Assembly (NCBI GenBank): GCA_900299195.1
Contig: OMIX01000071.1
Location: forward strand, 1-64,000
Source: Deltaproteobacteria bacterium
GTDB taxonomy: Bacteria > Bdellovibrionota > FAC87 > UBA2466
Reading direction: 5' to 3'
Length of the DNA: 64,000 nt
The translations under genes were made by a program, and so were the position numbers. Positions 1 through 64,000 of this stretch are shown here, in pieces (the stretch's first letter is position 1; every line of letters begins with the position of its first letter). The notes under the pieces were generated by a model that saw only the letters and a list, made by a program, of their open reading frames with translations, was not told the DNA's origin and did no database searches.

Positions 1-9
1 AAAACCCAA

Positions 10-402
10 GTGATCGATTCGGTCCAAGCACGGAGTATTGACTACCCTCGCCGAGATCAGTTGCTGGATGGCTTGCCTGAAGGAATCGCTGACGCTGAAG
101 GGAACTTCCTCCTAAAAATAGAGATATCCAAAGCTATCGTGTCACTTTTTGCAGGCCCTAAGATTTCAAAGCAGCCCGTACAGCTCGTGCTCCAAATTCT
201 GGAGGAAGCTATCGATAAAACCCCATCAGACGGCTATTATCACGCCTTCGTCGATGTCTCTGGGGGAACAGAGCCTAAAGTATCCGTTGAAGAAAACAAA
301 TATACGGTTCCTAGATTAACGGAGTCATCGAAATCATTCCTGACGGACGGATTATTAAAAAACCTGAGGAACGGAATCCAACAACTCGTTGATCATCTTT
401 AA
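10..402 (+). CDS. hypothetical protein (may be the 3' part of a gene starting upstream of the window)
   Basis: 130-aa ORF, GTG start at position 10; open frame near the window edge. Confidence 0.45.
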   Translation: MIDSVQARSIDYPRRDQLLDGLPEGIADAEGNFLLKIEISKAIVSLFAGPKISKQPVQLVLQILEEAIDKTPSDGYYHAFVDVSGGTEPKVSVEENKYTVPRLTESSKSFLTDGLLKNLRNGIQQLVDHL

Positions 403-438
403 GGAATTCCAAAAGTCTCGAAGAGTTCGCCAATAGGT

Positions 439-1848
439 TCAATGACCGGACAGTTTACTCAACGCTGTTTCGCAGAGCTTATGAAATTTACCGTGGAGTT
501 CCTTCATCGAATACTTCTCGAAACCAGGATCTTCCTTTGAATCCACACGCTCTACTTTGTGCACGCGAGTAGCCTCTCCTGTAAGAAAAATCCCCGTGGG
601 TGAGTTCCATAACTCTACGCTAGTTTGCAAATTGGAAATGGTTTTTTCAGAATTTGGGTCGACCAGATAAAAGACCGAAGGATTCACTTCTGGCATTCGA
701 AACCAACCCAACCCTTTCACCCGTTCGCGTATCGAGTTAAGATCGAGCCGACTTCCGGAAACGATTCCAGGGAACAACGCTTGCGACCCTTGAAATTCGA
801 AATGGTTATCTCCTGTCTGCTTGATAAAAGATAGATTCTCAGATTTCGCATTCAACTTGAACCTGAGCTCGGGCGGAGTCACTTCAGCCAAGAAAATCTC
901 AGATGGAGCAGAAAGCTCATGTTCTCCCACTTCATCGCTGAACGTATTTTTCCAAACGCTAGGAACGCTGAAATTCAACTGGCGCCGTAAAAAGGGATTA
1001 AATAAAAGCTCTGTATCAAGCGCTTTAAGAAAATTGGCAGCGGTCACCTGCTGTTGATGCTTTTGAATCTCTCTGGTGGACATTTTTCTGATTTCATCAG
1101 GATCGATAGAATCGTAGTCATGGTAGAGAACATCGATAGGAAAAATAGATTTATCCGGCAGTCGAATGTTGACTGTTTCCATTTTAACAACAGAAGGATC
1201 TCCGCCAGTCTTACTCGGATGAACCCCATCACCGGCGTATTGCGCTACGGTTTCTAGAGCCGTGGCAGTTTTATTTCTCTTGGCAATTTGTTCTAGGACC
1301 CATTCATACGTGACTGCTGAAATTTGGTCGGGTTCCGTAGATTTGAAGCCCGCTTTTTTAAAAGCAAAGGCCTTTTTAAGGACTTGATTCCGATAAGGAA
1401 TGGCACTGTGCAATTGCGAAGTCACTTCTTTAAATTGCGGCGTTGCGAATTTAGAATTCTGGTGCAAATACTGAAAAGCATTTTTGAGGGCGAAAGCTTG
1501 AATGGCTCCTGAGATCGCATCCGTGCTAATCCCCTCATCGTATTTGAAACGCATAAAGACTTCAGACGCTACAGATTGGCTTTGGGATTTCTTGGGAAGC
1601 TTAACCTCTAAATGAATTACTGGAAAATAATAACCGTTTGGACGGTCGACTTCGACTAGCTTAAAACTGATGTTTTCAGTATGGAATCCACGTAAGAGAG
1701 CATCTAAATCCATTTGCGCAGCAGACATGACTTGGTTGATAAATTGGGTGTTTTTGATTTCATATTGAGTGGTCGGATCATCGCCCTTCAGAAAAGAAGG
1801 CATCAGAAATAATCCGATAAAAACCATCTCGTGAATCTTGAGTATCAT
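439..1848 (-). CDS. hypothetical secreted protein
   Basis: 469-aa ORF with N-terminal hydrophobic segment MVFIGLFLMPSFLKG. Confidence 0.75.
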   Translation of the reverse strand: MILKIHEMVFIGLFLMPSFLKGDDPTTQYEIKNTQFINQVMSAAQMDLDALLRGFHTENISFKLVEVDRPNGYYFPVIHLEVKLPKKSQSQSVASEVFMRFKYDEGISTDAISGAIQAFALKNAFQYLHQNSKFATPQFKEVTSQLHSAIPYRNQVLKKAFAFKKAGFKSTEPDQISAVTYEWVLEQIAKRNKTATALETVAQYAGDGVHPSKTGGDPSVVKMETVNIRLPDKSIFPIDVLYHDYDSIDPDEIRKMSTREIQKHQQQVTAANFLKALDTELLFNPFLRRQLNFSVPSVWKNTFSDEVGEHELSAPSEIFLAEVTPPELRFKLNAKSENLSFIKQTGDNHFEFQGSQALFPGIVSGSRLDLNSIRERVKGLGWFRMPEVNPSVFYLVDPNSEKTISNLQTSVELWNSPTGIFLTGEATRVHKVERVDSKEDPGFEKYSMKELHGKFHKLCETALSKLSGH

Positions 1849-2403
1849 TGACCCCAGCCTATCTGCATCCTTTAGAGGTCAGCAGAAAGCATACCAACCA
1901 GAGCTAGCCTTAAGGGGTGATGAAGTCCTTAAAACCATTTCTTTTTATGCTGCAAGAGTTATCAAGCTGTAAAAAAGGTAGTCGTTTTAAGATCTCGCTC
2001 GTAAAGTTACTGACTTATCTCGCATTTTCGAAATTAAAGCGCAGTATTCTTTGAGAATAGGAAACACGGGGCCAGTCAGCCATTTAATCTTTGCTATCTG
2101 ACGATGAGCTTTTTCTTATCTACGGCGAGAAAGGTTCTCTTCTCACTTCAAAAGTCTGTTTTCTTTACGCTTCCTAAAGAATTTTAAAAAGGATTTGACG
2201 TAATATAAGCAAACTCCATTTTTTACTTTTTTAACCCACCGGAATTCTTTGCATTTAGGGTCGATATTATTGGGCTTTGTCATGCTCTGCGAATTTCTTT
2301 TATTCCTCTGTTGAAATTATTAGAGAATTTTTGATGGGAATTCGAAATTTAGAAAACGGGTGTAGAAGGGTTTTGAGTAAAATCAAATATCGGGAGAAAA
2401 ACG

Positions 2404-3052
2404 ATGCTTCACAATTTAAAAAGCCAAGAACTTTTACAAAACTGCAAAGTCCAAGTGCAGCTTGAAAAGGCAGCCACTTCAAAAGTTTTAGATTACCTCA
2501 TCGAGATAGCCAGAAGGCGGCTCTGGATTCAAGAAGGGTATCATCAATCAATCCACACGCCAGGTCGAAAAGATTATCCGCGAGCATTTTCCTGAAAGAG
2601 CCCAACCTAAAGAGTATTTTCAAGTGGAAATAGATGAGGAACTTAGAGCTCTGCTTGAAAAGGCAATACAGATAGCTAGCGAGAAAAACAATGCCGTGTT
2701 TCTAAAGAAAATTCTTATGGCCTATGTTCGAGAGAGGCAACCGAGACACAGAGAATCGAAACACACAAGAAGAGTTCCAGTACCCACGGCGCGAGAGATC
2801 AAAAAAGAGGCGGGCTATCAGTGTGAGTACAGGTCTCCAGCAGGTATTAGGTGCTCCCAAACGGCCCATCTTGAAATTGATCACATTCGCCCTTACGCCT
2901 TGGGGGGCAGTAGTCGGGACAAAGAGAATTTACGGTGCCTCTGCAAAGCTCATAATTTATTTATGGCAGGAAAGTACTTTTCCAAGCATCCCGCCCTCAT
3001 GAAATCTGATACACTTTTTCGACAGAGACCCAAGTCACCTAAGGCGGTTTAA
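2404..3052 (+). pseudogene. decayed HNH endonuclease family protein (N-terminal fragment plus HNH C-terminus in another frame)
   Basis: 2404-2595 gives LHNLKSQELLQNCKVQVQLEKAATSKVLDYLIEIARRRLWIQEGYH; about 2545-3052 in a different frame gives STRQVEKIIREHFPERAQPKEYFQVEIDEELRALLEKA...CEYRSPAGIRCSQTAHLEIDHIRPYALGGSSRDKENLRCLCKAHN (HNH core). Confidence 0.7.
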
Positions 3053-3546
3053 TTCAATGCACTCACTTTGCAGCTGACATCTTTGGTGTACCAGTGAGGA
3101 ACTTCAGAGCCAGACTCACTTGCCCATCCGCGCGTGTAGCCCGTGTCTTTGAAAAGCACTAGACGGATGTAGGTGCAACCATCGCCGTCGCCGTGAAACT
3201 CAATCGTCTTTTCATTAACACGAATGTCTCCGCCTTGATCATTCATTTGGGAACCCACTTCTTTATTCTTTTTTGAAAAAAGAATGGGACCTTCATTTTC
3301 ATTCGTGGCCAGATTAATCAGGGATGCTTTCGGTGTGCCAAGGTTTTCAACGCCGATTTTAAGTACGTTTACACTCTTCGGGGTCACAACAATTTTGCAC
3401 TCCAAAAGCGCTTTTTTCGGAAAAGTTGTTGCATTTAAATTTGAAACAATCAGCAGAGCTACCATTGCGAGGTATTTCATTAAAAATTCCTTTTTCAAAA
3501 AGTGATACAGACGGGTACCGATATTTCTTTTTACACAACAAGTCAA
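3049..3546 (-). CDS. small secreted hypothetical protein (start probably the internal ATG at MKYLAMVALLIVSNLNA)
   Basis: ORF with signal peptide-like N-terminus. Confidence 0.65.
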   Translation of the reverse strand: MTCCVKRNIGTRLYHFLKKEFLMKYLAMVALLIVSNLNATTFPKKALLECKIVVTPKSVNVLKIGVENLGTPKASLINLATNENEGPILFSKKNKEVGSQMNDQGGDIRVNEKTIEFHGDGDGCTYIRLVLFKDTGYTRGWASESGSEVPHWYTKDVSCKVSALN

Positions 3547-3596
3547 TGCAGTAACTTAAAATCTATTTTCGCTTTTTATCGTCGATAAGACTGCAT

Positions 3597-3619
3597 TGTG
3601 GACAAAGGGCTTGTCCACA
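3597..3619. repeat. dispersed hairpin copy A (TGTGGAC-N9-GTCCACA)
   Basis: tgtggac aaagggctt gtccaca. Confidence 0.7.
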
Positions 3620-3723
3620 GTTTTTTAAAGCAGAAACTAGCTTCTACGAAGCCAGTGTGTTACCCGCTGCCTAAAGAAAAAAGTTTCAGACACTCATGAA
3701 GAGTTAGAAATGGAGGTCATCCC

Positions 3724-4119
3724 ATGAAATCGTACCCAGTTAAATTTCAATTCGCTTTCGGCCTTATCTTTGTTGCCTTTTCCTGGGCACAAGCAGGTTT
3801 TGGAAAGGTCGAGGGTGTTGCAATAACCTGTTCCACCCAAAGCAAAGAAGGCGGTGAAGCTCATCTCTATGAAGATTCCAATGAGCCTTCCACCCTTATC
3901 TACTCCGAACACGGGTCTTACGGGTCTGGCTCGTTCGTGTACGAGAAAAAGATAAACTTAAAGCAATTCAGCCTTGGCCAATTGGGTTTTGTGAATTGCA
4001 ATTTGGCCAGGTGGGGAAACTTTAAGTTTAATCAGGCCAAATGGACTTGCACTTTCACTCAAACGCAAATGAAGGCATTAACCGATCATGGCTTTAATGT
4101 CTGTGACCGCGAAAATTAG
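3724..4119 (+). CDS. small secreted hypothetical protein
   Basis: 131 aa; signal peptide MKSYPVKFQFAFGLIFVAFSWAQAG. Confidence 0.75.
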   Translation: MKSYPVKFQFAFGLIFVAFSWAQAGFGKVEGVAITCSTQSKEGGEAHLYEDSNEPSTLIYSEHGSYGSGSFVYEKKINLKQFSLGQLGFVNCNLARWGNFKFNQAKWTCTFTQTQMKALTDHGFNVCDREN

Positions 4120-4185
4120 CTAAGACGACTTGGACCCCGTGTTTTTATAACTAAGCAAGCCTCAACCCTCTAAAAGAGGTCCAAT

Positions 4186-4635
4186 TTATTTACAAGCAAC
4201 ACTGTCGTCTTGATTGAATGCAATCAAGCGAGTGGTTCCGCTAAGGAAGATGTATCCATAGGGGTTGCCACCGGGCCAAAAGGTGATTTCGGTCACTACA
4301 AGCTTTTTGACTTTGTAGTTACGTACATAGACGTCTTCGGATTCGCTGTTTTCTCTCAAGTATTTGACCGCTTGCACAGTATTTTTAAAGACTGCAGCGT
4401 TATCTTCACGTTCTTTGGCAGCTTCTTTGGCAGCGATGATAAGTTGTTGTTTGGTCAAAGTGGGAAGACTGTTCAACTCTTGATCCGTAGCGTGAGTTAA
4501 TGCCTGATCTTGACCCACCGATTTCCATGTAACATCGTCTTTGCCATCCGTAAGTCCGCATTTGGAACCCCATCGGTCCGCGGCTTGTCCATGAAGTGTC
4601 ACTAAACTAAGAGTCATCAATAACAATGCTTTCAT
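4186..4635 (-). CDS. small secreted hypothetical protein
   Basis: 149 aa; signal peptide MKALLLMTLSLVTLHGQAA. Confidence 0.75.
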   Translation of the reverse strand: MKALLLMTLSLVTLHGQAADRWGSKCGLTDGKDDVTWKSVGQDQALTHATDQELNSLPTLTKQQLIIAAKEAAKEREDNAAVFKNTVQAVKYLRENSESEDVYVRNYKVKKLVVTEITFWPGGNPYGYIFLSGTTRLIAFNQDDSVACK

Positions 4636-4661
4636 AACTCAAATTCTCCTTGTGAAATAGA

Positions 4662-4973
4662 TTATAATTCTTGGCAGACTTTCAGCCCTTCGAGACCCGA
4701 CGGGGTGAGAACTAGTTCAACCTTTTTGTCCCGCTTTACAATGTAAACACGAGCTGATCGACTCAAGAAACTTTCGGCGCATCTTGTTTTTTCAATCAGC
4801 GTCTCTACCGAGTATTTACTAATTCCGATCACTTTTTCAGCTCCGAGCTTTGCTGCGACCTGGTCTTCAGTAATGAATTCAATTGCCATTGCATTGACTG
4901 ACAACGCTGCAACAACGAATGCTAAAGTTAATTTCATTTGTTTTCTCCTTCGAAAAGTTAAGAGCCATTCCAC
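4662..4973 (-). CDS. small secreted hypothetical protein (probable start MKLTLAFVVAALSVNAMA)
   Basis: 103-aa ORF; signal peptide after residue 12. Confidence 0.65.
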   Translation of the reverse strand: MEWLLTFRRRKQMKLTLAFVVAALSVNAMAIEFITEDQVAAKLGAEKVIGISKYSVETLIEKTRCAESFLSRSARVYIVKRDKKVELVLTPSGLEGLKVCQEL

Positions 4974-5010
4974 CCTGCACCTGCAGTTTAGAACCCATTT
5001 GCTTAAAAAC

Positions 5011-5412
5011 TTACTCGGTTAACCAGCAAAAGAATTTTGTCGCAAAATAGCCTTCACCGCGTGCTTGCTCTTTCATGTACCCTTTGGATTCTCCGTCAAC
5101 GAGCCCTTTTTGCACCAGATACCAAGGGGTGTATTCGGCTCCCGAAGTCGTAAAAGCTCCATCGAAGCGGACATAATCTTTATTTGCAGGTCGCGGCTTG
5201 TAGGATTCGTCCAGTCTTCCCTTCCAAAGATCCCAAGTTGCATCATTGTCAAACTTCACAACGAGGCTTCGGGCCTTCACTGTGATTTGACGAAATTCAC
5301 CTTTGTTGTCCCCTTCGACCCCTTTGCATTTGTACTGATGAGCGAAAGAGACACTCGTTACAGCTAGGAACGTGATAGCCAAAAATAAATTTTTCATTTT
5401 CATTTTCTCCAA
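5011..5412 (-). CDS. small secreted hypothetical protein
   Basis: 133 aa; MKNLFLAITFLAVTSVSFAHQYKC signal peptide. Confidence 0.75.
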   Translation of the reverse strand: MEKMKMKNLFLAITFLAVTSVSFAHQYKCKGVEGDNKGEFRQITVKARSLVVKFDNDATWDLWKGRLDESYKPRPANKDYVRFDGAFTTSGAEYTPWYLVQKGLVDGESKGYMKEQARGEGYFATKFFCWLTE

Positions 5413-5474
5413 AAATTTTCCTAAGGAATAATCATTTAGACTTACCGTGTCAATTTAAGAATCGCGGGATTTCC

Positions 5475-5861
5475 TTGAAACAGCCTCTTTGTGTGGCCAA
5501 AGGGCTTGGCCACAGTTTTTCGAGGCAGAACCTAGATTCATCGACGAGCCTTTGCTACCTATTTGAAATGAATTCAGCATTTTTAAAACTAGCGTGGATA
5601 GGCATTGGATTGGCAAGCCTTGGCTTTTCGGCTGTGGATAGTGCCGAACCTGTTTTAGGTTCTGGTAGGATCAAGCGATCGCTATGGACCTCTGGACCCG
5701 GGTTTATTGAGCAGTGTAAGAAGCTAGCGGATCAAAACGCTGAGGAGAAATGCCATTCTCAAGTGATTCGGATTTCCGATTATTCGACGACTGAGGACAC
5801 AGGAACGTTCCCGGGGTTCACCCTGTACTCTGCGTCGGCTTATTACCTGTGCGAAGAATAA
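5475..5861 (+). CDS. small secreted hypothetical protein (likely starts at MNSAFLKLAWIGIGLASLGFSAVDSA, about 5568)
   Basis: ORF; internal Met followed by signal peptide; the upstream part overlaps hairpin repeat B. Confidence 0.6.
   Translation: MKQPLCVAKGLGHSFSRQNLDSSTSLCYLFEMNSAFLKLAWIGIGLASLGFSAVDSAEPVLGSGRIKRSLWTSGPGFIEQCKKLADQNAEEKCHSQVIRISDYSTTEDTGTFPGFTLYSASAYYLCEE
5492..5514. repeat. dispersed hairpin copy B (TGTGGCC-N9-GGCCACA)
   Basis: tgtggcc aaagggctt ggccaca; same loop as copy A with a compensated stem pair. Confidence 0.7.
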
Positions 5862-5900
5862 GGTTCTTCCACATTTTAAAACATTGTAAAGGAGACATTA

Positions 5901-6344
5901 ATGATGAACTTAAACAAAATGAGCACTTTGGTTTTATCTTTAATCATGGCCGGTTCTGCGTTGGGAGGTACCGTTAAAGACCATCTGACACGTGATATTC
6001 TTTGCCACGGCCAAAACAAAAGCACCCACAACGCCCTTTTCACAATAGTGGGAGATGTGAAGAACAATACCCTGTCTATCTCTCGGGGAGAAGATGATTA
6101 TGATTCACAAACCTTAAAAATTACGAATGTCATCCCGATGTTTCCTGTTTATTCGATCGACGTCACGGCGGACTACCGGCACGTAGATGGCCCCCTAGTC
6201 ATCGCTCGGCTCAATATCAGAAACGAAGCTAAAGTGATTGGGATCGAGAGCAATCACGCAACTTTGGTTATCACAACTTCTAGCGACCGCCACGCCGAAG
6301 AATACGTCGAAACCTTCCAACTGATTTGCCAATTCAAGAACTAA
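5901..6344 (+). CDS. small secreted hypothetical protein
   Basis: 147 aa; signal peptide; two Cys (DILCHG ... LICQFKN). Confidence 0.75.
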   Translation: MMNLNKMSTLVLSLIMAGSALGGTVKDHLTRDILCHGQNKSTHNALFTIVGDVKNNTLSISRGEDDYDSQTLKITNVIPMFPVYSIDVTADYRHVDGPLVIARLNIRNEAKVIGIESNHATLVITTSSDRHAEEYVETFQLICQFKN

Positions 6345-6350
6345 AGAATC

Positions 6351-6395
6351 AGGGGTCAGTCGACTTTCAATATTGAAAGGAACCTGACCCTTTTC
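6351..6395 (+). terminator. nested hairpin: GGGTCAG/CTGACCC enclosing CTTTCAATATTGAAAG, followed by T-tract
   Basis: inverted arms 6353-6359 / 6384-6390; perfect 16-nt palindrome 6364-6379; cctgacccttttc tail. Confidence 0.6.
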
Positions 6396-6557
6396 TAATC
6401 TTCGGTGCCCTCTATCTTTCGACAGAAGGCACCTTTGGGTTGGTTTGGGGGGAAACTATTGAGCCTTCGGGTTAGCAACCTTCCAGCTCTGAAAACATTT
6501 AACTTCGACGCTGATAACATGCTTGCAGGGTGGAAACTAGCGCCTGCCTTGATAAAA

Positions 6558-6580
6558 TGTGGACACGTTACGGGTCCACA
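6558..6580. repeat. dispersed hairpin copy C (TGTGGAC-N9-GTCCACA)
   Basis: tgtggac acgttacgg gtccaca. Confidence 0.65.
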
Positions 6581-6642
6581 GAGAGGTTCTAAGAAGGATT
6601 CAAGAACAAAGATTTGTGCGAAATGAAAATTAAATTTTTCTT

Positions 6643-6882
6643 TTAATCAACTTTGGACATCAGATCATCGAAACCGCCGATGAATTGATCGTTGATAAAA
6701 ATTTGTGGAAAAGTCATGTGCCCCGTTTTTTTCTTTAATTTAGCCATTTCCTCAAAATTACCAGTTAAGTCGATTTCGGTAAATGGAACGCCCTTTCCGT
6801 TGAAGAACTGCTTTGCGGCCGTGCAATAGGGGCAAGGAACCTTCGAATAAATGACAATGCGATCGGTGGGGCTAATTTTCAT
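6643..6882 (-). CDS. grxC: glutaredoxin
   Basis: CPYC active site, TFPQIFI and GGFDD motifs. Confidence 0.9.
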   Translation of the reverse strand: MKISPTDRIVIYSKVPCPYCTAAKQFFNGKGVPFTEIDLTGNFEEMAKLKKKTGHMTFPQIFINDQFIGGFDDLMSKVD

Positions 6883-6943
6883 GTGGCAACATTACCTGAA
6901 ACACACCCCACAAATCAACCCTTGGGCTCTTGCATTGAAAAAC

Positions 6944-6966
6944 TGTGGCCACGTTATGGGTCCACA
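6944..6966. repeat. dispersed hairpin copy D
   Basis: tgtggcc acgttatgg gtccaca (one stem mismatch). Confidence 0.6.
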
Positions 6967-7188
6967 CAGCTTCTAAGAATGCATTCAGAACAATCAGTTA
7001 CGTGAAACGATCATCGATTAAAGTTTTGATTTGCTTGCCGCTAAAACTTTCGTCAGTTGCGCCGAAAATCGAAGCGTGCTAGTCCACGGCACATAATTCC
7101 AGAGGAGATCTTATGAAATCAAAATTGTTAGTGAGTTTAATGCAAGTTACCTCCACTGTGTTCAAGCTGCCCATGAGGAGCAAATCCA

Positions 7189-7572
7189 ATGAATAAAATC
7201 GTTTTTCTCTTAGGACTGTTATCGTTGCCGCTTTTCGCCGGTCAAGCTATCGATAAACAATTACAGGACAAGACTTTGGTTTGTTCAGGACAAGCTCAGT
7301 ATGTCCCCATCAAACTGAATTTGAATTTTGGATTTACAGAGCGAAAAGATGGCTACCTTGGCTCCCAGGAAAAAGACGAGACTTTAACACTCATCTGGTC
7401 TTCCACTCAGTGTGAAGATGAAATGGCCTTACATCTTCAAACAAATGATTTGGAGAAGCTTCTTCAGGGGACAAAGAATGCATTGTCCGCTACCTTTGTA
7501 CATAACGAACCGGATTTAGATTTAAGAATGGGCGTAACCTGCCAATTCATTAAATATGGAGGTGTGTTTTGA
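7189..7572 (+). CDS. small secreted hypothetical protein
   Basis: 127 aa; signal peptide MNKIVFLLGLLSLPLFAG; DKTLVCSG ... VTCQFIK. Confidence 0.75.
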   Translation: MNKIVFLLGLLSLPLFAGQAIDKQLQDKTLVCSGQAQYVPIKLNLNFGFTERKDGYLGSQEKDETLTLIWSSTQCEDEMALHLQTNDLEKLLQGTKNALSATFVHNEPDLDLRMGVTCQFIKYGGVF

Positions 7573-8006
7573 TGAAAACTCTTTTAATTGTGTGGGTGTT
7601 ATTCTTTTTAAATTTCGGCGTGGCTCATGCTAATCCGGGAAAACAATATTTTGCTGGATGGTGTGGCGTTGTGAACGCTGAAACCGAAAGTTCTGTCCAG
7701 CAAGTCTGCTACGCTTCTAAAGTGAAGCCTCAAGAAACCTATTTGATCGTGATCTCTTCTCACGGTTTTTCGGAATATCGGCTAGAACAACTCACTCTTA
7801 ATAACGAAAAATCGAAAGCTACTGCCCTCCTCAGAGATGAGACTGCACAAAAGACATCGGTTATCCGCATGGATTGGTTCTATGCCGTTCCCACTTACCC
7901 AGGGGAGTCCATTGAAAGTTACCCCTTAACTCTCGTTGGCTTCACACCCGATGGTCGTAAGTTTAATTTCTCTGAACTTAAAGAGTTTTATAACGGCCAT
8001 TCCTAA
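7569..8006 (+). CDS. small secreted hypothetical protein
   Basis: 145 aa; signal peptide MMKTLLIVWVLFFLNFGVAHA; overlaps the previous gene (tgatga). Confidence 0.75.
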   Translation: MMKTLLIVWVLFFLNFGVAHANPGKQYFAGWCGVVNAETESSVQQVCYASKVKPQETYLIVISSHGFSEYRLEQLTLNNEKSKATALLRDETAQKTSVIRMDWFYAVPTYPGESIESYPLTLVGFTPDGRKFNFSELKEFYNGHS

Positions 8007-8178
8007 AACATAATTCCTACATTTTTCCTTCACAATATTTTGCTACTCCCAAGGTGTATCGAGCGGGGAAGGTATATTTAAAAAAAATCCTGATACCCAA
8101 AACATTTGAACCCGGGAAAAACAACTTTGGGAAATGAGCGGCTTTGAATTGAGCAAGCTTTAGAAAAAGGAGTCTGCC

Positions 8179-8291
8179 ATGAGAGTCACATTAGGAACTT
8201 TTTCAGGGTAGGTATTGGAGTGTTGATAGTTTCTGTTTCACCCGCGTATGCTCGTGGCCCCATCCCTCCTCCCATATCTATCAAATTGTGA
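8179..8291 (+). pseudogene. frameshifted small secreted peptide
   Basis: MRVTLGTF then, in the next frame, RVGIGVLIVSVSPAYARGPIPPPISIKL*; break at the T5 tract near 8199-8203. Confidence 0.45.
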
Positions 8292-8398
8292 CAGACGACT
8301 CAAAACCCTCAAAGAAAGCCCTGTCGCCTTGAGAGGCTGACGGATCGTTTGTTTTTCGAATTTAAAAGCTTTGGGGATGACTCCAATTCGTCCCCACT

Positions 8399-9736
8399 CT
8401 ACTCATGCCACATCCGCATTCCTTTTAGGTGAAGAAACACTTTTCCACTCACTGGCTCGCCTCGATAAGTGGATTCAAAGGATGCGGGCAAGAAATTCTT
8501 TGTGATGGAAGCCCCTATCCCAAGAGTCGCACCCATAATCTGGGTAAGAGAGTGAGTGTAACCTAAAGTAACTGCGGCAACCCACATTCCCTCATTGGGA
8601 TTTGAAGTTGTTGCCACTTGAAGCTGAGCTGGGGTTCTTTGCAAAACCTCTATTCTCCCCCAAAAATTAGGCGCCCCCGACGTCAACCAGAACTCCTCTA
8701 AAAACGAGTTAAGAAACTGAGTGTTGTCATAATTTGTAATCCCGCCATAAATAAAAGTGTGATGAAAGTCCCATTCGTCGGACAAAGAAAAATGATGATA
8801 AAAAGAGCCAGAAAGCCTCCATCGGTGGTCCAATTCAGGCTCATCATGCTCCGGATGATGCAAGTAAGCCACGGACACCATCCCAAGAAAATCAGGATTC
8901 CATTCCTTCACCACTCTGAAACTAGCTGAGTTCGGAGTTCCCAAAGGGAGATCGACTTCCGAAGGTTTGGGTTCTTCACCATTAAACACGGACAACTCGA
9001 CTCGATGAGTACCCCACTTCAAAGAACTTCCCAAGACGGTACTAGAAATATGCCCTACATCTTGGCCAATATGATGGCCCAAAGGAGCATCCGAGTTGAT
9101 CATCCCCGTCGGCCGATGCATAAAAGCTACTGGACCATCCGTAACTTCCCCCCTCGGGGCAAAAAACAGTTTGAGTGCGTTAGAGCCTTCGGAAAGGCGA
9201 ATGGTATCGCTAAAAGTTAGCCCCATAATCGGAGAGCTATGAGGATGTTGTGCATCAATGAAAGGAACTCCCGCCTGATTATGTTCACCCACCTGCAGAA
9301 GAAGAGGATAGCCATCGGCTGGAACGGTCCAAAGCTCTGAAGTCATCATGAGGTCCAAATTCAGATAATGACGATTCCCTAATGAGGTTCCCACATCTAA
9401 CATCACCATATTGGTGGAATATAAAGCATCCCTTCCTCTGGGTTTCTCCCCGGCAGTGTAGCCTCCAAAAATATTTCCACTGACCATCACCATGGACATG
9501 GGCATTTTTTCCATCGTCAACGGCATACACATCCACATACCTAAATCAAAGAACTGCATGGAAGAGCAGTCGCCTGGACTTTGGGGGTATTTCGGAGTCG
9601 GCATCAAATGATGAGCTTCATGAGAATGTTCCTCAGCGGTGTGATGTTTTTTAAGGAGTGGACCCGACTCTTCCGCAAAAACGGATATTGAAACAAGGAG
9701 ACAACAAATTCTTATTAACTTACCCAAGATGACCAA
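8399..9736 (-). CDS. secreted His/Met-rich outer-membrane-like protein (possibly metal related)
   Basis: 445 aa, signal peptide, HHTAEEHSHEAHHLMPTPK and MEKMPMSMVMVSG segments, aromatic/beta-strand-like pattern. Confidence 0.65.
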   Translation of the reverse strand: MVILGKLIRICCLLVSISVFAEESGPLLKKHHTAEEHSHEAHHLMPTPKYPQSPGDCSSMQFFDLGMWMCMPLTMEKMPMSMVMVSGNIFGGYTAGEKPRGRDALYSTNMVMLDVGTSLGNRHYLNLDLMMTSELWTVPADGYPLLLQVGEHNQAGVPFIDAQHPHSSPIMGLTFSDTIRLSEGSNALKLFFAPRGEVTDGPVAFMHRPTGMINSDAPLGHHIGQDVGHISSTVLGSSLKWGTHRVELSVFNGEEPKPSEVDLPLGTPNSASFRVVKEWNPDFLGMVSVAYLHHPEHDEPELDHRWRLSGSFYHHFSLSDEWDFHHTFIYGGITNYDNTQFLNSFLEEFWLTSGAPNFWGRIEVLQRTPAQLQVATTSNPNEGMWVAAVTLGYTHSLTQIMGATLGIGASITKNFLPASFESTYRGEPVSGKVFLHLKGMRMWHE

Positions 9737-10009
9737 CCTTCTTCACGCTATTCTTAAGGGATAAGTTTCATATAACTGTCGTGTCAACTTAAGAATGTGG
9801 CTAGATGAGGTGGAGAGAGATATTCCCAAAATTGTCACCACTGTTGTTAACTTTAACGGCAAGCTGGAACTTAGTCACTTTCCTACGAGTTTGAGTATTC
9901 TTTTGGTTTCAGGGATTTAGCTTTTAGCAGGGTGCTGGCTTTGAGCTTGCAATCTTCCCGCGCGGAGAGAAAGGTCCGGATCTGTTCTGAATGGACCTAG
10001 AGAGAGACT

Positions 10010-11023
10010 ATGCAAAAATTGATAAAATCCTCACACTTTTCTGTTTTTTTAACTTTATTAGGGCTTGTTTTATTGGGCTTATCTGCCTGTTCTGATAAAA
10101 CCCAGCTCCTTCAACAAAATTCCTCTGTTAGCTTTAATCAGGATTTTAACCCTCCTTTGCTCGATATTCTTTGGGTGTTAGATGACCGCTCCCAATTTTA
10201 CTCTGCCCCAGGAAGAGCTAATATTATTGAAGAGGCCAAAAAGTTTTTTACTCGCCTAGATGGGTCTACCACCAGTTATCAAATGGGATTTATTACTGCT
10301 GATATGCTCAATGCCCAGGGAAGATTACAACCTGTGGCCAATCCGGTGATTTTAAGAAAAAGTGTGGGAACGCTCGAACAAAGGGTTAATCTGTTTTCAT
10401 CTTTACTCACTCAAGTGGCCTTCAATGGAAAAACAGGAGGCCTAAATAAAGCTTTTGAAGCGACTCAAATCGCCTTAAACAGTAGTTTTCGTCCCAGGGC
10501 TAATGTTCCTCTAGTGTTAGTGTTTATGTCCGACTCTGACGATCATTCTCAAGTTCCAGCGGGCGAGACAGCCGTTTCTTATTACTCAAGATTGTTTCTT
10601 GCTAAAAAAGACAACAATCGAGAACTTTTAAAAGTCTACTCTATTAATTATGAGCGTTTAGCAGCTGGGCAAACGATCAATACTAGCAATCGTTGCGTGA
10701 CCATGTATAACGCTGAGATTGATTTGCCTGGATTTCAAGATCGATTTTTTCAGTTGGCTCAGAACGTAGGAGGAGATATCGGTGGAATTTGCAGTGCTTT
10801 CTCTTCGAAAATCAGTTTACAGGGGCTCAAACTGAGGACTCTTCCTAAACGGTTTAAGTTAGAAACTATAGTTCAGGAGAGCACTCTTAGAGTTTATGTA
10901 TCTATCAATGGAGAAGAAGTGACGGGACTTTCGTGGACTTTTGATAGTGCTACCAATGAAATCGTTTTCTCTGAAGCTCCCCCTGAAGGGGCTCGAATTG
11001 ACGTCACCTATCTTGCTCGATAA
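10010..11023 (+). CDS. VWA-like lipoprotein
   Basis: lipobox LLGLSACS; LDILWVLDDRSQF...LVFMSDSDDHS. Confidence 0.65.
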   Translation: MQKLIKSSHFSVFLTLLGLVLLGLSACSDKTQLLQQNSSVSFNQDFNPPLLDILWVLDDRSQFYSAPGRANIIEEAKKFFTRLDGSTTSYQMGFITADMLNAQGRLQPVANPVILRKSVGTLEQRVNLFSSLLTQVAFNGKTGGLNKAFEATQIALNSSFRPRANVPLVLVFMSDSDDHSQVPAGETAVSYYSRLFLAKKDNNRELLKVYSINYERLAAGQTINTSNRCVTMYNAEIDLPGFQDRFFQLAQNVGGDIGGICSAFSSKISLQGLKLRTLPKRFKLETIVQESTLRVYVSINGEEVTGLSWTFDSATNEIVFSEAPPEGARIDVTYLAR

Positions 11024-11037
11024 CCGAGGGTGATTTT

Positions 11038-11658
11038 TTAAGCGTTAGCGTTCTGCTGACTTCGCAGAGTTTTTAAAGCTTGGGCCCATTGACACAAATT
11101 GGTGAGCAGTTCGTATTCTATTTTATCCGCCAAACCTTGGTAGTCTTGTTGTTGTTGTAAATGAAACACTGACTTCAAGATTGAGTTTAGATCACTTTCA
11201 GTTTGGGCAAGAGTGATACCGTGACTCTCTATTTTACTAAAATCAAGGCTCAGAGCCACTTTGGTGATGGTCATAGCTTCGACAAAACGCTCCAGACCTT
11301 CAATACATTGAACGAAAAGTCGATTACCATTCATTTTATCAGACTCTCTAAAGAGCTCTGCCGATTTTAGGATGCTTTTTTGAACCCTTTCAATGCTCGA
11401 CAAGGCAATATCGTAGCCAGTAGCGGCCCATATGGTTTTGTCAGCGGTTTTTATCTCAATCTCGTGGGAAGAATGGATACTTGCTTGAAGAGCTGGGTCT
11501 TCATTCGTTCTGGGGAAACGGTTTCCATCCACATTCAATTGGGTCACAATCCGGTTCGGAGGCAGCTGAGTGACTACCTGATTAATAGCATCAATGATCT
11601 TAAAACACTCTTCTCCAGCTACGTCGCAGATGTTGTCGTCGATTTTTAATTTAATCAT
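11038..11658 (-). CDS. hypothetical protein, terminal gene of the flagellar operon
   Basis: 206-aa ORF co-directional and overlapping with the TPR gene. Confidence 0.7.
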   Translation of the reverse strand: MIKLKIDDNICDVAGEECFKIIDAINQVVTQLPPNRIVTQLNVDGNRFPRTNEDPALQASIHSSHEIEIKTADKTIWAATGYDIALSSIERVQKSILKSAELFRESDKMNGNRLFVQCIEGLERFVEAMTITKVALSLDFSKIESHGITLAQTESDLNSILKSVFHLQQQQDYQGLADKIEYELLTNLCQWAQALKTLRSQQNANA

Positions 11659-12814
11659 AAAGTGCCCCCTGCCGATGTTTATGCAAACTAATTTCTTCTT
11701 TGAGTTGTCTAGCTTTAAGATGCTCAGGTGATTTCATCAGGATTATATTGAGTTCATTTTCACAACCCACCCAATCGTTCTGTTTGAGTAAAGTGGCTGC
11801 TAATAGAAATCGATTTTCGATATGAGTAGGTTCTTTAATGAGGGCTTGAACCAATCGTATTTTTAGAGACTTCCAATCCAGCTCAGTATCAGCAAGACAA
11901 TACAATTGACTTAAAGCTACGGAATTTTGGCAATCTACATCTAAAGCCTTCTGAAAGTAAAGTTCTGCAATATCAATCTCCCCGCTCATTTGGGCAACAA
12001 GGGCAATCCCACAAAAGGCTTTGGAGGCGCTAGGGTTAAAGTCGATCGCTTGTTGAAAGTACTTAGTCGCTTTTTCAAATCGTTTTCTTTGAATTTCCAA
12101 GGTTCCTAAGTTGATTAAAATCGTATCGGAGCGAGGATTTTGGGATAGCGCTTGATGATATGAATCGGAAGCTTCGTTGTAGCGTTCCATCCGAGTTAGA
12201 CAATTTCCGAACTCTTTATAGAAAGTAAATCTCAAATCATTCGGTAAGCGGGTTGCGTCTTTTATTTTGATAAAACTTTCGTAAGCTGCGGGATCGTTGT
12301 TTTCTCGAACCAAACATAGTCCCATTAGGGCATGGCCTTCGAGATTTTGGTGCAATTCTACTAGGGCATTAAAACACTTCTTGGCTGCGTTTAATTCTCC
12401 CAAATTGAATAGACAGATTCCTAGTCCCTTTAACCCATGAGTATTTTTAATGTCTCGTTTAAGTAAATAGGAATAAAGATTTCGGGCTAGTAGGTAGTCC
12501 TCATTTTTTAGAAGAAGCTCGGCTTTTTGAATCACCGCAGTAAGTTCAGCATCCTTTTCGGAGCAGGGGGTAGGAGAAGAAGGCCGTTGTCCCAGCGGCT
12601 TTTTAACCGTCACAATAAAACTTCGGGTTTCCTTATCGAGTTCGGTACTATCAAATTTTTTGATAGCTTCGTCTAGGTTCGAAACTAACTCGGTCGCATT
12701 CGAGGGCAAAAGCTCCCGGACCTGAATGCTTTCTGCATCGGATAGGACATTAAAAAAGGGGGACTGTTTTGTTTCTAACGAGATGTCGGCCATGGCAATC
12801 AAGAAGGAGAGCAA
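11651..12814 (-). CDS. TPR repeat protein
   Basis: multiple TPR-like units (e.g. NLGTLEIQRKRFEKATKYFQQAIDFNPSASKAF). Confidence 0.8.
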   Translation of the reverse strand: MLSFLIAMADISLETKQSPFFNVLSDAESIQVRELLPSNATELVSNLDEAIKKFDSTELDKETRSFIVTVKKPLGQRPSSPTPCSEKDAELTAVIQKAELLLKNEDYLLARNLYSYLLKRDIKNTHGLKGLGICLFNLGELNAAKKCFNALVELHQNLEGHALMGLCLVRENNDPAAYESFIKIKDATRLPNDLRFTFYKEFGNCLTRMERYNEASDSYHQALSQNPRSDTILINLGTLEIQRKRFEKATKYFQQAIDFNPSASKAFCGIALVAQMSGEIDIAELYFQKALDVDCQNSVALSQLYCLADTELDWKSLKIRLVQALIKEPTHIENRFLLAATLLKQNDWVGCENELNIILMKSPEHLKARQLKEEISLHKHRQGALYD

Positions 12815-12946
12815 GGGCTATGCCATGACGAAAAATCAAAGAAGTGAATAGGTAACGGTACTTGGAGCATTCTCATTCTTAAAAGGTCGTCAAACCTCGA
12901 ACAAAGCGACAAACTTTTGACTGGAGCTTATTTACAAACCATCTTG

Positions 12947-13375
12947 CTATGCGTCTTTGGTCCGGCGACGTTTATTGTTTGAAGAACGTTCAAAACTATC
13001 GATGTGGTGGTGAGTTTTGAGAGTGGTTTTTAGTTTTTTAATCGTCTGGGTCTTCATCATATCAATTTTTGAAATGAGCATCAGATCGACGTTAATAATC
13101 TGGTCTCCGAGCACCTTTTTTCGATCAAACAACTTCTTTAAGGTTTCTCGGTAGCTATTCATTTCCTCTTCAGTAGTTGAAGAGTCCTTGAACGCTCTAG
13201 CAATCTTTTGATCTAAAGAGCGAATGATATTCAAAAGTCGCTCTCTATTTTCAACAAAAAAGCTTAAATTGTCCCATTGGTCCGAATTGGTTTCTTCTAA
13301 AAATTTAGTACTGATAGTAAAAAACTTTTCATAGTACTTATTTTTCATTTCTAGATAGTGAATAACTTCTTCCAT
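12947..13375 (-). CDS. FliT-like flagellar chaperone (tentative)
   Basis: 142-aa helical protein directly downstream of FliS. Confidence 0.45.
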   Translation of the reverse strand: MEEVIHYLEMKNKYYEKFFTISTKFLEETNSDQWDNLSFFVENRERLLNIIRSLDQKIARAFKDSSTTEEEMNSYRETLKKLFDRKKVLGDQIINVDLMLISKIDMMKTQTIKKLKTTLKTHHHIDSFERSSNNKRRRTKDA

Positions 13376-13387
13376 AGTTCCCCCCGA

Positions 13388-13813
13388 TTAACGGTTTTCC
13401 GCTGTTTTGGTTTCATTTCTGAGTGAGGACACAGCTTGTTGCCACGCCTCGTGTAAAGTAGCTAGAATCCCTAAAGCTTCATTTAATTTTTGAGTGTCAT
13501 TATCTTGATTTCCAATCATCAGTCGATCGGTAATAAACAGATAAAGGGTATCCAAGGAGGTTGCGAGTTCTCCCCCCTCTTTGTGATTGAGTGTGGCTCT
13601 AAGCTCATTGACAATGTCTTGTACTCGACCAATCAATCTCCCTTTTTCAGGAAGATCTTTTTTCTCTGTAGCCTGAATGGCTTGTTTCAAAAATCGAATA
13701 GCACCTTCATAGAGCAAAATAAGAATAGCCTCTTTATTTGCTGTTAAAATTTCGGTGTTTCGGTAGCTCTGTAATGTTTTTTGATAGGCATTTTTCTTGT
13801 TGGAATCTTTCAT
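13388..13813 (-). CDS. fliS: flagellar export chaperone FliS
   Basis: AYQKTLQSYRNTEI...ILLLYEGAIRFLKQA. Confidence 0.9.
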   Translation of the reverse strand: MKDSNKKNAYQKTLQSYRNTEILTANKEAILILLYEGAIRFLKQAIQATEKKDLPEKGRLIGRVQDIVNELRATLNHKEGGELATSLDTLYLFITDRLMIGNQDNDTQKLNEALGILATLHEAWQQAVSSLRNETKTAENR

Positions 13814-13829
13814 CTTCTATCTCCTTTTT

Positions 13830-15215
13830 CTAACCGGTAGCGCCTTTCATAGAATTTATGGATCCTTGAAAATAACTGGCTTGGCCTTGCATAGCAGAAA
13901 GAGCGTTTTGAGCCGCAGCTAATTGATTTTTGAGGGCCTCAGCCTTTCTCTCAACTTGTTTTTCTTTGGTTTCGATGTTCCGGTCGATCGTTTTCATTTG
14001 GGAGTTGTAGTTTTGCAACTGATTGGTAATGACACCACCCCCGGTGCTTGAAATGGAATTGACAGCGTTAATGACTGAAGCCATGACTCCCTTGGTTTCA
14101 CCGTTTCCGGATAAAAGAGTGACGACATCATCAAAATTAGATTCCAAAGCGGCTTGAAATTTCTTTTCATCAAAAGATAAAGTTCCTTGCTTGGTAAATT
14201 GCACACCCAGATCTCCAAGCGAACGATACTTTCTTGAGGCGTCGCCTATAAAGTTTTGTTGTAGCGCTGACCTCAATCGGTCTTCCGCTAATCTAATTCC
14301 GTAGTCTCCGCCTAGGGTTTTCGAGGTGTCGGTTTTCTCATCCATTTTATTTTGTCCTTGGATGAATGAAAAAATCGAGTTGAGTTTATCCACGACATCC
14401 TTCATCTTTGTTGTCGTTTTTGGGATGTCCTGTTCGATAGTGACAGTAATGGGTCGGCCGGGTTCTGTAGTGCCTTTTAGGTTGAGTGTAGCCCCAGGGA
14501 TCATATCCTTGAGTTCATTGGTAGGGCTATGAATCTCATAACCTTGATATTTCACAATGGCATTCGAGGCATCGTTTTTGGATTCGATAAAAAGGTCAGC
14601 TTCGCCCCCAGAGAAATAAAATTCGGGGAATTCTATGTTGTTTTGAGAACCTACATTTTCAGATCTTAAGAGCAACTTAAAAGCCGGTTCCTCTTGTGAA
14701 TCATCGTTCACCACACTCGCTTTTAAGCCTAGAGAAGACGAATTGATGACTTTAGCAATCCCCTCGAGGGTGGAGTTGTCATGATCAATAAAGATTTCCT
14801 GAGAATCTCCATTTTTGTTCGTGAAGGTGATATAGCCGGTTCCTAGACTGGTTTCATTTTTATCGGGTATGGCATTGGATAATGCCGAAGCTGATCCCGC
14901 TAATTGCAAGACTTCTAAATTGTATTTTCCTTTTTCTGCAAGGCTTTTGTCGGCACTTCCTGAAATGACTTTATCATCATCACTATTTAGGGAAAGTTCT
15001 CGAATAGCGAAAGGTGTTCCAAAGGCGGGTAGATTTTCCTTCAAACTTTCAACTTTAGAATTAAGGTCAGTAAGAAGGTTAACTTTAGATTCAATAACCG
15101 ACTTTTTGTTTTCTAGTTGCTGAATAGGTTTTCGCTCAGCTTGAACGGCAGAGCTGAAGGCCTTTTGGAATTCTGGGCTCAAATTTGAAACTGAATCCAT
15201 TGAGATGCCAGGCAC
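13830..15215 (-). CDS. fliD: flagellar filament capping protein FliD
   Basis: 461 aa; FliD N- and C-terminal patterns (VSNLSPEFQ..., LNLKGTTEPGRPITVTIEQD, QLQNYNSQMKTIDRNIE). Confidence 0.9.
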   Translation of the reverse strand: MPGISMDSVSNLSPEFQKAFSSAVQAERKPIQQLENKKSVIESKVNLLTDLNSKVESLKENLPAFGTPFAIRELSLNSDDDKVISGSADKSLAEKGKYNLEVLQLAGSASALSNAIPDKNETSLGTGYITFTNKNGDSQEIFIDHDNSTLEGIAKVINSSSLGLKASVVNDDSQEEPAFKLLLRSENVGSQNNIEFPEFYFSGGEADLFIESKNDASNAIVKYQGYEIHSPTNELKDMIPGATLNLKGTTEPGRPITVTIEQDIPKTTTKMKDVVDKLNSIFSFIQGQNKMDEKTDTSKTLGGDYGIRLAEDRLRSALQQNFIGDASRKYRSLGDLGVQFTKQGTLSFDEKKFQAALESNFDDVVTLLSGNGETKGVMASVINAVNSISSTGGGVITNQLQNYNSQMKTIDRNIETKEKQVERKAEALKNQLAAAQNALSAMQGQASYFQGSINSMKGATG

Positions 15216-15357
15216 ACCAAACTCCTTTATTCAGGGGTTCTTAAAAATGAGTCGGAAATGATGATGAAGATTGAGATCGTGAACTTTAGAATCTTACTCT
15301 TTCAGTATAAATTTAGGGCATATTTAAAGCAATCAAGAAAGCCGCTTTAGAACTGTC

Positions 15358-15726
15358 TTAGTAAGCTTTATTGAGCTTTGGGATGTCAGAACTTTGGCTG
15401 TTGGGTTGAGAGGATTTTTTGATCTTGAAACAGTTCTTGGGCGATCTCTGATACTTGGGGCGATGCGAGAGAAGTTGGACCACAGTTTGACTGTCAATGA
15501 TTTGACCCGTGAGTTCAATGGCCTCTTTATCTTGAGTATTTGTTTCTTCAGAGTCCGTTGTATTTTTAGTGGGGGGCTCAGTAGCTTTCTGCTTGAAGCG
15601 AGAGTCTTCCTTCAAGGGAAGTTTTTCCTGCCGTTGTCGTGGGTTATCGGAAGCTTCATTCGAAGCTCCAATCGAATAACTCACTGCAGGTTGTAAGGGA
15701 TTAACCGCCATGAAAAGACTCCTCAT
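15358..15726 (-). CDS. flaG: FlaG-like protein
   Basis: short ORF between flagellin and fliD; the C-terminal frame contains conserved-like positions. Confidence 0.5.
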   Translation of the reverse strand: MRSLFMAVNPLQPAVSYSIGASNEASDNPRQRQEKLPLKEDSRFKQKATEPPTKNTTDSEETNTQDKEAIELTGQIIDSQTVVQLLSHRPKYQRSPKNCFKIKKSSQPNSQSSDIPKLNKAY

Positions 15727-15733
15727 AGGATTT

Positions 15734-15770
15734 ATCGGCTTACTCCGGTGAAAGAGTAAGCCGATTTTTC
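15734..15770. terminator. 12-bp stem hairpin between flagellin and flaG
   Basis: atcggcttactc cggtgaaa gagtaagccgat ttttt. Confidence 0.6.
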
Positions 15771-15799
15771 CCCATTTGTGTCTTACCAGTAATTAACGG

Positions 15800-16633
15800 T
15801 TAATCTCCTAGTAACTTCAAAGCTAAAGCTGGAGTCATGTTTGTTTGTGAAAGTATTGCAACTCCCGCTTTTTGTAATACTTGAGCTTTGACAGCATCTG
15901 CTGTTTCCTTTGCCAAATCAGCATCGACAATGCGTGATCGGGCAGATGTCATATTTTCCTCGTAGACTGATAAGCTACTTGAAATTGAGTTTAATCGAGT
16001 TTGCAAAGCTCCAAGTTGGGCGCGGGGCTCAGCAATTTTCTTGATCGATTCATCGATGTTTGTCAAAGCAGATCTCGCAGAGTCTATATCACTCAAGTCG
16101 ATTCCAGAAAGTCCCAACGATGAGAGACTTAAATTAAGTTTTGAGGCATCGTACTCGAGTCGATTGTTTTCATTGTTGTCTGGGCCAATTTGAAAGACAA
16201 AGTTGCGCCCTTTTCCATTGAGCAATGAAGTATCAAAGAACTTGGTAGCTTCTGAGAGACGGTCAATTTCTTGTTTGATCTGTTCAACTTCAAATTGAAT
16301 CATCTCTCTTTCTTGGTCTCCTACGTTATCGCTGGCAGCCTGCATCGACAGTTCTCGAAGTCGAACTACCATGTTATTGACGTCGTTCATTCCACCCTCA
16401 GCGACCTGCATCAGAGAGAGTGCATCTTGAGCGTTTCGTCGAGCTTGTTGAATGCTTCGAACTTGCCCCTCGATGTGGGTCGAGATGGAAAGTCCGGCAG
16501 CATCATCCCCCGATTTGTTAATCCTTTTTCCGGTCGCAATACGTTCAGCGGCTTGAGCGTACTTGTCGGACGACTCCTCCAAGTGCCGCTTCGTATTTAG
16601 CGAAGCTAAATTGTTTAATATCGTTAATGCCAT
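15800..16633 (-). CDS. fliC: flagellin
   Basis: 277 aa; D0/D1 motifs (RIATGKRINKSGDDAAGLSIS; ILSQTNMTPALALKLLG). Confidence 0.95.
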   Translation of the reverse strand: MALTILNNLASLNTKRHLEESSDKYAQAAERIATGKRINKSGDDAAGLSISTHIEGQVRSIQQARRNAQDALSLMQVAEGGMNDVNNMVVRLRELSMQAASDNVGDQEREMIQFEVEQIKQEIDRLSEATKFFDTSLLNGKGRNFVFQIGPDNNENNRLEYDASKLNLSLSSLGLSGIDLSDIDSARSALTNIDESIKKIAEPRAQLGALQTRLNSISSSLSVYEENMTSARSRIVDADLAKETADAVKAQVLQKAGVAILSQTNMTPALALKLLGD

Positions 16634-16777
16634 GGTAAGCTCCTTTAGCTCTTTCCCTTTGGGTCAGAACTTGATAAATGGGTTAAATAGTGCAATGCGT
16701 TACATCGCACAGTGTCTTTATCGGCGTCGCGTCAACAAGCTTTAGGAAAAAATTACGCGAAGCATAAGAGAGGGGTT

Positions 16778-17680
16778 ATGGAAAGGCTCCACCGTCCAGT
16801 ATTATTAAGAGAAGTTATTGAATATATTAGATTAAATGGCGATGGTGTTTACGCTGATTTAACTTTTGGGGAGGCAGGACATTCTGATGCTTTTTTGGAG
16901 CGGGGCATTAAGTTTTTAGTGGGAAACGACCGGGATAAAAGCACCCTGGATAGATATCGTTCCCAAGGAAAGTTTAAAGACGATGCCCGATTGAGGCTGG
17001 TGGAGGGGCCTTTTACCGAGTTTGTGGCTAAAACCCAGGATTTGATGTTTGACGGTATTTTAGTGGACCTTGGGGTGAGCACTCGCCAGCTTTTAGAGGC
17101 TGAACGAGGCTTTTCACTGATGAAGCCCGGACCTTTGGATATGAGAATGAATCCTGGGGTGGGAGAACCGCTCTCAGCTTGGTTGCAGCACTTGACCGAA
17201 GAAGAATTGGCTGACCAGCTTTATTACAATGCAGAGTTAAGAGACTCTCGAAGGCTAGCTAAAAAAATAATGCGGGCCTATCGTGAAGGGAAACTGACTC
17301 ACACTGTGGAATTGGCTCAATTGGCCGGCCCTAAGATTCCTGGCAAATCTCATCCCGCGACGGCCCTCTTCACCGCGCTTAGAATGATGGTGAATCAAGA
17401 GCGAGAGGAGATGGAAACTGCCATCCCGCAGCTCATCGATCGCTTGAAACCCGGGGGTAGGCTTTTGGTGATTACTTTCCACTCGACAGAGGATCGCATC
17501 ATCAAAAAAATGTTTCTTAAAGCAGCGGGTCGGTGTGTGTGCTCTGAGCCGATATGTCGATGCCCCAAATCAAGCTCGGTAAGATTAATCACAAAAAAGC
17601 CTGTTGAAGCGTCTCATCAGGAATTAGAAGAAAACCCTAGGGCGCGGAGTGCTAAACTTAGGTGCGTTGAAAAAATCTGA
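16778..17680 (+). CDS. rsmH: 16S rRNA (cytosine-N4) methyltransferase RsmH
   Basis: MERLHRPVLLREV..., FDGILVDLGVSTRQL, HSTEDRIIK. Confidence 0.93.
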   Translation: MERLHRPVLLREVIEYIRLNGDGVYADLTFGEAGHSDAFLERGIKFLVGNDRDKSTLDRYRSQGKFKDDARLRLVEGPFTEFVAKTQDLMFDGILVDLGVSTRQLLEAERGFSLMKPGPLDMRMNPGVGEPLSAWLQHLTEEELADQLYYNAELRDSRRLAKKIMRAYREGKLTHTVELAQLAGPKIPGKSHPATALFTALRMMVNQEREEMETAIPQLIDRLKPGGRLLVITFHSTEDRIIKKMFLKAAGRCVCSEPICRCPKSSSVRLITKKPVEASHQELEENPRARSAKLRCVEKI

Positions 17681-17733
17681 ATAAAAACGTAGAATAAAGA
17701 TATCTTTAAATCACTCTCCAAAAAATAAAACTC

Positions 17734-18033
17734 ATGAAACAACAGATTACTCCCAACAGGGAGCTCGTTTTGCTTGTAGCTACTGTTTTTGTTTTGGCTG
17801 CCGTCTTGGTTTGGATTCGGGCCTTGACGGTCAAGGCCACTTACCAGTTTGTTGCTCAAGAACGGCATTACCGTCAGGTTGAGCAAGAGACTCAGGCTCT
17901 GCGAGTTAAATGGTTAAAGATGACAAGTCCCAAAAAGTTGGAGTCGCTTGCGGCTCAATTGGGATTAGAACCTCCACGGTTAAGTCAGAATCTCAAGATC
18001 CAATCCCCCCCAAGTGAAGGAAAAAAATTCTAA
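17734..18033 (+). CDS. ftsL: cell division protein FtsL-like
   Basis: 99-aa single-TM protein between rsmH and ftsI. Confidence 0.7.
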   Translation: MKQQITPNRELVLLVATVFVLAAVLVWIRALTVKATYQFVAQERHYRQVEQETQALRVKWLKMTSPKKLESLAAQLGLEPPRLSQNLKIQSPPSEGKKF

Positions 18034-19980
18034 ATGAGTCAGTGGATCAAAATTCGGTTGGGTTTTGTTTACATCTGTTTCGTGGGTTTTTTTGTCCTTA
18101 TTGGTCTTAGACTTTTCCAATTGCAATTATGGAAAGATTCGGGATTGGAAAATTTAGCACAGCGCCAATATTTAAAAGTAAATAAAAAGATTCAGTATCG
18201 TCAACCCATCTTAGATCGAAACGGGGAAGAGTTAGCAGTAAGTATGCCTTCCGTTTCGGTGTTTGCTCACCCCAAAATGATCCGTGCTCGTCGAAAAACT
18301 GCCATTTCACTTTCGAAAATTTTAGGTGGCTCCCCGCAAAGATGGCTCCAAAAGTTAGATAAGAAAAAAAACTTTGTGTGGATACATCGTCAATTGACAG
18401 AAGATTTAGCAAAAAAACTTACCGCTTTAAAACTTCCAGGAGTTTTTGTAGAGCCTGAAAACCATCGATTTTATCCAAATTCGACCCTTGCCGCTCAGAC
18501 TCTAGGCTTTACCGATATCGATGGAAATGGAATTTCTGGACTTGAGCTTTCACTGAATAAACAGTTATTAGATCCAAGGACTCGAATGGCCATTCCGAGG
18601 GATGGAAAAGGCAATCTCAGTTATCTAGAAAAAAACTACAGTGAAACCATCGCTTCCAAAGAAGGGGTAAGGTTAACTTTAGACCGACGCATTCAGCATG
18701 TAGTTGACGAAGAACTCGAGCGGGCCGAGGCCCTGTATGGGGGCAAAAACATTATGGCGATTGTGGTAGATCCCTCCACTAGCGAAATCATTGCGCTAGG
18801 ACAACGCCCCTTAGTAGATGCTAATCAGCCCAATCTTTACCCGCAATCTCACGCTACCAACTTATGGCTGTCCCATTTGTATGAACCGGGTTCAACTTTG
18901 AAACCCATCTTTGCGGCTGAAGCTATTGAGTTAGGACTTCTAAATCCTCAAACTAAGATCGATTGTGAAATGGGAGAGCTCAAAATTGGTAACATGACCA
19001 TCCACGAGGCTGAAGCCAATCACAAATTTGGAAAAATCTCTGTTTCTGAGATCATTCAACATTCTAGCAACGCCGGTGCCGCAAAAATTGCGCAGATGTT
19101 AGGCTCTCAACGAATGAAAAGCGCCTTAGAAAAATTTAATCTGAACAAAAAAACTGAAATTTCCCTTCCCGGAGAGACTTACTCGAATTTAAAAACGGAT
19201 GATGCTTGGAAGACTTTTTATCAGGCTACAGTCGGATTCGGCCAAGGGATATCGGTAACTCCTCTTCAAATGGTAATGGCTTATGTGCCCTTTGCGAATG
19301 AAGGTTATTGGAAAAGGCCCAAAATTTTATTAAGCGAAGTTGAGATTCCAGGAATTCAAACGCCGATTCAAAGTAAAGTATTAAGTCCGGCAACTGTGAA
19401 AGCGGTTAGAGAGATTTTGGTTTCTGTGACTGAGGGGGAAAAGGCAACTGGAACCAAAGCTAGGATTGAGGGAATTCGGGTTGCGGGAAAAACAGGAACA
19501 GCTCAAAAATACGAGCCCGGTAAGGGCTATGACAGTAAAAAATATTTATCTTCGTTCATTGGGTTTTTGCCGGCTGAGAAACCGGAGCTTTTAATTGGAG
19601 TGATGATAGACGAGCCCAGATTCCCGTACTACGGGGGTCTAAATGCGGCCCCAGTTTTTAAGAAAATTGCCGAGAGGTCATTGCAGATTTTAGATCGAGT
19701 TCCTAAGACTCAAGTGGTTAAGAATTTAGTTTCAGCCCCGAAAAAACAGGAATTACCCGCGCTAATTCCAATGCCTGAAATTCGAGTCGCTTCAGATGGA
19801 GTTTGGTACATGCCTAATCTTAGAGGGCTTAGCATGAGAGAAGCTCTAAGGATTGTGGGCGAACATGTGAGTTCAGTCAAAATGTCTGGCGAAGGTTTTG
19901 TAGAACGGCAATCTCCGGAATCAGGCACCATCATCTCTCCTCAAAGTGAAGTGGTCTTACATTTTTCCCCAAATGGGTAA
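18034..19980 (+). CDS. ftsI: peptidoglycan transpeptidase FtsI/PBP with C-terminal PASTA-like region
   Basis: EPGSTLKPI, SSNAG, KTGTAQ motifs; dcw position. Confidence 0.92.
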   Translation: MSQWIKIRLGFVYICFVGFFVLIGLRLFQLQLWKDSGLENLAQRQYLKVNKKIQYRQPILDRNGEELAVSMPSVSVFAHPKMIRARRKTAISLSKILGGSPQRWLQKLDKKKNFVWIHRQLTEDLAKKLTALKLPGVFVEPENHRFYPNSTLAAQTLGFTDIDGNGISGLELSLNKQLLDPRTRMAIPRDGKGNLSYLEKNYSETIASKEGVRLTLDRRIQHVVDEELERAEALYGGKNIMAIVVDPSTSEIIALGQRPLVDANQPNLYPQSHATNLWLSHLYEPGSTLKPIFAAEAIELGLLNPQTKIDCEMGELKIGNMTIHEAEANHKFGKISVSEIIQHSSNAGAAKIAQMLGSQRMKSALEKFNLNKKTEISLPGETYSNLKTDDAWKTFYQATVGFGQGISVTPLQMVMAYVPFANEGYWKRPKILLSEVEIPGIQTPIQSKVLSPATVKAVREILVSVTEGEKATGTKARIEGIRVAGKTGTAQKYEPGKGYDSKKYLSSFIGFLPAEKPELLIGVMIDEPRFPYYGGLNAAPVFKKIAERSLQILDRVPKTQVVKNLVSAPKKQELPALIPMPEIRVASDGVWYMPNLRGLSMREALRIVGEHVSSVKMSGEGFVERQSPESGTIISPQSEVVLHFSPNG

Positions 19981-20002
19981 AATAGTGTAAGACTAGAGCT
20001 TC

Positions 20003-20719
20003 ATGTCGATTGAAATCGCTAATTCTAAAAGAGTCATTTACGACTTCGGTATGAACGACGGGCTTAATCTTCCCTACTATTTAAAAAAAGGAATTAAAGT
20101 AGTAGGAATCGAGGCCAATCCAGATTGCTGCGATCGGGTAAAAGAGAAGTTTTCAAATTATATTAACACTCAGCAACTAGTCGTTGAGAATTGTGTTGTC
20201 GGACCGCTTGATAGTAAAGAAGAAGTGGAGTTCTATGTGCATCGGTTTCATTCGGTGCTTAGCCAGTTTCCAAAACCGTCATTAAGAAATCAGCCCAATT
20301 TTCGAACGGTAAAAATCGCACAGAGAAAAGCATCATCCATTATTAAGGAGCATGGTATCCCTTACTTTGTGAAGATAGATCTTGAAGGGGGGGATGAACA
20401 AGTTTTGGAAGATTTTTTTGAGCACACTATCATTCCAGAATTACTTTCGGTCGAAGCCCAAAAAATAGATATTTTTTTTAAAGTGTTAAAAATGGGGTAT
20501 CGATTGTTTAACTGGGTGGACGGGGCCAAAGTATCTCGTGATTATTCTAACACTCAAATCAACACATTCGAGGGCATAGAAACTTATTCCTTTGTTCGTC
20601 AATCGGCCGGACCTTTTGGAGAGGATCTAAAAAGCCCATGGAGAACCCAAGAGCCATTTTTAGATTTTCTCCTAGGAACACGAATGGGTTGGAAGGATAT
20701 TCACGCTAAACTTCATTAA
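20003..20719 (+). CDS. FkbM family methyltransferase
   Basis: VIYDFGMNDGLNLPYYLKKG..VVGIEANP; VKIDLEGGDEQVL. Confidence 0.8.
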   Translation: MSIEIANSKRVIYDFGMNDGLNLPYYLKKGIKVVGIEANPDCCDRVKEKFSNYINTQQLVVENCVVGPLDSKEEVEFYVHRFHSVLSQFPKPSLRNQPNFRTVKIAQRKASSIIKEHGIPYFVKIDLEGGDEQVLEDFFEHTIIPELLSVEAQKIDIFFKVLKMGYRLFNWVDGAKVSRDYSNTQINTFEGIETYSFVRQSAGPFGEDLKSPWRTQEPFLDFLLGTRMGWKDIHAKLH

Positions 20720-20769
20720 AAAAATGCGAGGTAGACAGATAAGAAGGGCCCCTGTATTTCTTAATCACT

Positions 20770-22233
20770 GTGCGAAAGCTTAAAGAACTTGTAGAGTTAG
20801 ATGAGATTTTGGCCTCATCTGTAGACCTGGAGATACCGGTCTTAGAAATTATTCAGGATTCCAGACTTGCTAAATCCGGAAGCCTGTTTGTGGCGATTCG
20901 CGGTCATCAATCCGACGGGCATCAATTTATTCCAGAGGTTCTTTCTAAAGGCGCGATTGCATTAGTAGACAAGGCTTATCCAAAAATATCGGCGGGTATG
21001 ATCCAAGTGGATTCGACTCGGGAGATGATGGGCAAAATCGGCTCTCGTTTTTGGGGGCGGCCGACTTCTCAATTTCAGTTGGTCGGGGTGACTGGAACCA
21101 ACGGGAAGACAACTACGACTTTTTTGTTAGATCAAATTTGGAATTCGATGGGGTTAGTCACAGGGCTTTTAGGCACTGTAAAAAACAAAATTGCTGGCGA
21201 TGTGATTGAGGCCCAACTCACTACACCCGGGGCTTTAGAGCTTCAGGCATTATTTCATCGCATGGCTCAACGACGGGTTGAGGTTTGTGCCATGGAAGTT
21301 TCATCTATTGCCTTAGACCAGTTTAGAACCATGGGTTCTCGATTTCAGGTAGGTGTTTTTACTAACTTTACTCAGGACCATCTCGATTACCATCAGACCA
21401 TGGAAAGGTATCTTGAGGCCAAGTTAAAGTTTTTTAAAGATTATGAATTACCCTGTGTGGTGGTGAATATCGACGATGAATATTCTGATCGAGTTTTGAG
21501 AGTTTCATCAGGTGCGAGACAACTTACTTTTTCTCTAACCCAAACCAGCGCTTCATTTCATGTTCTGGAGTGCCAGTTCAAAAAAAATGGCACATCAGCT
21601 CGAATCCAAACGCCTAGAGGTGAATTTGAGATTAAATCTCCCTTGATCGGAGCGCACAACCTTCAAAATATTCTTTCTGTCTTGGCTGTGGTGGAAGGTT
21701 TGGGGCAGGATTTGACTCAAGCGATTAAGGCGTTAGAAACAGCGCCTGGGGCGCCTGGTCGGCTTGAGAGAGCCATGGTCGGCGATTACTATCCCCATAT
21801 TTTTATTGATTATGCTCATTCTGATGATGCTCTGGAAAATGTTCTTAAAGCTTTGCATAAATTAAGGGGAGATTCTCCCGGGAAAATCATTACCGTGTTT
21901 GGATGTGGTGGGGATAGAGATCGAGGCAAGCGCCCCAAAATGGCTCGAGTGGCATCTCTTTATAGTGATGTTACTATTGCAACCTCTGATAATCCTAGAA
22001 CCGAAGACCCGGAAAAAATCATTAACGAAATTGAAGTGGGTATTGCTAAAGAAAAGACCCAGTACTTTCGTGAGGTCAATCGGCGCGAGGCTATTTATTT
22101 AGCGTTAAAAAAGGCTCGTCCTGAGGATATTGTGCTCATCGCTGGAAAAGGACATGAAAACTATCAAGTGATAGGAACTCACAAGCATGACTTCGATGAT
22201 AAATTAGTGGTGAGAGACTATTATAGCTCCTAG
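20770..22233 (+). CDS. murE: UDP-N-acetylmuramoyl-tripeptide ligase MurE
   Basis: GVTGTNGKTTTTFLLDQIW; DYAHSDDALENVLKAL; DNPRTEDP; GTG start. Confidence 0.95.
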   Translation: MRKLKELVELDEILASSVDLEIPVLEIIQDSRLAKSGSLFVAIRGHQSDGHQFIPEVLSKGAIALVDKAYPKISAGMIQVDSTREMMGKIGSRFWGRPTSQFQLVGVTGTNGKTTTTFLLDQIWNSMGLVTGLLGTVKNKIAGDVIEAQLTTPGALELQALFHRMAQRRVEVCAMEVSSIALDQFRTMGSRFQVGVFTNFTQDHLDYHQTMERYLEAKLKFFKDYELPCVVVNIDDEYSDRVLRVSSGARQLTFSLTQTSASFHVLECQFKKNGTSARIQTPRGEFEIKSPLIGAHNLQNILSVLAVVEGLGQDLTQAIKALETAPGAPGRLERAMVGDYYPHIFIDYAHSDDALENVLKALHKLRGDSPGKIITVFGCGGDRDRGKRPKMARVASLYSDVTIATSDNPRTEDPEKIINEIEVGIAKEKTQYFREVNRREAIYLALKKARPEDIVLIAGKGHENYQVIGTHKHDFDDKLVVRDYYSS

Positions 22234-22317
22234 GCAGATCTCTTGGTTTTTGAAACCTCATGAATTACCTTTGACGATTGCCTTAAATTTCACGAAAATA
22301 TTTAAACTAAGTGAGTC

Positions 22318-23742
22318 ATGTACTCTTCAATTACATTTAAAAAATTAGCGGATTGGACCGGTGGAATCCTTTCGGATCGAGGGGAGGGTGAGTTTTCAAT
22401 AGACTCTCTTTCCACCGACAGTCGAACATTAAAATCGGGTGATGTTTTTTTGGCGTTGAAAGGGGAATCTTTCGACGGAAATCTTTTTATACAAGAGGCA
22501 GCAAAGCGCGGCGCTCGAGGAGTGATTACAGAAAGTCCCGAACCAGTAGCGATACCGAAAATTCAAGTTAAGGATGGTTTAGCATCCCTCATTTCTATCG
22601 GTGAGAACTTAAGAAAATTATTTTCAGGTGAAGTTTTTGCCATGACAGGCAGTGCGGGTAAATCTTCTACTAAAGATATGGTTGCTGTGTTGTTAGGGGA
22701 AAATACAGTGAGTTCTCCAGCCAGTTTCAATAACTTGATGGGAGTCTCTCGAACCCTTTGTTTGGTTAAGGACTCAACTCAGAAATTGGTTCTTGAAATG
22801 GGGATGAATCAGTTTGGTGAAATCGCCGAGCTGTGCCGTCGATTTCAGCCTCACTACGCGATGATCACCAACATTGGGGATGCTCACATCGGAAAACTAG
22901 GAGGACAGGAGGGAATTTTCCGAGCTAAAAAAGAGATGTTCGATTTTTTATCCCAGTTCCCTCAAGCTAAGGGGTTAGCTTTGAACGCAGACGACCCTTG
23001 GGTGATGGAAGCTTTTAAACAGAACTTTCCTAGTTCTCGAGATTCAAAAATTAAAGTTTTAACTTATTCAAAAAACGAAAAAACGGCCGATGTTTTTCTG
23101 GCTCACCAAGAAATGGACTCCAATTCCGGATTTCTAAATTTGCAAATTAGGATAGGCAGCGATCCTAAAGACGAGTTGGCTGTTTCTTTGCCAATTTTTG
23201 GTGAACATCATGCCCAAAATATTATTGCGGCAATCGCCATGGTTCGATTGGCAAATGTCTCAGTTGCAGATATTCGTCAGCGGATTAGTAAAATTCAACC
23301 TGCTTCGCACCGAGGGGAAATCCGCCTTTTGTCGCAAAACAAAATAGTGATTGATGAGACCTATAACTCCAATCCTAAAGCGCTTAAATCGTCGCTAGAT
23401 TCCTTGAAAAAATTGGCTTTGAATAAAAGAAAAGTGTTGGTTTTAGGTGAGATGAGAGAGTTAGGGCCGTTTTCTTCCGCTCTCCATGATGAAATCGGTT
23501 TTTATTTGGCCGATTGGGTAAAGCAAGGCCATCCTTCGCTGTTGTTGGTCACGGTTCAGGGAGATGCTAAAAAGATTTCAGAAAGGCTCAGTTCACTTTG
23601 TCCTCAAATTGAAACTCACCATTTTGATCAAGTTCAGCAAGCGACTCAATTTGTAAATCAGCAGCTCAAACCCGAGGATATTGTATTTCTTAAGGGGTCT
23701 CGCGGGGTTAAATTGGAAACGGTCCTAGCCTCACTTAAGTAA
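22318..23742 (+). CDS. murF: UDP-N-acetylmuramoyl-tripeptide--D-alanyl-D-alanine ligase MurF
   Basis: AMTGSAGKSSTKDM; DETYNSNPKALKSSL. Confidence 0.95.
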   Translation: MYSSITFKKLADWTGGILSDRGEGEFSIDSLSTDSRTLKSGDVFLALKGESFDGNLFIQEAAKRGARGVITESPEPVAIPKIQVKDGLASLISIGENLRKLFSGEVFAMTGSAGKSSTKDMVAVLLGENTVSSPASFNNLMGVSRTLCLVKDSTQKLVLEMGMNQFGEIAELCRRFQPHYAMITNIGDAHIGKLGGQEGIFRAKKEMFDFLSQFPQAKGLALNADDPWVMEAFKQNFPSSRDSKIKVLTYSKNEKTADVFLAHQEMDSNSGFLNLQIRIGSDPKDELAVSLPIFGEHHAQNIIAAIAMVRLANVSVADIRQRISKIQPASHRGEIRLLSQNKIVIDETYNSNPKALKSSLDSLKKLALNKRKVLVLGEMRELGPFSSALHDEIGFYLADWVKQGHPSLLLVTVQGDAKKISERLSSLCPQIETHHFDQVQQATQFVNQQLKPEDIVFLKGSRGVKLETVLASLK

Positions 23743-23870
23743 AAATTACGCACATCATCACTGTTTTTGCCTAGAATTCTAAATAAAAATATGCAATATA
23801 TTCAATGTTTTATAAGTTTTTTCTTGCTCGTTGAGTTGTATTTTTATAAACCACAGCCCGGGAGAAGAGT

Positions 23871-24947
23871 TTGTTATATCAATTGCTATATCCAATGCAT
23901 GGGTCTTTTCATGCATTGCATGTCTTCAAATACATTACATTTCGAGCCTTAGGTGCAGGATTAACTGCATTCACTTTAAGCTTAGTGCTGGGCCCACACT
24001 TTATTAAAATTTTAAGTAATAAGCAGTACGGGCAAACCATTAGAACGGATGGACCTCAAAGCCATTTGAAAAAATCAGGAACCCCTACGATGGGAGGGAT
24101 TTTGATTCTTTTAAGTGTGACCGTATCGACTTTGCTTTGGTCAGATCTTACCAATAAATATATCTGGGTTGTATTGGGAGTTATGCTAGCTTTCGGATTT
24201 ATTGGATGGCTAGATGATTTCAAAAAAATCACAGAAAAGAATTCGAAGGGTTTGTCAGAAAGAGCCAAAATGATTCTGCAAACCCTTTTTACTTTGGTAA
24301 CCATCTACGTTTTATTCTCTGTGCTTAAAGTGGATACCAATTTAAATATTCCCTTCTTTAGAACAGTAACTCCGCAACTGTCTTGGGTCTATTTAGCTTT
24401 AGCTTGGCTCGTGATTGTAGGATCTTCTAATGCTGTGAATTTGACAGATGGCTTAGATGGTTTGGCTATTGGCCCTATTATTACCACAGCCTTAACTTTT
24501 GCCATTCTTTCGTATTTATCTGGTCATGCCAAATTGGCCGAATATCTTTATATACCCTACGTGAAAGAAGCTGGGGAACTCTCCATTTTATGTGCCGCCA
24601 TTGTTTGTAGCGGAATGGGATTTCTTTGGTTTAACACCTATCCTGCTCAAGTTTTTATGGGGGATGTGGGGGCGCTCGCTTTAGGGGCTGCCTTGGGAAC
24701 CATTGCTGTCATCACAAAAAATGAATTTGTTTTGGCTATTGTGGGTGGAATTTTCGTGGTTGAAGCTATTTCTGTGATTACCCAAAGAATTTCATTTAAA
24801 ACCACGAGAAAAAGAGTTTTTAGAATGGCCCCAATCCATCACCACTTTGAATTGTCGGGATGGGCTGAGCCTCAAATCACAGTCAGATTTTGGATCATTT
24901 CGTTAGTCCTAGCGATGCTGGGGCTAGCAACACTGAAGTTAAGGTAG
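23871..24947 (+). CDS. mraY: phospho-N-acetylmuramoyl-pentapeptide transferase MraY
   Basis: NLTDGLDGLAIGP; FMGDVGALALGAALG; HHHFELSGWAEPQI; TTG start. Confidence 0.95.
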   Translation: MLYQLLYPMHGSFHALHVFKYITFRALGAGLTAFTLSLVLGPHFIKILSNKQYGQTIRTDGPQSHLKKSGTPTMGGILILLSVTVSTLLWSDLTNKYIWVVLGVMLAFGFIGWLDDFKKITEKNSKGLSERAKMILQTLFTLVTIYVLFSVLKVDTNLNIPFFRTVTPQLSWVYLALAWLVIVGSSNAVNLTDGLDGLAIGPIITTALTFAILSYLSGHAKLAEYLYIPYVKEAGELSILCAAIVCSGMGFLWFNTYPAQVFMGDVGALALGAALGTIAVITKNEFVLAIVGGIFVVEAISVITQRISFKTTRKRVFRMAPIHHHFELSGWAEPQITVRFWIISLVLAMLGLATLKLR

Positions 24948-24960
24948 AGAGAGGTAAGAC

Positions 24961-26340
24961 ATGGAAAAAGTAAAAAAAGGTATGCGGGCCCTCGTAGTTG
25001 GGCTTGGTAAGAGTGGAGTGTCAGCAACTAAGTTACTTTGCAAAAAAGGGCTCAAAGTCACTGTTACTGATGAATTAAACAAAAGTGATCTTAAAGATTC
25101 CTTGGATGCTTTGGAAGGTTATGAGTTTGAAGCAGAACTTGGAAAGCATGTATTAAAAACTTTCACTGACCAAGATCTTATCGTTGTCAGCCCTGGGGTA
25201 CGTTTAGATATTAAACCGTTGGAACAAGCTAGAAAAAGCAATATTCCAGTGATTAGTGAAATTGAACTTGCCGCCCAGTTTATTTCTGAGCCAATCATTG
25301 CGATCACCGGAACCAACGGCAAAACCACGACTTCACATTTAATTGCAGAAATGATTCAAGCGGGTGGAAAAACGGCTTTCCTGGGGGGCAATGTTGGTGT
25401 TCCTCTTTGTGATTACGCTTTAAAGAGAGATAAAGCTGATTTTGTGGTCGTAGAGGTCAGCAGTTTCCAGCTAGAAACTTGTTTTGATTTTAAACCTCAT
25501 GTTGCGGTCTTTTTAAACGTGGCTCCAGATCATCTAGATCGTTATTCCGGTTTTGAGGATTATGTGAAAGCCAAGCTAAGATTGAAGAACAATATGACTG
25601 CAGAAGATTATATTGTGACCAATCTTAGAGATTCGAAGTTGATGAGTTTACTTTCTGGAACGCCTTCTCAGCATTTGTATTTTACCACCGATAGCTTTTC
25701 GAAAATTCCGGCTCATTATTCGGAGAAGTTTCAAGGGGTCAGCTTGGAGACAGGTCAGTTAGCCCTGAGAACTGAACGTTGGAAGGAGCACACTTTTGCG
25801 CTTCAAGGTGCATTGCTGCGCGGATTGCACAACAGAGAAAACATGATGGCTGCTATGTTAGCGTGCAAAGTGGTGGGTATTTCTAATGAAGCTATTCAGA
25901 AAACTCTCATTGCTTTTAAACCGTTGCCTCACCGAATGGAATTGGTGGCTCGTAAGAATCAAGTTGCTTTTTATAATGATTCAAAAGGAACTAATGTTCA
26001 CTCTTTAATGAAGTCCCTTGAAAGCTTCCGGGAACCTGTGATCCTCATTGCGGGTGGAAAAGACAAAGGGGAAGAGTATGATGCTTTAGCTCCTTTTATC
26101 AAAAGATATGTGAAGAGCCTGATTCTCGTAGGAGAGACCAAAGAGAGAATGAATCGAGCGGTGGGCGACTTCAGTGAAACCTTCCTAGTGGGTACTTTTG
26201 AAGAAGCTGTTTATGTGGCCTATCAGAAATCTCGTTCGGGTGATGTGGTTCTTTTATCTCCTGGCTGTTCTAGCCAAGATATGTTTAAGAACTACGAAGA
26301 ACGTGGAGACCACTTCAAAAAGATCGTAGCTCAATTTTAG
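24961..26340 (+). CDS. murD: UDP-N-acetylmuramoylalanine--D-glutamate ligase MurD
   Basis: GLGKSGVSATKLL; ITGTNGKTTTSHLI; NDSKGTN. Confidence 0.95.
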   Translation: MEKVKKGMRALVVGLGKSGVSATKLLCKKGLKVTVTDELNKSDLKDSLDALEGYEFEAELGKHVLKTFTDQDLIVVSPGVRLDIKPLEQARKSNIPVISEIELAAQFISEPIIAITGTNGKTTTSHLIAEMIQAGGKTAFLGGNVGVPLCDYALKRDKADFVVVEVSSFQLETCFDFKPHVAVFLNVAPDHLDRYSGFEDYVKAKLRLKNNMTAEDYIVTNLRDSKLMSLLSGTPSQHLYFTTDSFSKIPAHYSEKFQGVSLETGQLALRTERWKEHTFALQGALLRGLHNRENMMAAMLACKVVGISNEAIQKTLIAFKPLPHRMELVARKNQVAFYNDSKGTNVHSLMKSLESFREPVILIAGGKDKGEEYDALAPFIKRYVKSLILVGETKERMNRAVGDFSETFLVGTFEEAVYVAYQKSRSGDVVLLSPGCSSQDMFKNYEERGDHFKKIVAQF

Positions 26341-26347
26341 ATTGATG

Positions 26348-26378
26348 TTGTTGTGTCCTCCATAGGAGGACACAACAA
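26348..26378. terminator. bidirectional terminator hairpin between murD and acyl-CoA synthetase
   Basis: perfect 14-bp stem ttgttgtgtcctcc/ggaggacacaacaa, 3-nt loop. Confidence 0.85.
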
Positions 26379-26381
26379 TCT

Positions 26382-28181
26382 CTAGTAAAGGGATTGAATG
26401 TAATCTTTGTACCGTTCGGTGCAAACTTTGCGTTTAAGTTTCAGTGAAGGCGTGAGTTCCCCAGACTCAATCGTGAAATCTCGGGGTAGTAATCTGAATT
26501 TCTTGATGGTTTCATAAGAAGCTAAATTCTTGTTGATTCTCGTTATTTCTTCTTCAATCAGCTGGGTTACTTTTGCATTTTTAGTGAGATCTTCGAAAGA
26601 GGAGGACGTAACACTATGAGTGCTAGCCCACTTCTGAACTTCGGCTTCATTAAGTGTGATTAAAGCGACTACATATTTTTCTCGGTCTCCATAGACCATA
26701 GCCTGACTGATAAACCTGACCCCTTTCAGCATGTTCTCGAGTTTTTGTGGGGCAATGTATTTTCCACCTGAAGTTTTGATCAGCTCTTTTTTTCTATCGG
26801 TGATTTTTAGAAATCCTCGGTGGGTAATTTCCCCGATATCTCCTGTACAAAACCAACCATCGTCCGTGAACACCTCAGCCGTAGCCGTGGGATTTTTGTA
26901 GTATTCTCTAAATACCATATCTCCCCGTGTTTGAATTTCACCATCCGACGCAATTCTAAATTCAATATTGCCGAAGGGTTTTCCAACAGTCCCAAAACTG
27001 AAATCATCGGGACGATTGACTGAAATCGCAGCCGTAGTTTCAGTGAGTCCGTAACCTTCGATAATTTTAATTCCGGCGGCATGATAAAATTCACAAAGTT
27101 CTGAGGATAAAGGTGCGCCTCCCGAAACGGTGAGTCGGATGTTTCCCCCAAATTTGGCTCTAATCTTAGAAAACACCAACTGATCAGCAATTTTGTATTT
27201 GAGCTCTAAAGGCAAAGGAATAGGTTGCTGGTCCGAATGAAGTCGAGCCACTTTTCGCCCAATGGTCACAGCCCAGTTGAATACCGATTGGGTAAATTTG
27301 GGCTGGTTCACTATTTCAGATTGTATTTTAGTGTAAATTTTTTCGTAAATTCTAGGCACGCTTACTAAAACCGTAGGTTTTACTTCAACCAGGTCTTGCG
27401 GAAGAGTGTTAATGTTCTCAGCGAAAGCCAATTGGGTTCCAGCCATCAAAGGCAAAAGACTTTCAATTCTTCCTAAAATATGGGCGAAGGGAAGGAAAGT
27501 GAGAGTCGTATCTTCGGAACTTAAGACGATATTTTCCACAATACCCCTTAATTCCCCAAGAAAATTAAAGTGACTTAAGACCACTCCTTTGGGCTGCCCC
27601 GTTGTTCCTGAGGTATAGCAAATAGAAGCGATATGATCGGGGAGGATAGACTCTGCATTTTTAACAAATTCTTCTTCGATCGTTTTATTTTGGATGGGAG
27701 CTGCAAACTCTTCAAACGGAATGGGGGGCGCACCATTGATAGCGCTGACGGGAGTTTGAAATACAACCGCCGGAATGTTTATTTTTTTAAGAGCAAAAGC
27801 CGATTCCAGTTTTTTGACCATCGCTTCATCTTCAGCAAAAACTAGCTTTGATTGGCTGTGCTCCAGCAAATAGGCCACATCATCGGGCGTGTTGGACTGA
27901 TAAATAGGAATAGTAATGACTCCAGAACAAAGATTGGCTAAATCCGCAATATACCACTCAGGCCGAGTGTTACTTAAAATCGCTACTCGATCACCGGCTT
28001 GAATGCCTAATTTTTTATAGGAATGGAAAATCCCTAAAACTTTGGAATGAAACTGTCTCCAAGTTGTTTTCTGATAAACGCCATTCACTTTCGATAAGTA
28101 GGCAGTTCCCTCTGGGGAGAGTTGAATTCTTTTAAGGTAAACTTCTGCGATGCTTTTTCCGTCTACGATCGATGCCGTCAT
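26382..28181 (-). CDS. AMP-dependent long-chain acyl-CoA synthetase
   Basis: ICYTSGTTGQPKGVVLSH; EGYGLTETT; TGDIG. Confidence 0.93.
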   Translation of the reverse strand: MTASIVDGKSIAEVYLKRIQLSPEGTAYLSKVNGVYQKTTWRQFHSKVLGIFHSYKKLGIQAGDRVAILSNTRPEWYIADLANLCSGVITIPIYQSNTPDDVAYLLEHSQSKLVFAEDEAMVKKLESAFALKKINIPAVVFQTPVSAINGAPPIPFEEFAAPIQNKTIEEEFVKNAESILPDHIASICYTSGTTGQPKGVVLSHFNFLGELRGIVENIVLSSEDTTLTFLPFAHILGRIESLLPLMAGTQLAFAENINTLPQDLVEVKPTVLVSVPRIYEKIYTKIQSEIVNQPKFTQSVFNWAVTIGRKVARLHSDQQPIPLPLELKYKIADQLVFSKIRAKFGGNIRLTVSGGAPLSSELCEFYHAAGIKIIEGYGLTETTAAISVNRPDDFSFGTVGKPFGNIEFRIASDGEIQTRGDMVFREYYKNPTATAEVFTDDGWFCTGDIGEITHRGFLKITDRKKELIKTSGGKYIAPQKLENMLKGVRFISQAMVYGDREKYVVALITLNEAEVQKWASTHSVTSSSFEDLTKNAKVTQLIEEEITRINKNLASYETIKKFRLLPRDFTIESGELTPSLKLKRKVCTERYKDYIQSLY

Positions 28182-28226
28182 TTTTGCTCCTTCAGTACGG
28201 TATTTCTATTGCAAAACTTAAGAGAA

Positions 28227-29066
28227 ATGAAAACTCTATTTTACCTGGTTTTTTCTTTTTTTGCGGTAGTTATCCTTGGGGTTGTCTGTTTTCAATTATT
28301 GATCAGGCTCTCAAAAGTTGTGATTTGGCGCGAATTTAAGCGCAATCATAAGATTTACTCAGGAACTCAAAATTTTTGGCTCCACTTTAACGCCTCTTGC
28401 CTATGCTTGGTCTTAGGGGGATTTCTCTTGTCCTGGCTTTGTACGGGTAGACTTGTTTTCGGTCTGATTCCATTGCCCCTTTTCCCATGGGTTTCAAGAG
28501 GGCTCAGTCAATTTCAGGACTATCGGCGAAAAAGAGAACTTGAATTTTCAGCCTTAGCTTTTTTCAACGGGCTTTTGGGGTTGATTCAATCGGGTCGGGG
28601 TTTAAGTTCGGCCTTGTTTGATTTAACTCAGAGCCAGCAGACTCCGTTTTCGCTTCAATTGAATCAATATTTACAAAATTATCAAGAGGGCAAAGGATTG
28701 AGTGCGGTCATTTCCCAGTTCAGGAAAAAAACTGGACTTCCTGTCATAGGCAACTACTTGGTGACTCTGGAAATGGCGTACTGCCAAGGTTTGCCAGTTG
28801 CACCGTTACTCGAGCTGATGATTCCCTCTTTAGAGATGGAACAACATTACCAACAAAAAATGGAAAGTTTAAGGACTCAAGCCATTGCTCAAGCCGTTCT
28901 AGCGTTCATGGTTCCGTGGATACTGGCTTTTGCATTGGGTTGGTTTAATCCCACTTTATTTGAATCGATTAAAGATAAAAATATTATGTGGGGGGTGGGT
29001 ACCATCGCTTTAATTTTCGAAATTCTGGGGGTTGGGGTTCTATGGCAAATCACAAAGTTTTATTAA
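28227..29066 (+). CDS. TadB-like type II/IV secretion inner-membrane protein
   Basis: MKTLFYLVFSFFAVVILGVVCF; T2SSF-like two-domain TM pattern. Confidence 0.6.
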   Translation: MKTLFYLVFSFFAVVILGVVCFQLLIRLSKVVIWREFKRNHKIYSGTQNFWLHFNASCLCLVLGGFLLSWLCTGRLVFGLIPLPLFPWVSRGLSQFQDYRRKRELEFSALAFFNGLLGLIQSGRGLSSALFDLTQSQQTPFSLQLNQYLQNYQEGKGLSAVISQFRKKTGLPVIGNYLVTLEMAYCQGLPVAPLLELMIPSLEMEQHYQQKMESLRTQAIAQAVLAFMVPWILAFALGWFNPTLFESIKDKNIMWGVGTIALIFEILGVGVLWQITKFY

Positions 29067-29563
29067 TAAAAAGGTTACTACCCTTAAGTCGTAAATGGAA
29101 AAAGAGGCGATATCGGCAAGGGCTCATCCGTTTTTTTGAAGCTCTAGCTTTGTACCTTAAAGCAGGTTTTGCGTTAAGTTACAGTTGGGCTGAGACATTC
29201 AAAACCCTAGAGTCGACTTTAATAGAAGATTTAAGATGCGACTTAAAAGGGACAAGTGGCGAAGAAACAGATGAATTTAGCGCCACAACCACTTTGAAAA
29301 CTCTGAGAGATCAATGCCGCATCGCACCTTATCGGATGTGGTTTGGAGTTCTACTGGAACTTTATGAAACGGGAGCCCAATTAACTCAAGGAGTTGAAGC
29401 CGTGGTTTTATCCTTGAGGCGGGAACAAGAACGTGAACTCGAAGCTCATTGTCGAAGTCTTCCGGTGAAAGTGAATGTCGTACTCATGGTGTTCTTTTTA
29501 CCGCCCACTTTTTTGTGGATTTTCGTTCCGATCGTCCTCGAGATTCTATCTGAATTTAAATAG
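29042..29563 (+). CDS. TadC-like T2SSF-domain protein
   Basis: RFFEALALYLKAGFALSYSWAE...C-terminal TM VVLMVFFLPPTFLWIFVPIVLE; overlaps tadB. Confidence 0.55.
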   Translation: MANHKVLLIKRLLPLSRKWKKRRYRQGLIRFFEALALYLKAGFALSYSWAETFKTLESTLIEDLRCDLKGTSGEETDEFSATTTLKTLRDQCRIAPYRMWFGVLLELYETGAQLTQGVEAVVLSLRREQERELEAHCRSLPVKVNVVLMVFFLPPTFLWIFVPIVLEILSEFK

Positions 29564-29670
29564 AAAAAATCGTACTTTAAGGTCACGACAAAGCTAGACG
29601 AAGCCAATTCTTTGGGGTTAGATTAATCCTCAAAATTGAGTTTTTTGTTAGATGTAGAGGAACTTCTTTT

Positions 29671-30987
29671 ATGGCTAAAAGTACAGACCAGACCATGCAG
29701 CAAATTGTTTCCCTTTGTCGAAGACGAGCTTTTATTTTTCAGTCGAGTGAAATTTATGGGGGCTTAAACGGTTGCTGGGACTATGGCCCACTTGGGGTAG
29801 AGCTTAAAAGAAACATCAAGGGGTTGTGGTGGCGAGACATGGTCACAAGAAGGACCGACATCGAAGGGGTTGATTGTTCCATTCTGATGAATGCTCGGGT
29901 TTGGGAAGCTTCGGGCCACGTTCAATCTTTTACCGACCCCATGGTGGATTGTTTGCAATGTCGAGGTCGTTTCAGGGCCGATCATATCGTAAATAAACAG
30001 TGCCCCACTTGTGGGACCAAAGATAAGTTCACTGAAGTTCGGCATTTCAACCTGATGTTTAAAACTTTTGTTGGGGCGATGGAGGACAACAGCTCCCAGG
30101 TATTTTTACGTCCGGAAACTTGCCAAGGGATTTTTGCTAACTTCGATAATGTCGTAAATACCTGTAGAGTTAAAGTTCCTTTTGGAATCGCGCAAATTGG
30201 TAAAGCGTTTCGAAATGAAATCAATCCTAGAAACTTCACCTTCCGATCTCGAGAATTTGAGCAAATGGAAATGGAGTTTTTCTGCAGGCCCGATAAAGAC
30301 GAGGCTAATAAGTGGTTTGAGTACTGGAAGACCGAGAGATACAACTGGTACTTGAAATACGGAATCAAGAAAGAAAAGTTACATTTAAGAGCCCACGAAC
30401 AAAATGAATTGGCTCACTATGCTGCGGGTTGTGCTGATGTGGAATATGATTTTCCTTTTGGTCGAGCTGAACTTGAGGGAATTGCTAATCGAACTGATTA
30501 CGATCTCAAACGTCATGCCGAATTTAGCAAAAAGGATCTTAGTTATTTCGATCAAGCAGCGAATGTTCGCTACTATCCTTATGTGATTGAACCTTCAGCT
30601 GGAGCTGATCGCGCTACGCTAGCTTTCTTGGTGGATGCTTATGCAGAGGAAGCCGAACGGACTGTTTTGAGGTTTCATCCCGAAGTGGCTCCAGTAAAAG
30701 TGGCTGTTTTTCCTCTAGTGAACAAAGAGGGAATGCCTGAAATGGCAGAGAAAATCTTTTTTGAACTTAAAAAACGCTGGAACTGTTTTTTTGACGATAA
30801 AGGAGCCGTAGGGCGAAGATATCGTCGTCAAGATGAGATTGGAACTCCCTACTGTATTACGGTGGATGGGGAGAGTTTGAAAGATAACGCGGTAACTGTC
30901 AGAGAAAGAGATTCCATGGCTCAAACTAGAGTGTCGGTAGATAAGTTGGTTGAGCATCTCTCTCAGACGTTATCTACGGGGGTTTAA
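29671..30987 (+). CDS. glyS: glycyl-tRNA synthetase (single-chain type)
   Basis: GGLNGCWDYGPLGVELKRNIK; FNLMFKT; RPETCQGIF; RQDEIGTPYCITVD. Confidence 0.95.
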   Translation: MAKSTDQTMQQIVSLCRRRAFIFQSSEIYGGLNGCWDYGPLGVELKRNIKGLWWRDMVTRRTDIEGVDCSILMNARVWEASGHVQSFTDPMVDCLQCRGRFRADHIVNKQCPTCGTKDKFTEVRHFNLMFKTFVGAMEDNSSQVFLRPETCQGIFANFDNVVNTCRVKVPFGIAQIGKAFRNEINPRNFTFRSREFEQMEMEFFCRPDKDEANKWFEYWKTERYNWYLKYGIKKEKLHLRAHEQNELAHYAAGCADVEYDFPFGRAELEGIANRTDYDLKRHAEFSKKDLSYFDQAANVRYYPYVIEPSAGADRATLAFLVDAYAEEAERTVLRFHPEVAPVKVAVFPLVNKEGMPEMAEKIFFELKKRWNCFFDDKGAVGRRYRRQDEIGTPYCITVDGESLKDNAVTVRERDSMAQTRVSVDKLVEHLSQTLSTGV

Positions 30988-33641
30988 TGTTAGTTTACTC
31001 TTTTGGAAACGGAAAGGCCGACGGCTCAAAAGACCACCGAGAGTTATTGGGGGGCAAAGGGGCTAATCTCGCTGAAATGACTCTACTGGGTCTTCCTGTT
31101 CCCCCGGGGTTTACGATCACCACCGAAGTTTGTACTTACTTTTATAGTAACCAATCTCAATATCCTGCGGCTTTGGAAAAATCGGTTTTAGAAGCTCTGA
31201 GTCGCGTTGAGAAGACGGTAGGATGTCAATGGGGTAGCAGTGATAATCCTCTTTTGGTCTCGGTAAGATCAGGTTCTCGGGCCAGTATGCCGGGAATGAT
31301 GGATACCATTTTAAATTTGGGTTTGAACGATTCCACTTTGCAAGGATTGATCAAACAATCTAAGGACGAAAGATTTGCTTACGATGCTTATCGTCGATTC
31401 CTGCAAATGTATTCCGACGTTGTTTTGAATGTGTATCCTCACCACTTTGAAACCTTGCTAGATGAAGCCAAACGGCGCGCAGGTGTCGATAGTGATAACA
31501 AGTTGCCGGTGGCAGAGTTAAAAAAATTTGTGAGTGATTACAAACAGGTGGTTTTAAGAGAAACTGGCCAACCTTTCCCAGAGAATGTGCAAGAGCAGTT
31601 GTGGGGAGCGATTGGGGCGGTATTCAAATCTTGGATGAGTTCTAGAGCAGTAAGTTACCGTCGAATTCATAAAATTCCTGAAGATTGGGGAACGGCAGTC
31701 AGCGTTCAGGCCATGGTTTTTGGAAATATGGGGGATGATTGTGCGACAGGAGTAGCTTTTACTCGAGATCCTTCAACCGGCGAAGGTAGATTTTTCGGTG
31801 AGTATTTGCAGAATGCTCAAGGGGAAGATGTCGTAGCGGGCATTCGAACGCCTTGTCCGATTAATAAAGAATCTTCGAATGGTTCCTCTCTTCCTACGCT
31901 CGAAGTTCAGTTTCCCAAAGCATTTCAAGAGTTGGTCGAACTTTACAAAAAACTCGAACACCATTTTCGTGACATGCAGGATATTGAGTTCACTATCCAA
32001 AAAAATAAGCTTTATTTATTACAAACAAGAACGGGAAAAAGAACCGCTTCTGCGGCGGTTAGAATTGCTGTCGAAATGGTGAAAGAGGGATTGATTAGTG
32101 AAGAGGTCGCAGTCACTCGAGTCGCTCCCGAGCAATTAGAGCAGTTGTTGCATCCTCGATTGGATCCCAAAGCTCCCAAAACAGTCATGGCGAAGGGCCT
32201 ACCTGCCTCTCCCGGTGCCGCATCGGGTGAAGTGGTGTTTTCATCGGAAGAAGCCGAAGCGATGAAAAAATCGGGTAAAAAAGCTATTTTGGTACGTCAT
32301 GAAACTTCTCCAGAAGATATTGTCGGTATGGATTCGAGTGAAGGGATTCTCACTGCCTTAGGAGGCATGACCTCTCATGCTGCAGTGGTGGCTCGAGGTA
32401 TGGGAAAACCCTGTGTGGCTGGATGTGGAGCGATTAGTATCGACTACAAGAATCAAGTTTTTAAAGTCGCTCAATACACAGTCAAACGTGGAGACATCAT
32501 TACGATTGATGGGGCCTCCGGGGAAGTGATTCTCGGACATGTTCCTACGGTTAATAGTCAGCTCGATCAATATTTCAGTGAACTCATGAAGTGGGTCGAT
32601 CAAAAAAGGGTTCTTGGAATTCGGGCTAATGCTGAGACTCCCCATGATGTCAAAGTAGCAAGAGGTTTCGGAGCCGAGGGGGTTGGGCTTTGTCGAACAG
32701 AGCACATGTTTTTTGAAGAATCCCGATTGATTTTGGTCCGTGAAATGATTCTAGCCGACACGCGGTCTCAACGAGAGGCGGCTTTATCAAAGATCTTTCC
32801 GATGCAGAAAGAGGATTTTGTCTCTATTTTTCGAGAGATGAAGGGATATCCCGTCACCGTTCGTCTTCTAGATCCCCCTCTTCATGAGTTTTTACCTAAA
32901 AGCGAAGATGAGATTGTTCATGTCGCGCGACTTTTGAACACTTCGAGAGAAGCTTTGAATGCTAAAATCCGTTCTCTCCATGAGTTTAATCCCATGTTGG
33001 GCCATCGGGGTTGCCGGCTGGCTATTAGTTATCCAGAAATTTATGGGATGCAAGTTAGGGCCATCATGGAAGCGGCTTGCGAGTTGGTTCACCGAGAAGA
33101 ATTCAAAATTGAGCCTGAGATCATGGTTCCTTTTATAGGAACTTTTGAAGAGTTTCGTATTTTAAAAGAAGAGATCAAAGAAGTTTGTGAGCAGGTTCTC
33201 AAAAAGTATCCCGTAAAATTGACTTACCGCATTGGAACGATGATTGAAATTCCTCGAGCTGCTCTTGTTGCTAATAAAATCGCTACGGAAGCTGACTTTT
33301 TCTCCTTTGGAACTAATGATTTAACCCAAATGACTTTGGGTCTGTCCAGGGATGATTCAGGCTCTTTCTTACCTCGTTATATTGAGCGGGGAATTTTCAA
33401 TGTTGATCCTTTTGTCTCGTTAGACCAAGATGGGGTCGGTGAATTGGTTAAGCTAGGATGTGAACGGGGCAGAATGGGCAATAGTAATCTCAAAATTGGG
33501 ATTTGTGGAGAACACGGGGGGGACACTTCTACGATTGAATTCTGCCACAGGTTAAAGTTTAATTACGTGAGTTGTTCGCCTTTTCGGGTTCCAGTAGCCC
33601 GATTGGCAGCAGCGCAGGCCGCATTAAAAAACAAAAAGTGA
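30987..33641 (+). CDS. ppdK: pyruvate, phosphate dikinase
   Basis: LGGKGANLAEM; GGMTSHAAVVARGMGKPCVAG; FGTNDLTQMTLGLSRDDSG. Confidence 0.95.
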   Translation: MLVYSFGNGKADGSKDHRELLGGKGANLAEMTLLGLPVPPGFTITTEVCTYFYSNQSQYPAALEKSVLEALSRVEKTVGCQWGSSDNPLLVSVRSGSRASMPGMMDTILNLGLNDSTLQGLIKQSKDERFAYDAYRRFLQMYSDVVLNVYPHHFETLLDEAKRRAGVDSDNKLPVAELKKFVSDYKQVVLRETGQPFPENVQEQLWGAIGAVFKSWMSSRAVSYRRIHKIPEDWGTAVSVQAMVFGNMGDDCATGVAFTRDPSTGEGRFFGEYLQNAQGEDVVAGIRTPCPINKESSNGSSLPTLEVQFPKAFQELVELYKKLEHHFRDMQDIEFTIQKNKLYLLQTRTGKRTASAAVRIAVEMVKEGLISEEVAVTRVAPEQLEQLLHPRLDPKAPKTVMAKGLPASPGAASGEVVFSSEEAEAMKKSGKKAILVRHETSPEDIVGMDSSEGILTALGGMTSHAAVVARGMGKPCVAGCGAISIDYKNQVFKVAQYTVKRGDIITIDGASGEVILGHVPTVNSQLDQYFSELMKWVDQKRVLGIRANAETPHDVKVARGFGAEGVGLCRTEHMFFEESRLILVREMILADTRSQREAALSKIFPMQKEDFVSIFREMKGYPVTVRLLDPPLHEFLPKSEDEIVHVARLLNTSREALNAKIRSLHEFNPMLGHRGCRLAISYPEIYGMQVRAIMEAACELVHREEFKIEPEIMVPFIGTFEEFRILKEEIKEVCEQVLKKYPVKLTYRIGTMIEIPRAALVANKIATEADFFSFGTNDLTQMTLGLSRDDSGSFLPRYIERGIFNVDPFVSLDQDGVGELVKLGCERGRMGNSNLKIGICGEHGGDTSTIEFCHRLKFNYVSCSPFRVPVARLAAAQAALKNKK

Positions 33642-33651
33642 ATAGAGGAAA

Positions 33652-36600
33652 ATGAGATTAAAAAGACTCGAGCTGCAAGGCTTTAAATCGTTTTTGGATA
33701 GAACCATTTTAACTTTTGAACCGGGAATTACTGGGGTTGTGGGACCCAATGGTTGCGGAAAAAGTAACATCGTTGATGCGATTCAATGGGTGATGGGAGA
33801 ACAAAGCGCCAAGCATTTACGGGGCGATTCCATGACCGATGTTATTTTTAACGGTTCTGACACTAAAGCTCCGACATCGATGGCCGAGGTTAGCTTAGTA
33901 CTGGATCGACAAGGGGTTAGTCTTTCTCCGAGTTTTTCTGCATTTGATAAAGGAGATGAAATTTCGGTCACTCGTCGAGTTTATCGGGATGGGACTGGCG
34001 AATATCTCATTAATAAAGTTCAATGCCGTCTTAAAGACATTCATGAACTTTTTATGGATACCGGAGTAGGTAAGCGGGCTTATTCGATCATTGAGCAAGG
34101 GCAAATTGATCGCATGATTAACGTAAAGCCCGAAGAGCGGCGGTATATTTTTGAAGAAGTTTCTGGGATCACCAAATACAAAGCCAAACGCAAAGAAGCT
34201 GAGAGAAAATTAGAAGCCACACGAGCCAATATGCAGCGTTTGCAAGATATTGTGATTGAGCTCGAAAAACAAATTCGAAGTCTGAAAGTTCAAGCGACTC
34301 GAGCCAAAAAATACAAAGAGATAAAATCGGAATTAGAAACAGTCGATCTTTATCTCTTGGGTAGGAATCTATTTACTCACAAAAATCAGATCGATTCTTT
34401 GACTGAGAAAAAGAACACATTGATCAATCAACGATCAGAGTCGGATGCTCTTTTTGCTGAAGTGGATAGTGATCTTACGACTTCAGAAGTTTTAAGAATT
34501 GATCAGGAAAAAGCCTATCAATCTTTAACCGAAAAAGAACGCAACCTCTCATTGGCTTCTCAGAAACTTGAAAGTCAAATTCATCTTCTTGAAGAACGAA
34601 AAAGCTTCTTAAATCAAACGATAGAAGAAAATAAGCAGGAACAAGAAAGACTCAGAGATGAGATTTCGACTTTGACGACTCAGGAACAATCTGAAGTTCA
34701 AGAAAAAGAAGCCGTTTCTGTCGAAATGGCTCAAATCTCTGAAGGTATTCAAGTTCGAGAAACTGAAATTCGCCAGGTTCAAGAAGAAAAAAATCGTGCA
34801 AATAATAAACGAGAGGTCCTGAACCACCGAAAGAACCAAGCTTCTCATCGCTTGGTGACCCTTGAGAGCCAAATTCAGAATTTTGAAGCGAAAGAACAAG
34901 ATTTTATCGAGAGAAAAACTCAATTTGAATCGAGAAAGCTTGAGACTCAAAACAGTATTGAATCGCATCGTGAGATTTTGATTCAAGTAGAGAGTAAAAT
35001 TTCTGATTGTTCGGGAAGGGCCGCCCAAGCAGAGGGAGAGGTTTCTACCTTATCGATAGATTTAGAGACGATTTCTACTCGGCTGTCCGATCTAGAAAAA
35101 ACATTATACGACGCTCGAGAGAACTATCACCATCAAAAATCTAGGTTAGATTCTTTGAAAGAGTTACAGGAAAATTTAGAGGGGTATTCTCCGACTGCGC
35201 GTGAAATTCTATCGCAGCTTGAAGGCACTGGGATTCAAGCGATTCCTTTAGCTGAAGTTCTGAAACCTTCTAAGGAAATCGAAGACCATTTAGAGACTCT
35301 GTTAGGCGCTGACATGAACACTTTAGTGGTTTCGACAGCAGATGAAGCTAAACATTTGGCTCATCTAATTACCGATAAAAACTTAGAGCGAGTTAAAATT
35401 TTAGCGCTTAATGATCTGGAACCTCAAACGGAAGTGGGTGCCATCCCTGCTGAAGGAACGCCTCTGCTGAATTATATTGAGGTCACACCAGGTTATGAAT
35501 CGATTGCTCGATGGACGCTAGGGGATTGCTTCATGGTTTCTGAAACCGAGCAATTGTTCTCTTTGCGATCCTTGCACAAAAATATCACGATTCTTAATCA
35601 AAAGAATAAGACCATCAGTCACGATGATTGCTCAATCTCCAGCGGAAATATGCCTACTCGAACAGGAGTTTTTGCGCGACGCCGTGAAATTGATGAGTTG
35701 GTCACGGTAGCGACTGGGTTGGAGCAACAAGTGGCTCAACTCGAGCAGGAGCGGGAAAATTTATTGCAGCACTTACAAGCTCAGGAAAAAATGCATTCAG
35801 AGCTTAAGGACAAGCTTTCTTCGATTCACATTGAAAGCGTTGAACACCGTAAGGAAAAAGAAAAGATTCAAGTCGATCTGGGCCGTTCAGAACGAGATTT
35901 GGCGTTTTTAGAACAAGAGCTCCAAAGAAATGAAGGCCAAATTCAGGATGTTTTAAGGTTGAAAGCTGAAGCCCAAAGTGAAATCGAGCGGCTCCATCAG
36001 GAAGTTCAAGAAAACGCAGTGGAACTCGACGGAGTGGAGGCACAACTAGCTCAAGCTAATGCTACTTTGGAGACAGCTACTCAGGAAATTAACGACAGAA
36101 AAGTTGAACTCTCGAGATTGACTGAGAGGATGAACAGTATTCAATTCCAGCTTGAGACCACCCAAAACGAAATTGAGAATGATTCGCGAAGGTTGGTTCA
36201 ATTAGAAAATAATTTTCGCTCATCTGAAGTTGAGTTGCACCACATGGATGAGAATATTTCAGAGGTGAAAGATCAGTTAGCGTCGTCCGAACAGGAAAAA
36301 AATGAGGTTCTTGTCCATTTGTCGGATACTAAGCAAGCTTTCAATGAAACTTGCACCAAACTTCAGGAGCTTAGAGATAAAAAATCTGAACTTCAAAAAA
36401 GTCGAGAAACGGTTTTGCAAGAAATTCAAGAGTTGGAACTTCAAGTCAGTCAGGAGCAATCCAATTACGAACATTTGTGCGGAATATCGATAGAAAGATA
36501 CCAGCGTGAACCTGTTCCCTTTGATGAATCGGTTCAGATCGAGATTGAAAAGCTTCCTCTTTTCCAGGAACAATTGAATTTGAATTGGGCGCTTCTTCTT

Positions 36601-37260
36601 GAGAATGAAAAGAAGTCGCTTTTGGAAGAGTATTTAAAGAACATTAGGGAGAAAGTATCAAGGTACGGGGAAGTTAACTTAACTGCTATTCAGGAGTTTG
36701 ATGAAGTTCAGAAACGTTATGATTTCTTGATGACTCAAAAAACAGATCTTGAAAGCTCCATTTCCATTTTGGAAGAAGCAATCAAGAAAATTGATGAGAC
36801 AACTCAGGTTAGATTCACTGAAACTTTCGAAGCGGTTAACTCAAAGTTCAAAGAGATTTTCCCCATTTTGTTCAATGGCGGAAAAGCGGAGCTTTCTCTC
36901 ATTCAAACGGAAGTCCCTGGCCATGATGCCGGAGTGGATATTTTGGTCCAGCCCCCAGGAAAAAGCTTAAAAAGTATTACGCTTTTGTCCGGAGGAGAAA
37001 AAGCTCTCACAGCGGTAAGTTTGATTCTTGCTATTTTTGCAAGAAAACCAAGTCCATTCTGTCTGCTGGATGAGGTCGACGCGCCGTTAGATGATGCCAA
37101 CGTCTCTCGTTTCAACACCGTGATTAAGAAGATGGCTGAAAAAACTCAGTTCATTATGATCACTCACAATAAAAAGACTATGGAAATTGCTGAGGCTCTT
37201 TATGGCGTGACTATGGAACGAGCTGGTATTTCTAAAATGACAAGTGTGCGTTTAAACTAA
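33652..37260 (+). CDS. smc: chromosome segregation protein SMC
   Basis: 1202 aa; VGPNGCGKSNIVDAIQWVMGE; coiled coils; LLSGGEKALTAVSLI; LDEVDAPLDDAN. Confidence 0.95.
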   Translation: MRLKRLELQGFKSFLDRTILTFEPGITGVVGPNGCGKSNIVDAIQWVMGEQSAKHLRGDSMTDVIFNGSDTKAPTSMAEVSLVLDRQGVSLSPSFSAFDKGDEISVTRRVYRDGTGEYLINKVQCRLKDIHELFMDTGVGKRAYSIIEQGQIDRMINVKPEERRYIFEEVSGITKYKAKRKEAERKLEATRANMQRLQDIVIELEKQIRSLKVQATRAKKYKEIKSELETVDLYLLGRNLFTHKNQIDSLTEKKNTLINQRSESDALFAEVDSDLTTSEVLRIDQEKAYQSLTEKERNLSLASQKLESQIHLLEERKSFLNQTIEENKQEQERLRDEISTLTTQEQSEVQEKEAVSVEMAQISEGIQVRETEIRQVQEEKNRANNKREVLNHRKNQASHRLVTLESQIQNFEAKEQDFIERKTQFESRKLETQNSIESHREILIQVESKISDCSGRAAQAEGEVSTLSIDLETISTRLSDLEKTLYDARENYHHQKSRLDSLKELQENLEGYSPTAREILSQLEGTGIQAIPLAEVLKPSKEIEDHLETLLGADMNTLVVSTADEAKHLAHLITDKNLERVKILALNDLEPQTEVGAIPAEGTPLLNYIEVTPGYESIARWTLGDCFMVSETEQLFSLRSLHKNITILNQKNKTISHDDCSISSGNMPTRTGVFARRREIDELVTVATGLEQQVAQLEQERENLLQHLQAQEKMHSELKDKLSSIHIESVEHRKEKEKIQVDLGRSERDLAFLEQELQRNEGQIQDVLRLKAEAQSEIERLHQEVQENAVELDGVEAQLAQANATLETATQEINDRKVELSRLTERMNSIQFQLETTQNEIENDSRRLVQLENNFRSSEVELHHMDENISEVKDQLASSEQEKNEVLVHLSDTKQAFNETCTKLQELRDKKSELQKSRETVLQEIQELELQVSQEQSNYEHLCGISIERYQREPVPFDESVQIEIEKLPLFQEQLNLNWALLLENEKKSLLEEYLKNIREKVSRYGEVNLTAIQEFDEVQKRYDFLMTQKTDLESSISILEEAIKKIDETTQVRFTETFEAVNSKFKEIFPILFNGGKAELSLIQTEVPGHDAGVDILVQPPGKSLKSITLLSGGEKALTAVSLILAIFARKPSPFCLLDEVDAPLDDANVSRFNTVIKKMAEKTQFIMITHNKKTMEIAEALYGVTMERAGISKMTSVRLN

Positions 37261-37274
37261 AAATAAAAGGGACT

Positions 37275-38015
37275 TTAAATTTTTTGGCTAATCAGTTCGT
37301 AGCAAGGCTGTTGACGGCTAAAAAATTTACTCTCGAAAGAGCTTCTACCCTGAGGGAAAGATTCTAAGGCATTCCACGAGTTTGGGGAGATAACACCACT
37401 ATATAGAGTTTTTAGTGGGTATTTCGATTCACTTACAAAAGTCGCTTCACGAATATAGAATTCTTGGTCTGAGGCCCAGATTATCAAACCCCCTGGTTTT
37501 AAAATTCTTATCATGTGAGGCATGACGGTGTGTAAGTACCAACGATTTTTTCTGTGAGCATTTTTGGGCCAAGGACAGGGATACAAAATATAAATTCGTT
37601 CCAAGCTTTCCGAGGGGATTCCAGTAATGAGTGCAGGGATGGCATTACCTCGGAACCCTTGAATATTGGGGAGTTGAGATTTAACAAATTTTTGGATCAT
37701 CCGGCCTGAGCGGATTTTACATCTCTCAATCGCAATCAATTGGGTGTCTGGATGGTTTTTAGCAAGTTCTAAGAAAAAACCCCCGGTTCCAGCTCCGATT
37801 TCGAGCCATATTTTTGTGTTGGGTTTAAAAGTTTCGGACGGAATGGGTGTGTGCCCCTTATCCAACCAATATTTTTCACCGAGGGGTTGCGCGAGTTCCC
37901 GTTTTTTGAGATCCCAGTGGGTTTGAGAGTAATTGGCAGCAGGCGAGGCTATTTTAGCCCACGGTCTAAACCGGGGGTTCGTAACATCTTCGGCATCTGG
38001 CTTCATAAAACTCAT
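37275..38015 (-). CDS. trmB: tRNA (guanine-N7-)-methyltransferase
   Basis: WLEIGAGTGGFFLELAKNHPDTQLIAIE; YPCPWPKNAHRKNR. Confidence 0.88.
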   Translation of the reverse strand: MSFMKPDAEDVTNPRFRPWAKIASPAANYSQTHWDLKKRELAQPLGEKYWLDKGHTPIPSETFKPNTKIWLEIGAGTGGFFLELAKNHPDTQLIAIERCKIRSGRMIQKFVKSQLPNIQGFRGNAIPALITGIPSESLERIYILYPCPWPKNAHRKNRWYLHTVMPHMIRILKPGGLIIWASDQEFYIREATFVSESKYPLKTLYSGVISPNSWNALESFPQGRSSFESKFFSRQQPCYELISQKI

Positions 38016-38550
38016 CGGCCCCTACTAGCACCTGATTTTCGTTGTTCTCTAAGTTATCGAGTTTTCTTCTCTGGGTGCGGCTAGCGGTATTACCACAAAC
38101 GGTGCAGATCGCCGACATTTTAGTTACGAACTCGGCGGTGGCCATAAGTAACGGCATCGGACCAAAGGGAACCCCTCGATAATCCAAGTCTAATCCAGCA
38201 ATAATGACCCTTAGGCCACGGTTGGCCAATCTTTGGCTCACTTCGACAATCGCTGAAGAGAAAAACTGAGCTTCGTCGATACCTACAATACGGGTGTTGT
38301 CATCTAAACTTGTTAATATCTCTTCAATATTATTAATGTTTTGAGCATCTACCCTCATTGAAGAGTGGCTAGTGACGTGCTCTTGAGAATAACGATTGTC
38401 GATGATGGGTTTAAAAATTTGAACCTTCTGTTTCGCAATTTGAGCCCGTTTTATCCGACGGATTAACTCTTCCGTTTTACCGCTAAACATTGAGCCACAA
38501 ATGACCTCTACCCAACCTGAATTCCAAATATTTGGTAACTGTATATTCAC
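37966..38550 (-). CDS. tdk: thymidine kinase
   Basis: VICGSMFSGKTEELIRRIKRA; GIDEAQFF; zinc-binding Cys motifs. Confidence 0.95.
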   Translation of the reverse strand: MNIQLPNIWNSGWVEVICGSMFSGKTEELIRRIKRAQIAKQKVQIFKPIIDNRYSQEHVTSHSSMRVDAQNINNIEEILTSLDDNTRIVGIDEAQFFSSAIVEVSQRLANRGLRVIIAGLDLDYRGVPFGPMPLLMATAEFVTKMSAICTVCGNTASRTQRRKLDNLENNENQVLVGADEFYEARCRRCYEPPV

Positions 38551-38665
38551 AAAAATTTGCCCCCGATAGGAATCACTATAAAGCGACCGATTTTGACCGA
38601 CAACTAGGAATTTTCGTTATTTCAACTTGCCGTATTTCCGGAAGTTATGATTCATTAAAGCCACT

Positions 38666-39286
38666 ATGTCAGCAGATGTTACAGTAGCTCAAAAATCTTG
38701 GCCCCTTTCGGCCCAAATCGGCAGAACTTGGTTTCGTTGGCGGAGTTTTTCGCCAATTCCGCTGTTTTTGATGTTGTTTCTCCTTCCAGCAGAATTGACT
38801 TGGAGTCCCACCCAATACGTATTGCTCATTTTGGGGGTATTGTTGGCAGAAAGCTTGAGAGTTTGGGCTGTTGGCCATGCGGGAAGCACCACTCGAACTC
38901 GAGGTGACACGGTTCAGCAATTAGTTCATGCGGGGCCTTACCGATTTGTCAGAAATCCGCTGTATATCGCTAATATTGCTATGTACACCCTGTGTGGGCT
39001 TATTTTTGGTTTCGGACTTTTAAGTCTCTTTATCTTTGTTTATTCAAGTGTGGAATATTATTTCATTGTCTCTTTTGAGGAACAGATTTTAAGCAAGACT
39101 TTTGGCCAAAGTTATTTGCAATATATTGAGAAAGTTCCTAGATGGATTCCTTCTTTCAGGCCTTCCGTTGAATCGAGTGGACACGCTTTTAACTTTCTAG
39201 CGGCCCTTAAGAGTGAAAAAAGCACTTTCTATTCTATGTTGGGAATGACTGTCGGCTTTTTCGTGAAGAGCTATTTATCAAAGTAA
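38666..39286 (+). CDS. isoprenylcysteine carboxyl methyltransferase (ICMT/PEMT)-like membrane protein
   Basis: GPYRFVRNPLYIANI motif; C-terminal E..L...FG..Y..Y...VPRWIP. Confidence 0.8.
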   Translation: MSADVTVAQKSWPLSAQIGRTWFRWRSFSPIPLFLMLFLLPAELTWSPTQYVLLILGVLLAESLRVWAVGHAGSTTRTRGDTVQQLVHAGPYRFVRNPLYIANIAMYTLCGLIFGFGLLSLFIFVYSSVEYYFIVSFEEQILSKTFGQSYLQYIEKVPRWIPSFRPSVESSGHAFNFLAALKSEKSTFYSMLGMTVGFFVKSYLSK

Positions 39287-39826
39287 AAAAGAGAATCCTC
39301 CACCAAAGCCAAGAATGAAATTTCTCGGATAGTAGAGTTTCATTTGTAATCCCATTTTAAACTTTTGCGCCATGGGAAGGTCGAGACCAAAGCCCGCGAC
39401 GGGACCTACAAATTCTTTATCTTTCAAAGCTATTCTAAAGTGAAGGTAATGGAGCCCCGCCAGCGCGTAGCCTGTAAAAAATGGGGTTGAAAGGTGAAAT
39501 CGATAATCCACTTCAGTCAGTATCAAAGCCGATGTTTCTTGATTGGAATTATAAAAAGCACTGAGTTGAAGAACGTCTTGCCCCATCGAAAGACCCAAAT
39601 GAGCTCCTGACAGAGTTTGGGGAACCGATAAACCTGCAAGATTATCAGGAACGATAAATTCCAAATCAAGTCCAAGGAGAACGGTGTTAATCGAGGGCAC
39701 TGAAGTTTCTGAAGTAAGAGCTGGATCACTTGAAAGAGCTGGGCCATCTATCAAAGCCAGCCACAGGCAAAAAGTTAAAAGGTTCCTTCTCATGTTCAAG
39801 GGCTCCATTTCTCCGGGGCTAGACAA
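39278..39826 (-). CDS. hypothetical secreted/outer membrane protein
   Basis: 182 aa; signal peptide; beta-strand-like pattern. Confidence 0.6.
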   Translation of the reverse strand: MSSPGEMEPLNMRRNLLTFCLWLALIDGPALSSDPALTSETSVPSINTVLLGLDLEFIVPDNLAGLSVPQTLSGAHLGLSMGQDVLQLSAFYNSNQETSALILTEVDYRFHLSTPFFTGYALAGLHYLHFRIALKDKEFVGPVAGFGLDLPMAQKFKMGLQMKLYYPRNFILGFGGGFSFLL

Positions 39827-40446
39827 CAGCTGGGAATCTCTTGTCTCAAGACATTGAAGGTCTTTTCCACCTTTTCCATAAAACTTTCTGAGCTTTCAAT
39901 AAAAAATCTTCGAGGATGACCCTCCCAAGCGGCTTCGATTTTGGCATCCATTTCCAAAGCCTCTTTGACCGATTCAATCCTCATCGGATTCTTTTTGTTA
40001 TAACCGTTTTCGAGTGAAGGTGTTCTTAGATGGATGACTGCCGAGTAATTAAGGAGTTCCTTTTTTCTAGAAGATCCCAACTCGGTAAAAAAAGTTCTGG
40101 GAGATTTAGGCCAATAAGCCAGGCCGTCCAATGTTCCCCTGTCACAAATAGCTAGAGCATATTTTTTTTCAAGTTCCACAAAATATTCTAACTCTTTTTG
40201 AATGTGAAAAATGGCTCGTTGCGCGACCTCTTTTCCGTTTTGGGAATTTTCTCTCCAAAAACCACCCGTGAACAAAATAGTTGCTGCTTCGGGAAGGAGC
40301 GCTACATGGGGGCAGAATTGCATTCTCGCCATTTCAATGAGAGCGCTTTTACCTGCTCCTGGGCCCCCAGTAATGCAAATTTTGTGGAGTTTATGGGTTT
40401 GACGATTGCAATGACAAACCTTAGTGGCGATAAAGTGATCCGTCAT
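39796..40446 (-). CDS. P-loop ATPase/kinase (AAA_28-like)
   Basis: ICITGGPGAGKSALIEMAR; ICDRGTLDGLAYWP. Confidence 0.75.
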   Translation of the reverse strand: MTDHFIATKVCHCNRQTHKLHKICITGGPGAGKSALIEMARMQFCPHVALLPEAATILFTGGFWRENSQNGKEVAQRAIFHIQKELEYFVELEKKYALAICDRGTLDGLAYWPKSPRTFFTELGSSRKKELLNYSAVIHLRTPSLENGYNKKNPMRIESVKEALEMDAKIEAAWEGHPRRFFIESSESFMEKVEKTFNVLRQEIPSCCLAPEKWSP

Positions 40447-40450
40447 AAGT

Positions 40451-41908
40451 TTAAGCTTTGGGAATTCGGATAAAAAAGCTGGTGCCTATATTTTCCTTGC
40501 TCTCGCACCTTATATTACCACGCCAGGAAAAAATGATCTGCTGGACAATGGAGAGACCTAATCCTGTTCCGGAACCAGGGTCTTTGGTTGTAAAAAAAGG
40601 CTGAAAAATATGTTTTAGATGACTTTCGGCAATTCCACATCCGTTGTCTGTGAGACAGATTTCCCAATATTCCCCAACGACAATCGCTTTGAGAGTAATT
40701 TGAAAGCGAGTAGATTTGTCTGTGAGTGAACGTGTTTTAATAGCGTGTATTGCATTGACCAAGAGGTTTAGAAAAATCTGTTCTAACTGACTTTTATTCG
40801 CATGGATATTAATGTTTGGCTCAAGTTCTAACTTTAGCTCAATTCCCTCTTTTGAAAGTGAGCTCGATAATAGTCGGGTAATGTCTTCCAAAGCATCATT
40901 CAAACAGAGTGTCGAGATAGACTCTGGATTATCTCTTCGGGCCACGTTCAACAAAGAGTAAATAAGTTTAGAGATTCGATCAATCTGGTTAATAATGATT
41001 TCCATGTTCGAACGAACATTTTTTTGATTGTCAGGATAAAGGGAAAGATATTCGGCTCGTCCTCGAATCACTCCCATGGGGGTTCCAATTTCATGTGCTA
41101 AACCACTGGCCAAAAACCCAATCGAAGCTAGTCTTTCTTGCTGAGCCAACTGCCCTTGTAAAATCCGTTGTTCGCTTTCATCTCTGACAGTGAGTAATTG
41201 TGCGGCCTGACCTTTGTAGAGAATAGGCTTTGAAGAAAATCTTAAGAAGGCTCTTGTATTGTTTTTTTTAGTGAGAATAGCCTCAAAGTGGCTTTCTTTT
41301 TTTAAACCAAAAGTCGATAAAAAGATTTCCCGAACTTCTTTAGGAAGAATGTTTAGCAGTTGCTGACCTAAGAGAGTGTTATTCGAAGCTTCAAAAATAT
41401 GAGAGGCTGCTAAATTGGCATTTAAAACGAATCCCTCTTTATGAACTAGAGTCCCTTCAAATGAAGCATTAAAAAGTTCTTTGAAATTTTCTTCGCTTTC
41501 TTTTTGTTGCGTAATATCGAATCTAATTGCTACATAACTGTAATCAAGTTTTAATCCTGTTTCTTTAGAGGGTTGGGAGAGTACGAAAGGGACGATAGTG
41601 GTTTCAACCCAATAAAAGCTACCATCTTTGGCTTTGTTTTTAATTTCTCCATTCCAGACTTTACCCTGAGAAATAGTGGACCACATGTCTTTAAAAAACT
41701 CTTTTGGATGAAAAGAAGAGTTGATGATTTTATGGGTTTTTCCAATTAATTCCGAGCGGTCGTATTTGGAGATTTGGCAAAACTTATCATTGACAAAAGT
41801 AATCACTCCTTTCGAGTCGGTAATGGCAACAATAGCAGCTTGATCAAGGGCAATTTTAAGATTTCCCAATTCGCTCAGTCCAAGCTCGAGGTTTTGATGG
41901 CTCTCCAT
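40451..41908 (-). CDS. PAS-domain sensor histidine kinase
   Basis: PAS core (ITDSKGVITFVNDKFCQISKYDRSELIGK); GLAHEIGTPMGVI; NLLVNAIHAI; GTGLGLSIV. Confidence 0.92.
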   Translation of the reverse strand: MESHQNLELGLSELGNLKIALDQAAIVAITDSKGVITFVNDKFCQISKYDRSELIGKTHKIINSSFHPKEFFKDMWSTISQGKVWNGEIKNKAKDGSFYWVETTIVPFVLSQPSKETGLKLDYSYVAIRFDITQQKESEENFKELFNASFEGTLVHKEGFVLNANLAASHIFEASNNTLLGQQLLNILPKEVREIFLSTFGLKKESHFEAILTKKNNTRAFLRFSSKPILYKGQAAQLLTVRDESEQRILQGQLAQQERLASIGFLASGLAHEIGTPMGVIRGRAEYLSLYPDNQKNVRSNMEIIINQIDRISKLIYSLLNVARRDNPESISTLCLNDALEDITRLLSSSLSKEGIELKLELEPNINIHANKSQLEQIFLNLLVNAIHAIKTRSLTDKSTRFQITLKAIVVGEYWEICLTDNGCGIAESHLKHIFQPFFTTKDPGSGTGLGLSIVQQIIFSWRGNIRCESKENIGTSFFIRIPKA

Positions 41909-41954
41909 ACAGGGGTTTTAACAGACCTGAATTAAAACGCAATCAGTGTCCTAA

Positions 41955-42410
41955 CTATTCCCAGTCGTAGTCATCAATATCGGAGTAAGACTCTATAGGA
42001 GAAATGTTTTCCTTAGTTGCGGGGGTGAAAATGCCGCAGGGGCTGTCCCCAACTGGGACAGTTTGTCGGACCATGAGAGCTGCTTTGGGAACTGCAATAC
42101 GCAGAATACCCGATTGGTAATAGGCATCTAAACGATCTGCACTAAGAAGAATAGGAAAGGAGAATTCCCTAGAGAAGTTGTGATGGTGACATGCAATCAC
42201 TTTTGTGTTTTCGGAACCTTGAGGACAAATATGATGACGCTTTACAGAAATGAGTAAATTTTTTCCATTGACGGAGATATCGAAGTCCTCGGGTTTCATG
42301 TTGGGAAGATCAAAACTTAAAATGGTATGCGAATGAGTTTCTTCAATATCACAAATAGGATCTCGAGTGAGTAGACTCAATTTTTCTTTGATTAAGCTAA
42401 TTGCATTCAT
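41955..42410 (-). CDS. Hsp20/alpha-crystallin-like protein
   Basis: DLPNMKPEDFDISVNGKNLLISVKR; GILRIAVPKA. Confidence 0.85.
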   Translation of the reverse strand: MNAISLIKEKLSLLTRDPICDIEETHSHTILSFDLPNMKPEDFDISVNGKNLLISVKRHHICPQGSENTKVIACHHHNFSREFSFPILLSADRLDAYYQSGILRIAVPKAALMVRQTVPVGDSPCGIFTPATKENISPIESYSDIDDYDWE

Positions 42411-42471
42411 TGAAACCTCTCTTTGGTTTAAAAAAAATGCAAACTCTGTTCCAAAGTGTGGGTTTTTTGAG

Positions 42472-42828
42472 TTATCTCGAAAGAAGAAAAATAAGAAAAA
42501 TGAAAACAGAAATAAGCGAACTGATTAACACAGCCCCAGCCGCACAATCTTTTGCAACTTTTATTTTAGGATTCTCTTTCTGAGAAACCTCGTCGCACAA
42601 GGATTCCAGAGAGGCATTTATCAGCTCAAGGGAAAGGACTTGGCTCACGCACAGTCCAAAAATAGAGGTCCATAGAGCGGAGGGTTTTAAAAAAAATAAA
42701 ATACCAAAAAGAAAAAGAGTCAGGAGAATTTGTGTCTTAAAGCTTTTTTCAGTTTTTAGCGCATGCCAAATTCCGGCTAGAGCAAAATTAAACCTTTTAA
42801 GAAAATGTTGATTTTTTTTAGGTTCCAC
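42472..42828 (-). CDS. dgkA: diacylglycerol kinase
   Basis: RFNFALAGIWHALKTEKSFK; ELINASLESLCDEVS. Confidence 0.88.
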   Translation of the reverse strand: MEPKKNQHFLKRFNFALAGIWHALKTEKSFKTQILLTLFLFGILFFLKPSALWTSIFGLCVSQVLSLELINASLESLCDEVSQKENPKIKVAKDCAAGAVLISSLISVFIFLIFLLSR

Positions 42829-42948
42829 AGTTTCTTACCCATGTTACGAGCAGTTTTGGATGAAAGCAAGAAGCTGTGGTGCGAGTTCAGGGAAGAACCC
42901 ATGAATATCAAAGCGAAGCCAAGGAGATTTCTCCCCCTGGCTTTTGAA

Positions 42949-43389
42949 TTAGGCCGCTCTTTTCATTGTTGAAGAACCACGGTGAGGAAGTACAGCCTGA
43001 CTCAAATGAGAAAACTCATCGGAAAGCAGTCCTACGATGTCTCCAAAAGAGATAATTCCAACCACTTTTCCTGAATTGTCCACCACAGGCATCCTGCGAA
43101 TCTTAGCTTTTTTCATTTTGCTAATGACCTCGTAGACCCCTTCTTGAGCCTTGGCTGAAATCACAGGACGTGTCATCACTTCAGAAACTAATGTGGAATC
43201 GATATTCTTGCCCAAAGCCATGGCTTTAATGGTTAAGTCTCTATCGGTTACCATTCCTTGCGGTTTACCATTTTTTTGAACAATGATAGCTCCCACATTA
43301 TTGGTTTTCATCAGTTTGGCAGTCTGAGAAAGAGTTGCGTTAGGTGGACAACAAATTACTTTTGTTTCCATATATTGAGAAATAGCCAT
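42949..43389 (-). CDS. CBS-domain protein
   Basis: two CBS repeats (GMVTDRDLTIKAMA...; VVGIISFGDIVGLLS). Confidence 0.92.
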   Translation of the reverse strand: MAISQYMETKVICCPPNATLSQTAKLMKTNNVGAIIVQKNGKPQGMVTDRDLTIKAMALGKNIDSTLVSEVMTRPVISAKAQEGVYEVISKMKKAKIRRMPVVDNSGKVVGIISFGDIVGLLSDEFSHLSQAVLPHRGSSTMKRAA

Positions 43390-43414
43390 GATGTGTCCTT
43401 TCTATTTTAATTTG

Positions 43415-44176
43415 TTAACGGTAACATCCAGAAGCCGAATTGAACTCCCAGATCAAATTCCAAACGGCGCTGACTGTAATAATATCGGGTATTGTTGGGG
43501 TAGAACTGTCAGCTTCCGTTGCCATTTTTGCACCATATCTTAGGGTGGTGTTAAACGCAGGTGAACTCAAACTGTTTAATTTTGCCCCTTGAAAGTGGCA
43601 GTTTGCATCGAAGTTTTCAAATTGGGCTTTGGCATCGTTGAGCGCTGCATGTTGAGCCTCATTTCTCAGTTGGTGTTGTTTGGGGTCCGAAATTCCAAAA
43701 TGAGGTGAAGACAACTGGACAAACGATTGCTCTTGGATGTTGGGTTGTAGAGCTTCAAGGGGAGTTAAGAAATTAACCAGTTCATCCTGAATCTCTGGAA
43801 ATTGTGATAACTCGTGTAGAGTGATGGAAATCGTGTTCCATGTCTTCCATTTTCTTTCACATAATATTTTTGTTCTTCCGTTTTCATTGGGAAGATACTC
43901 GGTTTCCCGGATAAACCCACCTGGATTGGTGGTTATTTTGTCACTTTCATTCCTCACAAACCGTTTTGAGAGTTCAACGATTTGATTAGCGATCAAGGCA
44001 TTGGCATTTTTAGCCTGAAGAGTTGATGGGTAACAGATGGAGTTGACTGTCATTTGAATCGTAAATTGATCTGGGGGGGCACTTGATTCACCGACCCCTG
44101 TGATTTGAATCGTTCCCGCCTCTACAGATTGGAAACAATAAAAACAGGTTGCTAGAAGAATGTAGCCTAATTTCAT
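43415..44176 (-). CDS. SIMPL (DUF541) domain secreted protein
   Basis: IQITGVGESSAPPDQFTIQMTVNS; signal peptide. Confidence 0.75.
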   Translation of the reverse strand: MKLGYILLATCFYCFQSVEAGTIQITGVGESSAPPDQFTIQMTVNSICYPSTLQAKNANALIANQIVELSKRFVRNESDKITTNPGGFIRETEYLPNENGRTKILCERKWKTWNTISITLHELSQFPEIQDELVNFLTPLEALQPNIQEQSFVQLSSPHFGISDPKQHQLRNEAQHAALNDAKAQFENFDANCHFQGAKLNSLSSPAFNTTLRYGAKMATEADSSTPTIPDIITVSAVWNLIWEFNSASGCYR

Positions 44177-44274
44177 GGAGCATCTCCTCTATTTTGGTTG
44201 GTAATCAAATTCTGCAAGCTGAGTGCCACTCAAATCCAAACGGGCATTGGTGTTGCACATAAAAATAAAAAGTT

Positions 44275-45972
44275 ATGAACAAGGGAGAAGCGATGAAATT
44301 TGAGACAAAATGTGTCTTTGGAGTTCTGTGGGTTGGATCTTTTGGCCTGCTACAAGGAAGTATCGAGCCCAGTGAACTAGAAAAGAAGGAGTTGATTCAA
44401 AAAATTAAAAGAGTTTATTCGCAGTCTTCGGACGTCGGAGTTTTAAATGAACGACCCAGAAAGGTTTCAATCAGCAGCAATGAGGAAGTTTTTCCGAATT
44501 CATGGCTTAAAGATCAATCTGCTTCAATCGGGGAGCGCGAATCTGAGACTTTTCAGACTTTAGCGGCTAATAAATTAAGTTTGAAATTTCAAAAAGCGGA
44601 ATGCCGCTCGCGAAAACGGTGGGGGTGGCAGGGGAATTGCGAAGGTAGAGAAAAAACTAGAAGCTGGGAGACTATTGAAGCTTACGATCGAATAGAAAAT
44701 TTAACGCGGAGTTGGCTGGAGCGGGCTGAGATTCAAGTAGATAAATTACCCACGACGGGGGAGACACAAATAGATCTGTGGTCCGATGATTATTGGAAGC
44801 TGAAATATGGGGGGATTTCCTATCGATACTCAAAGGGTGAGTATTTTGAAAACTATAAAGAAGCTGTAGCCTCATTTGTTCAGCCCGATTCTTGGGTAAA
44901 GGCACTTTCGGAATTTAACGTGAGTTCACTGAATCAAGAAATTGAAAGTTGGTCACCTTCGGAAAAATATGACCTCAGTGTCAATGATCTCGATTTTCAT
45001 TTGACCCATGAGCAAAAAGGGGAGGGAAGTCAATTTGTCGATGAAAATGGAGATGTGGAAGGGTGGATGGGATTGTGCCACGGATGGGCAGCGGCAGCGA
45101 TGATGGCTCCAAAGCCGATGAGGAGTGTAGAGTTGTGGGGACCTCAAGGAACACGAGTCAAATGGTTCCCACACGACATTCGAGCTCTGACGACTTTAGC
45201 TTGGGCTAACGGAGATTTCATGAATCAGTTTATTGGGAATCGTTGCAACAGTAAACAACCCGAGGTTTATGAAAATGGAAGATTGAAAGATTCGGATTGC
45301 TTCGATAATAATCCTGCTTCATTTCATTTGGCATTAGGTAACTTAATTGGTTTAGCTAAAGCCTCTTTTGTGATGGATGCGGCTTACGATTATCAAGTTT
45401 GGAATCAGCCTATCAAGTCTTACCGATTCACTTTTTTCAATCCTTTAAATCCTGAAGAACAAAGTAATGATTGGTCCCAAGTTGCGGTGTCGTACGATGA
45501 ACGGTTTAAAAGCAAAGACCGATTTCAAAAACCTTTAACGCGAGGACGGCGGATTCCTAGTTCCGGTGCTCATGATGATTCCAAAATCGATAAAATTGTA
45601 GGGGTCATAGTTAACGTTGTTTATTTGGCAGAGGTTTCTCCAGTCCACGGTGATTCAGTTCGAACCGACCATTTTATTCGAGTGTCATATTACTACGATT
45701 TGGAGTTAACCCAAAAGGGAACAGGATATGAAATAACCGGGGGAGAATGGCATAGCAATGCTCACCCTGATTTTTTGTGGGTTCCCAGAAAGGGGGCTGT
45801 AGCCTTTCATTCTTTTGAAGGTTCCTCTCTATCTTATTCTGGTCATGAATCCCCATCTGAGGCCTTGGTAAGAAAAGCCAAAGTGGCTAGTCAAATGGGA
45901 TATCCGCTTTGCTCGGTTCTTTCCAAGCTTATTGAGGACTCATCTCAATTGAATTATCGCTGCCCCAATTAA
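44275..45972 (+). CDS. secreted transglutaminase-elicitor-like protein (tentative)
   Basis: 565 aa, signal peptide after MKFETKCVFGVLWVGSFGLLQG; GWMGLCHGWAAAAMMAPKP Cys-His motif. Confidence 0.55.
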   Translation: MNKGEAMKFETKCVFGVLWVGSFGLLQGSIEPSELEKKELIQKIKRVYSQSSDVGVLNERPRKVSISSNEEVFPNSWLKDQSASIGERESETFQTLAANKLSLKFQKAECRSRKRWGWQGNCEGREKTRSWETIEAYDRIENLTRSWLERAEIQVDKLPTTGETQIDLWSDDYWKLKYGGISYRYSKGEYFENYKEAVASFVQPDSWVKALSEFNVSSLNQEIESWSPSEKYDLSVNDLDFHLTHEQKGEGSQFVDENGDVEGWMGLCHGWAAAAMMAPKPMRSVELWGPQGTRVKWFPHDIRALTTLAWANGDFMNQFIGNRCNSKQPEVYENGRLKDSDCFDNNPASFHLALGNLIGLAKASFVMDAAYDYQVWNQPIKSYRFTFFNPLNPEEQSNDWSQVAVSYDERFKSKDRFQKPLTRGRRIPSSGAHDDSKIDKIVGVIVNVVYLAEVSPVHGDSVRTDHFIRVSYYYDLELTQKGTGYEITGGEWHSNAHPDFLWVPRKGAVAFHSFEGSSLSYSGHESPSEALVRKAKVASQMGYPLCSVLSKLIEDSSQLNYRCPN

Positions 45973-46180
45973 GTCTAGGTGAGAAACCCCAAGTGGTGGC
46001 AGAGAGGGGAGAGGATAGAGCAAAAAGTGTCATAGCCGCCTGAGAGATTACAGCACCTATTACGAAAACTAGCCATGTCCGAGAGCTAAAAGATGAGTTG
46101 GCTTAATCCTTGCTTTTGAGACTTTCAGCTTGCGGTATGTAACCGCAATGGAGTGTCCTAAGCGGATTTAAGGATGGTTT

Positions 46181-46543
46181 ATGAAAAAGCTGTTTGCTGT
46201 ATCGTTGGTGGCTGTGGGTTTATTGTTAAGTTCATGCGGTAGTAACAATAGTGGGGACTGTCCTCAGGGAGTAAATACGACAAATCCCAACTGTCCTAAT
46301 TATAACCCCAACTATTACACCCAGAACCCTCAATACCCGAACAACCAGTATCCTCAATACCCGAACAATCAGTATCCTCAATACCCGAACAATCAGTATC
46401 CTCAATACCCGAACAATCAGTATCCTCAATATCCAAACAACCAGTATCCTCAATACCCGTATTATGGCGGTTATCCTTATCAGCAATATCCATACGGCCA
46501 GTATCCTTATGGGCAATACCCCATGTATCCTTATTTCCGATAA
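46181..46543 (+). CDS. Q/N/Y/P-rich repeat lipoprotein
   Basis: lipobox VGLLLSSCGS; five NNQYPQYP units; RBS gga upstream. Confidence 0.8.
   Translation: MKKLFAVSLVAVGLLLSSCGSNNSGDCPQGVNTTNPNCPNYNPNYYTQNPQYPNNQYPQYPNNQYPQYPNNQYPQYPNNQYPQYPNNQYPQYPYYGGYPYQQYPYGQYPYGQYPMYPYFR
46336..46459 (+). repeat. 24-bp tandem coding repeat (about 5 units, NNQYPQYP)
   Basis: repeated aacaaYcagtatcctcaatacccg. Confidence 0.9.
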
Positions 46544-46995
46544 CGAGTCCTAAAATGAGTGCATTTATCTGTCTCGCATCGCCCTAGATAGTTACTTTTT
46601 TATCTAAGCTGCGTCCGCGCCTCGCCATGTCCTCTTCAAGATACCCGCGAGATGCTACTCAGGTAATAATTTGTGACTGTAATCCAGGCCTAATGCGGGA
46701 CATTTTTTAACGAGCTCAGAAATAGTAGATTTCATGGGCAGCTTTTTAATGGCTGCAACAACAAGAGCTCCTTTCGCTCCTTAATCCGTTTCCAACTCCA
46801 CATATAATTTCTCAAAAACAAAAGACACTTCTTACAGCGCCTGTTATCAAAATGTCGTCAAGATGTATCGAGACATTACCTAGCCGCCAATGCTGCTTTG
46901 TGTATTTTTTTGTAGGGAGAAGCGGGGTAAACTTAGCGAGTCATCTTTAACAAATAATTGTCCCGTTTCAATGGTTGTACCTCAAGGAGCACTCG

Positions 46996-47871
46996 ATGAA
47001 ATTCTCGATGTTGGGTTTGTCAATTTACTCTCTCATCAACTTTTTTCCAATCAGCACTGTCAATGCAGACACAAGAGATGCAGAAACAAAATATCAAAAA
47101 GATATAAAAGAAGCCGGTGAGTCTTTTGACCTGCAACTACAAAAGTATTCCAAAAATATTGCTGAACAAACAAAACTCATTGCTGAAAAAACACAAACAA
47201 TTGAACAATTTGAAAACGACTTAGCACAAGCTAATGGAGCCTACCAAAAAGCTAAAAATACGGTTGAAGCTGTTGATAAAACCATCAGTGACCTTGAAAC
47301 ACTTAGTAACCCTAAAGACGGAAGAACTTTTCCGGAGGCCGTGGTATCAGTTGTTAAAAAAGAGTTGGAAACGGCAAAAAAAAGCCGTGACGTTGCAATG
47401 GCTGAGCAAAAGCAGATGGAAGCAAAAGTACAAAAGTTGAATGTTGATATAGCTAAATTGGGACAAGACAATGCTAATCTTAAAAGGGGCCTGGCACAAA
47501 ATAAAGAAGGTCAAAGAATAACTGAAGCAGCCCAGCAGCAAGCTCAGCAAAACATGAAAAATGATATTGATAATTTAACTGCGGAACTCAAAAAGGCCCA
47601 CGTTACTCAAAGAATGGAAGAGCTGAATAGTAAAATTGAGAATGCTGAGCTAAAGCAAGCCATTCTTGAAAATACCTACAATGATGGGCTCGTTGGAAAG
47701 TTTGTTAAGGCCAAGCTCGAGGGGTTGCTCAGAGATAATGCATTTTGTGATGCAGCGAAAGCTTGTAGCGAAGGCAAAAAATCAACAGCTAACTTAGATA
47801 GGCTGTTCACTTCGACTGAGCGAGATAGAAAAAAGGAAAATGAAGCACACACAGAGCGGGGGCCCCGCTAA
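46996..47871 (+). CDS. secreted coiled-coil protein (possible 5' part of a split gene)
   Basis: MKFSMLGLSIYSLINFFPISTVNA signal peptide; long heptad-rich region. Confidence 0.7.
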   Translation: MKFSMLGLSIYSLINFFPISTVNADTRDAETKYQKDIKEAGESFDLQLQKYSKNIAEQTKLIAEKTQTIEQFENDLAQANGAYQKAKNTVEAVDKTISDLETLSNPKDGRTFPEAVVSVVKKELETAKKSRDVAMAEQKQMEAKVQKLNVDIAKLGQDNANLKRGLAQNKEGQRITEAAQQQAQQNMKNDIDNLTAELKKAHVTQRMEELNSKIENAELKQAILENTYNDGLVGKFVKAKLEGLLRDNAFCDAAKACSEGKKSTANLDRLFTSTERDRKKENEAHTERGPR

Positions 47872-48328
47872 CCGGGCTAATTCTGGGTCCCCTCTAATTC
47901 CTACGAAGCCTCAAACTCAAAGTTCCCCTCCTTCGGGTTTCTATTCCCCTTTTTCGGGTTTGACGAAACCTCCGACTGATGCGATCCCGTCAACCCCGTC
48001 AACCCCGTCAACCCCGTCGCCTCAGCCTTTTACCCAACAACCATCGACGACACCTAGCACTCCAAATAATGGTTCGGCTACATTGGGCCAATGTGGGGCC
48101 AACTTCTGTATGGGTGATAAACCGATTTTGATTGGAGAGTCGGGACAACTCATTTATTGGGACCCAAATACTAGCCGATATCAGCCTGTTCCGGCCCCTA
48201 TTCGTGAAAGCGTTTTATCGAGCTATTGCCGTTGGAATCAAAGAGTGAATTCGGGGGAGTTGAGCCCAAATGGGAGATTTCCTGTAGTGAGGAGAGCTCT
48301 CCAACACTTCAGGCGACGATGTGGGTAA
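47840..48328 (+). CDS. Pro/Thr/Ser-rich protein with C-terminal Cys region (no own signal peptide)
   Basis: PSTPSTPSTPSPQ; CGANFCMG ... CRWNQRV ... RRRCG; overlaps the preceding ORF in another frame. Confidence 0.6.
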   Translation: MKHTQSGGPANRANSGSPLIPTKPQTQSSPPSGFYSPFSGLTKPPTDAIPSTPSTPSTPSPQPFTQQPSTTPSTPNNGSATLGQCGANFCMGDKPILIGESGQLIYWDPNTSRYQPVPAPIRESVLSSYCRWNQRVNSGELSPNGRFPVVRRALQHFRRRCG

Positions 48329-48502
48329 AGGCCTAATGGCCAACCACATTTTTAAAAAAGTTGCGGATGTCATGATTCTCAAGCCATTCACCATAACCGC
48401 TCATGTCGGAATTGCTGCTCCGCGGACCTACTTTGGTCAATTTCAGAGTATACTAGAAGTTCTCCGTTCAATTTTAATTCAACCACATCAAAAGGAGCTT
48501 CT

Positions 48503-48793
48503 ATGGCATCTCAAATGATTAAAGGCTTAGCGTTCATTTCTTTGTTGGGTCTAGTTGGCGGAAGACTGGTTGCAAACGAACCAGCTCCAGCCCCAGCGGC
48601 CGAAGCACCAGCCCCAGCAGCAGCTGAATGCAAAAAACACGACAACCATAAACACCAGCACGGTGAGAAGTGTGGCCATAAGGCACATCAGCACAAAGGG
48701 GCCGATGGTACTGAACACACTTGCTATATGCATGGTAAACACCATCACATGGTTCACGGTGAGCATACCGATGAGTGTGAGCATAAATCCTAA
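48503..48793 (+). CDS. secreted His/Cys-rich putative metal-binding protein
   Basis: signal peptide; KKHDNHKHQHGEKCGHKAHQHKG...CYMHGKHHHMVHGEH. Confidence 0.75.
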   Translation: MASQMIKGLAFISLLGLVGGRLVANEPAPAPAAEAPAPAAAECKKHDNHKHQHGEKCGHKAHQHKGADGTEHTCYMHGKHHHMVHGEHTDECEHKS

Positions 48794-48807
48794 GAGCTAA
48801 GAATATC

Positions 48808-48845
48808 AAAACCCCAGATTTTCTTTATGGAACTTCTGGGGTTTT
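48808..48845. terminator. rho-independent terminator
   Basis: 11-bp stem aaaaccccaga ... tctggggtttt. Confidence 0.85.
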
Positions 48846-48863
48846 ATTTTGCCTTTTTAAGAC
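48828..48863. repeat. 36-bp direct repeat, left copy of island boundary
   Basis: tggaacttctggggttttattttgcctttttaagac, identical to 55420-55455. Confidence 0.9.
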
Positions 48864-48930
48864 CCAGAAGTAACTCTAGTTAAACCGAAGACGATTGGGC
48901 GACCTAGAAACATTCCGCGGAGGATCGACT
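48861..48930. repeat. 70-bp repeat copy 1
   Basis: matches 54010-54079 with 3 mismatches. Confidence 0.9.
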
Positions 48931-49222
48931 ACAATCTGCTGAGGGGGTTGCCCATTCTCTGGCGCTGCAGTTGGATTGTTTCCTGTAGCTACAGGGTCAA
49001 AGAAGACCATAACGACGCCTAGTAGCCCAAAAGTGGCGTTCCGCTGTATTCCAAAGTCCAATTTTCAATTTATAGTTAATAGTCGAGCTAGGACTTTTGT
49101 GCTACTAGCTTTTCCACCAGCACAATACATCCAAGATTTACTCAGGACTAAAAATAGGTCCGTGAATTATTGCAGGTAAATTTTCCTTTGAATTTCAATT
49201 CTTTCCCTTTGAAATGCAATCG

Positions 49223-50386
49223 TCAAACTTTGAATATCGCTTCTAGCCCTGTTATCCAATGCATCGCTTGGGTTGTGCCAAACTTTCGAGAGAGCTTATC
49301 TAAGCTCAATAAATATTTTTCAGCTTTTTTATCTAAGTCGGTGCCTAAGGTTTCCAGGTTCTTGGCATCTGAGGCATCCACTCTCGTCGATGATTTAATT
49401 TCAACCAGAAGTTGTTTTTTTCCAGGGCGATCAATGACGAGATCGATTTCCACGTCATCCTTCGTTCTCAGATAGTGACAGGTCCAGTCCAATCGCCGAT
49501 AGGAAATATTTTTGATAAACTCCAAAATCACCCAGTGTTCAAAAGCCTCGCCCCACGCGTAGGTTTGAGGCAGTAAGTCGACCGATAAAGTATTCTCCAG
49601 GGCTCGCTTAATCCCCGGATCAATAAAATAAAACTTTGGACTTTGCCGTTGGGCTTTTCGTACCGACGTATGGTACGAGGGAAGATGAAATCCTATGAGC
49701 GTGTCCTCCAGAATTTCAAAATAGTTTGCGACTGTGACATCGTCGCAGCCGACTTCTTTGGCGATCTTAGATTTGTTGAGTATTTTTCCGTTCATCTGTG
49801 CAGCTACGGATAGGAATTTTCTAAAAGGTTCTAGATTACGAACCCATTGTTCTTCTTGAATCTCCTTTTGAAGGTAGGTGCTAATATAGGCTCGTAAATA
49901 TTCGTGGGCACTATCTTTATTCTCGGATAAAAACGCTTCAGGTAGGCCGCCCCTTTCAAGCAGATCTTTTAAGTTATGTTGCGACCCAAGTTCGAAAACC
50001 GAAAATGGAAAAAGATGATAGACCCAGGCACGGCCCGCTAGAAGATTTGTTCCTTTCTGTTTTAGCCGTCGACTGCTTGAGCCAGTCAGGACAAACTGCC
50101 TTTTTCTTTTCTGAATCTGAATTTGAACGGTGTCTAATAACCTAGGCAATCTTTGGACCTCATCGATCACAACGCGCTTATCGCGATTTTCCTTAGCATC
50201 GATGAGATCTTCAAAACGACTTGGATCCAAAAGCAATTGGTCATAAGTGTGAATATCTAACAAGTCCACGAAAAGAGTGTCTTTTGGGGAAAAATAATGC
50301 TCAAGGAAAGTAGTTTTTCCCGTTCCCCGAGAACCAAAAAGAAAAAAACTATTAGATTTTGATGGTTTACATAGTCTCTGAATCAT
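49223..50386 (-). CDS. AAA ATPase with DUF4143 C-terminal domain
   Basis: FLFGSRGTGKTTFLEHYF; VVIDEVQRLPRLLDTV; LTGSSSRRLK; C-terminal nuclease-like DVEIDLVIDRPGKKQLLVEIKSS. Confidence 0.88.
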   Translation of the reverse strand: MIQRLCKPSKSNSFFLFGSRGTGKTTFLEHYFSPKDTLFVDLLDIHTYDQLLLDPSRFEDLIDAKENRDKRVVIDEVQRLPRLLDTVQIQIQKRKRQFVLTGSSSRRLKQKGTNLLAGRAWVYHLFPFSVFELGSQHNLKDLLERGGLPEAFLSENKDSAHEYLRAYISTYLQKEIQEEQWVRNLEPFRKFLSVAAQMNGKILNKSKIAKEVGCDDVTVANYFEILEDTLIGFHLPSYHTSVRKAQRQSPKFYFIDPGIKRALENTLSVDLLPQTYAWGEAFEHWVILEFIKNISYRRLDWTCHYLRTKDDVEIDLVIDRPGKKQLLVEIKSSTRVDASDAKNLETLGTDLDKKAEKYLLSLDKLSRKFGTTQAMHWITGLEAIFKV

Positions 50387-50469
50387 AATCCGAATTTTAA
50401 CGCGTTTTTCTTGCTAAGGTCAATAATTTAGCCTGTTGGCGAGCAGGACTTGTAACGGCTAGAAGACTA

Positions 50470-51428
50470 TTGCATGACGCCAGTATGATCGATGCTGATG
50501 CGAATTTGGGGTCATTAGTTGAGCGAAAGAATGATGATCCAGAGACAAAAAAGCCTAGTCATTATAAAGAGCAGTATCACGACTTTGCGACGGGGAAAAA
50601 ACAACGAAAGTTCGCAAACCATACCCGCGTCAGTTCAACCGCTCCAGATGCGACGATTGTCTCCAGAGCAGGCGGTTATCGAAAACTTTGCGACAAAGGC
50701 ATTACACCTATGATGCAAAATCAAGAGTCATTACGGATTGCCATGTCACAACCGGTGCCCGGCATGAAAGCCAGCTCTTAGCAGAGCGCATTGATTATCA
50801 GCTAGAGCGATTTGGATTTGAAACCGAAGCAATCGCAGTAGATAAGGCTTATGGGAATGGTCCGAACTATCAGTACCTGCGTTCTAAAAGAATAACGCCT
50901 TACATTCCTATGGTTGCGGCAAACACAGCCAAAGAAAAGATTCCTAGAAGTAAATTTGCCTACGACAGAAAAAACGATCGGTACATCTGTCCAGAAAAAC
51001 ATTTCATGTTACCCTTTACGGCACTTCCCAATGGGACAAAGCGCTACCGAGTTCCTGGGAAGCTCTGTTTGACTTGCCCACTAAGACAAGAGTGTGTTTC
51101 GGAAAAAGCTTCCCAAAAAATTCGCTACATTCATAGAGGAGATCACCAAGATGAGGTGGACCTCATTCGCAAGCGGCAGACCACGGCTTATTTTAAATCA
51201 AAGCTCCGAGAAAGGCAGTGGAAGATCGAGGGGCTCGTTGGCGAGGCGAAACAAAACCACGGATTAAGGAGAGCAAGATACAGAGGGAGACACAAAGTTC
51301 AAATACAAGCGTACCTGATCGCAACGGTACAGAACCTCAAGAGGCTAGCAACCTCTTTGAAATTCTGGCTTTTTATTTTTCTAAGACGGGTTTTTCAACA
51401 GGCCCTTATAGCGAATAAAACTACCTAA
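50470..51428 (+). pseudogene. IS1182-like transposase remnant (5'-truncated, frameshifted near 50690)
   Basis: DADANLGSLVER... in frame 1, continuing as YTYDAKSRVITDCHVTTGARHE...WKIEGLVGEAKQNHGLRRARYRG in another frame. Confidence 0.85.
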
Positions 51429-51501
51429 CAAGCTGTGTTGTGCGGTTTCAAACCATAAGGTCGAGGCGGAAGTGTTCAGTATACGACATTTGGGCTGTTT
51501 G

Positions 51502-52260
51502 TTACCTCTGTCGCGGAACAGGGCACCACTCCTGAGTTTTAAATTGACTTTGACAGGATTGTTCACAGGATAGGCCCCAATTGCCCCAACTCCTCCTAGG
51601 GAAGTTACTCAAAACATCCCAGCAGCAGCTACAGCAACCTTGAAAATCTGGAGGGTTGTTTTTATTTCGGTTTGTACTGCATTGAACGGACGGGAAATCA
51701 TGTGGGTCAATGACCGAGCTCTCGCTTACAAAACAATAGGCCCCTACTGTGCCCGTGTTTGTACCCCTACAAAATTGATTACATAGGCTCGGACTCAGAT
51801 ACTTACGAGTATCAGAAGCCGGAAACGTTAACTCTGGTTCTGGGAAGCAGGTTCCTGGAATGATCGTTGGGCATGGCTTCCCCGGTGTTCTTTGGGGTTC
51901 AACCCCACAGCAAGTTCCATGGTAGCAAGCCAAATTAACGGCATGTCCCGCAATTCTTTGTTTAGGATGGGTTTCACAAAAAATACCCACAAAAGCACAG
52001 GTTATTCCGAGAGGTTCATTTTCTGGGTTCTTACACAGATTTAAAAAAGCATTGGCGAAATCATCGCAATCATAGGCAACTTGATACTGCTCCCCATTGC
52101 CCCACAAGCAAAGGGTAGTTGAGATTGCATTCATGCATGCCTGGGGCGAATCAGGAGCTCCCTCGATAACATCCAAAGTAAGCTCCCTGTCAACCCGACC
52201 TTTAGCCATCAGACCTGACAAAAGTAAAACTAGGAATAGGGCACATTCATAACTTTTCAT
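51502..52260 (-). CDS. secreted Cys-rich protein with transglutaminase-like Cys-Asp/His motif
   Basis: signal peptide; about 23 Cys in 252 aa; YDCDDFANAFLNLC ... AGHAVNLACYHG. Confidence 0.65.
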   Translation of the reverse strand: MKSYECALFLVLLLSGLMAKGRVDRELTLDVIEGAPDSPQACMNAISTTLCLWGNGEQYQVAYDCDDFANAFLNLCKNPENEPLGITCAFVGIFCETHPKQRIAGHAVNLACYHGTCCGVEPQRTPGKPCPTIIPGTCFPEPELTFPASDTRKYLSPSLCNQFCRGTNTGTVGAYCFVSESSVIDPHDFPSVQCSTNRNKNNPPDFQGCCSCCWDVLSNFPRRSWGNWGLSCEQSCQSQFKTQEWCPVPRQR

Positions 52261-52538
52261 GGCGACTCCTTTTTAATTTCCCTTTTTAGTTCAACAGCCA
52301 ACCGTGGAGTAATTAAAAGCTCGTAAATTCAAAGCTCCTTTTTGTTGAATCGAGTTTCTTAATCAGGCCCTTTATTTTTTAATGAGGCTTCACCTTTTGG
52401 TAATTTGATAAGACTCATAATCAATCCTTCCAGCAAACACTTTTAAGGTAGCAGAATATTGTGAAGCAAATATGGAGGAATTTTGAAACCGAATGGCCTC
52501 GTAAATAATGTTACCCAAGAATTCGGTAGTTAAAGCGC

Positions 52539-53851
52539 ATTGACTCACAATTAAGGTAACTTAGCGGGGTGTCAGGATTTTGAGTCAGTTACTGAGTGAC
52601 TCATTTAAAAAGCACTTTAGAATTTTTGTTGCGACACAAAAAACTAAGGAGGCCTAAAATGAGCCACTCAGCAAAAAAACAATATCTTTTTGCCATCATT
52701 GAACGCTACCAAAAAAGTGGTCGAAATGAGAAAAAAGTCATATTAAACGAGTTTTGTGCTATTTGCGGCTATAGCCGCAAATATGCAATTCGACTACTAA
52801 ACAACCCCCTAGAGCTGCCAAAAGTACGACCTGGCGCTAAACGACGATATGGGGATTTAGTTCGAGAACACCTATCCATCCTGTGGCGAGCTATGGGCCG
52901 AGTCTGTTCCAAGCGGATTAAAAAAGCATTACCCGAGTGGCTAGAGTACTATCAGGCGGGTAATTGTGATCAAGATACGCGAGATAAACTTTTAAAACTC
53001 AGTCATTCGACTATTGATCGAATTCTAAAACCCGAACGGAAGAAGGAAAAAGGAATCTCAACTACACGCCCAGCGAAATACTGGTATAAGGCACGAATTC
53101 CAATTCAAGCTGAAGACATCTCGGTAACTGAAGCAGGCTTTCTCACTGCTGATACAGTAGCTCACTGTGGCGATTCTGCAGGAGGATCCTATGCTAGTAC
53201 AATTACCGTAACTGACATCGCGTCAACCTGGACCTTAAATCGCGCAATAAGGGCTAAGACGCAAACAGAGGTTAAAGAGGGTATCTCAGCCATAGAGTTG
53301 TCTCTTCCTTTTGCTATGAAGGCGTTTAAATCAGATTGCGGCTCCGAATTTATGAATCGCACCCTATTTGAGTACTTTATTGATCGAGAAACTCCAGTTC
53401 TCTTCTTCCGAACCCGCCCATACCAAAAGAATGACAACTGCCATGTTGAGCAAAAGAACTTCACCCACGTTCGAAGTCTATTCGGATATGGACGCTTTGA
53501 CTCCGAAGAACTGGTAAATCTTATGAATGAAATCTACTCGGAATACTGGAATCCTTTGCAAAACTATTTTATTCCCACAATGAAACTGGCCCTAAAAGCC
53601 AGAGAGGGAGCCAAGATAAAGAAAGTATATGATGAAACACAAACTCCATTTCGCAGACTAATGGAATCCTCGGCCCTGTCCGAAGAGAAGAAAAAAGAAC
53701 TTCTAGAAAAAAAGAGAGATCTAAACCCATTCCATTTGAGAGCTATGCTAGATACCAAACTAGAAGAATTTAGATTAAGAGTGAAACAGCTGTCGCAAAA
53801 ATCTAAAGCTGCTGCCTAGTCCTGCCGGTTACATCTATATTTGAGTCAATA
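52539..53851 (+). mobile_element. insertion sequence with rve-type transposase; inferred terminal inverted repeats
   Basis: attgactcacaattaaggtaac at left; right end reverse complement attgactcaaatatagatgtaac; encloses transposase ORF. Confidence 0.65.
52596..53819 (+). CDS. rve/DDE integrase-core transposase (start may be MSHSAKK at 52659)
   Basis: LNEFCAICGYSRKYAIRLL; FLTADTVAHCGDS; FKSDCGSEFMN; KKNDNCHVEQKNFTHVR. Confidence 0.9.
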   Translation: MTHLKSTLEFLLRHKKLRRPKMSHSAKKQYLFAIIERYQKSGRNEKKVILNEFCAICGYSRKYAIRLLNNPLELPKVRPGAKRRYGDLVREHLSILWRAMGRVCSKRIKKALPEWLEYYQAGNCDQDTRDKLLKLSHSTIDRILKPERKKEKGISTTRPAKYWYKARIPIQAEDISVTEAGFLTADTVAHCGDSAGGSYASTITVTDIASTWTLNRAIRAKTQTEVKEGISAIELSLPFAMKAFKSDCGSEFMNRTLFEYFIDRETPVLFFRTRPYQKNDNCHVEQKNFTHVRSLFGYGRFDSEELVNLMNEIYSEYWNPLQNYFIPTMKLALKAREGAKIKKVYDETQTPFRRLMESSALSEEKKKELLEKKRDLNPFHLRAMLDTKLEEFRLRVKQLSQKSKAAA

Positions 53852-53924
53852 CGAAAGCCGGTGGCCTCATCATGGAGAGACCAGGGAATCCTCTGGGAAC
53901 TCCATAGAACAATGAGGAAAAGCC

Positions 53925-54011
53925 ATGAGTCTAACGCTAAAGCGGTTGTATCTGGATTTTTTGCGCGAACGTTACCGGAATACGAAGAGTCGAAAAGCGA
54001 AGATTATGCGA
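53925..54011 (+). pseudogene. N-terminal fragment of a second, related transposase
   Basis: MSLTLKRLYLDFLRERYRNTKSRKAKIM, resembling the N-terminus of the neighbouring transposase; interrupted by the 70-bp repeat. Confidence 0.55.
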
Positions 54012-54079
54012 CCCAGAAGTAACTCTAGTTAAACCGAAGACGATTGGGCGGCCTAAAAACATTCCACGGAGGATCGACT
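54010..54079. repeat. 70-bp repeat copy 2
   Basis: matches 48861-48930 with 3 mismatches. Confidence 0.9.
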
Positions 54080-54308
54080 TGTTTAAAGTCCTAAAAATGA
54101 AAAAAAAATGTTCATAGCTATTTAACTTTGGAAATCGTTGGTTGTTTTGAATGAAAGTTGTCAAAATGCCCTGCTCAATGAAGAAAAGTTCGACAGAGGG
54201 TGGGCAAGTTGTCAGGTATAAAAAAGATAGGCAAAGGTTTTGCATTATTTTATGAGTGTCCGTGTTTCTTCATCTGTCCCTCCAAGTATCACTTGAAGAT
54301 ATCCTTAA

Positions 54309-55376
54309 GTGTTTTCCCTCCGCAGATTGGTTGGGTGTGTCGTGTTTAGAAAAAAATGGTTGGTTTTTCCTATTCTTTGGCTTGGTGCCATTGGATGCCA
54401 AAACAGTGAATCGATCAACTTTCTTTTTCAAGGTGGGAACATTTTCCCAAATGCAGTCGTTTCCTGGGGAGATCGTTACTCGTTATCTGAAACATTGATT
54501 ATCAAGGGAGACCAAGAATACTCATTAGAACCAGTGAGTTTTCTTAAAACAAAGCTACGTTTTATGGTGTCTGTTCAATCGACACCTCGCCTACGCAAGA
54601 TGATTTTTATCATCGACATTTCGGGTTCAATGAAAAAAGTAGACCAAGAAGTCAATCAAAGTTGCCAACGATTGCAGGCCGTGGAGAATGCGATTAAGCA
54701 GGCTAAATCCCAAGGGCCTAGTCAATTTGCTGTACTCACATTTAATTCTGCGGTTGTTGAAAACTCGGCAGGCTTTTTTAACTCGCTAGAAGAGATGTTC
54801 CCTACCAAAAAGTTGAGTGATGTTTTTTGTGTGGCCCGAGGAAGCACTAGTTATGAAAAGCCTTTAATGGCTGCCGTCGAATTGATTAAAAAACAACAGT
54901 ACGACGCTAGTCATGAACTCTTCTTTTTGAGCGATGGCTTGCCCACTCGGGATGTGTCTGGAGGTGAGTTGGTAGCTACAGAGATTAAGGATTCAAACGA
55001 AATGATTATTGCTACTTTGTATTTGGGAGCCAAACAGAAAGACGAAGAATATCTAAAAACTAAGGTAGCTGGATATGATATCCAGGGAAACTTGTTACAT
55101 AAGGCCGTAGCTCAAGCATCTGGGCTTGTCGAAGCTTTGTCTGTTCTAAGTTTGGACCCTTTGATTTCTGGAAAGCTTTTATATCGTGAGATGGGCCAAT
55201 CTGAATGGGTCGAGATTGATATGCTGCCTATGACTCAGAAGGGATTGTTTTCTTCGACTGAAATTGAGTTTGATAGTGATTCATTTCCCTCCGGACTAGA
55301 AGTGAAGTTTGACTACCATACAGGTCGGGGCTCAATCCACTCGGGGTTCTCCAGGCTCCGATGGTTTGGCCACTAG
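54309..55376 (+). CDS. VWA-domain lipoprotein
   Basis: lipobox LWLGAIGC; MIDAS FIIDISGSM; FLSDGLPTRDV. Confidence 0.8.
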   Translation: MFSLRRLVGCVVFRKKWLVFPILWLGAIGCQNSESINFLFQGGNIFPNAVVSWGDRYSLSETLIIKGDQEYSLEPVSFLKTKLRFMVSVQSTPRLRKMIFIIDISGSMKKVDQEVNQSCQRLQAVENAIKQAKSQGPSQFAVLTFNSAVVENSAGFFNSLEEMFPTKKLSDVFCVARGSTSYEKPLMAAVELIKKQQYDASHELFFLSDGLPTRDVSGGELVATEIKDSNEMIIATLYLGAKQKDEEYLKTKVAGYDIQGNLLHKAVAQASGLVEALSVLSLDPLISGKLLYREMGQSEWVEIDMLPMTQKGLFSSTEIEFDSDSFPSGLEVKFDYHTGRGSIHSGFSRLRWFGH

Positions 55377-55419
55377 GGTCCGATTCCCTAGGGTAGGAAG
55401 GAACGAATATGCATCCATT

Positions 55420-55455
55420 TGGAACTTCTGGGGTTTTATTTTGCCTTTTTAAGAC
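55420..55455. repeat. 36-bp direct repeat, right copy of island boundary
   Basis: identical to 48828-48863. Confidence 0.9.
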
Positions 55456-56113
55456 GATTCCAGGACCATTTGAGGATTAACGGTAAGAATCCCAACAGAG
55501 TAAAAGAAACTATGAGATTTGGGGAAAGTAGCTGTCGAGTAGATTGTATCTTTGAAATTTGGGTTCCAGCGTTGACATAAACAGCGGTGGCTGGAAGCAT
55601 TCCGAGTTGGCTTACCCAAAAGAAGGTGATGGGTTTAATGCAAGTCAGTCCCATCGTGGAATTCACAATAAAAAACGGGAAGGTCGGAATAATTCTCAAT
55701 GCGAATAAATAGAAGGCCCCCTCTTTTTCAAATCCAGCATTAATTTTTTCTAGGGGTTTTTTAAATTTTTCCTGAAAGAAATCTCTCATTAAGTAACGAG
55801 CTAAAAGAAAAGCCAATGTAGCGCCGACCGAGGAGGTCAGAGAAACTAGAAACAGCCCCCAACCAAAACCAAAAAGAGCGCCTGCCGCTAGCGTGAGTAC
55901 AGTCGCACCAGGAATAGCTAGTGCTGCGCAGATTAAATACGAGAAACAAAACACAGCTACAGTGAGAACGGGATGGGCTGAGTAATAAGATTGAAACTTG
56001 GCCTGCTGACTTTGAAGGTGCTCTAAAGTGAAATAAGATCTCCCGTAAAAACTTACCGACAGGATGAGTACCAATAAAACTAGCGCAATCAATGTTTTTA
56101 GTTTTTTAGCCAT
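55436..56113 (-). CDS. TVP38/TMEM64 (DedA-like) membrane protein
   Basis: GATVLTLAAGALFGFGWGLFLVSLTSSVGATLAFLLARYL; RIIPTFPFFIVNSTMGLT. Confidence 0.88.
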   Translation of the reverse strand: MAKKLKTLIALVLLVLILSVSFYGRSYFTLEHLQSQQAKFQSYYSAHPVLTVAVFCFSYLICAALAIPGATVLTLAAGALFGFGWGLFLVSLTSSVGATLAFLLARYLMRDFFQEKFKKPLEKINAGFEKEGAFYLFALRIIPTFPFFIVNSTMGLTCIKPITFFWVSQLGMLPATAVYVNAGTQISKIQSTRQLLSPNLIVSFTLLGFLPLILKWSWNRLKKAK

Positions 56114-56319
56114 AACATGCAGTTATTGTTGCCGATGACTCTCTTCTTAAGAGGGCCTTATCACCCCTAGGGATGTCTAAGAAGTATTCGACTGTCTAAC
56201 AGTTTTACATCCCAAATGATTAAGATGTCTAATTTTTATTCGTCTTAACAAGTAAATGACAGTTGTTTAGGTTTGGTACACCAATTGCTCACAGTCTCGC
56301 AGGAGAGTGGTGGGAGCCT

Positions 56320-57831
56320 ATGCGAACTGTTGTAAAAGTTGGATTAGTCAAATTAGTTGTTCTAAGTCTGTTAGTGGTTCAACCGAGAGTTAAAGCGGAA
56401 CCTGAGTTACCTCCTCAAATTCCCAATTCTGCTGGGTGGATCAACCAGCTTTTTAAAGCGGGATCCTCTCTCACGGATGTGGCCAACCCTTTGAATTGGG
56501 TTGTTTACTCCGCAGCAGGTACCTATTTCTATTATCAGTACATGTTAAAAGGGTCTCTTAAAACAGCCTTGGCCGCTCGAAATGTGATGGTAATGCAACT
56601 GAGAGAGACAAACTTGGCCATTGAGAATAAAAAAAAGCTGATCCAAGAGGTGGATCTTTTAATTGATGATCTTAAGCGGCAAATTGAAGAAAGTGAAAAA
56701 GCATTTCAGGAGATTCCTTCGCATTATCAAAAATTGAACAAGCACTTGGGAACTAAAAGTAAAAAAAGGTTTGGTTCCATTTCAGATTACTCTCAAGTGG
56801 AGCAATGGTTGAAAACCGAACGGGGTCAAAAGTTTTTAAAGACTGAACCCGGAAAAGAGTGGTTGGAAAAATATGAGTCCCTAAAAATCCAATCCACCGA
56901 AGCGCTTGAAGAACCTTTAAGAAGGGTCATTACCAAAGTTAATGAGGTCATTGAAAATCCCAAAGCGGATATGATTAAACCTGTCAACACTTCCCAACTA
57001 CCTCCAGGAAATTTTACTTCGGAAAATTCTGTGAACTATGGAAGAAACCAGTTGCCGCTGGGGGCTTTAAGCTCACACGCCGACAAGCTGAAAAGCGAGT
57101 GTCATCAAATTTTAAGTGGCCTAGTAGCCAAGAAAACCAAGTTGACACAGGATACGAATTTCTTCCAGTTTTGGAGCCGAAAAGAAAATGTTTCACCCGT
57201 TCTTAAACATGGGGTAATCACCCTCGGGGGAGCAGGTGCCACCCTTTGGTTGTACAAGCTTTACAAGTTTGACGAAAAAAAGCGAGAAGCAGACCTTGAA
57301 GCTAAACTTAAGGGAGATTCGGCTTTTGATTTAGCCACAACCCTGCGCATGGAGCGGGCTAGAAAATTGATGGCACCTTATTACGAGGCGATTCGCAAAG
57401 CGATGCTAGAAAAACAGGACCAAATAGTTGAAGCTATCGAAAAAAATCTGACCGATGCAGAAAAACAGAAAATTGATGTTAGAAATTTAGTTCAGGCACG
57501 TTTAAAAGGCGATGTTTTTGACTTAGTGGTAGAGTCGGTCATTTTGAAAGTGGCCAAAACAAGATTAGGGGATAGAACTTCGGTCTCTGAACTCACTAGC
57601 TTAATCAATAGGGTTAAAAACAACCCAGATGTTCGAGAGGGTATTTTTAGATCCTTTCACAAAGAGGTTGTGCATGAGTGTATCAACACTCTTTGGTCTG
57701 AATTCACCTCTGGGGATTTGTCTAATGAAATAAATCCAGAAACTCTTCGGCAATTGCGGCAACTCAGTGAAACGATGTTTTTGGAAATGCCCAAAACCAA
57801 CCTACAAGCTGGTGTTAAAACGAACCAGTAA
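56320..57831 (+). CDS. hypothetical exported coiled-coil membrane protein
   Basis: signal peptide MRTVVKVGLVKLVVLSLLVVQPRVKA; coiled-coil and TM segments. Confidence 0.65.
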   Translation: MRTVVKVGLVKLVVLSLLVVQPRVKAEPELPPQIPNSAGWINQLFKAGSSLTDVANPLNWVVYSAAGTYFYYQYMLKGSLKTALAARNVMVMQLRETNLAIENKKKLIQEVDLLIDDLKRQIEESEKAFQEIPSHYQKLNKHLGTKSKKRFGSISDYSQVEQWLKTERGQKFLKTEPGKEWLEKYESLKIQSTEALEEPLRRVITKVNEVIENPKADMIKPVNTSQLPPGNFTSENSVNYGRNQLPLGALSSHADKLKSECHQILSGLVAKKTKLTQDTNFFQFWSRKENVSPVLKHGVITLGGAGATLWLYKLYKFDEKKREADLEAKLKGDSAFDLATTLRMERARKLMAPYYEAIRKAMLEKQDQIVEAIEKNLTDAEKQKIDVRNLVQARLKGDVFDLVVESVILKVAKTRLGDRTSVSELTSLINRVKNNPDVREGIFRSFHKEVVHECINTLWSEFTSGDLSNEINPETLRQLRQLSETMFLEMPKTNLQAGVKTNQ

Positions 57832-57963
57832 GACATAGTCCCTAAAAAGAGTGATAAAAATTCACAAACCCGTTTTTATAGTTGAAGCTAAAACCTATTT
57901 TCCGTATACCAAAGAATTAAACCTAACGAGGAGTTCGCCATTAGAACCTTAGTCAAAACCAAA

Positions 57964-59313
57964 TTGTCCGGTAAAGAATTTTTAGGTCACCCTGCGGGGC
58001 TGTATGTCCTATTTACCACTGAAATGTGGGAGCGCTTTTCCTACTACGGTATGAGAGCCCTTTTAGTGATGTACATGACCAATTATCTCCTCGTCGATCC
58101 GGCAAGAGCCGCCGATGTTCTTGGGTATAAGGCTCTAGAGGGTTTTTTGGTCGGAGTCTTTGGTCAAATGAACATTCAACAGATGAGTTCACAGATTTAC
58201 GGACTTTATACGGGCTTTGTTTATTTTACCCCGTTTTTTGGCGGTATCTTGGCCGATAAACTTTTGGGGCAATACCGAACTGTGTACTTGGGTGGAATTT
58301 TGATGGCGATTGGCCATTTTTTAATGGCAAGCGAAAAGATGTTTCTTCTAGCCTTACTATTTTTGATCGCAGGTAATGGCTGCTTTAAACCCAATATTTC
58401 AACTCAAGTCGCAAGCCTATATCCGGAAGGAGATCCTCGTCGGGATGGGGCTTTCACTATCTTCTATATGGGAATTAATTTGGGAGCTTTCTTCTCTCCC
58501 CTAGTTTGCGGAACTTTAGGGCAAACTGTGGGATGGCACTATGGATTTGGTGCCGCTGGAGTAGGGATGATCGTGGGGCTTGTATCTTATTGGCTGGGAA
58601 GCGGTTTGATACCTCAAGATGAGTCGACTGAGTCCAAAGCAGCTGCTCAAGAAAGCCGTAAACTGACAAAAGAAGAATGGGCGAGTGTGTTAGTTCTTAT
58701 TGTTCTCTGTGCTTTGAATATCATGTTTTGGGCTATTTACGAGCAGCAAGGAAATACATTGCAGCTTTGGGCCGATGAAAAAACCAACTGGAGTTTCATG
58801 GGATGGAATATTCCTTCAAGCTGGTTCCAATCTTTTAATCCGCTCATGATTTTCATCTTCGCACCCTTGCTGAATATGTTTTGGTCCTGGCAGGCTAAAC
58901 ACGGTAAAGAACCTTCTAGCGTGGTTAAAATGGGCATTGGATGCATTCTCTGTGGAGGTGCTTACATTCTCATGATTTTAGCTGCGAAAGCTGTTCCTGG
59001 AGCAGATAAAGGAAGTGTTCTTTGGTTAATAGGAACTGTATTTGTTTTTACGATGGGTGAGCTTTATTTATCTCCCATTGGATTGAGTTTAGTGACTAAA
59101 GTAGCTCCTAAGCCCATTGTAAGTATGATGATGGGGGTATGGTTCCTATCAAGCTTCATTGGGAACTACATGACGGGATACTTAGGGACTTTCTATACCA
59201 AAATGCCCAAGGAAACTTTCTTCATGATGCTTTGTGGTCTTGGAATAGGAACTGGAATTGTCTTCTTTGTGATCAAAGGAAAAATCAATAAGGTTCTAGG
59301 AAAGTTTGTTTAG
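57964..59313 (+). CDS. POT family proton-dependent oligopeptide transporter
   Basis: GLYVLFTTEMWERFSYYGMRALLVMYM; GGILADKLLGQYRTV; TTG start. Confidence 0.93.
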   Translation: MSGKEFLGHPAGLYVLFTTEMWERFSYYGMRALLVMYMTNYLLVDPARAADVLGYKALEGFLVGVFGQMNIQQMSSQIYGLYTGFVYFTPFFGGILADKLLGQYRTVYLGGILMAIGHFLMASEKMFLLALLFLIAGNGCFKPNISTQVASLYPEGDPRRDGAFTIFYMGINLGAFFSPLVCGTLGQTVGWHYGFGAAGVGMIVGLVSYWLGSGLIPQDESTESKAAAQESRKLTKEEWASVLVLIVLCALNIMFWAIYEQQGNTLQLWADEKTNWSFMGWNIPSSWFQSFNPLMIFIFAPLLNMFWSWQAKHGKEPSSVVKMGIGCILCGGAYILMILAAKAVPGADKGSVLWLIGTVFVFTMGELYLSPIGLSLVTKVAPKPIVSMMMGVWFLSSFIGNYMTGYLGTFYTKMPKETFFMMLCGLGIGTGIVFFVIKGKINKVLGKFV

Positions 59314-59341
59314 TTAAATTCTGTCTTCTTTTGGATTCAGT

Positions 59342-59659
59342 TTAGCTTCTTTTACTCCCCCCTAAACAGGGGGGGGACTGAAAATCCTCTTTTTGTTTTT
59401 GTTTCCATTCTTCGGTCGTCATGGCGTGAATGGATAAGGCATGAACGCCATTGCTGATTTCAGTTTTCAAAATTTCAAACACGGCTCTGTGGCGTTGAAC
59501 AGGGGAAAGCCCTACAAAATATTCGCTGGCGAGTATGACTTTAAAATGAGTCTCGGAGTTAGCGGGAACCGAATGTTGATGGCTTTCGTTAATCACCTCT
59601 AGGAACGAAGGCGAAAAAGCACCCGTAAGTTTTTTTTGAATCTCATTCTCAATTTTCAT
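59342..59659 (-). CDS. bolA: BolA family protein
   Basis: VINESHQHSVPANSETHFKVILAS; RHRAVFEIL. Confidence 0.9.
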   Translation of the reverse strand: MKIENEIQKKLTGAFSPSFLEVINESHQHSVPANSETHFKVILASEYFVGLSPVQRHRAVFEILKTEISNGVHALSIHAMTTEEWKQKQKEDFQSPPCLGGSKRS

Positions 59660-59661
59660 GA

Positions 59662-60186
59662 CTATTTCTTAGCGGAATTCGGAGCAAATTCCAAGCAAGC
59701 CGAATTGATACAATATCTTTTTCCAGTTGGGGCTGGGCCATCATCAAATACATGGCCTAGGTGGGCTCCACAGCGATTGCAAATTACTTCTGTTCTTTTC
59801 ATAAAAAAAGAACGGTCGTCTTTCTCTCCTACATTTTCCCTATAGATCGGCTGCCAATAGCTTGGCCAACCCGTACCCGAATCAAATTTGGTTTCAGAAG
59901 AGAACAGTTCTAAACCACAGCAAAGACACCGGTAGATTCCGTTTTCATGATGGTTCCAATACTTTCCAGTAAAAGCCCGCTCAGTTCCTTTTTGACGGCA
60001 TATTTTATACTGGTCTTCGGTTAGTTTTTCTTTCCAATAGCTATCTGGTTTTGTTTTCCAGTCTTCCATTTTTAATGACTCCAAAGCCCTTGCAAGATGA
60101 GCAAAGCAAAAAAAAGAGGCAAGGATGATAAAACAAGTTAAGAATCTATTTTTAGGCTTATCGAGAAACATTCCAATCAGATTCAA
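59662..60186 (-). CDS. msrB: peptide methionine-(R)-S-oxide reductase, exported
   Basis: GTERAFTGKYWNHHENGIYRCLCCGLELF; GTGWPSYWQPI; RCGAHLGHVFDDGP; CINSA. Confidence 0.93.
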   Translation of the reverse strand: MNLIGMFLDKPKNRFLTCFIILASFFCFAHLARALESLKMEDWKTKPDSYWKEKLTEDQYKICRQKGTERAFTGKYWNHHENGIYRCLCCGLELFSSETKFDSGTGWPSYWQPIYRENVGEKDDRSFFMKRTEVICNRCGAHLGHVFDDGPAPTGKRYCINSACLEFAPNSAKK

Positions 60187-61423
60187 ATAGCTCTTTGTAA
60201 TAGTCGCTAACTTCTTGTGAGTGAATAACCACTGCAGTTTCTCGATTGTTTTCTAAAGAATTGCGATTCCAATTGATTGAGCTTACCAAAACTCGCTCAC
60301 CATCCGCAATCGCACCTTTGTTGTGAATATATTTTACGCCCATTGATTTGAGATCCGCGATGCCCGCATCTAATCTTAGTCCTTCTTTTTTGCTGATGGC
60401 TTGAAGCTGTTCCACAACGAGCAGGTTCGGAGAGGTTTTTGAAGTTAATTCTTCAAACTCAATTCTTTCCCCACCTCCAAAAGCTCTTTCATCATTTAGA
60501 AGGACTCGGACTTCAACTCCGCGTCGAGCTGCATCGACGATTGCGGAGAAGAGGGGTGAAACATTTCCTGTGTTCCCCCAACGATAGCTGAATGACATCA
60601 GCTCGACATCGAGGGCTTTTTTGGCGCTTTTGATAAAGTTCAAAAGCCCTTGGGTACTAGTGTTAGGTGAAGTTAGCTGGGAAATGGTGGGAACTTCAAA
60701 ATCGATAGGCTCTACAGGTTGAGAATAATATCTCGACTGTTCGAAAGAGACCATCTGGGCCATATCCTCTTCCCATTGTCCAAGAAAAGGAATGAAGCTT
60801 CTCGCACGTTTTTCGGAAATGAGATAAACATCTCCATGTTCCATCGAAGAATCGGTCTTAAAAAGTTGCATGAAAGAAGAAGCTAAACCATTATCGTGAA
60901 TAAGGGTTTCCCAGCCCCGAGTTCCTTTGGAACCTTCGGCAGGGTGACCCGAAACAGAATAATTCTCTGACCCCACTAATAAAGAACTTCCATCTACGAT
61001 AATGTATTTGGCGTGGTTGTATCGAAATCTTCTCGAACGTTCGCCATTCGGATTTTTAGAAGACATCACTAAAAATTTATGGGGCAAACTGGAGCGATTC
61101 ATGGCTGCCACTAAAAGATCTCTAATCTGAATTCCAGCATCTCCAATGCCACCCACAGGTTGTCCTTCAAGGAGGATAGTTACCGGAATGCTTTTGATTT
61201 TTTTTTGCAGGGCCTGAGCAATTTCAGGAGAATTCAATTCGTAGGCATTAACAACTAAATTTTTCTTCGCACTATTAATTGCATTCAGAGCCAATGCGAG
61301 ATTGGTCTCAGGAGAATCGGCTACATTGATCTTGATTGCGTAGCTGACGTTACTAATGAGAGAACTACAAACGAACAACGCGGATAGAAAACGACACAGA
61401 TGCTTAAAGCTATACTGTTCCAT
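60158..61423 (-). CDS. secreted phospholipase D-like protein
   Basis: two HxK motifs (HAKYIIVDGSSLLVGSENYS; HNKGAIADGERVLVSSINWNRNS); signal peptide. Confidence 0.9.
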   Translation of the reverse strand: MEQYSFKHLCRFLSALFVCSSLISNVSYAIKINVADSPETNLALALNAINSAKKNLVVNAYELNSPEIAQALQKKIKSIPVTILLEGQPVGGIGDAGIQIRDLLVAAMNRSSLPHKFLVMSSKNPNGERSRRFRYNHAKYIIVDGSSLLVGSENYSVSGHPAEGSKGTRGWETLIHDNGLASSFMQLFKTDSSMEHGDVYLISEKRARSFIPFLGQWEEDMAQMVSFEQSRYYSQPVEPIDFEVPTISQLTSPNTSTQGLLNFIKSAKKALDVELMSFSYRWGNTGNVSPLFSAIVDAARRGVEVRVLLNDERAFGGGERIEFEELTSKTSPNLLVVEQLQAISKKEGLRLDAGIADLKSMGVKYIHNKGAIADGERVLVSSINWNRNSLENNRETAVVIHSQEVSDYYKELFESDWNVSR

Positions 61424-61628
61424 TTTGCCCCCTGTTAAAGATACTCAAACATACTTTGCCCTATACAGCAATCCTAAGTTCATAACTACGTGTTAAGAAA
61501 TGGTTAGTGAGAATCGACAACCCGCAACAAACTCTGCGTGTTGTCCTGTTGCGGCGTGGAAATGATTAAAGAATATTTGGGGGCGACGCACAAAAATAGT
61601 ATCATCATGACTTAAGAGGCTCATCACT

Positions 61629-62237
61629 ATGATTCCTATTTTTCAAGACTGCCAACAATTTCAGCAGGTGATTTTGGCGCAGGGAGTTTTAGCTCCCTTG
61701 ATGTATGTCTTTTTGGCAACCGTACTCATGATGGTATTTATTCCGCGATCTTTTTTGATGTTGATTGGAGGAGTTTGTTTTGGGGCGTGGTGGGGAACCG
61801 TTTGGGTGTTGATAAGTTCCATGTTAGCGGGTTGTTTTTCTTTCTTAGTGGCGAGAACTTTTGGTCGGGCTTGGGTGGAACGTACTTTTAGAAAGCGTCG
61901 TTGGTTTTACCAATTAGAAAAAATTACGGGTAACTCAGGTTTCTATGTCGTTCTTACATCTCGAATTGCTCATGTGATTCATTTTGGTGCTGCTAGCTAT
62001 GCATTTGGTTTGGCGAATATCAATCTGAAATCCTATCTTTGGGGTACGTTTTGGGGCATTTTACCTGGCACGGTCGTTTTACTTTATAGCTCCCAGGTTC
62101 TGGGCTGTAGCCTTTGGTTGAGACCGGAAAACTTATCTTTAGAGACAATCTATCGTATTGTATTTGCTTCTCTTTTGGTGTTTTTCATTTCATGCCTTCC
62201 GTGGTTGCTAAAAGTAAAAAAATCTCAGAGGAAATAA
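61629..62237 (+). CDS. TVP38/DedA-like membrane protein
   Basis: SFLMLIGGVCFGAWWGTVWVLISSMLAGCFSFLVARTFGR. Confidence 0.8.
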   Translation: MIPIFQDCQQFQQVILAQGVLAPLMYVFLATVLMMVFIPRSFLMLIGGVCFGAWWGTVWVLISSMLAGCFSFLVARTFGRAWVERTFRKRRWFYQLEKITGNSGFYVVLTSRIAHVIHFGAASYAFGLANINLKSYLWGTFWGILPGTVVLLYSSQVLGCSLWLRPENLSLETIYRIVFASLLVFFISCLPWLLKVKKSQRK

Positions 62238-62259
62238 GGAATTGTGGTAAGAGGGACTT

Positions 62260-62622
62260 GTGAAACATCAAGTCGTCATAGTGGGTTTATTGTTGTTGTT
62301 GGGAGCTTGTAATTACCGTATTTCAAAATCGACCCAAGTATTTAACAGTGGCCCTACTTTTCTTTCGGTGAAAGAACAGGTCTTTAAACCCAGTTGCCTT
62401 TCTTGTCACTCCGGGCCCGATCCCGAAATGGGGATCGATTTGTCTGACTATTCAAAACTCATGAAATTAGATTTTGGTGTAGTGACCCCTGGAGATCCTT
62501 TCAACAGCACTCTGTATTTAAATGTTCAGTCAGGAAGAATGCCACCGGGTGGGCCTAGGCTAACCGATGCAGAGATTAAATTAATCTCTGACTGGATTAC
62601 TCAAGGTGCTCGAGAAAACTAA
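62260..62622 (+). CDS. c-type cytochrome-like lipoprotein
   Basis: lipobox LLGAC; CLSCH; GRMPPGGPRLTDAEIKLISDWITQGA. Confidence 0.82.
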   Translation: MKHQVVIVGLLLLLGACNYRISKSTQVFNSGPTFLSVKEQVFKPSCLSCHSGPDPEMGIDLSDYSKLMKLDFGVVTPGDPFNSTLYLNVQSGRMPPGGPRLTDAEIKLISDWITQGAREN

Positions 62623-62652
62623 TTAGGACTCATCTCTTTTTTGGAAATAAAA

Positions 62653-62680
62653 AAGGCCGCTTCAGATATGTAGCGGCCTT
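62653..62680. terminator. bidirectional terminator
   Basis: aaggccgct ... agcggcctt between convergent genes. Confidence 0.85.
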
Positions 62681-62705
62681 CTCAATCACTATTAAATAAG
62701 TTCTA

Positions 62706-62981
62706 TTAACGGTGTCCGTGACGTCCTCTATGGTGTTTGCGGCGATGGTGTCGTTTATGGCGTCGTCTGGCTGGCTCCCGTTTAGTTTCTTGCATTCCAG
62801 CTTTCGGAGCGGCGTTAACTTCGGGGTTGCTAGGAACACCTTGAGTGCCTACTCCTGGGGCTGCCGGTGTTGCAGGAGCGCTCGGTGCTCCAACCTGTAC
62901 CGGTAAGTCTTCATTAGCGAGAGTGATTACATTCGACAGAATCATGCCGACCACAAAGAAGGTCATCCATTTGGCTATCAT
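62706..62981 (-). CDS. small secreted protein with Arg/His-rich tail
   Basis: signal peptide; REPARRRHKRHHRRKHHRGRHGHR C-terminus. Confidence 0.6.
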   Translation of the reverse strand: MIAKWMTFFVVGMILSNVITLANEDLPVQVGAPSAPATPAAPGVGTQGVPSNPEVNAAPKAGMQETKREPARRRHKRHHRRKHHRGRHGHR

Positions 62982-63098
62982 TATTTTCTCCTTGAATTAA
63001 AAGCTAGGTGAGCCGAAGTATCTTTTGATCATAAGGCAGGTTTCAAATCAAGTCCACTTGAGCTTTATGCCGCAACTAGATAATCACTTCTCAATTCG

Positions 63099-64000
63099 CT
63101 ACTGAGCACGATTCAAAGTAAAATCTACTAAAATATTAAGAAGATAACGCAGCTCACCACTTTCTAAAGTTTGTATCACTTCGAGACATTCGGTTCTGAG
63201 AGTTATCAGAAATTGACTCAATAATTTTTGATGAGAGCGATTATTGAAAGCATCGTTCACTATTTCGAAAGTTTCCGATGAGATTTTCCGCAAAGAAAAT
63301 TCATCGTTGAGTCGAGATTTTAATTTGGGATTATTCTCCACTAATTTCCAAGCAGCCCAATTTAATTTTCCCTCGTTAAGATCCTTGTGAGTTTCTTTGG
63401 TTATTGTTCCGCGAATATCCAGAAGATCATCGGTAAACTGATACAGCAGTCCGTAAATTTCAGCAAAACGGATAGCCGAGAGTCTCTCTTTTTCGTGATG
63501 ATGAAGTGTAGGTCCAACACTCGCCGCCCACGTCAATAGTGAAGCTGTTTTCAGTCGACATAACTGCCGATAAAATTGCTCTGAAGAGGCTATTTTAAAC
63601 TGCTGTTGATATTGAAGAACCTCTCCCTGAGAGAGATCTTTTAGTGCCAAACACATCGATCTCATTAAGTCTGGATGCCCTTTGAGCGCCAATTGATGAA
63701 TAGCATCGCTCATTAGGTAATCTCCGCTTAGAATGGGAATAGTGTTATCGTAAAGCTGATTGGCCGAAGGGCCAGCTCTTCTCAATTCAGCTTTATCAAT
63801 GACATCGTCATGCAACAGTGTCGCCGTGTGAATAGCCTCCACTGCCCAAGTATACAGCTTTAATTGTTCAGGTGAGATTTGATAGGGCTCACTAAACCAA
63901 TGGACAAAATGGCATCGTAATCTTTTTCCTTTTCTATCCCAAATCACTCCACAGGCTTTTTCGACAGCTTCAACGACTGGGATGTCAAGAGGGCCATGTA
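63099..64000 (-). CDS. polyprenyl (all-trans) diphosphate synthase, 5' end beyond window
   Basis: KRLRC; LLHDDVIDKAELRRAGPSANQ; LLYQFTDDLLD; frame open to the window edge (HGPLDIPVVEAVEKACGVIWDRKGKRLR). Confidence 0.88.
   Translation of the reverse strand, partial: HGPLDIPVVEAVEKACGVIWDRKGKRLRCHFVHWFSEPYQISPEQLKLYTWAVEAIHTATLLHDDVIDKAELRRAGPSANQLYDNTIPILSGDYLMSDAIHQLALKGHPDLMRSMCLALKDLSQGEVLQYQQQFKIASSEQFYRQLCRLKTASLLTWAASVGPTLHHHEKERLSAIRFAEIYGLLYQFTDDLLDIRGTITKETHKDLNEGKLNWAAWKLVENNPKLKSRLNDEFSLRKISSETFEIVNDAFNNRSHQKLLSQFLITLRTECLEVIQTLESGELRYLLNILVDFTLNRAQ

Follow-up and report, generated by a model that had tools for sequence, protein, structure and literature searches.

The 64,000-nucleotide stretch of DNA analyzed here (the window, from contig OMIX01000071.1 of a Deltaproteobacteria bacterium) carries an insertion at a variable locus: each related species in which the locus is readable has a different content there. 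The insert, an accessory stretch of about 6.56 kb (48864-55419), lies between two exact copies of a 36-bp sequence, at 48828-48863 and 55420-55455 on the forward strand. These repeats are two copies of a pre-existing terminator arm together with the 3' end of a TVP38 gene, made by the insertion. The segment represents a modest, decayed genomic island, ordinary in kind. As for its origin, site-specific integration of a small element that later lost its integrase is our favored reading, which we hold tentatively.

The repeats and the restored junction

The locus is anchored on the left by the gene of a small His-rich protein (48503-48793, forward strand) with orthologues in the same-genus genomes G001, G002 and G003, and on the right by a conserved gene of 503 codons (56320-57831, forward strand) with orthologues in G001, G003 and G004. 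Between them, the gene encoding a stand-alone TVP38/VTT-domain membrane protein (55436-56113, reverse strand) ends inside the right 36-bp copy.

The 36-bp repeats were reported as perfect in a preliminary description, and both copies were indeed exact. The host genome (2.83 Mb in 128 contigs, 97% complete) contained no third site when up to three mismatches were allowed, and the 36-mer was found neither in 58 other genomes of relatives nor in viral contigs. It is therefore not a dispersed repeat, a possibility that the preliminary description had named as one that would count against insertion. An exact pair of this length is expected by chance about 2e-13 times in 12 kb, and shuffled sequences gave none. 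The 36-mer lacks an evident inverted pair of recombinase-binding arms.

A complete bidirectional terminator is located at 48808-48845 and folds on both strands. Its complete inverted repeat, AAAACCCCAGA...TCTGGGGTTTT, is present at the left site only, where the folding energies on the two strands were -21.8 and -21.7 kcal/mol (z -3.6 and -5.1), as against -6.1 and -5.1 kcal/mol (z +1.2 and +0.3) at the right site. This agrees with the earlier proposal that the left 36-mer completes a terminator whose left arm lies at 48808-48818. The right 36-mer consists of one terminator arm and the final codons and stop codon of TVP38; the last codons (LKKAK-stop) were located there, as described before. 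Joining both 36-mers by script produced a single intact terminator and left TVP38 identical, so that collapsing the repeats restores two convergent genes sharing one terminator, as had been suggested. Such an outcome is expected of an attachment site at the 3' end of a gene, and direct repeats on both sides, from which the site is restored by collapsing them, are a property by which genomic islands are recognized.

In several relatives, a TVP38/VTT domain and a mercuric-reductase-like FAD oxidoreductase form one fusion protein of about 740 aa, while the protein of the window stands alone; its nearest relatives in the genus are fusions of more than 700 aa. The C-terminus of the window's TVP38 matches stand-alone VTT proteins and ends as they do, and it therefore looks native and not made by truncation. 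Derivation from a TVP38-reductase fusion was considered and set aside, since no truncation is needed.

The locus in related species

The corresponding locus was compared in species of the same genus (G001 to G005). The comparison rests on orthologous, diverged sites, the anchor proteins being about 45-67% identical, and several contig ends lie near the locus. G001, G002 and G003 all have a conserved His-rich gene and terminator, with an equivalent hairpin 3' of this gene in each. In G001, the 503-aa gene follows about 0.4 kb after the His-rich gene with no gene between. Two unrelated genes (encoding 784 and 471 aa) lie between the anchors in G003, along with a short transposase-like reading frame that was judged by eye. 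The TVP38-reductase fusion gene of G002 (L044:3017-5236) runs convergently toward the His-rich gene and has its stop codon in the T tract of the terminator, as in the window. In G004, a contig end carries a VTT gene beside, and divergent from, the 503-aa gene. Searching the genome contigs with the 503-aa anchor returned only the same loci of G001, G003 and G004, and no direct repeats resembling the 36-mer were found around the contents in G002 and G003.

The contents at this place differ in four species, as compared across species of one genus. The genes of the island are absent from the orthologous site in G001, G002 and G003, which is again a property of islands. The preliminary description had regarded the content between the repeats as inserted, unless relatives always carried it at this locus; the three same-genus genomes lacking it here support insertion. 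Judging from the arrangements in G001 to G004, the order His-rich gene, VTT gene and 503-aa gene is likely ancestral; the 6.56 kb enclosed by the two 36-mers is an addition. Elsewhere in the window, a lipoprotein gene (46181-46543) contains a tandem 24-bp repeat, the unit and copy number of which vary between species at the same locus.

Genes and insertion sequences of the island

Within the island, an AAA_14/DUF4143 ATPase (49223-50386, reverse strand) strongly matched the PADLOC single-protein candidate model PDC-S01 (4e-68) and may possibly be a defence gene. A Cys-rich secreted protein assigned to no family (51502-52260, reverse strand) had no relative among the 58 genomes. A VWA-domain lipoprotein is encoded at 54309-55376 on the forward strand; it has a 36% identical paralogue on contig C24 (L051, G000) and a 42% identical homologue in G004. 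No close relative within the genus was found for the Cys-rich protein or for the IS481-like transposase described below. The G+C content was 0.40-0.48 inside the island and around it alike, so that the distinct composition common to islands, which is not a required feature, was not observed. A plasmid origin was rejected because the island DNA gave no plasmid match. A stretch of the island at 52448-52485 has an inverted match of 38 bp (87%) at 8009-8046.

The island contains both remnants and one intact copy of insertion sequences. A remnant of the IS1182 family (50431-51403, forward strand) encodes a transposase without its N-terminal part, is bounded by 8-bp inverted ends of its own, GCCTGTTG, and is internal to the island. 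An IS481-like insertion sequence of 1318 bp (52536-53853, forward strand) is intact and encodes a 386-aa transposase (52659-53819). Of its 12 outer bases, 11 are inverted, and it is flanked by AAAG at 52532-52535 and 53854-53857, an apparent 4-bp target duplication, so that inverted ends and a short target duplication surround a complete transposase. Its score against the curated IS481 model was 32.9 bits, as against a cut-off of 224, and by sequence it is classed as a distant IS481 relative only. The element is a later, nested insertion; with an apparent duplication of 4 bp, it was rejected as the origin of the duplicated 36 bp. Within the coding sequence of its transposase, a perfect 24-bp palindrome (52760-52783) reads ICGYSRK on both strands.

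We also found a second direct repeat, which is absent from the preliminary description. It is 70 bp long and 96% identical (48861-48930 and 54010-54079), starts on the last three bases (GAC) of the left 36-mer, and reads DPEVTLVKPKTIGRPRNIPRRID in frame. Its left copy is part of a piece of transposase debris, fragment A, that is readable to about 48965 on the forward strand. The right copy belongs to fragment B (53926-54079, forward strand), where it is directly preceded by a part (53926-54008) that reads like the N-terminal end of an IS481-like transposase; homologues that are intact, with 389 aa, were detected in G039 and G170. Fragments A and B break at the same base and are most likely leftovers of a single type of transposase. 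From a weak alignment, the 70-mer appears to be the segment following the helix-turn-helix of that transposase.

Possible routes of insertion

Perfect direct repeats at the 3' end of a gene, when they leave the gene end intact, usually point to an integrase. On these prior grounds we favor an integrase route, and we infer both the integration and the later loss of the integrase. A small integrative element would have integrated site-specifically into the terminator and 3' end of TVP38, that is, at the junction of two convergent genes with one common bidirectional terminator, and the two 36-mers would be attL and attR of the integrated element. The integrase would subsequently have been lost through IS insertion and deletion, and the remaining island would have decayed and is probably immobile. 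The IS elements and fragments inside the island would explain this decay. Neither an integrase nor a relic of one was found in the island, and the scanned island proteins included no recombinase of the tyrosine or serine type, as integrase-driven elements encode, serine types being covered by these scans only. This agrees with the preliminary description, which had seen no recombinase typical of att sites. No tyrosine recombinase match was found on the contig of the window, and those found in the genome are located on other contigs. The missing integrase, the lack of clear binding arms and the unremarkable G+C content all argue against integration by an integrase. Moreover, the left end of the island falls on transposase debris at the 3-bp GAC overlap, and the repeat in fragment B starts at the same base. 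The left edge may therefore not be where the element originally ended.

Illegitimate capture is a rather unlikely route, by which a replication or repair error would have joined foreign IS-rich DNA through short overlaps while template switching copied the 36-bp and 70-bp blocks. The GAC overlap at the left junction, the adjacency of the two blocks at the left edge, each with a second copy at the right, and the shared break point of both 70-bp copies would all fit. However, a random event would not have to restore both genes as precisely as the 36-bp duplication does. The host genome also lacks a Ku match, so Ku-dependent end joining is improbable and was rejected. Transposition is likewise unlikely. 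In this reading, an IS1182-type transposase would perhaps have brought a composite element into the hairpin of the terminator, with a duplication of 33-36 bp, and the ends of the element would have decayed since. IS1272, which is placed in the IS1182 family, targets stem-loop structures and replaces them (PMC5678879), and target duplications of 16-28 bp occur in the IS1202 group (PMC10132070); the island contains an IS1182-family remnant, its insertion site is a hairpin, and long duplications thus have precedents. But the remnant is internal with its own ends, no terminal inverted repeats as expected of composite transposition by an IS1182-family or other element were found at the island ends, and the left hairpin survives complete instead of being replaced. 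In addition, the duplication of the intact IS481-like element is 4 bp, and the transposase did not match the IS1202-type model.

Turnover of a hotspot by recombination at flanking core genes appears improbable. The same place holds different contents in four species, and many chromosomal hotspots lack integrases and show recombination in the core genes that flank them (Oliveira et al., 2017; PMC5635113), yet this process alone leaves the 36-bp repeat unexplained and has no known donor. A misassembly of this metagenome-derived genome is very improbable: the assembly is split into 128 contigs and there are repeats at the junction, but these are short, a single 75-kb contig carries the anchors in the order of the relatives, and a misjoin would need the native 36-mer at both ends of a foreign piece. 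Integration, long-duplication transposition and illegitimate capture all yield a restorable 36-bp duplication, and the present data do not separate them.

The island resembles islands and integrative elements at gene 3' ends in that accessory genes lie within a perfect direct repeat, one copy keeps the end of the host gene, and the content is absent from relatives. It differs from the usual ones in having no detectable integrase, a protein-coding target instead of a tRNA gene, a small size and IS debris throughout. With the hotspots of Oliveira et al. (2017; PMC5635113) it shares fixed anchors, differing contents and the frequent lack of an integrase; in contrast to them, it was compared between species of a genus and not within one species, and it has a direct repeat. 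Like IS1272 insertions into stem-loops (PMC5678879), it involves an IS1182-family sequence and an inverted repeat as the site, whereas its remnant lies within the island, with the terminator hairpin preserved.

A so far unrecognized route, by long-duplication transposition or integration, that recognizes bidirectional terminators and duplicates one arm plus about 20 bp next to it, leaving both neighbors with working ends, is conceivable and improbable. The island leaves the general understanding of such islands unchanged, and it carries a candidate defence ATPase. It adds a record of a variable insertion locus from a poorly studied lineage of Bdellovibrionaceae, in which the same terminator borders differing gene sets in related species, and would gain greater significance only if several independent insertions prove to target the terminator itself.
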